Below are positions 1-24,656 of a stretch of DNA of 24,656 nucleotides, in pieces. The DNA is taken from the IMG/VR virus record IMGVR_UViG_3300032069_000204, positions 1-24,656 of that record; one strand, 5' to 3'. Numbering within the stretch: the stretch's first letter is position 1; every line of letters begins with the position of its first letter. Below the pieces are notes generated by a model that saw nothing but the letters and a program-made list of their open reading frames with translations, searched no databases and was not told the origin of the DNA. A program made the translations under genes and the position numbers. This DNA is from a virus.

Positions 1-1726
1 CTATTCCATTATTCTCACCCAAACCTTGTATTCCATATTGAGTTGTTATAACAGGACAGCCGAAACTCATAGCCTCTATAACTTTGCCTTTTACTCCTGC
101 TCCGAAACGCAATGGAGCAATAACCATTCTACAATGCCTGTAATGTTCTGCTAAAACTTCATCCTTAACATAACCAGTTATAATAATATTTTTGATATGA
201 TTTTCATGTTGAAATATATCTACAAATTTAATCAATTGTTCGGGAGGATTTGAACCACAAATAACCAATGGAATATCTTTATGCTTTGTTGCAATTTGAT
301 TATAAACATTTTGCAAAAACCATTCAATAGCATCAGCATTTGGTGAATGGTTAAAACCTCCTACAAATAGTAATCCATGTCTATCTTCCATTCTAATATT
401 TTCAATATCAGGCTCGTAAATAAATGGTTGTAATATACCACATTTACAATCATAATTTTTAAGGATATATTTAATTTCGGAATCAGAAGGATATAAAACA
501 AGGTCTGCAATTTCATAAATTATTTCTTCTAATTTTTTAAATTGTTCTATTTCCTTTAATTTTTTTTCAGTCCGTTTTATATCATATTCTGCTTTCAATC
601 TTAAATGATGAATATCATGTCCATAATAAATCAACTTGGTTCTTGTATGCTCTTTTAAAAATTCTATTATATTGAAAGAAGTAGGACGATTAATAAAGGC
701 ATAATCAAATTTAGCTGAGTTATATACAATATATTCTATTATTTGTTGTTCATTACCAAAAATTAACTCAACTCCCTTTTGTTGTAACTCAGTTGCGTAT
801 GGCTCGATATAACGCTGGTTCATTGGTAATAGTTTAACATTATATCCCATTTCTACAAACAAGTTAATATAAGTCCATGATGTTCGCTCTCCAGCATTTT
901 TATCAAAAGTTGGAATAGTTTCATCAACAACTAAAATTGTCTTCTTATTTCTTGCTCTATTCATACCTCTGAAAATATTCTGTCCATTTCTATCAAGTTT
1001 ACTAAACTCATATTTCCATTTTTCATAAAGTTTAATATTATTGACTTTCATTAATTGTATATTATTAATAGAATGTGATATATTTTCATAATGGATTACT
1101 TCACATTTAGGTTGATAAACTACTTTATAACCTTTGCCTCGCACCGCAAAGGCAATATCAGCATCTTCACAATAGGCCGGTGCATAACGTATATCAAATC
1201 CACCGACTAAATCCCAAACATTTCTACGAACTGCAGCACAAGCAAAACTAACATAATCGGTTTCTTTTAAAAAATTAAATTTAGGTAAATTTATATCCTC
1301 ACCACGTCCATAATTCCATGCTAAACCATCACTAAACATTATATTTCCTGCTTCATTTAATTTACCATTTGGACTAATTAATTTAGCCCCGACTATTCCA
1401 ATTTTCTTATCATATTCAAAAGTTTTCAATAACCATTTTAACCAATCTTTTTTTACTTGTGTATCATTATTTAAAAAAACTAATATCTTACCTTTTGTGT
1501 ATCTTACTGCATTATTACAATTCTTTAAAAAACCAAGATTAGTTTCATTTGTAATTAATGTTATTTTATTTTGTTTCATAAGTTCAAATAATGGTTTCTC
1601 AGTAGAGCAATCATCGGCAATAATTATTTCGTAATCCTCATCACCGCTAAATTTTAAAACCGATTCTATACATTGATAAGTAAAACTCCATTGATTGTAA
1701 CATGGTATTATAATACTAACTTTCAT
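1..1726 (-). CDS. GT2-GT4 two-domain glycosyltransferase (3' end outside window)
   Basis: Reading begins at ATG 1726 and stays open to the left edge: 575 codons with no stop, so the C-terminus is missing. The N-terminal half is a GT-A family 2 glycosyltransferase: IIIPCYNQ near residues 5-12, IIIADDCS near 34-41, an acceptor-side NND (DXD-like) at 86-88, and CEDADIAFAVRGKGY near 186-200. After about residue 262 a GT-B (GT4-like) domain starts with ILVVDE; later come LLFVGGFNHSPNADA, VICGSNPPEQL and APLRFGAGVKGKVIEAMSFG, the usual nucleotide-sugar binding region. The start overlaps the stop of the upstream lytic transglycosylase as ATGA, so the two are probably translationally coupled and this is part of the phage operon rather than a flanking host gene. 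Likely role (inference): sugar transfer to host surface glycan or to a virion protein; the acceptor cannot be read from sequence. Confidence 0.88.
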   Translation of the reverse strand, partial: MKVSIIIPCYNQWSFTYQCIESVLKFSGDEDYEIIIADDCSTEKPLFELMKQNKITLITNETNLGFLKNCNNAVRYTKGKILVFLNNDTQVKKDWLKWLLKTFEYDKKIGIVGAKLISPNGKLNEAGNIMFSDGLAWNYGRGEDINLPKFNFLKETDYVSFACAAVRRNVWDLVGGFDIRYAPAYCEDADIAFAVRGKGYKVVYQPKCEVIHYENISHSINNIQLMKVNNIKLYEKWKYEFSKLDRNGQNIFRGMNRARNKKTILVVDETIPTFDKNAGERTSWTYINLFVEMGYNVKLLPMNQRYIEPYATELQQKGVELIFGNEQQIIEYIVYNSAKFDYAFINRPTSFNIIEFLKEHTRTKLIYYGHDIHHLRLKAEYDIKRTEKKLKEIEQFKKLEEIIYEIADLVLYPSDSEIKYILKNYDCKCGILQPFIYEPDIENIRMEDRHGLLFVGGFNHSPNADAIEWFLQNVYNQIATKHKDIPLVICGSNPPEQLIKFVDIFQHENHIKNIIITGYVKDEVLAEHYRHCRMVIAPLRFGAGVKGKVIEAMSFGCPVITTQYGIQGLGENNGI

Positions 1727-2253
1727 TCCCATTCCCCATAATATTGATAATCATTTTTATTCCAAGTTTTTCGCCACAAAAAAATAACTTCATGGTCTAA
1801 TGTTTTTAATATATTGGCAAATCTTAATATATCCTGTGCATATAACCAAACTCTTCCTGATTTGATTATTGGTTTCGCCCCTGCAATTCCACAATTATAA
1901 CCTATTAAAGCATAATAATAATTTCCATAAATTTCCAGTGCCTGCCTTAATTTTATAGACGCCTGCTTAATATTAATATCTGGATTCGCCGAGCCACCTG
2001 AAACCTGACAAAGCCCGAAACCTCCTTTTCCTTTTATTTTTGGATTCCATTTGGGATTTTCTCTGCAAATTAATCCTTTAAAAATATTTGTATCAAGTCC
2101 ATAATAATCACAATATTTTTTTATGCTATAAGAATATTTATAATAATTATTCCAATAACTTTCAAAATTTATTTCCTTACCGATTGCCAAAGTCATCCAG
2201 CAAAGCCAAACTAAAATCCAAAACAAAATTTTATTAGTTATATTATTTTTCAT
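1723..2253 (-). CDS. membrane-anchored lytic transglycosylase (SLT/goose-lysozyme-like fold)
   Basis: A 176-residue protein. I chose ATG 2253 because AAGG lies nine bases upstream; an in-frame TTG at 2262 is the alternative. Residues about 8-25 are a hydrophobic segment (LFWILVWLCWMTLAIG), a signal peptide or anchor, so the protein acts on the envelope side of the membrane. The SLT pattern is visible: the candidate catalytic Glu is E65 in ICRENP, followed by WNP, then GGFGLCQ (about 77-83, matching the family's GxxGLMQ), and ALIGYNCG (about 115-122, matching AYNAG). Known for the family: non-hydrolytic cleavage of the MurNAc-GlcNAc bond in peptidoglycan. It could serve host lysis or DNA entry; its position just before a glycosyltransferase and after recombination genes does not decide. 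No holin is clearly paired with it. Confidence 0.8.
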   Translation of the reverse strand: MKNNITNKILFWILVWLCWMTLAIGKEINFESYWNNYYKYSYSIKKYCDYYGLDTNIFKGLICRENPKWNPKIKGKGGFGLCQVSGGSANPDINIKQASIKLRQALEIYGNYYYALIGYNCGIAGAKPIIKSGRVWLYAQDILRFANILKTLDHEVIFLWRKTWNKNDYQYYGEWE

Positions 2254-2467
2254 TTCTAACAACCTTATAAAATAAACCTTTGCTTATCCAGCTATGAACC
2301 AGTGTTAATTGCCAACAGAGGAAAAAAGATGTATTATGAATTTTGCCCCAATTAGAAACATAAACAATTTTATCCGTTTGTGCTATTTTATAAAATTCAT
2401 TTAAAGATAAAATCCTTTTTACAATTTTATAATTTTTAGTACATTGCATACCTTTTTTTAAATTCAT
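2243..2467 (-). CDS. small phage protein, unknown function
   Basis: 74 residues, starting at ATG 2467 with GAGGTG just upstream. The start overlaps the stop of the preceding 84-residue gene as ATGA, and its 3' end overlaps the transglycosylase start by 11 bases, so it sits tightly inside the operon. It is lysine and aromatic rich, with a moderately hydrophobic stretch around TSFFLCWQLTLVHSWI (residues about 46-61) that might be a weak membrane segment. I recognise no family. Given its place directly before the transglycosylase, a lysis accessory role is conceivable but unsupported. Confidence 0.55.
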   Translation of the reverse strand: MNLKKGMQCTKNYKIVKRILSLNEFYKIAQTDKIVYVSNWGKIHNTSFFLCWQLTLVHSWISKGLFYKVVRNEK

Positions 2468-2718
2468 TTTTTCACCTCATGTTCTAAATCAAATAACCAT
2501 TTTTCAAAAGATGTATTAAAACTGATTATATCAAAAATTCGTAACGCTGTGCCAAATTTTTTCTCCTTTAAAAGTTTTATTGCTAACTCAGGATTGAACT
2601 TATTGCAAAGATACCGCCCCTTTTCCAAGCACTCCACCTGCTCGTACATATTGTTTAACAACTGCTCGAACTTTTTCTTCAACTCTTGGTACGTGGAATC
2701 TTGTTTGACATTTTTCAT
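2464..2718 (-). CDS. small coiled-coil-like protein, unknown function
   Basis: 84 residues, starting at ATG 2718 with AAGG seven bases upstream. The first 40 residues (YQELKKKFEQLLNNMYEQVE) are predicted helical and heptad-like. The first 119 bases overlap the 3' end of ninG in another frame, an unusually long overlap in this otherwise tightly packed operon. The stop overlaps the next start as ATGA. No family recognised. In the overlap this frame looks more natural for the local AT-rich codon use than the ninG frame does, so the end of ninG may be recently extended, or the two genes may once have been separate. Confidence 0.6.
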   Translation of the reverse strand: MKNVKQDSTYQELKKKFEQLLNNMYEQVECLEKGRYLCNKFNPELAIKLLKEKKFGTALRIFDIISFNTSFEKWLFDLEHEVKK

Positions 2719-3130
2719 AATATACCTTAATAAGTGTTTCTAATTCAAAATTATATATTTTAGATTTATTTTGGCTTTTGATTTTAAGCTTTTGTAAAAT
2801 ATTATTTCCATATTTTATTTGCAAATTTTCTGCGAACCTTTCGTAATATCCTGATAAAAAGATATTACACCTCTCACATTGAACCTGACAATTTTCCTCG
2901 TCCCATTTTGTGCCATAATTGTTAGAACGTTCATAATGTCCACAATCCATTTCCTCCCAATAATCAATTTGTCCACACGTGAAACATTTAACAAGCCCTT
3001 GCTCGTCAGCATAACGACTTCGAATCCAAATAGAGAACATATCAATTAATATTTTCTTTAATTGAGGACGTGTAATGAATAAAGCCTTTGCTTTTGTTCT
3101 GTGCTTGATTTTTTTTCTCTTTTGATACAT
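2600..3130 (-). CDS. ninG: NinG/Rap-type recombination protein (zinc-finger nuclease-like)
   Basis: 176 residues from ATG 3130, chosen because AAGGG stands five bases upstream; an in-frame start at 3157 lacks such a site. The basic N-terminus (KRKKIKHRTKAKA) is followed by the NinG core: a CFTCG pair (C49, C52), MDCGHY (about 61-66), WDEENCQVQCERCN (about 76-89, with C85 and C88) and LSGYYERF. Lambda NinG (Rap) has the same order of CxxC, GHY, QC-xx-C-N and SG. Known for the family: Holliday-junction or D-loop endonuclease in Red-type recombination, which fits the YqaJ exonuclease and RecT-like gene upstream in the same operon. The last about 35 residues overlap the next gene and do not look like the usual NinG tail. 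A 103-nt structured element and two pentamer arrays lie in its leader. Confidence 0.85.
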   Translation of the reverse strand: MYQKRKKIKHRTKAKALFITRPQLKKILIDMFSIWIRSRYADEQGLVKCFTCGQIDYWEEMDCGHYERSNNYGTKWDEENCQVQCERCNIFLSGYYERFAENLQIKYGNNILQKLKIKSQNKSKIYNFELETLIKVYYEKCQTRFHVPRVEEKVRAVVKQYVRAGGVLGKGAVSLQ

Positions 3131-3191
3131 AACTACCCTTGTTAAATAAAAACTCAAATTTGTTTAGTTCTGTCGTGTTAATACTCAAATT

Positions 3192-3294
3192 AAAACCGCC
3201 CTGTAATGCCGAAGCATTATCACCGCACCAATTGAACACCTTGTAGGATATTAAGTTCAATCTTAGTTACTCAGTCTCAGTTTAGGGCGGCTTT
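3192..3294 (-). ncRNA. candidate structured RNA, three-way junction with UUCG tetraloop
   Basis: On the minus strand an 11-bp closing helix is formed by 3294-3284 (AAAGCCGCCCT) with 3202-3192 (AGGGCGGTTTT). It contains one G-U pair that becomes an A-C mismatch on the plus strand, so the RNA is more likely minus-strand. Inside are an 8-bp helix, 3262-3255 (GATTGAAC) with 3237-3230 (GTTCAATT), whose 17-nt loop can form a small CCU/AGG stem, and a 6-bp helix, 3219-3214 with 3209-3204, capped by the cUUCGg tetraloop. The single-stranded joints hold a tandem CTGAG motif. It lies between pentamer array A and the ninG start, 62 bases upstream of that ATG. It matches no riboswitch or ribozyme consensus I can recall. 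It could be a cis leader of ninG or a processed RNA. Confidence 0.55.
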
Positions 3295-3330
3295 TTTCAT
3301 TCTTACTTTATTAATTCATTAATTTAAAAA

Positions 3331-3410
3331 ACCGTGCCTTACCTTGCCTTGCCTTACCCAGCTATACCCCACCGAACCATATCTCACCCAACCTCACCAT
3401 ACCAAACCTC
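3331..3410. repeat. pentamer array A, 16 x ACCNN (minus: NNGGT)
   Basis: Sixteen consecutive 5-base units with no insertion or deletion, mostly ACC plus two variable bases (a few units begin GCC or have one change). The array starts at the shared boundary, an A-run then ACCGT, preceded by the AT-rich flank TTATTAATTC. Read on the minus strand it is a GGT-every-five-bases tract ending in GG then TTTTTT. It lies directly upstream (minus strand) of the structured RNA before ninG. Confidence 0.9.
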
Positions 3411-3461
3411 ATTTTCAATATTTTCAAATTTCATTTTTTACTTTATTAATTCAATTAAAAA

Positions 3462-3546
3462 ACCGTACCTTACCTCACCTTACTCTACCATACCAGACCC
3501 TACCACACCAGACCACACCTAACCACACCATACCACACCAGACCAT
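3462..3546. repeat. pentamer array B, 17 x ACCNN (minus: NNGGT)
   Basis: Seventeen in-register pentamers, nearly all ACCNN, beginning ACCGT ACCTT after the same A-run and TTATTAATTC flank as array A. It starts just past the stop codon of the 186-residue RAMP-like gene. The 51 bases between arrays B and A (3411-3461) are AT-rich and hold only the shared flank and no gene. Confidence 0.9.
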
Positions 3547-3549
3547 AAT

Positions 3550-4110
3550 TTAATTAATAATTTCTTTCCAATTTATTACTTGAAATTTTCCGAATTTACC
3601 TTTTTTAATCGGTCTCCAATCTCCTATGCCAACTATTCGACCAGCTATATCGAAAAGTTCTTTCATTACAACCGGCTCGATTTGTTCTTCATCAAAAATC
3701 ACATTGAATCCTGCTTCCCAATCTCTTAGCATCGGTCTATGCAATAAAACCCGTCCTTTTGTAGATGGGTTGACAGCTAACACGCTGAAAACTTCCCATT
3801 TTTGTTTCTTATGTACAATTTCAAAAGGTTCAATTGAAACAGCATAACCACAAGCTTTAGAATAATTAGCTCGACTGCTCCCTTTGCCTAACATTTTCTT
3901 TTGCGTTCCTGCGTTTACAAGAGCCGCTTCCAAATGAGTAGAGGGAATATATAATTCCCCGTTAATTTCATATAATTTCTCTTCTGCCAACTCTTTGGGA
4001 GTTTTTGTTTCCCTTTTAACTGGCCCACCAATCGGAATGCCAATACTCACTGAGGGCTTATTCATCAATAATGGAGAAGTCCCCTGAATTGTTACCGCAT
4101 ATTTTTTCAT
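3550..4110 (-). CDS. conserved phage protein with RAMP-like glycine-rich C-terminus
   Basis: 186 residues from ATG 4110, with AAGGTGAGG ahead of it. From memory it matches a phage and prophage family that begins with a strand and TSPLLMN (residues 11-17), then a KTPKELAEEKLY block (36-47), LYIPSTHLEAALVNAG (53-68), RVLLHRPMLRDWEAGF (120-135) and ends GIGDWRPIKKGKFGKF (161-176). The last block resembles the glycine-rich loop of RAMP/Cas7-type RNA-recognition folds (inference; function of the family is not known to me). The YIP...ALVNAG block also resembles the layout of those proteins. It lies in the recombination operon and is bracketed by pentamer arrays C upstream and B and A downstream, so nucleic-acid binding is a reasonable guess. 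No catalytic residues are obvious. Confidence 0.75.
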   Translation of the reverse strand: MKKYAVTIQGTSPLLMNKPSVSIGIPIGGPVKRETKTPKELAEEKLYEINGELYIPSTHLEAALVNAGTQKKMLGKGSSRANYSKACGYAVSIEPFEIVHKKQKWEVFSVLAVNPSTKGRVLLHRPMLRDWEAGFNVIFDEEQIEPVVMKELFDIAGRIVGIGDWRPIKKGKFGKFQVINWKEIIN

Positions 4111-4152
4111 TGCCTCACCTTATTAAATATTATTAATTCGTTAATTAAAAAA

Positions 4153-4252
4153 ACCGTACCTTACCTCACCGAACCTAACCTTACCAAACCATACCTGACA
4201 CGACCACACCTGACCTCACTGCACCGTACTAAACCAAACCTCACCTTACCTC
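4153..4252. repeat. pentamer array C, 20 x ACCNN (minus: NNGGT)
   Basis: Twenty consecutive in-register pentamers, ACCNN with three or four single-base departures, again opened by an A-run, ACCGT ACCTT and the flank TATTAATTC. It fills the gap between the 93-residue gene and the leader of the RAMP-like gene. On the minus strand the G pairs at 5-base spacing (GGTNNGGTNNGG) would allow two-tier G-quadruplexes in RNA or single-stranded DNA. Confidence 0.9.
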
Positions 4253-4275
4253 CTTTCATTATTTATTCAATATTT

Positions 4276-4557
4276 TCACTTTCCATTATTCACCTTCCAT
4301 TTTAATTCAATCTTAACTTTTTGGCAATTTCGTATGAAATCATTAAGTGTTTCAGGATAAGGATAATTACGAAAATCATACCAAATGTTTCTAATATGTT
4401 TAATTTCCTGAAATAAATCAGAAATCATTTCAAGTTCAAAAGGCAAAGAATAAAACTTTGATACTGAATTAACACCAAAATTTCTTTGTAAAAATTGGGC
4501 GTAATCTAAGTAATCCTTATCATTCAACAAATTAGCTTCTAAAAATTCATAAACTCT
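4276..4557 (-). CDS. small acidic phage protein, unknown function
   Basis: 93 residues. I chose ATG 4557 because GGAGG stands eight bases upstream; an in-frame ATG at 4575 overlaps that Shine-Dalgarno and would add MEEIE. It is mainly helical, with no membrane segment, cysteines or recognised motif. It has an aromatic-rich middle (RNIWYDFRNYPYPETLNDF, residues about 64-82) and a basic end. It lies between the 43-residue membrane protein and array C in the recombination operon. I do not recognise a family. Confidence 0.6.
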   Translation of the reverse strand, partial: RVYEFLEANLLNDKDYLDYAQFLQRNFGVNSVSKFYSLPFELEMISDLFQEIKHIRNIWYDFRNYPYPETLNDFIRNCQKVKIELKWKVNNGK

Positions 4558-4589
4558 CATTTCTATTTCCTCCATTTGTTATAAAATTA

Positions 4590-4721
4590 TCACTTAGTTA
4601 TATGATATAATGTTCTGTAAATAAGAACACCGACAATAATTGCTGCAATAAGTAAAATAATGAAATAAATAATATTGAGCAAATAATTTGCCGGAAAATC
4701 GAATAAATCTTTGAATTTCAT
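4590..4721 (-). CDS. 43-residue single-pass membrane protein
   Basis: A short gene starting at ATG 4721 with GGGAG six bases upstream and stopping with TGA at 4590-4592. The protein starts MKFKDLFDFPANYL and then has one long hydrophobic helix (IIYFIILLIAAIIVGVLIY, residues about 18-36) and a short TLYHITK tail. It fills what would otherwise be a 160-base gap in a close-packed operon. Function unknown; a single-pass protein this small could be a holin-like, anti-holin or superinfection protein, but nothing in the sequence decides. Confidence 0.6.
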   Translation of the reverse strand: MKFKDLFDFPANYLLNIIYFIILLIAAIIVGVLIYRTLYHITK

Positions 4722-4734
4722 TTTTCACTCCCTT

Positions 4735-5382
4735 TCAATTTAATTTTTGTTTTTCTGCTATTACAACTTCCCTGCCGTTCTCAAATAAAGGACTTGAAAT
4801 TGAGATTTTAGTTACTCCTTCATCTTTATCAATAATTTTCTGCAATTCGTTTTGAAAGTGTTTCCCAACTCTATGCTGTTTTCTTGAAACTTCTAATATT
4901 TCAGGTTCAACTTTTTGCTCAGCCCTTTCAAATAAGTTTTGTTGCTTCCGAACTCCATTAACATAATTTTCTGCACAATCACATAAATTATTCAATGCTT
5001 GTATGCAATCGAAACTTAAACATAAAACATTCGGATTGTTACCTGAATAATCATCTGAAGGCAGATGTGGAGTATTGATAGTCAATGGTGAATTTGCAGT
5101 CTTTAAAGTTTTTAACGCTGTTATAACTGCTCCCATTATTTCGTCATCACCTCCATAAGAAAAAGATACTCCCCTAATCTCTGCATTTTGACAATAGCCT
5201 TGAGGAAGTTCGCAAATTTCCTCAACGAAAATTCTTAAATTATCGAGTGCCGTTTGAAATTCAGGAGCGGGTAAATCAGTGCTTGTCAAGCTAAATATAT
5301 CTGGTTCACCATCTTTTTTAGCTATTTCCCATTCTAATTTGACTTTTGTTCCATCAAATTTTATCTTAATAAAACGCATCAT
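4735..5382 (-). CDS. conserved phage protein next to YqaJ exonuclease, unknown function
   Basis: 215 residues from ATG 5382, overlapping the exonuclease stop by one base (TAATG). The first about 105 residues match, from memory, a conserved phage domain: IKIKFDGTKVKLEWE, GEPDIFSLTSTDLPAPEFQTALD, ICELP, then RGVSFSYGGDDEIMGAVITALKTL and SPLTINTPH. It is commonly found beside recombination genes. The second half is helical with a CLSFDCIQALNNLCDCAENYVNG segment carrying four cysteines, and a charged C-terminus. The role is unknown; the one-base coupling to YqaJ suggests matched expression and perhaps a recombination accessory function (inference). Confidence 0.72.
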   Translation of the reverse strand: MMRFIKIKFDGTKVKLEWEIAKKDGEPDIFSLTSTDLPAPEFQTALDNLRIFVEEICELPQGYCQNAEIRGVSFSYGGDDEIMGAVITALKTLKTANSPLTINTPHLPSDDYSGNNPNVLCLSFDCIQALNNLCDCAENYVNGVRKQQNLFERAEQKVEPEILEVSRKQHRVGKHFQNELQKIIDKDEGVTKISISSPLFENGREVVIAEKQKLN

Positions 5383-6290
5383 TAACCTTTCGGATATTTT
5401 GGTAAAAATCTTCTTTCACTTTTTTTCTCAATTAAATATTGCTCATAAAGTTCTGGTTTCTCCATCTTAAACTTATCCTCATCAAAAATCATTTTATTTT
5501 TTCCCGACTTCCAAGTTGCTAAGATTCTATCTGCATATAATAATGTTTCTGTATCGAATTTTCCTTCGGAATCTCTCATTTTCAATTTGAGTTTTTCTTT
5601 TAATTCATCTTCTTGTTTATTATATTCAGAAACATTGGAATGTACCATGCAAAGTTGATTCCAAATATCAAATCCGTCTATATCTGTTTCAATAGTTTTA
5701 CCTAACAATGCTTTCGGGTACAATTGTATTATGTCATTTGCATTCACAGGCTCAGGAGGTATTCTCGGTATAATATGATTATTCCAGAAGTCAGTAGCCT
5801 TTTGTCTCATTTCGGCAATTATTTTTTCTTCACGATTATATGAAAAATACTTAAAATCATAACCATTAATCAAATAAGCTACTGCTCCACTTTCATACCC
5901 TATTATACCTAAATACCATTGCAGTTGCAGATAATGTGAATACTCTGCATCATCTTCAATTTTTTTTGTTGTATTTTTACATTCTAAAATATAAATTTTA
6001 TCAGAACCATTATGATAAAACCTATCTGGTGAGGCAATAAATATCCCATCTATGTAATAATCTTTGGGAGGTTTTATAATAGTGGAATTTGTTTCTTCCG
6101 CAAATGTATCAGCTATGATTGGCTCAGTTCTCCGCCCCATTTTCATGTGTTGATTATCTTTAATTTCCAATTTTTCAATTTTTGAAAAATAAAGTTCTAC
6201 CGGTGTTTGGTAAGGATTAACTCCCATGATAATACCTATTTCAGAACCCCCAATTCTATTTATCTTGGCTTGTTTATGTTCGTCTGTCAT
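5382..6290 (-). CDS. YqaJ-type viral exonuclease (PD-(D/E)XK, lambda Exo superfamily)
   Basis: 302 residues from ATG 6290 with AAGGG upstream. The superfamily motifs occur in order: RIGGSEIGIIMGVNPY (12-27), MGRRTEP with E56 (51-57), ASPDRF with D89 (86-91), LECKNT with E103 and K105 (102-107), and YLQLQWYLGI (120-129, the QxxxQ-like helix). D89, E103 and K105 are the expected metal-binding and catalytic set. Known role: processive 5'-3' digestion of dsDNA ends to leave 3' ssDNA for an annealing protein. The RecT-like gene 234 bases upstream is the expected partner. Its start overlaps the preceding small gene as ATGA. The C-terminal 100 residues are helical and probably specific to this group. 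Confidence 0.9.
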   Translation of the reverse strand: MTDEHKQAKINRIGGSEIGIIMGVNPYQTPVELYFSKIEKLEIKDNQHMKMGRRTEPIIADTFAEETNSTIIKPPKDYYIDGIFIASPDRFYHNGSDKIYILECKNTTKKIEDDAEYSHYLQLQWYLGIIGYESGAVAYLINGYDFKYFSYNREEKIIAEMRQKATDFWNNHIIPRIPPEPVNANDIIQLYPKALLGKTIETDIDGFDIWNQLCMVHSNVSEYNKQEDELKEKLKLKMRDSEGKFDTETLLYADRILATWKSGKNKMIFDEDKFKMEKPELYEQYLIEKKSERRFLPKYPKG

Positions 6291-6511
6291 TGTTTTACCC
6301 TTAATTTTTCTGACTCGATTTTATTAACTATTTCTTTTAATAGTGTCAGATGAATAGGAGTTCCCCATTCTGCAATATACTTCGCATCAATTTCATCATT
6401 ACTACCAATACCAATACCAATAAAAGCCCTGATTTCTTTTTGTTGATTTTGAGTAACAACTATTCCAATAGGTTGTTGTCCTTCAAACCAATAAGATTCT
6501 ATAATTTCCAT
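6287..6511 (-). CDS. small protein between RecT-like and YqaJ genes, unknown
   Basis: 74 residues from ATG 6511 with AAGGTGAG upstream. The N-terminal two thirds look like a small beta sheet (YWFEGQQPIGIVVTQNQQKE, then IRAFIGIGIGSNDE), followed by a helix. Its stop overlaps the exonuclease start as ATGA, so it is coupled to it. The placement between annealase and exonuclease suggests a recombination accessory protein, but the family is not recognised. Confidence 0.6.
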   Translation of the reverse strand: MEIIESYWFEGQQPIGIVVTQNQQKEIRAFIGIGIGSNDEIDAKYIAEWGTPIHLTLLKEIVNKIESEKLRVKQ

Positions 6512-6523
6512 ATCTCACCTTCC

Positions 6524-7618
6524 TTAAAAAAATTTATTTTGTGTCTTATCACCACCCAAAATCAAATTTATTTCCTCTTTAATTTCATGTAACGGCTTCC
6601 AAGTTTCAACTTCTTTTTCAGGTAAATTAAGCCATAACTTAATCGCTACAATCTGCCCCTCTGTCCAGTTTTTTAAATCCGGAACAAAAAACTCTAAAAC
6701 TTTTTTAGTTATTTGAATATCATTTGTTAACTCAAACAACCGATTAGTAACAACACGCACCCAATAATCAGTATCAAAATCAGGTATTGGTTTATGGATT
6801 TGTTTTGAATAAACTTCAAATCTTTCTTTTATTTCAGTTACTGAGTAAGGACGTTTAGATTTTTTAATTCCTTTTTTTGATTTAACAACTTCAATTTCTT
6901 GTTGTTCTGATTTTTGAGATTCTTCTTTTACACCGATTATTTGGTTATAATCTTCTTTCAATTCTTGTTCATTTAAAACTGATATTGTAGGTAATGATTT
7001 AATTTCATCATCAATAAAATTAACTGGCTCTGTTTTATTAACCTTGCTTTGCTCCATTGATTGCCGAACTTTATTGATATTATCTTTTATTTCATTTGTT
7101 GGTTCTTCAGCATTGAATATTTCACCTTCCACATAAGTTGGAAACATTGTTACGTCAGGGCAATATTTTCTTTGACCCTTTCCCATTGCCCTTGCAAATA
7201 GCATATCCCATGGTTTTCGCTTATAATTTTCCTTCTGGCCTAATCCTTCTTGAATTGCCATTTCTATTGTGTAGGTAAAATCTCCTTGCAATTCCCACTT
7301 TTTTGTTTTTTTGTTTATGCTATAAAATTTTATAGAACAAACTTTATCATTCAATTCGGCAATTTCATAATCATAGTTCGGATGCTGTCTTATTAATGCC
7401 CCCGCAACCATTGGTTTTATAAATAACGCCCCTTCAATAATATGAAGCCCCTGCATTGCTGCAAATGGTTTTATTCCAAGTTCTTTGCCCGCCATAATTT
7501 TTACCGTAGCCTGAGCTTCTTTTTGAATGTCTTTGAAAAGTCCCGAAGCATAAAAAGCCTTTGATATTTTCTCAACTTCCGTAAAAGCCATTAAGGCTAA
7601 TTCATTAGATTCCGTCAT
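6524..7618 (-). CDS. RecT-like single-strand annealing protein
   Basis: 364 residues from ATG 7618 with AAAGGAGGAG upstream. The core (residues about 10-170) fits the RecT-related phage pattern: ATVKIMAGKELGIKPFAAMQGLHIIEGALFIKPMV with ALIRQHP (37-80), then DFTYTIEMAIQEGLG (113-127), KRKPWDMLFARAMGKGQRKYCPDV (133-156) and a TYVEGEI end. The second half (170-364) is charged, with a lysine-rich linker near residue 235-258, and a helical C-terminal domain that I do not recognise. Known role: anneals complementary ssDNA or drives strand invasion with the partner exonuclease. The neighbouring YqaJ, NinG and PolX-like genes support this. The exact family name (RecT proper or a sister family) needs a profile search. 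Confidence 0.72.
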   Translation of the reverse strand: MTESNELALMAFTEVEKISKAFYASGLFKDIQKEAQATVKIMAGKELGIKPFAAMQGLHIIEGALFIKPMVAGALIRQHPNYDYEIAELNDKVCSIKFYSINKKTKKWELQGDFTYTIEMAIQEGLGQKENYKRKPWDMLFARAMGKGQRKYCPDVTMFPTYVEGEIFNAEEPTNEIKDNINKVRQSMEQSKVNKTEPVNFIDDEIKSLPTISVLNEQELKEDYNQIIGVKEESQKSEQQEIEVVKSKKGIKKSKRPYSVTEIKERFEVYSKQIHKPIPDFDTDYWVRVVTNRLFELTNDIQITKKVLEFFVPDLKNWTEGQIVAIKLWLNLPEKEVETWKPLHEIKEEINLILGGDKTQNKFF

Positions 7619-7633
7619 AACTCCTCCTTTGTG

Positions 7634-8140
7634 TTAAAAATTATAAATTGATTTATTCCTTAACTCAGGTTTAATAAAATTTACTTTCATTAAATCGAAA
7701 TATTCCTGTTCTTCAAATAAAGGTATCTTGGTTTCACCTTTCCATAAATAACCTCCTTCTTGTTTATAACCATTCCGCTTTACAACTATATCTACCCAAT
7801 ATTTTGAAAATTCCCAATTGCCTGTTCTTATTAACAATATATTTCCATAGTTATCAAGTTGACAAATAAACAAATCTAAATTTATTTTTTCGGGTAAGAG
7901 CCGAGCTGTATATTTCCCAATAGGCTCACCTTTTATTTTTTCCCATTGATTTACCATATTGATAAACTCTGCAACCGGTTCTTCTGTAAATAAATTTATT
8001 GTAGGTACGCAGACTATCTCAATATCTTTAATGGTTTCTTTTTTTCGCCTTATCGAGCCAGTTATTTCGGCTCTTTGACAAGATGGTTTCAACATTCCCA
8101 GATATTTCTCCGCTATTTTTAAGGCTTCTTTATATTGCAT
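7634..8140 (-). CDS. mini DNA polymerase X / beta-like nucleotidyltransferase
   Basis: 168 residues from ATG 8140, which has GGTGGGG seven bases upstream; the in-frame GTG at 8152 is a weaker alternative. The palm motif is clear: TGSIRRKKETIKDIEIV (27-43), with D39 and E41 in place of the usual DxD, and the third acidic residue D89 in KINLDLFI. Then LIRTGNWEFSKY (103-114) matches the polymerase-beta YFTGS region, and FEEQEYFDLMKVNFIKPELRN (142-162) matches the C-terminal thumb end. The 8-kDa lyase and fingers domains are absent, so this is a catalytic core only, about half the length of Pol beta. A role in end filling or gap repair during phage recombination is inferred from its neighbours. 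The DIE variant makes activity uncertain but still plausible. Confidence 0.82.
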   Translation of the reverse strand: MQYKEALKIAEKYLGMLKPSCQRAEITGSIRRKKETIKDIEIVCVPTINLFTEEPVAEFINMVNQWEKIKGEPIGKYTARLLPEKINLDLFICQLDNYGNILLIRTGNWEFSKYWVDIVVKRNGYKQEGGYLWKGETKIPLFEEQEYFDLMKVNFIKPELRNKSIYNF

Positions 8141-8481
8141 TTTTTTCCCCACCGAATAAGCATTCCTTTTTTACCAGCTTTACTACGCCTTAAATATTTT
8201 AATTTTTTTTCTGTCATTTTATTATTAATATATTCACTCCAAAATTCCCGACCATCTGTTTCAAAAATTTTCAATTCAAAACATAAATTCATAAACTTCT
8301 CAAACTTTTTTAAATCTGTTCTCAAATAAAATGAAAGGGCAGGATATGAACTTATTGCTAAACGATTATTAATTGCTCGTTCTAATTTTTGTAGAAGAAC
8401 AATAAGGATTCCATAGCCCCACCATTCATCATTATCTAATGAAAACCGCAATTTCTTTATTTCCTCAAAATCATGTTGCAT
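8119..8481 (-). CDS. DUF4373/Lin1244-like winged-helix replication-type protein (short)
   Basis: 120 residues from ATG 8481 with AAGGTG upstream. KIKKLR-like DFEEIKKLRFSLDNDEWWGYGILIVLLQKLE (residues 4-34) followed by SYPALSFYLRTDLKKFEKFMNLCFELKIFETDGREFWSE (45-83) and the terminal RSKAGKKGMLIRWGKK (99-114) fits the DUF4373 fold known from phage and plasmid replication initiators. It lacks the long C-terminal DnaD-like region and is therefore a stand-alone N-terminal module. A longer relative is encoded at 16478-17419. It overlaps its upstream winged-helix neighbour by 11 bases and the PolX gene by 22. Likely DNA binding; specific job unknown. Confidence 0.7.
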   Translation of the reverse strand: MQHDFEEIKKLRFSLDNDEWWGYGILIVLLQKLERAINNRLAISSYPALSFYLRTDLKKFEKFMNLCFELKIFETDGREFWSEYINNKMTEKKLKYLRRSKAGKKGMLIRWGKKCNIKKP

Positions 8482-8662
8482 TTTTCACCTTAATATATTT
8501 TCCCTTATCAATTCTTCTAATTATACCCATATTGATTGCTTCATTAATCAGGTAGCCGAAATAAGAAAATGATATATTAAGATATTTCGCCTTATTAATA
8601 AAATCCTGTCTTGTAAACATAACAGGCAATTTCTCAAATATTTTTTTAACTTCATTTGTCAT
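8471..8662 (-). CDS. small winged-helix protein
   Basis: 63 residues from ATG 8662 with AAAGGAAAAA upstream. FTRQDFINKAKYLNISFSYFGYLINEAINMGIIRRIDKGKYIKV (16-59) has the helix-helix-strand-strand order of a minimal winged helix with a basic wing (IRRIDKGKY). It is the first gene after the promoter at 8694-8725 and heads the recombination operon, so it may be a regulator or a recombination/replication accessory protein (inference). It overlaps the next gene by 11 bases. Confidence 0.68.
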   Translation of the reverse strand: MTNEVKKIFEKLPVMFTRQDFINKAKYLNISFSYFGYLINEAINMGIIRRIDKGKYIKVKNAT

Positions 8663-8693
8663 AATATTTTTCCTTTGTTAAACAAATTTTTTA

Positions 8694-8725
8694 CAAAAAT
8701 AATAAATAATAAAATAAAAAACAAA
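8694..8725 (-). promoter_or_regulatory. Bacteroidota-type promoter of the recombination operon
   Basis: On the minus strand TTTG (8725-8722), a 20-base spacer, then TATTTTTG (8701-8694). This fits the Bacteroidota -33 TTTG and -7 TAnnTTTG consensus. It leaves about 32 bases to the ATG at 8662, enough for the AAAGG ribosome site. The DNA is AT-rich, so chance matches are possible, but the same layout recurs at 14588-14619. Confidence 0.6.
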
Positions 8726-8741
8726 TATTATTTTATTTTTG

Positions 8742-8951
8742 TTAAGCCTTTCCCCAACTCAAGTGTTCATCCCGATATTTCTGAAATTTCAGCTCTTCGT
8801 AATAACCTTCAGCGTTTACTTTTTCATCCAATTCGTCTTCGTATTCGTCTTCGACTTCGTTTCTAAGCTCGTCTTCAATTTCCCTCAATTCCGCAAGGTT
8901 CTGCTCAGGGTCGAGGCAGTCGCCGAGTAATTCAAATAAATCGTCTTTCAT
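8742..8951 (-). CDS. highly acidic small protein, unknown function
   Basis: 69 residues from ATG 8951, behind an AGAGAAACAAA leader typical of this island. By my count 25 residues are Asp or Glu and about 8 are Lys or Arg, with an acidic run around residues 24-43 (EIEDELRNEVEDEYEDELDE). The DNA is visibly richer in G and C than its neighbours and partly repetitive in that run. It overlaps the preceding gene by four bases (ATGA). Acidic small phage proteins can be DNA mimics, but that is only one possibility; an ordinary helical scaffold is equally likely. It is the last gene before the promoter at 8694-8725. Confidence 0.6.
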   Translation of the reverse strand: MKDDLFELLGDCLDPEQNLAELREIEDELRNEVEDEYEDELDEKVNAEGYYEELKFQKYRDEHLSWGKA

Positions 8952-9259
8952 TTTGTTTCTCTTTTTATATAAAAATCTATATTAGAATTTTCTTTACGTT
9001 CTTTAGCAGTTATATTATTCAAATTACCTATTAACCTTGTACAACTTCCATTTAGTCCTGTACAGTCACCATACAGACCAGAACAATTTCCAAATAATTC
9101 GGAACAGTCGCCATACAAACCATTACAATTACCTTTCAGTCCTGTACAGTCGCCATACAATCCAGAATAGTCGCCATACAATCCTTTGCCTGCACCTACT
9201 TTTCGGATGCTATTTTCAAAATGAAATAATTGATTCTTAATTCTTATTAATGTTTTCAT
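8948..9259 (-). CDS. heptapeptide-repeat (GLYGDCT) protein, copy 1
   Basis: 103 residues from ATG 9259, with AAAAGGAGAAATAAA directly upstream; the reading frame is open further upstream but that part overlies two other genes. After MKTLIRIKNQLFHFENSIRKVGAGK come eight 7-residue units of the form GLYGDC(S/T) (units vary: GLKGNCN, ELFGNCS, GLNGSCT, RLIGNLN), then NNITAKERKENSNIDFYIKRETK. Cysteine occurs in six units at the same place. Such G-hydrophobic-x-G-x-C/V-x repeats are expected to form a narrow beta-solenoid (inference). A near-identical paralogue with six units lies 325 bases upstream (9584-9865). Coupled to the next gene by ATGA. Function unknown. Confidence 0.75.
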   Translation of the reverse strand: MKTLIRIKNQLFHFENSIRKVGAGKGLYGDYSGLYGDCTGLKGNCNGLYGDCSELFGNCSGLYGDCTGLNGSCTRLIGNLNNITAKERKENSNIDFYIKRETK

Positions 9260-9408
9260 TTTATTTCTCCTTTTGTTTGGTTTGATAATATAACAGATAT
9301 GCCTAATAGAATAAATGAAGTTTGGAATTCTTGTTGCCAAAAATATACCATTGAAGCAATAAATAATATTATTGCTAATAACATTGTTAAAATAATCTGT
9401 ATTTTCAT
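9256..9408 (-). CDS. 50-residue two-helix membrane protein
   Basis: A short gene at ATG 9408 with AAAAGGAGAAACAAA upstream; its TGA overlaps the next ATG (ATGA). The protein MKIQIILTMLLAIILFIASM... has two hydrophobic helices (about residues 4-23 and 31-42) separated by YFWQQEFQTS, then a polar NQTKGEIK tail. The shape would suit a small holin or other membrane peptide, but no family is recognised and it lies far from the transglycosylase. Confidence 0.62.
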   Translation of the reverse strand: MKIQIILTMLLAIILFIASMVYFWQQEFQTSFILLGISVILSNQTKGEIK

Positions 9409-9422
9409 TTTGTTTCTCCTTT

Positions 9423-9587
9423 TCAATCATTAAAAATTTCCTCAGACCATAAATTATTTTTTGTTTCATCAAGTCCTCTTCTATCAGTTTCAACTTTTGC
9501 AAATTGTCGGATTTCTTCAATAGTATCTCCTTCAACTATTATATAATCCTCATAATCTTCAATTGTCCAATGAATTAAGAATTTCAT
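9423..9587 (-). CDS. 54-residue acidic protein, unknown
   Basis: Starts at ATG 9587 behind AAAAGGAGAAACAAA and stops with TGA at 9423-9425. The start overlaps the stop of the second heptapeptide-repeat gene as ATGA. The protein begins MKFLIHWTIEDYEDYIIVEG, a likely beta-strand pair, followed by TIEEIRQFAKVETDRRGLDE, a helix. This looks like a small, compact, soluble domain. No family recognised. Confidence 0.62.
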   Translation of the reverse strand: MKFLIHWTIEDYEDYIIVEGDTIEEIRQFAKVETDRRGLDETKNNLWSEEIFND

Positions 9588-9865
9588 TTTGTTTCTCCTT
9601 TTATATAAAAATCTATATAAGAATTTTCTTTGCGTTCTTTAGCAGTTATATTATTCAAATTGCCTATTAACCTTGTACAACTTCCATTTAGTCCTGTACA
9701 ACCACCTGTCAGTCCTGAACAATCACCATATAGTCCTGTACAGTCGCCATACAATCCAGAACAGTCGCCATACAATCCTTTGCCTGCACCTACTTTTCGG
9801 ATGCTATTTTCATAATGGAATAATTGATTCTTAGTTTTTGTTAATGTTTTTGTTAATGTTTTCAT
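9584..9865 (-). CDS. heptapeptide-repeat (GLYGDCS) protein, copy 2
   Basis: 93 residues from ATG 9865 with AAAGGAGAAACAAG upstream. Same plan as the copy at 8948-9259: a basic N-terminus (MKTLTKTLTKTKNQLFHYEN, containing a small KTLT duplication), SIRKVGAGK, then six GLYGDC(S/T)-type units (GLYGDCS, GLYGDCT, GLYGDCS, GLTGGCT, GLNGSCT, RLIGNLN) and the shared C-terminus NNITAKERKENSYIDFYIK. The flanks are nearly identical between copies while the repeat number differs by two, showing tandem gene duplication with repeat expansion or contraction. Predicted beta-solenoid; function unknown. Confidence 0.75.
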   Translation of the reverse strand: MKTLTKTLTKTKNQLFHYENSIRKVGAGKGLYGDCSGLYGDCTGLYGDCSGLTGGCTGLNGSCTRLIGNLNNITAKERKENSYIDFYIKGETK

Positions 9866-10056
9866 CTTGTTTCTCCTTTGTTCTGTTTAAAAAAATATCT
9901 CTCATTTTTATATTTGCCTTCTGCGAATAATTTTCTGTTATTTTGATAAACAAATATTTTTAATTTTTCAATGTTTTCTTTCACGGGAGCATATCGTTTG
10001 ACTTCGATTAGTTCCTTATTAATTAATTGATACAATATCAATTTCCCTTTATTCAT
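9862..10056 (-). CDS. small basic protein, unknown
   Basis: 64 residues from ATG 10056, ending with a TGA that overlaps the next start as ATGA. Lysine-rich (LIEVKRYAPVKENIEKLKIFVYQNNRKLF), probably a compact alpha/beta protein. Before the tnpB insertion, its start would have overlapped the stop of the upstream 72-residue gene (see the tnpB element), so the insertion now separates it from its former operon partner. The AAAGG eight to twelve bases upstream of the ATG survives. Confidence 0.6.
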   Translation of the reverse strand: MNKGKLILYQLINKELIEVKRYAPVKENIEKLKIFVYQNNRKLFAEGKYKNERYFFKQNKGETR

Positions 10057-10082
10057 GATAATTTCGGCTTTCCTTTAGTTAG

Positions 10083-10114
10083 AAAATAATTTGTCAAATA
10101 TATGAAATTATTTT
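10083..10114 (+). repeat. left-end hairpin of the tnpB element
   Basis: Perfect inverted repeat AAAATAATTT (10083-10092) and AAATTATTTT (10105-10114) with a 12-base loop, at the subterminal place where IS200/IS605 elements carry the left-end recognition hairpin. It overlaps the promoter-like boxes that would drive tnpB. Confidence 0.7.
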
Positions 10115-10123
10115 GTATATTTG
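10090..10123 (+). promoter_or_regulatory. promoter-like boxes of tnpB, possibly leaderless
   Basis: TTTG at 10090-10093, a 22-base spacer, and TATATTTG at 10116-10123, an exact TAnnTTTG match. The tnpB ATG follows only four bases later (10128), so transcription would start at or just inside the start codon, giving a leaderless or nearly leaderless message. Confidence 0.5.
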
Positions 10124-10127
10124 CATT

Positions 10128-11243
10128 ATGAAATTGATATTGCAAATAAAACTTCTCCCAATACAGGAGCAATTCGCTTCCCTTAAAAATACTTTGATAG
10201 AGGCGAATACCGCCTGCAATGAAATCTCTAACATTGCTTGGAGCAAAAAACTTTTTAATCAGTTCAAGTTGCACCACGAATGCTATTATAGAATAAAAAA
10301 CAATTTTAACCTTTCGGCTCAAATGGTTGTCCGTTGTATTTCTAAAGTTGCGGATTCTTATAAGATTGATAAAAAGGTTAAAAGAGAATTTCGTCCACTT
10401 GGTGCAATTACTTATGATGCTCGTATTTTGTCCTATGTGAAAGAGGGAATTTCCATGTGGACTGTTGGAGGTCGTCTGAAGATTCCATTTGTTTGCCATA
10501 ACCAAAAATACATTCCTTATATAAAAGGCGAAGCGGATTTGGTATTTAAGAAAGAAAAATTTTACATTTTCCAGACCGTTGAAGTTCCCGAAGAAGATAT
10601 GAAAGATATTGAGGAGTTTATCGGAGTGGATTTTGGTTTGGTTTCGATTGCAACCCTTAGTAATGGTAAAGAATTTAACTCTAAAAAACTTCAAGATTAT
10701 CGAGAAAAAAGACAAAAAGTAAGAAGCTCCGTTCAAAGCAAACGCACAAGAGGAAGTAAAAAACTCTTGAAAAGGCTTAGTGGCAGAGAACGTACCACAA
10801 CTTCTATTATTAACCACACTATTGCCAAGCAAATTGTTCAAATTGCTAAAGAAGAAAACAAAGGGATTGCTATTGAAGAACTTAAAGGCATCCGCTTTTC
10901 TTCTTTGAAAAAAGGAAAGAAGTTTAGAACAAGAGTTGGCAAGTGGTCCTTCAATCAATTGCGTCAATACATTTCCTATAAAGCTATTCTTAATGGTGTT
11001 CAGGTTGTTTTGGTTAATCCAAGATATACAAGCAAGACTTGCAGTAACTGCCATCATATAGGCAATAGGAAAGGAAAGGTATTTGTTTGCAATAACTGCG
11101 GAAACAATATGGATGCTGACTTTAACGCCAGCCGAAATATTGCTATGCTTGGGGCTTCCGTAAATAAGCCCGAAAAGTCGGATATGTATAGCTGTACTTT
11201 GCATTATTCAGATTTAAAGTCCTTCTGCTTTAGCAGTGGGTAA
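10128..11243 (+). CDS. tnpB: TnpB (IS605 OrfB) RNA-guided nuclease
   Basis: 371 residues from ATG 10128; a TTG at 10113 is in frame but inside the promoter box. The RuvC-like triad is complete: IGVDFG with D168, IAIEELKG with E250, and DADFNASRNI with D329/D331. The zinc ribbon lies between the last two (C305, C308, C321, C324). The basic stretch KRQKVRSSVQSKRTRGSKKLLKRLSGRERTT (194-225) is typical of the nucleic-acid binding region between the first two motifs. Length and order fit intact TnpB. Known role: nuclease guided by an omega RNA from the right end, which keeps the element at its donor site. It is the only plus-strand gene here, against a fully minus-strand phage, and its base composition is somewhat less AT-rich than the neighbouring genes. 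Confidence 0.93.
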   Translation: MKLILQIKLLPIQEQFASLKNTLIEANTACNEISNIAWSKKLFNQFKLHHECYYRIKNNFNLSAQMVVRCISKVADSYKIDKKVKREFRPLGAITYDARILSYVKEGISMWTVGGRLKIPFVCHNQKYIPYIKGEADLVFKKEKFYIFQTVEVPEEDMKDIEEFIGVDFGLVSIATLSNGKEFNSKKLQDYREKRQKVRSSVQSKRTRGSKKLLKRLSGRERTTTSIINHTIAKQIVQIAKEENKGIAIEELKGIRFSSLKKGKKFRTRVGKWSFNQLRQYISYKAILNGVQVVLVNPRYTSKTCSNCHHIGNRKGKVFVCNNCGNNMDADFNASRNIAMLGASVNKPEKSDMYSCTLHYSDLKSFCFSSG

Positions 11244-11441
11244 TTTACCAATTTTATCCTTATTAAAATCCTCATAAATATATTTTTCCACAATTGTTGG
11301 AATTGAATCATTCTTGCTTATGCCTTCTCCATTTACATTTCTCATAATCTCATCAAGATTATCTGCTACGAGACGGAGTTTGTCCGTAGAGTTATGCAAT
11401 TCATTTGCAATTGTTTTTAATTTTTCGATTAGTTCATTCAT
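11214..11441 (-). CDS. small coiled-coil-like protein with 3' end replaced by the tnpB insertion
   Basis: 75 residues as it now stands, from ATG 11441 with AGGGGAAATT upstream. The N-terminal 35 residues (MNELIEKLKTIANELHNSTD...) form an amphipathic helix. The last residues LPTAKAEGL are encoded by the right end of the tnpB element. Joining across the element gives ...KDKIG KGKPKLS and a TGA that overlaps the next gene's ATG at 10056 (ATGA). The original protein was therefore about 72 residues, and the insertion swapped only its last half-dozen residues while leaving the gene probably functional. Its start overlaps the upstream 45-residue membrane gene by eight bases. Confidence 0.7.
   Translation of the reverse strand: MNELIEKLKTIANELHNSTDKLRLVADNLDEIMRNVNGEGISKNDSIPTIVEKYIYEDFNKDKIGKLPTAKAEGL
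11225..11236 (+). repeat. right-end hairpin of the tnpB element
   Basis: CTGC-TTTA-GCAG palindrome inside the last codons of tnpB, followed by GTGGGTAATTT to the inferred element end at 11246. In this group the right-end palindrome also forms the scaffold end of the omega RNA, with the guide read from the flank beyond it. Confidence 0.65.
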
Positions 11442-11571
11442 AATTTCCCCTAAAAAAAAACTGCCAATAAAAATAAATGAAATAAGCACAGATAATAAGC
11501 AGAGCAATCTCCCTGCCAAGTCTATCAAGAAATTTTTTGTTTCTTAAATAATAATTCATAATAATTTTCAT
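11434..11571 (-). CDS. 45-residue membrane protein
   Basis: A short gene starting at ATG 11571 with AAGGAG seven bases upstream and ending in a TGA (11434-11436) that overlaps the next start by eight bases. The protein starts MKIIMNYYLRNKKFLDRLGR, basic, and then one hydrophobic helix rich in aromatics (EIALLIICAYFIYFYWQFFF, 21-40) with a short RGNYE tail. Topology would be N-in by the positive-inside rule. No family recognised. Confidence 0.58.
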   Translation of the reverse strand: MKIIMNYYLRNKKFLDRLGREIALLIICAYFIYFYWQFFFRGNYE

Positions 11572-11582
11572 AATATTACTCC

Positions 11583-11828
11583 TTAGCCATAGCCATTTCC
11601 ATAATCAAAGCCAGAGCCAGAACCATAGCCAGAACCATTGCCCTCACCATTGCCCTCACCATTGCCATTGCCATAGCCATAACCAAAACCATAGCCATAG
11701 CCATTGCCCTCACCATTGCCAGAACCAGAGTTATAGCAAAAGCCAGAGCCATTGCCCTCACCATTGCCATTGCCATAGCCAGAGCCATTGCCATCGCCAA
11801 AACCATAGCATCTGCTTATTGTTTCCAT
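11583..11828 (-). CDS. Gly-X dipeptide-repeat protein
   Basis: 81 residues from ATG 11828 (AAAGG about nine bases upstream); the frame is open further upstream but overlies another gene. After METISRCY the protein is a run of Gly-X pairs with X being Asn, Tyr, Ser, Glu, Asp or Phe (for example GYGFGYGYGNGNGEGNGEGN), interrupted once by FCYNS and once by FD. The DNA is a 6-bp-phased minisatellite with repeated ATTGCCCTCACC blocks on the plus strand, so unit number is likely to vary. Its start lies inside the end of the preceding gene (13-base overlap). Low-complexity Gly-rich proteins of this kind occur in gut-type phages; function unknown. Confidence 0.6.
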   Translation of the reverse strand: METISRCYGFGDGNGSGYGNGNGEGNGSGFCYNSGSGNGEGNGYGYGFGYGYGNGNGEGNGEGNGSGYGSGSGFDYGNGYG

Positions 11829-12151
11829 ATCTGCACCTTTCCTATTGATTCCTTTGCTTTTTCTGTAATTGGGATTAATTCGATGACTTGTGTCAGAATA
11901 ACAGATGAAACTTCTTGTGGAAATTTGCATTTATCAGGTTTGGACGTGCCTTCCATTGCTAATTGGCTGAGTGTGGCTGCTCCGTCCCAATACCATATAC
12001 GCCTTGCATTAAGCAATTCCGCCTCTTGCCCTTTTCTGCTTTTTAGATAACCAGCAAATACACCTGCCGAATAAGTTCTTACCATCATATATGGTAGTTC
12101 ATCCGCATTAATACTCGGTTTTTCTTGAATACTATCCTTTGATTTTGACAT
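11816..12151 (-). CDS. conserved phage protein (resembles DUF6948), unknown function
   Basis: 111 residues from ATG 12151 with AGGAGAAATTTT upstream. The core from residue 20 to about 100 (YMMVRTYSAGVFAGYL, NARRIWYWDGAATLSQLAMEGT, CKFPQEVSSVILTQVIEL, then EKAKESI) matches what I recall of DUF6948. It is a compact beta-rich domain seen in many tailed phages, often near tail or accessory genes. I cannot verify the accession without a search. No catalytic residues are evident. It starts a run of accessory genes with similar leaders. Confidence 0.68.
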   Translation of the reverse strand: MSKSKDSIQEKPSINADELPYMMVRTYSAGVFAGYLKSRKGQEAELLNARRIWYWDGAATLSQLAMEGTSKPDKCKFPQEVSSVILTQVIELIPITEKAKESIGKVQIWKQ

Positions 12152-12209
12152 AAAATTTCTCCTAAAATTTGTAAAACAATAAATTTTCAAAAATATTACT
12201 CCTTTCCTG

Positions 12210-12548
12210 TTAATTATTTTTCACCATTTGTTTTAGTTTTAGTTCCTTCATTTCCTCTACATATTTATCCCATCCAACTTTTAAGACTCTAAATATATGA
12301 AAAATTGCCGCATGGTGCTGAGCTCCCGTACAATCCATATCTTTAGTTATATACTCAGATAATAATTTAGCGTCTTCATTGTCTTCCCTGCAAATACCTA
12401 TGACATTTTCGTATTCATGGTATTGAGGATTAGCTTCCGGATGTTTGTCGAACCAGTCCAAACCTGCAAGAACCATATCCCTGCATTTTTTTTCATAGCT
12501 TCCACCAAATCCTGAAATTTCTTTCATATCTTTTGTAAATTTTCTCAT
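12210..12548 (-). CDS. conserved phage hypothetical protein
   Basis: 112 residues from ATG 12548 with AAGGAGAAACAA upstream. The pattern MVLAGLDWFDKHPEANPQYHEYENVIGICREDNEDAKLLSEYI...DCTGAQHHAAIFHIFRVLKVGWDKYVEEM is familiar to me from phage genomes as a conserved helical protein. A function has not, to my knowledge, been assigned. His-rich AQHHAAIFHIF and CTG could bind metal, but this is speculation. It overlaps nothing upstream because the 77-residue gene ends 11 bases away. Confidence 0.65.
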   Translation of the reverse strand: MRKFTKDMKEISGFGGSYEKKCRDMVLAGLDWFDKHPEANPQYHEYENVIGICREDNEDAKLLSEYITKDMDCTGAQHHAAIFHIFRVLKVGWDKYVEEMKELKLKQMVKNN

Positions 12549-12558
12549 TTGTTTCTCC

Positions 12559-12792
12559 TTATTGTACATAAAAATTATTTTCAAAAATATAATTTGCAAA
12601 ATTCCAAACTAAGTTTTTTCTCAGTTCATATTTAGACAATTTTTTACCTTCTTCATCTCGTATTGTAAGATAAAATATAGAATCGAAAAGACTATCTTTT
12701 TTAATTTTAGCTATCACAATTTTCCCAGAATTAGTCTTATATTTAAGTGGTTTGCCTTTGAAAAAAGCATCAATTTTTTCATCTGTTATCAT
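12559..12792 (-). CDS. small protein, unknown
   Basis: 77 residues from ATG 12792 with AAAGGAGTGAAC upstream. Two strands (LKYKTNSGKIVIAKIKKDS and DSIFYLTIRDEEGKKL) suggest a small beta barrel or Tudor/SH3-like fold, followed by a helix ending in NFYVQ. No family recognised. Confidence 0.58.
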   Translation of the reverse strand: MITDEKIDAFFKGKPLKYKTNSGKIVIAKIKKDSLFDSIFYLTIRDEEGKKLSKYELRKNLVWNFANYIFENNFYVQ

Positions 12793-12833
12793 TGTTCACT
12801 CCTTTCTGAAATTTCATAAATTTTCAAGAAGGC

Positions 12834-13094
12834 TTAATACCAAAAATTGTCCTCGTCTCCAGCATAGTAATCTTGTAATTTTTCCATATTAAAATTCAAA
12901 GAAATTAATTTCTCGGTCTTCACAGACATACCCAATGGCTCAGATGACCTCTCAAATATAGCCTTGAACTCGTCAATTGTATATTGGTTATAACCATCCT
13001 TAATAACCTCGTTGTCTAAATCTACCGTGAAATACGGATTTTTTAGATTTTCCATTTTTTCACTCTTCTCAATCTTATAATTTCTTTTGTACAT
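12834..13094 (-). CDS. small protein, paralogue of the gene at 13702-13908 (NPYF family)
   Basis: 86 residues from ATG 13094 with AAGGTG upstream; ATG 13052 (MENLKNPYF) is a shorter alternative that lines up better with its paralogue. Core: NPYFTVDLDNEVIKDGYNQYTIDEFKAIFERSSEPLGMSV...KLISLNFNMEKLQDYY, with the same order and many identical residues as the 13702-13908 gene. An acidic tail GDEDNFWY is added. The two copies are tandem duplicates and each follows a copy of the same 23-base motif. Function unknown. Confidence 0.65.
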   Translation of the reverse strand: MYKRNYKIEKSEKMENLKNPYFTVDLDNEVIKDGYNQYTIDEFKAIFERSSEPLGMSVKTEKLISLNFNMEKLQDYYAGDEDNFWY

Positions 13095-13149
13095 TTTAGC
13101 ACCTTTTTTTTTGTTTAAAAAAATTAATTAAATTTTTATATGCAAAGTA

Positions 13150-13172
13150 CGTTTCCGTGCTGAGTTATTCGT
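13150..13172. repeat. 23-base repeat, copy 2 (T-arm absent)
   Basis: Matches 13983-14005 except for one base. On the minus strand it reads ACGAATAACTCAGCACGG followed by AAACG. Here it covers the last codons and stop of the 90-residue gene and the first bases after it, and it leads into AT-rich sequence rather than into the T-arm-like hairpin of the other copy. Confidence 0.7.
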
Positions 13173-13437
13173 ATTGTCTGATTTTATCTTGAAATTCGAT
13201 AATTAGATTATCAATTTCATTGTGTAAAACAGTTAATGCTTTTTCTATTTCTGGGTTTTCAGAAATAACGTCTTCAACTTCTTCGTCTAAGCCAAAGATT
13301 TTTTTAATCCGTTTTGAATATTTTATGGCGTCTTTGGCTAATTTTAAATTATGCTTATTTACAATAAAATTTTTTCTATCATTTTGAGCAATTCTTATTT
13401 CTTGCTCAATCAATTTTAACATCATTTCGTTATTCAT
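13165..13437 (-). CDS. small helical protein, unknown
   Basis: 90 residues from ATG 13437 with AAGGAGAAATAAT upstream. Almost wholly helical with heptad-like stretches (MMLKLIEQEIRIAQNDRKNF and EKALTVLHNEIDNLIIEFQDK), so probably a coiled-coil dimer. It ends with the bases of the 23-base repeat. No family recognised. Confidence 0.58.
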   Translation of the reverse strand: MNNEMMLKLIEQEIRIAQNDRKNFIVNKHNLKLAKDAIKYSKRIKKIFGLDEEVEDVISENPEIEKALTVLHNEIDNLIIEFQDKIRQYE

Positions 13438-13471
13438 ATTATTTCTCCTTAAAATTTGTAATAAAAATTAG

Positions 13472-13705
13472 TTATTTCAATTTCATAACTTTTTTGGCGA
13501 ATTCTACTGCACCCCTATAATTAGAATTATCAATATTTTCAAAATAATATCTCATTAATGTTAACCGGTATTCATGGTCATTTTCATTACCACGTTTCGG
13601 GCAATTACTGAGATTGATTTTAACGATTCTTTTCTGAGGTAGCGGCTTAATACCCATATCGGTTAGAATCGAATTTGCCAAATTAAAAGCTTCTATTTTT
13701 TTCAT
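13472..13705 (-). CDS. small protein, unknown
   Basis: 77 residues from ATG 13705, coupled to the preceding paralogue gene by ATGA. MKKIEAFNLANSILTDMGIKP, then a KRIVKINLSNCPKRGNENDHEY segment and a helical end VEFAKKVMKLK. No motif recognised. Confidence 0.55.
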   Translation of the reverse strand: MKKIEAFNLANSILTDMGIKPLPQKRIVKINLSNCPKRGNENDHEYRLTLMRYYFENIDNSNYRGAVEFAKKVMKLK

Positions 13706-13908
13706 TTTTTATAAAAATCTTTTAACTTTTTTATATCATAATTCATATTAATCAATCTCTGAGTCATCAGAGTCATATCTAATGGTTCAGTAGAATTTTG
13801 AAATATAGTTTTGAATTCGTCAATTGAATAACGGTTGTCAAATTCATCTGTTATTATTTCGTTGTCTAAATCGACTGCGAAATAGGGATTGTTTTGTGAA
13901 CGTTTCAT
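13702..13908 (-). CDS. small protein, paralogue of 12834-13094 (NPYF family)
   Basis: 68 residues from ATG 13908 with AAAGGAGTAATGTT upstream. MKRSQNNPYFAVDLDNEIITDEFDNRYSIDEFKTIFQNSTEPLDM... aligns residue for residue with the copy at 12834-13094 over about 60 positions, with conserved NPYF, VDLDNE, IDEFK, IF, S-EPL and the terminal K-L-D/Q-F/Y-Y. It follows the T-arm-like element. The conserved acidic VDLDNE and the small size suggest a protein-binding domain; no family recognised. Confidence 0.63.
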   Translation of the reverse strand: MKRSQNNPYFAVDLDNEIITDEFDNRYSIDEFKTIFQNSTEPLDMTLMTQRLINMNYDIKKLKDFYKK

Positions 13909-13956
13909 AACATTACTCCTTTGTTTAAAATTGTTTAAAAAAGACACCTACTATTG

Positions 13957-13999
13957 AACTCAGGGCGGGAATCGAACCCGCCCGTTTCCATGCTGAGTT
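13957..13999 (-). other. tRNA T-arm mimic closed by an acceptor-like stem
   Basis: On the minus strand AACTCAG (13999-13993), a 9-base joint, GGGCGGG (13983-13977), loop TTCGATT (13976-13970), CCCGCCC (13969-13963), then CTGAGTT (13963-13957, sharing one base). The inner hairpin is a textbook tRNA T-arm: 7-nt TTCGATT loop (T54 T55 C56 G57 A58) closed by G53-C61. The outer 6-7 bp stem sits where an acceptor stem would be, but D and anticodon arms and CCA are missing. It lies between the 107-residue gene and an NPYF gene. It may be a stable minihelix RNA, a tRNA remnant or an attachment core; none is proved. Confidence 0.55.
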
Positions 14000-14005
14000 A
14001 TTCGT
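13983..14005. repeat. 23-base repeat, copy 1 (adjacent to T-arm mimic)
   Basis: Same 23 bases as 13150-13172 with one difference (CATGG versus CACGG on the minus strand). It covers the end of the 107-residue gene, including its stop, and the first strand of the acceptor-like stem. Confidence 0.7.
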
Positions 14006-14321
14006 TATTTCGAGGATGACGTTTCATATAAGCGTCAAACATAGCATTAAAACTTTCAACTTCCATCTTATTGTTCAAAACGTTTAAACTTAACATTTCA
14101 TCAACAGCCTGTTGATAGGCAAGTTCACTGATTTCCTTGCCTTCAAAAGAATGAAAATGTTTTGCGTCTGTCCTCATTTTCATCAATTTTCCCTTATTAT
14201 TAACAAGGTATAGCCATCTTCCATCTACTTTCGCCAATGGATAGGTGTTATTTACTGCACACCCATATCCACGAAAATATTTCTCATCGGCATTCACTAC
14301 TACATCTTCTAAATATTTCAT
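13998..14321 (-). CDS. small alpha/beta protein, unknown
   Basis: 107 residues from ATG 14321 with AAAGGAGTAAAAA upstream. A beta-rich N-terminal half (YFRGYGCAVNNTYPLAKVDGRWLYLVNNKGKLMKMR) is followed by a helical half (EGKEISELAYQQAVDEML). The stop lies inside the 23-base repeat. The family is not recognised. Confidence 0.58.
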   Translation of the reverse strand: MKYLEDVVVNADEKYFRGYGCAVNNTYPLAKVDGRWLYLVNNKGKLMKMRTDAKHFHSFEGKEISELAYQQAVDEMLSLNVLNNKMEVESFNAMFDAYMKRHPRNNE

Positions 14322-14336
14322 TTTTTACTCCTTTGT

Positions 14337-14546
14337 TTAAAATTGTTCATCTATATTTTCAACATTCGCAAATGAATCTGGGTGATATATACCCTTATTA
14401 GTTATTATACCTGTTACTCTCTGTGTATTATTTACATCATAATGAATACTCTCAACCTTAACCCTTCCTCCACCATACTCCGGTAAAAGTTTTAATATAT
14501 CTCCAGACTTTAATTCATAAACTTTTGCTTTCTTTGAATTTTTCAT
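14337..14546 (-). CDS. small beta-rich protein, unknown
   Basis: 69 residues from ATG 14546 with AAAGGAGAAACAAA upstream; first gene after the promoter at 14588-14619. Strand-rich layout (KVYELKSGDILKLLPEYGG, RVKVESIHYD, RVTGIITNKGIYHPDSF) suggests an SH3/KOW-like barrel. Function not known. Confidence 0.58.
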   Translation of the reverse strand: MKNSKKAKVYELKSGDILKLLPEYGGGRVKVESIHYDVNNTQRVTGIITNKGIYHPDSFANVENIDEQF

Positions 14547-14587
14547 TTTGTTTCTCCTTTGTTTAAAATCAATAATTAATTACAAAA

Positions 14588-14619
14588 CAAAAATAACAAT
14601 AAAAACAATATAAAACAAA
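14588..14619 (-). promoter_or_regulatory. Bacteroidota-type promoter of the small-gene island
   Basis: On the minus strand TTTG (14619-14616), a 20-base spacer, TATTTTTG (14595-14588). Spacing and both boxes are the same as at 8694-8725. The ATG of the first island gene lies about 42 bases downstream (14546). Confidence 0.62.
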
Positions 14620-14723
14620 TTATTTTTTAATAAAAGTTCAAAATCGTTATAACTTATTGAAAAATATAGTGAAAAAAGTTTAAAAAAAGTTTAAAAAATA
14701 GTACTTTTTTTATATTTTTTGGG

Positions 14724-14745
14724 AAAAACTCATTTTTTTGAGGTT
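14724..14745 (-). terminator. weak intrinsic terminator candidate after dnaB
   Basis: On the minus strand CCTCA-AAAAAA-TGAG followed by TTTTT, about 20 bases past the dnaB stop. The stem has only four sure pairs, so it is a weak call supported mainly by position before a new promoter. Confidence 0.3.
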
Positions 14746-14764
14746 CAAATTGTCTGTAATTAAC

Positions 14765-16177
14765 TCAAAATATAACATCGTCATCATCATCTTTCGGTTC
14801 ATAATAACTTTTCACGGGTTCATTAAAATTAAGTTTGGTATTGTTCTGATAAGGCGGCATAAAACGAGCTATTCGTTTTTCGAAGTATATTTCAGTACTT
14901 ATAATGCTTCCATGCCTGTTCTTCGCCTGCGAAAGGGTAGCGTCAGTTTCAATTAGTTCACTCTTCCTTGCCCTTTTCTCCTCTTCAGATAAAAAGATAG
15001 AAGGGCGATGAATAAACCAAACAATATCCGCAGCTTGTTCAATTGCACCAGAATCCCTTAAATCTGACAACACAGGTCTCTTATCTTTTCTGTCTGCTAA
15101 TTTTCTATTAAGTTGAGCAAGTGCAAGAATGGGTATCTTAGTTTTCTTGGAAATATTCTTAAACGCATAAGCAATCTCAGTAATTTCCTGCTCCCTTGAT
15201 GGACTTCTTCGGTTTGGAGAAATTAATTGTAAATAATCAATGCAAATTAAATCTATATCAAATTTATTTATCTGACAATTTATATCTGAATTTAATGAAT
15301 TAATTGTTTGCGGAGCATCATTAATAAGTAAGAAGTCATCATATTCAGATGTTATTGTTACTAGTTTACCTAACTCAGCGGAATTCATCTTTTCTTTTGA
15401 AAAAAATTTCCAATTTTCAATCTTTGTATCCTGCACTAATATCCTATTACTCAATTCAATTGCTGTCATTTCAATTGAATAGATTAAAACTCGTTTATTT
15501 TGCTTCCGGAGCTTGTTGGCTTGTGAAAGCATGAAAGCTGTCTTCCCTGATGATACCCATCCAGCTAAAATATATAAACGCCCCCCAATATAACCTCCGC
15601 AAGTTTTATCAATTTCATCATATCCGGTCATTGATTGTTTGCCTGCAAATTTCCCTGCGTTGAGCGAGGTTATTATGTCAATGGAGGCGGCTTTTAGACT
15701 CGTAGTGGCGTTTTTATTTTCTAAGTCATTACTTATATCAGATAATATGCTTTCGGCGTTTCTGAGACCTTCTAAAGCATCCGAACTTTCATCATAAGCA
15801 TTGTTTACTAATTTACTACCCGTTTTTATAATCGTCCGCTTAATAAATCTTTCTTGAACAATCATAGCATAATGTTCGACATTAGCGGCTGATGGTGTTT
15901 TACGCTTAATTTCCATCAGATAGGCTGTGCCGCCAACAATCTCTAATTGTTTATTTTTAATTAATTGCTCAGTTAATGATACAAAATCAATTGGAATATT
16001 GTTCTTGCTCATTTCCAGCATTTGCTCATATAGAATATGGTGAGATTCGTTATAGAAACTATCAGGACTGATAATATTATAAATTCGGTCAATTGCCTTA
16101 TTATCGAATAAAATAGCACCTAACACAGCTATCTCTGCATCATTATTGTGAGGAGGAATCTTATTACCTATTTTCAT
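14765..16177 (-). CDS. dnaB: DnaB-type replicative DNA helicase
   Basis: 470 residues, full length for the family. N-terminal domain NKIPPHNNDAEIAVLGAILFDN (5-26) through SAANVEHYAMIVQERFIKR (96-114); RecA-like C-terminal domain with Walker A GWVSSGKT (206-213), SIEM with E236, Walker B LICIDYLQ (310-317), AQLNRKL (354-360), LRDSGAIEQAADIVWFIHR (373-391) and KNRHG (419-423, KNRNG in most relatives). It ends in a low-complexity DDDDDVIF tail. The start overlaps the putative loader's stop as ATGA. Known role: hexameric 5'-3' helicase at the phage replication fork. An own-helicase phage usually also has its own loader and initiator, which fits the two genes upstream. No primase is visible in the window. 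Confidence 0.95.
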   Translation of the reverse strand: MKIGNKIPPHNNDAEIAVLGAILFDNKAIDRIYNIISPDSFYNESHHILYEQMLEMSKNNIPIDFVSLTEQLIKNKQLEIVGGTAYLMEIKRKTPSAANVEHYAMIVQERFIKRTIIKTGSKLVNNAYDESSDALEGLRNAESILSDISNDLENKNATTSLKAASIDIITSLNAGKFAGKQSMTGYDEIDKTCGGYIGGRLYILAGWVSSGKTAFMLSQANKLRKQNKRVLIYSIEMTAIELSNRILVQDTKIENWKFFSKEKMNSAELGKLVTITSEYDDFLLINDAPQTINSLNSDINCQINKFDIDLICIDYLQLISPNRRSPSREQEITEIAYAFKNISKKTKIPILALAQLNRKLADRKDKRPVLSDLRDSGAIEQAADIVWFIHRPSIFLSEEEKRARKSELIETDATLSQAKNRHGSIISTEIYFEKRIARFMPPYQNNTKLNFNEPVKSYYEPKDDDDDVIF

Positions 16178-16542
16178 AACTCAACACCCAGTATGCTCCG
16201 ATTACCAATTATTCCTTCCATTCTCTCACGTGGTTCTTTTATTTTTTCATTATAAATCCTGAAAAAATCTGCTATCATCCAATTTGGCGAATAATGAGAC
16301 ATCGTAAATTCTTTCATTACCAATTCGTAGTCATCAACCGTCCATTTGTTTTCGATGAAGTATTTAAAACAAATCATTGCTCGTTGATAATCTTTTGTCT
16401 CGTCTGAAAAATCAGAACTTGGTAAAATTAATTCTAATGATTTTAAAAATTCATTAAATTGATTTTGTTTAAGAAGATTATTTTCCGAAGAGCCTTTCAA
16501 GTTCTTCTTGTGAATGCTCCCTAACTCTACTTCTTTTTCCAT
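16174..16542 (-). CDS. probable helicase loader / replication accessory protein
   Basis: 122 residues from ATG 16542 with GGAGAAAAATA upstream. Its first 65 bases overlap the end of the DUF4373-like gene, and its stop overlaps the dnaB start (ATGA). The sequence is helical (FNEFLKSLELILPSSDF, DYQRAMICFKYFIENKWTVDDYELVMKEF, SPNWMIADFF). There is no Walker motif, so it is not a DnaC-type ATPase. The call rests on position between initiator-like and helicase genes and on small size; a search could change it. Confidence 0.5.
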   Translation of the reverse strand: MEKEVELGSIHKKNLKGSSENNLLKQNQFNEFLKSLELILPSSDFSDETKDYQRAMICFKYFIENKWTVDDYELVMKEFTMSHYSPNWMIADFFRIYNEKIKEPRERMEGIIGNRSILGVEL

Positions 16543-17419
16543 TATTTTTCTCCTTTTCTAATTTATAAATATTTTTAAGTTCCTGCCACTTGTTTAAAAT
16601 GTGCATTGGACTCATTTTTTGTTTATGCCAAGAATCTTGAATTGATAGAAAATTTTTAAATATCATTCTAAAATGAGATTTGGTTTCTTCTGAAGTTTCA
16701 GATATACCTTGCATTTTTATTGCCTCTTTATGCCGTTTTAATAATTTACCAATTGCAGACCTTTGAATTTTTCGCTCATCAATTGTTATTAATTCATAAT
16801 CATCTTCTCTGTTAATTTTATACTCTTCGCAAAATAAGTCTAATAATTCATCAATAAAATCTTTTTTTAAGGCGGCATCACAATTTTGTGATGAAGATTC
16901 TTCTTTACTTTCCTCTACTTTTCTTTCCTCTTCTTTACTTTCCTCTACTTTACTTTGTGCATTTATTTCAGTAGAAATTGGTTCAATTTGTGAATTGTTG
17001 TTATTTCTATTAGTAGAAATTGCCTCCTCTGATGATTTCAAGTCGTAGAAATTAGGTTTAAGTGGAATTTTAGCCTTTCTGTTATTATAGACAGGTTCTA
17101 AGTTATTCACAAAATGTTGACACCATATAATATGATTTTTCCATAATTCCTTATCTATAGCTTCTAATCTTGCCAGCAGATTTAATATTTCTATGCAAAT
17201 ATCTTCGCTGAGCCGAGTTTTTGCCTGTAGAAATTCCCATACATCTACATTTCTACAGTCAATAAAGTGATTATCAGAACAACCTAATATTTCTAACAAC
17301 TTGAACCAAAACGAATATCCATCATTCTTATATTTCTGCTCTAAGATAAACATTGTTTTACTTGCGGTGCAATAATGAGGAAAATAATCAACGGTATTTT
17401 TCTTCGGTCTGCCAGCCAT
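16478..17419 (-). CDS. DUF4373/Lin1244-like phage replication protein
   Basis: 313 residues from ATG 17419 with GAGG upstream. VDYFPHYCTASKTMFILEQKYKNDGYSFWFKLLEILG (10-46) then HFIDC...WEFLQAKTRLSEDICIEILNLLARLEAID (52-92) is the DUF4373 winged-helix pattern, followed by an acidic and glutamate/lysine-rich linker (KVEESKEEERKVEESKEE, about 155-172) and a helical C-terminal region ending KRSRVREHSQEELERLFGK. Known relatives act as phage or plasmid replication initiators. It begins MAGRPKKN, an AT-hook-like basic start. It overlaps its upstream HTH neighbour by 32 bases and the following gene by 65. Confidence 0.75.
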   Translation of the reverse strand: MAGRPKKNTVDYFPHYCTASKTMFILEQKYKNDGYSFWFKLLEILGCSDNHFIDCRNVDVWEFLQAKTRLSEDICIEILNLLARLEAIDKELWKNHIIWCQHFVNNLEPVYNNRKAKIPLKPNFYDLKSSEEAISTNRNNNNSQIEPISTEINAQSKVEESKEEERKVEESKEESSSQNCDAALKKDFIDELLDLFCEEYKINREDDYELITIDERKIQRSAIGKLLKRHKEAIKMQGISETSEETKSHFRMIFKNFLSIQDSWHKQKMSPMHILNKWQELKNIYKLEKEKNNGKRSRVREHSQEELERLFGK

Positions 17420-17618
17420 ATACTACCTCACTTTCCTTCAAATTCATAATAATGTTTCTTGCTTTTTTCTTTGTCTCCAATTTTTCATTATGAAGTTCCT
17501 CTGCTTCTTTTGTCAAGTCATAATCAAGTTGTTTATAAATACGGTAAGCGATAGAAGCGTTGCTGGTCTTATGTCTGCGGGCTATTTCGGCTATAACTCC
17601 TCGTGTAAATCGTTTCAT
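17388..17618 (-). CDS. small helix-turn-helix DNA-binding protein
   Basis: 76 residues from ATG 17618 with AAAGGAGTATAA upstream. RGVIAEIARRHKTSNASIAYRIYKQ (6-30) has the spacing of a helix-turn-helix (IAEIARRHKTSNASIAYRI), followed by a long charged helix LTKEAEELHNEKLETKKKARNI. It is the first gene after the palindromes and promoter-like box of 17619-17815, so it may bind them and act as a Cro-like or early regulator (inference). Confidence 0.65.
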   Translation of the reverse strand: MKRFTRGVIAEIARRHKTSNASIAYRIYKQLDYDLTKEAEELHNEKLETKKKARNIIMNLKESEVVYGWQTEEKYR

Positions 17619-17656
17619 TTATACTCCTTTTTTTTATAAACGAAAATTTAATTTTA

Positions 17657-17664
17657 CAAAAATA
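17657..17664 (-). promoter_or_regulatory. promoter -7-like box upstream of the HTH gene
   Basis: TATTTTTG on the minus strand, the same box as at 8694 and 14588, and 39 bases before the ATG at 17618. No TTTG occurs at the usual spacing (TTTT instead), so the -33 element is weak or supplied by an activator. Confidence 0.4.
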
Positions 17665-17718
17665 ATAAAAAAATCTTTAATAAAAAAATAAATTTTTAAA
17701 AAGATAAAATTATTTCTG

Positions 17719-17734
17719 ATTATAACAATGTTAT
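17719..17734. promoter_or_regulatory. operator-like palindrome 1
   Basis: ATTATAACAATGTTAT, with arms TATAAC and GTTATA around a 3-base centre. An identical site begins 51 bases away at 17770. The pair lies upstream of the replication-operon promoter box. Confidence 0.55.
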
Positions 17735-17769
17735 AAATATAAGAAATTTTTTATAAATAAAAAAATAAA

Positions 17770-17785
17770 ATTATAACAATGTTAT
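17770..17785. promoter_or_regulatory. operator-like palindrome 2
   Basis: Same 16 bases as 17719-17734. The 51-base centre spacing is close to five turns of B-DNA, so two dimers could contact each other on one face. Confidence 0.55.
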
Positions 17786-17815
17786 TAAATAATCAATATA
17801 TATATTAGTTATTTT

Positions 17816-20800
17816 TTAAACAGCTCGTTTAGAGTAAGAATAATTTGTTCTATTCAATACAACTTTTATATCCTCGCCTCTAATTGATGTTATGAGTTGT
17901 TGTGAACCAATCATTTTACGTAGTTCTTGAAGTTCTAATAAAAGGGCTTGGTTTTGGTAATTAACAGCCATCTGAACTGTCTGCTGTAACTGAGTATCCC
18001 TAAAGACCCATTCACGATTTAAGCCCCCTAATTTTGACGCATCACCTACAATAATGGTAGTCGGTGTATCAATACGCCCCCCAGTAGAAAATGAAGCTAT
18101 ATTTTTAATTATTGGGTCAGCGAGGGCATGTATTAACGGCGTTATCAATGCTTTTGCAACCGGAATCAAAGCTAAATTTAATGGGAATGGCAAAAGTGCC
18201 GCCCATTCAGTAACGGAAGGGGAAAGAAGCCAATCTAATATTGTAGTTTCTAATTTCTTTTCAAGAAACCCTGTAATCAACTCTAATGTTTCTTTCATTG
18301 CATCGTGCATACCTTTTTTGTCGCCTGCAAACATTTTTGTTAGACCATCACTAACTTGAGTTCCTAATGTATCAAGTAAGACAGTGGTTTCATCACCTTT
18401 TTTTGCTAATAAAGCTCTCGTCTCGTCTAAATTTTTTGATAATTCATTCATCCGTTCTTTATCAGCTTTAGTTAGTCTTCCGATTGGTTTATGTAGCAAA
18501 ATATTTAATTCATCTTCTTGTGCCTTTTCTTGTTCTTCTAATAATGCTTTATCTTTTTTCATTTGGATATATTTTTCTTCACCAGCAAATAAATTATCTA
18601 AAGCAATTTTTCGATTAACAAGTTCTCTGTCTTTGGCTTCTTTTTCTGCGGCAAATTTTTCTTCTAATTTTTTCTTCTTCTCGTTATATTCAGCTTCCGA
18701 TAATAATTCATTTTGCTTTTGTTTGTCAAGGATTGCCAACCTTTTGTCTTGAGTATCCTGTAAAGCTTTTAATTCATTTTGATTTGCAATATCCCAAACA
18801 GATTCACGTGTCTGTTTATAAACCTCAATAAAATGTTTTGTTTCATCTATAATTTTATCATATTTTTTATTTATCTCATCTATTTCTTTTTTTGATTCCG
18901 CCTCAATTAGAGAAATTTGCTTATCGGTAAAATTTTTAATAATATCTTTTTTCTGCTTTTCCAAATCCATTAATTGAGTTTTAAGTTGAATAGCAAGTTT
19001 TTCATCTTTCGCTAATTCAGCATCAGCTAATTTTTTTTGTACATCTGAAATTTGACGTTGTATTAAATCAGTCATTTCCTTAACGGTTTTTTCAGGGTCA
19101 ATACCAATTTCTAAATTTATTTGAAAACCTTTCATAGCAAGGTCGTCTCTGAGTTTTTGCAGTTCGTCAGGATTTACTTTTACCTTAAGGTTAATAATTG
19201 AAGCATCAGCGTCATCTAATGATTTTTTTAATGATACCAACCCATCTTCAATTTTAATTTTTGCCTCTTTTGTTGAAAATTTATCTGATAGTTTTAAAGT
19301 TACTTCACCAGATTCATTGAGTAATCCTTTAGTTTTGTAAATTTCAATATATTCATCTAATTGTTCTTTTATTTTATTCCGATTTTTCTCTGCTATTATT
19401 AATTCTTCTTCATTTGTTAACTTACGATTTTCAGCATTGGCTTTTTGTTTGATTTGAAGTATATCTAAATCATTATTTAAATCCAAAATTTTTGATTGTA
19501 AATTATATTCTTGTTCTGCTAATTCTAATTTGGATTTACCTTTTTGAACTCCAATTCCTAAAAGTTTTTGAGCTTCATTTTGTGCTTTAGTGTTCTCATC
19601 TGCAATTTTCTTTGCTTCTTTACCTTTTTTAATATCGTCAACAGTAATTTTATCACCTTTAAGAATTAAATCAGCCAAAGCTGCTATCTGAGTTTGCAAT
19701 GCTTCATTAGCTTCTTTCTTTGCTTTATTAAATTCATCAGCTAAATTTTTAACAGCATTAGCAGTATCATTTGCAGTTTTTTCTTGTGCCTTTTGTGTTA
19801 ACAAAAGGTCATTAGCTTCTGCGGTTGTTTTATGAAATTTATTTTTTAGCATTTCTATAATTTCAGCATCGGATTTCCCTGCTTGCTGCCACAATCCTAT
19901 AACCTCATGCGGTTCTTCTGCTAACTTTTTACGTGCTTCAAGTTCTTTTTGGTATGCAGCATTTGCCTTGTCAATAATATCTTGTTGCTCTTTTCCTGAT
20001 AAACCTTTAAATTCTTCACTTTTAACTAATGCACTTTGAAAATCTATTAAAGCACTTGCCAGTTCTTTATCATTTTTTGCTTTTTCAAGTGCATTTGAAT
20101 AAGTATCAACTAAGGCTTTTGTGGCCTCAATTTCAGCTTCATGCAGAATACCACCACCAGGACCAGTACGTAAAAGGAAACCCCAAAATCCGCCTTCTGT
20201 TTTATCAATTTCATTTTTAATTTCTTCGATATTAGTAAGAGCTTCTTCTTTATCAATTTTTACTTTAATATCAACTTCACGTTCTTTTAATTGTAATAAT
20301 TTATCATCAAGTTTTCCCAGTTCAGTAGTAGAGCCTTGTGAAGCGGCAGTTAAATCTTTAACATTCTCAGCATAACTTTTCGATGCTTTATAAACACCAG
20401 GATATGCTTGTTCTAATTTAGAAAGCAATTCTCCATTTTCTTTTGCTGCCTCACCTTGTTTAATAAATGATTGCACTAAGTCAATATCGGTTTTTATAAA
20501 TTCTTTTTTCTTTTCAGTTACTCCGATTAAAACATCATTTTGTTCCTTCAATGATTTTGTTTCCTCTAATCGTTCTGCGGCAGCATGACGACCTGCATTA
20601 TAAAGTAAATACATAACACCTACTAATGCTGCTATCGCTGCAATAGCTATTACATAAGGATTTGCTAAAATAGCAAAATTTAATCCTGTTTGTGCTTCTG
20701 TTGCCGCATTTGTAGCGGCTTGTTCTGCAATTAATGAAATAACCTTTTGTTTAGATGCAACGTCAGCAGATTTAGAAGCTAAAACACCAGCCCATTCACT

Positions 20801-22366
20801 TATTACTTTTTTATTATTTGCGGCACTTGCCCATTCAATTCCAACTTTTTCAGCAATTAAAGCAGCTATTTTTTCTTTTGAAGCTAATCCTATCGCTTGG
20901 GATGTAGCTAAACTTGCTAAATCAGTAGCTACTTTTTTTTGGGTCGTCAGTGAAGCTAAATTTTGTGCCGCAGTTTCTGAAAATATTGAAGCTATTTTCA
21001 TACCTTGCATCTTTACCCACTCTGCCCCTGCTATTAAAGATTTACCAATAGCAGCTGATTGTAAATAATATGCAGTTGTTAAAACGCCTAAAGGAGCGGC
21101 AATAGTCATTACAATAGCTTTATTTTCTGTCATCCACTTAGTAACATCACCTATTGCTTTTGCTGTTCCCAACATAGTTGGAATAACATTTGAACTTATA
21201 AAAGTAATCAGAGGCATGAAGCCTTCAATTAAAGTAACACCTAAAGATTGTGTAAGTTTTTCTAACGAATTTTTAAAACGATTTATAGTTTCACCAGGCC
21301 CCGATGCTTGTTTTTCCAGCATACTAAACATCGGATTCATTTTTTCAAGAGCTACTCTTGTCATATCCGCAGGCTCGGTAACATTTTTTAAAGCAGTGGC
21401 TAATTGAGGAAATGTCATCTTCAATCTGCCAAGCGTTGCCTCAGCTTCAGGGTCAGTTATTCCACGTGTAAAAACTCTAATAAGCATTGTACTATCAACA
21501 AGACCATTGGATGCTTTAGATAATCCTGTTACTAATTTGGTAATATCTTCATTCATTTTACCAGTTGCTCCGCCGATTAAAGCAGCTTGAGCAGAATATT
21601 CTTTTATCTGGGTTGCAGAAACTGCAAATTTTTCTGAAAGTGTACTTGCAAATTTCGAAGTAGAGTCTAATTGTTTTTCTAATTTTTCACCTGCCAAACC
21701 CGCACTTGTAAAACCAAGTTCCATCCGGTCTAAGGTCGTAAATACCTGAACTCCATTTTTAAATATACTTTCAAGTCCTTGAGTGATTCCACTCATTCCT
21801 GACATAATAGCTTGACCGCCAAACATACCGAGAGCCATTTGTCCAATTTCTTTTATATTGAAACCTGACTTAATCCCTTCACCCGCTGCATGTCCTAACC
21901 CTTCGCCTTCTTCTTTTATTTTAGGTTTTATTTTCTCAAATTCATTTGCAATACCTTGTAACTTTGCCTGCATTTCTGGAGTTTGAAAATTGGAAAATGC
22001 TTCCTGTAATGCCTGTGCAAAACCTGATACTTGTTCAGGTGAAAGTGAAGCTAACATCTCATCAATAGCAGTTGTATCTAAATTGGAAATATCTTCCATC
22101 ATAGTACCAAATTCTAAAGCTACATCTTGTAATGCTGTGTCGTCAAAACTCGACATCATTTCTTCAAACACTGAACTAACATCAACTCCGCTTTCCTGAA
22201 TGGATTTGAGACCTTCAATAGTATTATTAATAGCTTCTTCCGAAACCAAATTTTTCGGCATTGCATTTTTTAAAGTCTCACTTACTTGTGAAATAGTCGA
22301 AGGGTCAACTTTCAAATTGACTAAGAAATCAAGTATGATTTTCATATTTGATGCGTTTGAAGCCAT
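17816..22366 (-). CDS. tail tape measure protein
   Basis: 1516 residues, the longest gene in the window, overlapping the chaperone stop by one base (TAATG). N-terminal phage tape measure region around LGFTSAGLAGEKLEKQLDSTSKFAS and YSAQAALIGGATGKMNED (about residues 210-275), hydrophobic patches near 392-450 and 565-590 (ANPYVIAIAAIAALVGVMYLLYNAG), then long charged coiled coil to about 1330, a hydrophobic stretch near 1385-1425 (LPFPLNLALIPVAKALITPL) and the typical end FSTGGRIDTPTTIIVGD...NREWVFRD. Known role: sets tail length and later occupies the tail lumen. At about 0.15 nm per residue a tail of roughly 220 nm would be expected (inference), so a long-tailed siphovirus. No distal tail gene follows it here. 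Confidence 0.93.
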   Translation of the reverse strand: MASNASNMKIILDFLVNLKVDPSTISQVSETLKNAMPKNLVSEEAINNTIEGLKSIQESGVDVSSVFEEMMSSFDDTALQDVALEFGTMMEDISNLDTTAIDEMLASLSPEQVSGFAQALQEAFSNFQTPEMQAKLQGIANEFEKIKPKIKEEGEGLGHAAGEGIKSGFNIKEIGQMALGMFGGQAIMSGMSGITQGLESIFKNGVQVFTTLDRMELGFTSAGLAGEKLEKQLDSTSKFASTLSEKFAVSATQIKEYSAQAALIGGATGKMNEDITKLVTGLSKASNGLVDSTMLIRVFTRGITDPEAEATLGRLKMTFPQLATALKNVTEPADMTRVALEKMNPMFSMLEKQASGPGETINRFKNSLEKLTQSLGVTLIEGFMPLITFISSNVIPTMLGTAKAIGDVTKWMTENKAIVMTIAAPLGVLTTAYYLQSAAIGKSLIAGAEWVKMQGMKIASIFSETAAQNLASLTTQKKVATDLASLATSQAIGLASKEKIAALIAEKVGIEWASAANNKKVISEWAGVLASKSADVASKQKVISLIAEQAATNAATEAQTGLNFAILANPYVIAIAAIAALVGVMYLLYNAGRHAAAERLEETKSLKEQNDVLIGVTEKKKEFIKTDIDLVQSFIKQGEAAKENGELLSKLEQAYPGVYKASKSYAENVKDLTAASQGSTTELGKLDDKLLQLKEREVDIKVKIDKEEALTNIEEIKNEIDKTEGGFWGFLLRTGPGGGILHEAEIEATKALVDTYSNALEKAKNDKELASALIDFQSALVKSEEFKGLSGKEQQDIIDKANAAYQKELEARKKLAEEPHEVIGLWQQAGKSDAEIIEMLKNKFHKTTAEANDLLLTQKAQEKTANDTANAVKNLADEFNKAKKEANEALQTQIAALADLILKGDKITVDDIKKGKEAKKIADENTKAQNEAQKLLGIGVQKGKSKLELAEQEYNLQSKILDLNNDLDILQIKQKANAENRKLTNEEELIIAEKNRNKIKEQLDEYIEIYKTKGLLNESGEVTLKLSDKFSTKEAKIKIEDGLVSLKKSLDDADASIINLKVKVNPDELQKLRDDLAMKGFQINLEIGIDPEKTVKEMTDLIQRQISDVQKKLADAELAKDEKLAIQLKTQLMDLEKQKKDIIKNFTDKQISLIEAESKKEIDEINKKYDKIIDETKHFIEVYKQTRESVWDIANQNELKALQDTQDKRLAILDKQKQNELLSEAEYNEKKKKLEEKFAAEKEAKDRELVNRKIALDNLFAGEEKYIQMKKDKALLEEQEKAQEDELNILLHKPIGRLTKADKERMNELSKNLDETRALLAKKGDETTVLLDTLGTQVSDGLTKMFAGDKKGMHDAMKETLELITGFLEKKLETTILDWLLSPSVTEWAALLPFPLNLALIPVAKALITPLIHALADPIIKNIASFSTGGRIDTPTTIIVGDASKLGGLNREWVFRDTQLQQTVQMAVNYQNQALLLELQELRKMIGSQQLITSIRGEDIKVVLNRTNYSYSKRAV

Positions 22367-22668
22367 TATAATTGTTGCTCTAATTTAGTTCTTAAATAAT
22401 CCATACCTAAAATAAATTTACTTTGTAAAACTTCATTATACTTAGTAATATCATTATTCAGTAAAGGTACATACCATATATTATTTATATCTTCTATCAT
22501 TCTTTTTTTTATTTCTTGGTCATTATTGATGTTTTGGATTCTAACCCTGTGCCGAATAAATTCGTCTTGTTCTCTGCGAGCATTGATGAAGCTGCGAGAA
22601 AAATCTTCGATATATTTTGAGTTTTTAACTGCTTCAACTTGTCGGGCAAGAGCAAGGATATTATCCAT
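22366..22668 (-). CDS. tail assembly chaperone, T-like frame (made by -1 frameshift)
   Basis: 100 residues counted from ATG 22668, but that start has only GGGGAG two bases ahead, too close for good initiation. The frame is open upstream through the T8 run at 22685-22692, so the usual product is probably the fusion from ATG 23033: 116 residues of the G-like part, then 106 residues of this frame, 222 in total. The content is helical and charged (LALARQVEAVKNSKYIEDFSRSFINARREQDEF). Placement directly before the tape measure gene is where siphophages carry the G/GT pair that binds the tape measure during tail assembly. Confidence 0.75.
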   Translation of the reverse strand: MDNILALARQVEAVKNSKYIEDFSRSFINARREQDEFIRHRVRIQNINNDQEIKKRMIEDINNIWYVPLLNNDITKYNEVLQSKFILGMDYLRTKLEQQL

Positions 22669-23033
22669 TTCTCCCCGATATTGTAAAAAAAATCTTTGGT
22701 TACCTCCTTGAATAATTTATATTGATTTTTATTTTTTGTTCTAAGAATAATATCCAGAATTTCCTTAGAATATTTATCATCCTTTTCTACGTTCTCTTCA
22801 CCTTCTTTGCAAAACAAATAAGACATTAAGGTAGTTGTCCAATTTGCTTTTCCACTTTTTATTTGTGTTAAAAAATCAGGTGCTAAATTTTCTTGACTAT
22901 CAATAATAAATCGTCCAAGTGCTTCACCTATCTCACATTGCCAGATACATAAATATGGATAACTATAAACTAAACGTTTGCCATCGTCATATTCAAAGTA
23001 TACTGGTTCTTCTAATAATTTTTCTTCTTCCAT
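22509..23033 (-). CDS. tail assembly chaperone, G-like frame
   Basis: 174 residues from ATG 23033 with AAGGAGAACAAA upstream. VYFEYDDGKRLVYSYPYLCIWQCEIGEALGRFIIDSQ (11-47) and a helical middle; no motif by itself identifies it, the call comes from position and the overlapping T-like frame. Codons 114-117 are GAT TTT TTT TAC; a -1 slip here enters the T-like frame. If no slip occurs the ribosome reads on for 58 more residues, a stretch that overlies the other frame and has an odd composition (KIFLAASSMLAENKTNLFGTG). Confidence 0.72.
   Translation of the reverse strand: MEEEKLLEEPVYFEYDDGKRLVYSYPYLCIWQCEIGEALGRFIIDSQENLAPDFLTQIKSGKANWTTTLMSYLFCKEGEENVEKDDKYSKEILDIILRTKNKNQYKLFKEVTKDFFYNIGEKWIISLLLPDKLKQLKTQNISKIFLAASSMLAENKTNLFGTGLESKTSIMTKK
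22685..22709 (-). promoter_or_regulatory. programmed -1 frameshift signal (SD-like stimulator plus T8 slippery run)
   Basis: On the minus strand AAGGAGG (22709-22703), ten bases, then TTTTTTTT (22692-22685), read GAT TTT TTT TAC in the G-like frame. Pairing of AAGGAGG with 16S rRNA about ten bases upstream of the slip is the arrangement known from E. coli dnaX. The slip T-TTT-TTT lets both codons keep full pairing and then reads TTA CAA TAT, the open T-like frame. A 3' stem-loop was not obvious. Confidence 0.7.
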
Positions 23034-23060
23034 TTTGTTCTCCTTATTTTAAAATTCTCC

Positions 23061-23603
23061 TTATCGTACATGAGGATAATAATCATTAAATAACTCTGAT
23101 TCACTATCTGAATAAAGAGTACCTGGTAACAATTTTAGATTTTTTACAAATCCATTTAACTTAACTGTTATTCTTGGTCGTAGAGCCACAGTATTTATTG
23201 AATAACTTATCGTTAATAATTTTTCAAAATCTGCAACTAATCCATGCAAACAATTTGCAGTAGTTGGCGGAATAGTTAATGGAGCTGTATAATAAGGTGC
23301 TGATAAACCGAAGAATAAATGAGTTTGCAATCTTTTATTTTTACATGTTTCCAGAAAATCAATTACACCGTTAGCTTCATCATATTGATTATGAGGTATT
23401 ATAATCGTAGCATCAATATTAAATCCCAATTGTATAACTCCACCAAGAAAATGATTTACAGTTTTAGCATCAATATTCAAACTACTCTCTTCTTCTAAGT
23501 GGTAGGCTTTAAGGTAAAAACCATCTTCATTTATAATCTGCATTGCACGAATCGGTAAAATTCGTATTCTATCAGCAATTGTATTTAATGTTATCGAATC
23601 CAT
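23061..23603 (-). CDS. phage structural (tail or neck) protein, unknown
   Basis: 180 residues from ATG 23603, overlapping the previous stop by one base (TAATG). Strand-rich in the middle (VIQLGFNIDATIIIPHNQYDE and LTISYSINTVALRPRITVKLNGFV), with no membrane segment. Position before the chaperones suggests tail completion, connector or tail-tube subunit; no family recognised. Confidence 0.6.
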   Translation of the reverse strand: MDSITLNTIADRIRILPIRAMQIINEDGFYLKAYHLEEESSLNIDAKTVNHFLGGVIQLGFNIDATIIIPHNQYDEANGVIDFLETCKNKRLQTHLFFGLSAPYYTAPLTIPPTTANCLHGLVADFEKLLTISYSINTVALRPRITVKLNGFVKNLKLLPGTLYSDSESELFNDYYPHVR

Positions 23604-24127
23604 TATATTGTATAAGGTTCAGTTGAAATTAATGTAAATTTTAATTGAGGTAGAAATAAAATCCCATCTGTATATTCAATAGGAAATTCCGTTTGCTCTG
23701 TCTCAACACAATCAAACATCAGTCCTGTAAAACTTCCTTGATTTGCTTTTAAAATATATTTATATTGTGCCTCCCAAAATTCTTTTAAAAATCCATTAAG
23801 AAAATTATTTCGTATTTCCAAAATATCAGCATTATAAATTGAAGACGTTTTTTTCCAAATATCATTATCAGCAATAACAATATTATAAATCCTTCTTCGA
23901 GCTAATGTATGACTTCCTTTTCTTCCTCGTAAAGTTTTAAATGTAGCTATATCCTTTTGTAAGACAGGCGGAAAACTTTCGATGGTATCGAATAGTGCAT
24001 AGTCAGTAAAAGTTGGTGCTGAAATTGTTCTTGGATTAGTAGGATTACCATATCCATCTAAAATTTCAGTACAAACAAGCGAACCCGTTAATTCCGTATT
24101 ATTATATCCCAATATTATCTCTGTCAT
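23603..24127 (-). CDS. phage structural (tail or neck) protein, unknown
   Basis: 174 residues from ATG 24127 with AGGTAAATT upstream. The sequence has alternating strands (EIILGYNNTELTGSLVCTEIL, then GILFLPQLKFTLISTEPYTI at the end) and a basic loop LRGRKGSHTLARRRIYN. It belongs to the same tightly packed virion block. Family not recognised. Confidence 0.6.
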   Translation of the reverse strand: MTEIILGYNNTELTGSLVCTEILDGYGNPTNPRTISAPTFTDYALFDTIESFPPVLQKDIATFKTLRGRKGSHTLARRRIYNIVIADNDIWKKTSSIYNADILEIRNNFLNGFLKEFWEAQYKYILKANQGSFTGLMFDCVETEQTEFPIEYTDGILFLPQLKFTLISTEPYTI

Positions 24128-24134
24128 AATTTAC

Positions 24135-24656
24135 CTATGGTGCTGAATAAGGTACTTCAAATGGAATCTCTACAATTCCCAAAACAAAACTATTCAAACT
24201 ATCAATTTTTCCCAATAATAAAATCGAATCATACATTGCACCCGCAGGCGGAGAAGCCAAATCTGTACTTATATTTGTATTACCTTGCATACCAACTCCA
24301 TGAGCCTTGTTCTGGCAATAAACATATTCTCCAATATGCCCCGTAAAATCATAAGCATTATTAAATACTGTTCCCATTACTTGTACTTGGCAAGCTTCAT
24401 CTGCTTCACAACTATTCAAAGCTATTCCGATACATTCTCCATATTGAGCTTGCATAGGAATGGCACTTTCTACTTTAACAACATTGTTTGATAAAAAAAC
24501 CCTAACGGCATCTCCCGAAGTTATAGTACTAGCGGCAATATATTCTTTTACATTATTTATCAGAAAATTTGGCTGAATTTCATTTAACTGATAGCCAGTA
24601 AGAGTTCCACATGATGATGATTGTGTAAAACTGAATCTTCCTTCATAATGTAATTT
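24135..24656 (-). CDS. structural phage protein, N-terminus outside window
   Basis: The frame is open from the right edge (24656) to a TAG at 24135-24137, 173 codons visible, and there is no need to start at the internal ATG 24455. Beta-rich and Gly/Ser-rich: GRFSFTQSSSCGTLTGYQLNE, AASTITSGDAVRVFLSNNVVKVES, GTVFNNAYDFTGHIGEYVYC, and FVLGIVEIPFEVPYSAP at the end. It resembles decoration or fibre-type virion domains (capsid-decoration-like beta sandwich) in character only. It ends just upstream of the next structural gene. Confidence 0.65.
   Translation of the reverse strand, partial: KLHYEGRFSFTQSSSCGTLTGYQLNEIQPNFLINNVKEYIAASTITSGDAVRVFLSNNVVKVESAIPMQAQYGECIGIALNSCEADEACQVQVMGTVFNNAYDFTGHIGEYVYCQNKAHGVGMQGNTNISTDLASPPAGAMYDSILLLGKIDSLNSFVLGIVEIPFEVPYSAP

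Follow-up and report, generated by a model that had tools for sequence, protein, structure and literature searches.

The stretch of DNA analyzed here (the window) comprises 24,656 bases of IMG/VR virus record IMGVR_UViG_3300032069_000204 and has a G+C content of 31%. All the genes that could be named, with the exception of TnpB, lie on the minus strand, and encode a DnaB-like helicase, a replication initiator, RecE-like and RecT-like proteins, NinG and a tape-measure-like protein. Protein matches to phage records were all below 60% identity, thus the collections searched contain no annotated close relative of this phage; single-query searches with either NinG or the 186-aa protein encoded next to it also retrieved no close relatives.

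Several other features of the window are worth describing. The TnpB-like frame (10113-11243, plus strand), of the IS200/IS605 type, opposes the direction of the surrounding genes; its best match (72%) belongs to a 4-kb contig from an unclassified MAG, and a host assignment on this basis was discarded. Two paralogous small proteins (8948-9535 and 9584-9865, minus strand) carry repeats such as GLYGDCTGLYGDCS and are duplicated ~636 bp apart, while a repeat with a 6-nt period (11584-11809, minus strand) encodes a Gly-rich stretch (GNG, GSG, GYG) and constitutes the strongest folding region on that strand. A tRNA T-arm-like hairpin, GGGCGGGTTCGATTCCCGCCC, enclosed by AACTCAG...CTGAGTT (13950-13998, minus strand), also ranks among the window's most significant folds; it aligns with the 3' end of the tmRNA model (E=0.003) and may be the core of an attachment site or a tRNA-like minihelix. 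The 5' motif of this hairpin, ACTCAGCAYGGAAACG, recurs after another gene (13150-13165), where the T-arm is lacking.

The intergenic element upstream of ninG

The element under study sits in a 390-nt gap bordered by two genes of the same strand (Table 1). The identity of NinG is supported by PF05766 (E=4e-12) and by phrog_5034 (E=6.5e-22), in agreement with a previous sequence-only reading that placed the element upstream of ninG and on its coding strand. The same reading described three nested helices, and both their coordinates and their lengths were confirmed: P1 has 11 bp (element positions 1-11/93-103, one G-U pair), P2 has 8 bp (33-40/58-65) and P3 has 6 bp (76-81/86-91), the latter capped by a cUUCGg loop. 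The element was also said to be much richer in G+C than its flanks, which holds for the ninG side (42.7% vs 27.2%) and hardly for the other one, occupied by a pentamer array (39.8%). A coding role was rejected, as a 72-aa frame (3042-3260, minus strand) has no PHROG match and overlaps ninG out of frame.

Table 1. Coordinates (window numbering) of the element, its parts and the two bordering genes.
Feature	Position	Strand	Remarks
ninG	2600..3157	-	start ATG at 3130 or TTG at 3157; downstream of the element
186-aa gene, phrog_4652 (function unknown)	3550..4110	-	upstream of the element
Whole element, terminator-like inverted repeat with 81-nt loop	3192..3294	-	103 nt
P1 5' arm AAAGCCGCCCT	3284..3294	-	preceded by further A: AATGAAAAAAGCC
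P1 3' arm AGGGCGGTTTT	3192..3202	-	continues into AATTT
P2 5' arm GATTGAAC	3255..3262	-	pair probabilities 0.56-0.99
P2 3' arm GTTCAATT	3230..3237	-	predicted pairing
P3 hairpin TAATGC-TTCG-GCATTA	3204..3219	-	pair probabilities 0.84-0.97; one base ahead of P1 3' arm
Remainder of A-tract (minus) / T-tract (plus, GGGCGGCTTTTTTC), outside P1	3295..3299		from the sequence

Taken as inverted repeats, the P1 arms are identical at 10 of 11 positions and flank a segment of 81 bp. P1 includes six consecutive G-C pairs, where a canonical intrinsic terminator calls for a G+C-rich stem of 4 bp or more, and the probability of its inner pairs is 0.86-1.0 when the element is folded in isolation. A U-tract, also characteristic of terminators, directly follows the stem on both strands (GGGCGG-UUUUAAUUU on the minus strand and GGGCGGC-UUUUUUC on the plus strand). 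The A-tract ahead of P1 and the T-tract behind it, absent from the sequence-only reading, point to a terminator-like signal.

In the direction of transcription, the element comes after three leader copies with degenerate (GGTNN)n pentamer arrays (minus strand), whose cores span 3329-3358, 3485-3544 and 4151-4195, and whose extents are about 3334-3411, 3465-3547 and 4145-4255. Each array ends in a similar leader (ACGGTTTTTT...GAATTAATAA) ahead of an ATG. One copy continues into the beginning of the 186-aa gene, and the copy adjacent to the element runs into ATGAAAAAAGCCGCCC, so that the 5' arm of P1 occupies the place where the start of a gene body would be expected; the pattern of this leader junction had only four matches in IMG/VR, all unrelated. 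The 5-nt period and conserved GG of the arrays recall the spacing of TRAP-type RNA binding. The array can pair with the 5' arm of P1, and the probability of P1 drops to 0.46-0.67 when the upstream array is included in the fold; attenuation by this pairing was nevertheless rejected, since 28% of shuffled leaders lowered the probability of P1 equally.

Fold strength and homologue searches

The folding energy of the element is -29.8 kcal/mol for the minus strand and -24.5 kcal/mol for the plus strand (a shuffle run using the DNA alphabet gave -28.9 instead of -29.8 kcal/mol for the minus strand, leaving the picture unchanged). The corresponding z-scores, -2.48 and -2.29, are nearly alike, thus the difference in energy follows base composition; the better folding previously attributed to the minus strand stands as far as energy is concerned but not by z-score. 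Of 2000 shuffles, 2.8% were as stable as the whole element, on either strand. Ranked among 984 windows per strand, the minus strand of the element took 10th place by energy but only 72nd by z, and the plus strand 11th and 45th, respectively; the element is no outstanding fold for its window. Moreover, the 81 nt inside P1 fold at -13.0 kcal/mol versus a shuffle mean of -13.07 kcal/mol, with 47% of the shuffles as stable. Since the interior folds like shuffled sequence, the claim that the three-way junction is an evolved RNA unit finds no support; in the comparison with shuffled sequence that had been proposed along with this claim, the whole element did only modestly better and the interior no better.

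A different picture was obtained for the inverted repeat. We looked for inverted repeats whose arms have 7 bp or more, six or more of them G-C pairs, lie no more than 150 nt apart, and are bordered by A-rich sequence on the left and T-rich sequence on the right; such a repeat occurs once in the window and appeared in 3 of 1000 shuffled windows (0.3%, a somewhat generous figure, given that these criteria were chosen after the element was seen). The repeat, the tracts and their rarity against chance are direct observations. Likewise, the window contains a single cUUCGg hairpin with a stem of 6 bp or more, as do 0.75% of shuffles, P3 being the only hairpin with this loop and a stem of at least 4 bp, whereas stems of 6 bp or more capped by a UNCG or GNRA loop of any kind are expected by chance, arising in 70% of shuffles. 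The signal above chance consists of P1 with its flanking A- and T-tracts, plus the cUUCGg hairpin.

The Rfam covariance models gave no match at the gathering score, the best sub-threshold matches being to eukaryotic or irrelevant families, which agrees with the earlier statement that it fits no familiar riboswitch or ribozyme consensus. In IMG/VR, an exact 32-mer from the 5' half of the element had no match, and a gapped pattern of its 3' half had four, which on inspection were G+C-rich sequences unlike the element. Searches by blastn found nothing similar in phage records or plasmids, and a sample of the phylum of the MAG holding the best TnpB match yielded only short fragments, up to 24 bases among the best. 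A single-sequence covariance model compared with 90 sources returned a next best hit of E=0.31 with a poor alignment, none being credible, and its comparison with 192 genomes, run without a positive control, produced no homologue. A search for homologues with compensatory base changes had been set beforehand, together with the sequence-only reading, as a refuting test; its outcome of zero homologues in these collections is absence of evidence, and does not disprove function.

We also compared 82 ninG loci, 80 of them distant ones from IMG/VR (recovered by distant NinG alignment) and two from phage records. In most of them the preceding ORF abuts ninG, and in none (0/82) do the 500 nt ahead of the gene contain a similar repeat; the element is no general companion of ninG.

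Possible roles of the element

We tentatively favor reading the element as an ordinary hairpin of terminator-like or attenuating type whose loop is oversized, and which would mark the boundary between an upstream unit, formed by the 186-aa gene and the leaders with pentamer arrays, and the ninG group. Judged by its sequence, the anatomy of P1 looks like the signature of a bidirectional intrinsic terminator, though not one to be filed as canonical. Bidirectional terminators feature an A-tract upstream of the hairpin, and canonical ones have loops of 3-13 nt (median 4 nt) and stem-loops of at most 59 nt (PMC12207403). With a loop of 81 nt and a total of 103 nt the element breaks these limits, and a terminator scan with loops of 3-8 found nothing at this position; thus the element probably works in a terminator-like manner without the canonical label.

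According to this model, a polymerase coming from the right would transcribe the 5' strand of P1, the AU-rich loop with P2 and P3, and then the 3' strand of P1, which would pair while the U-tract is being synthesized, so that a fraction of the transcripts would end there. P2 and P3 might reduce the effective size of the loop, and the mirrored A- and T-tracts could let the element act on plus-strand transcription too. Both termination itself and its strength are inferred. Against the model, the tail on the minus strand is only UUUUAAUUU, and P1 becomes less probable (0.46-0.67) in folds that take in the upstream array. A sigma-70-like promoter that could restart transcription was not detected between 3100 and 3320, and a scan for Bacteroidetes-type promoters gave a single match, extending into the ninG start codon; as no promoter for ninG was found, partial termination (attenuation) seems likelier than a full stop. 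Besides, the surrounding genes are all on the minus strand, and therefore a terminator for the plus strand would have no obvious customer.

An orphan structured RNA is possible, if unproven: a cis-regulatory leader of ninG whose three-way junction binds a protein or a ligand, or else a discrete small RNA with paired ends. The rare cUUCGg hairpin within the only inverted repeat of the window with A- and T-tracts speaks for it, as does the good prediction of P2 and P3 when the element is folded alone; however, with an interior at shuffle level, a rank of 72nd among the 984 windows by z, neither a homologue nor an Rfam family, and nothing of this structure ahead of the 82 other ninG genes, we consider it unlikely. 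We find it similarly improbable that the inverted repeat and the short helices are a functionless, chance alignment in an intergenic stretch. The fold of the whole element reaches just the 2.8% level and was picked from a window of 24.6 kb, and hairpins with UNCG or GNRA loops are common among shuffles, but P1 with both tracts has a frequency of 0.3% at the scale of the whole window, and this repeat encloses the rare cUUCGg hairpin.

Rather doubtful is an inverted repeat acting at the DNA level, that is, the trace of a small mobile element or a segment capable of inversion, in either case without a function as RNA. The nearly identical arms around the 81-bp segment would fit, and the element adjoins duplicated leader/array units, so this intergenic region has visibly been rearranged. 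Nevertheless, there is a single copy in the window, where a miniature inverted-repeat element would be expected in several, no exact 32-base match in IMG/VR and none in plasmids, on which grounds the ends of a mobile element or IS were discarded; in addition, neither a clear target-site duplication nor attC core sites were found, and no invertase was recognized among the proteins searched. Finally, a phage leader RNA in which the three-way junction closes onto the U-tract, its aptamer-like domain making a ligand- or protein-responsive terminator of the ninG operon, appears very improbable.

If the element does terminate transcription, it would exemplify bidirectional terminators whose loop is unusually large and branched, of a kind that escapes standard finders by design (their loop limits being 8-13 nt), and would set the boundary of ninG in an orphan phage lineage. 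Otherwise, it would illustrate that, when a tidy fold is drawn by eye, both the whole and its interior need to be tested against shuffles.

Comparison with known systems

As an imperfect inverted repeat of ~100 bp that can be folded as a single strand, the element resembles integron attC sites, a candidate that was rejected because neither the RYYYAAC nor the GTTRRRY core site is present on either strand. Riboswitch and leader platforms with a terminator-like closing helix share with it a closing helix beside a U-tract, inner arms and a position ahead of a gene; they differ in that the element has no Rfam match, homologues, interior above shuffle level, or demonstrated ligand or alternative fold. 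With respect to bidirectional intrinsic (Rho-independent) terminators, the element departs in its loop, of 81 nt with two inner hairpins versus ~4 nt, and in its total length, of 103 nt versus a limit of 59 nt, whereas it shares with them the G+C-rich stem, the T-tract directly 3' and the A-tract directly 5' of it, and the intergenic location.
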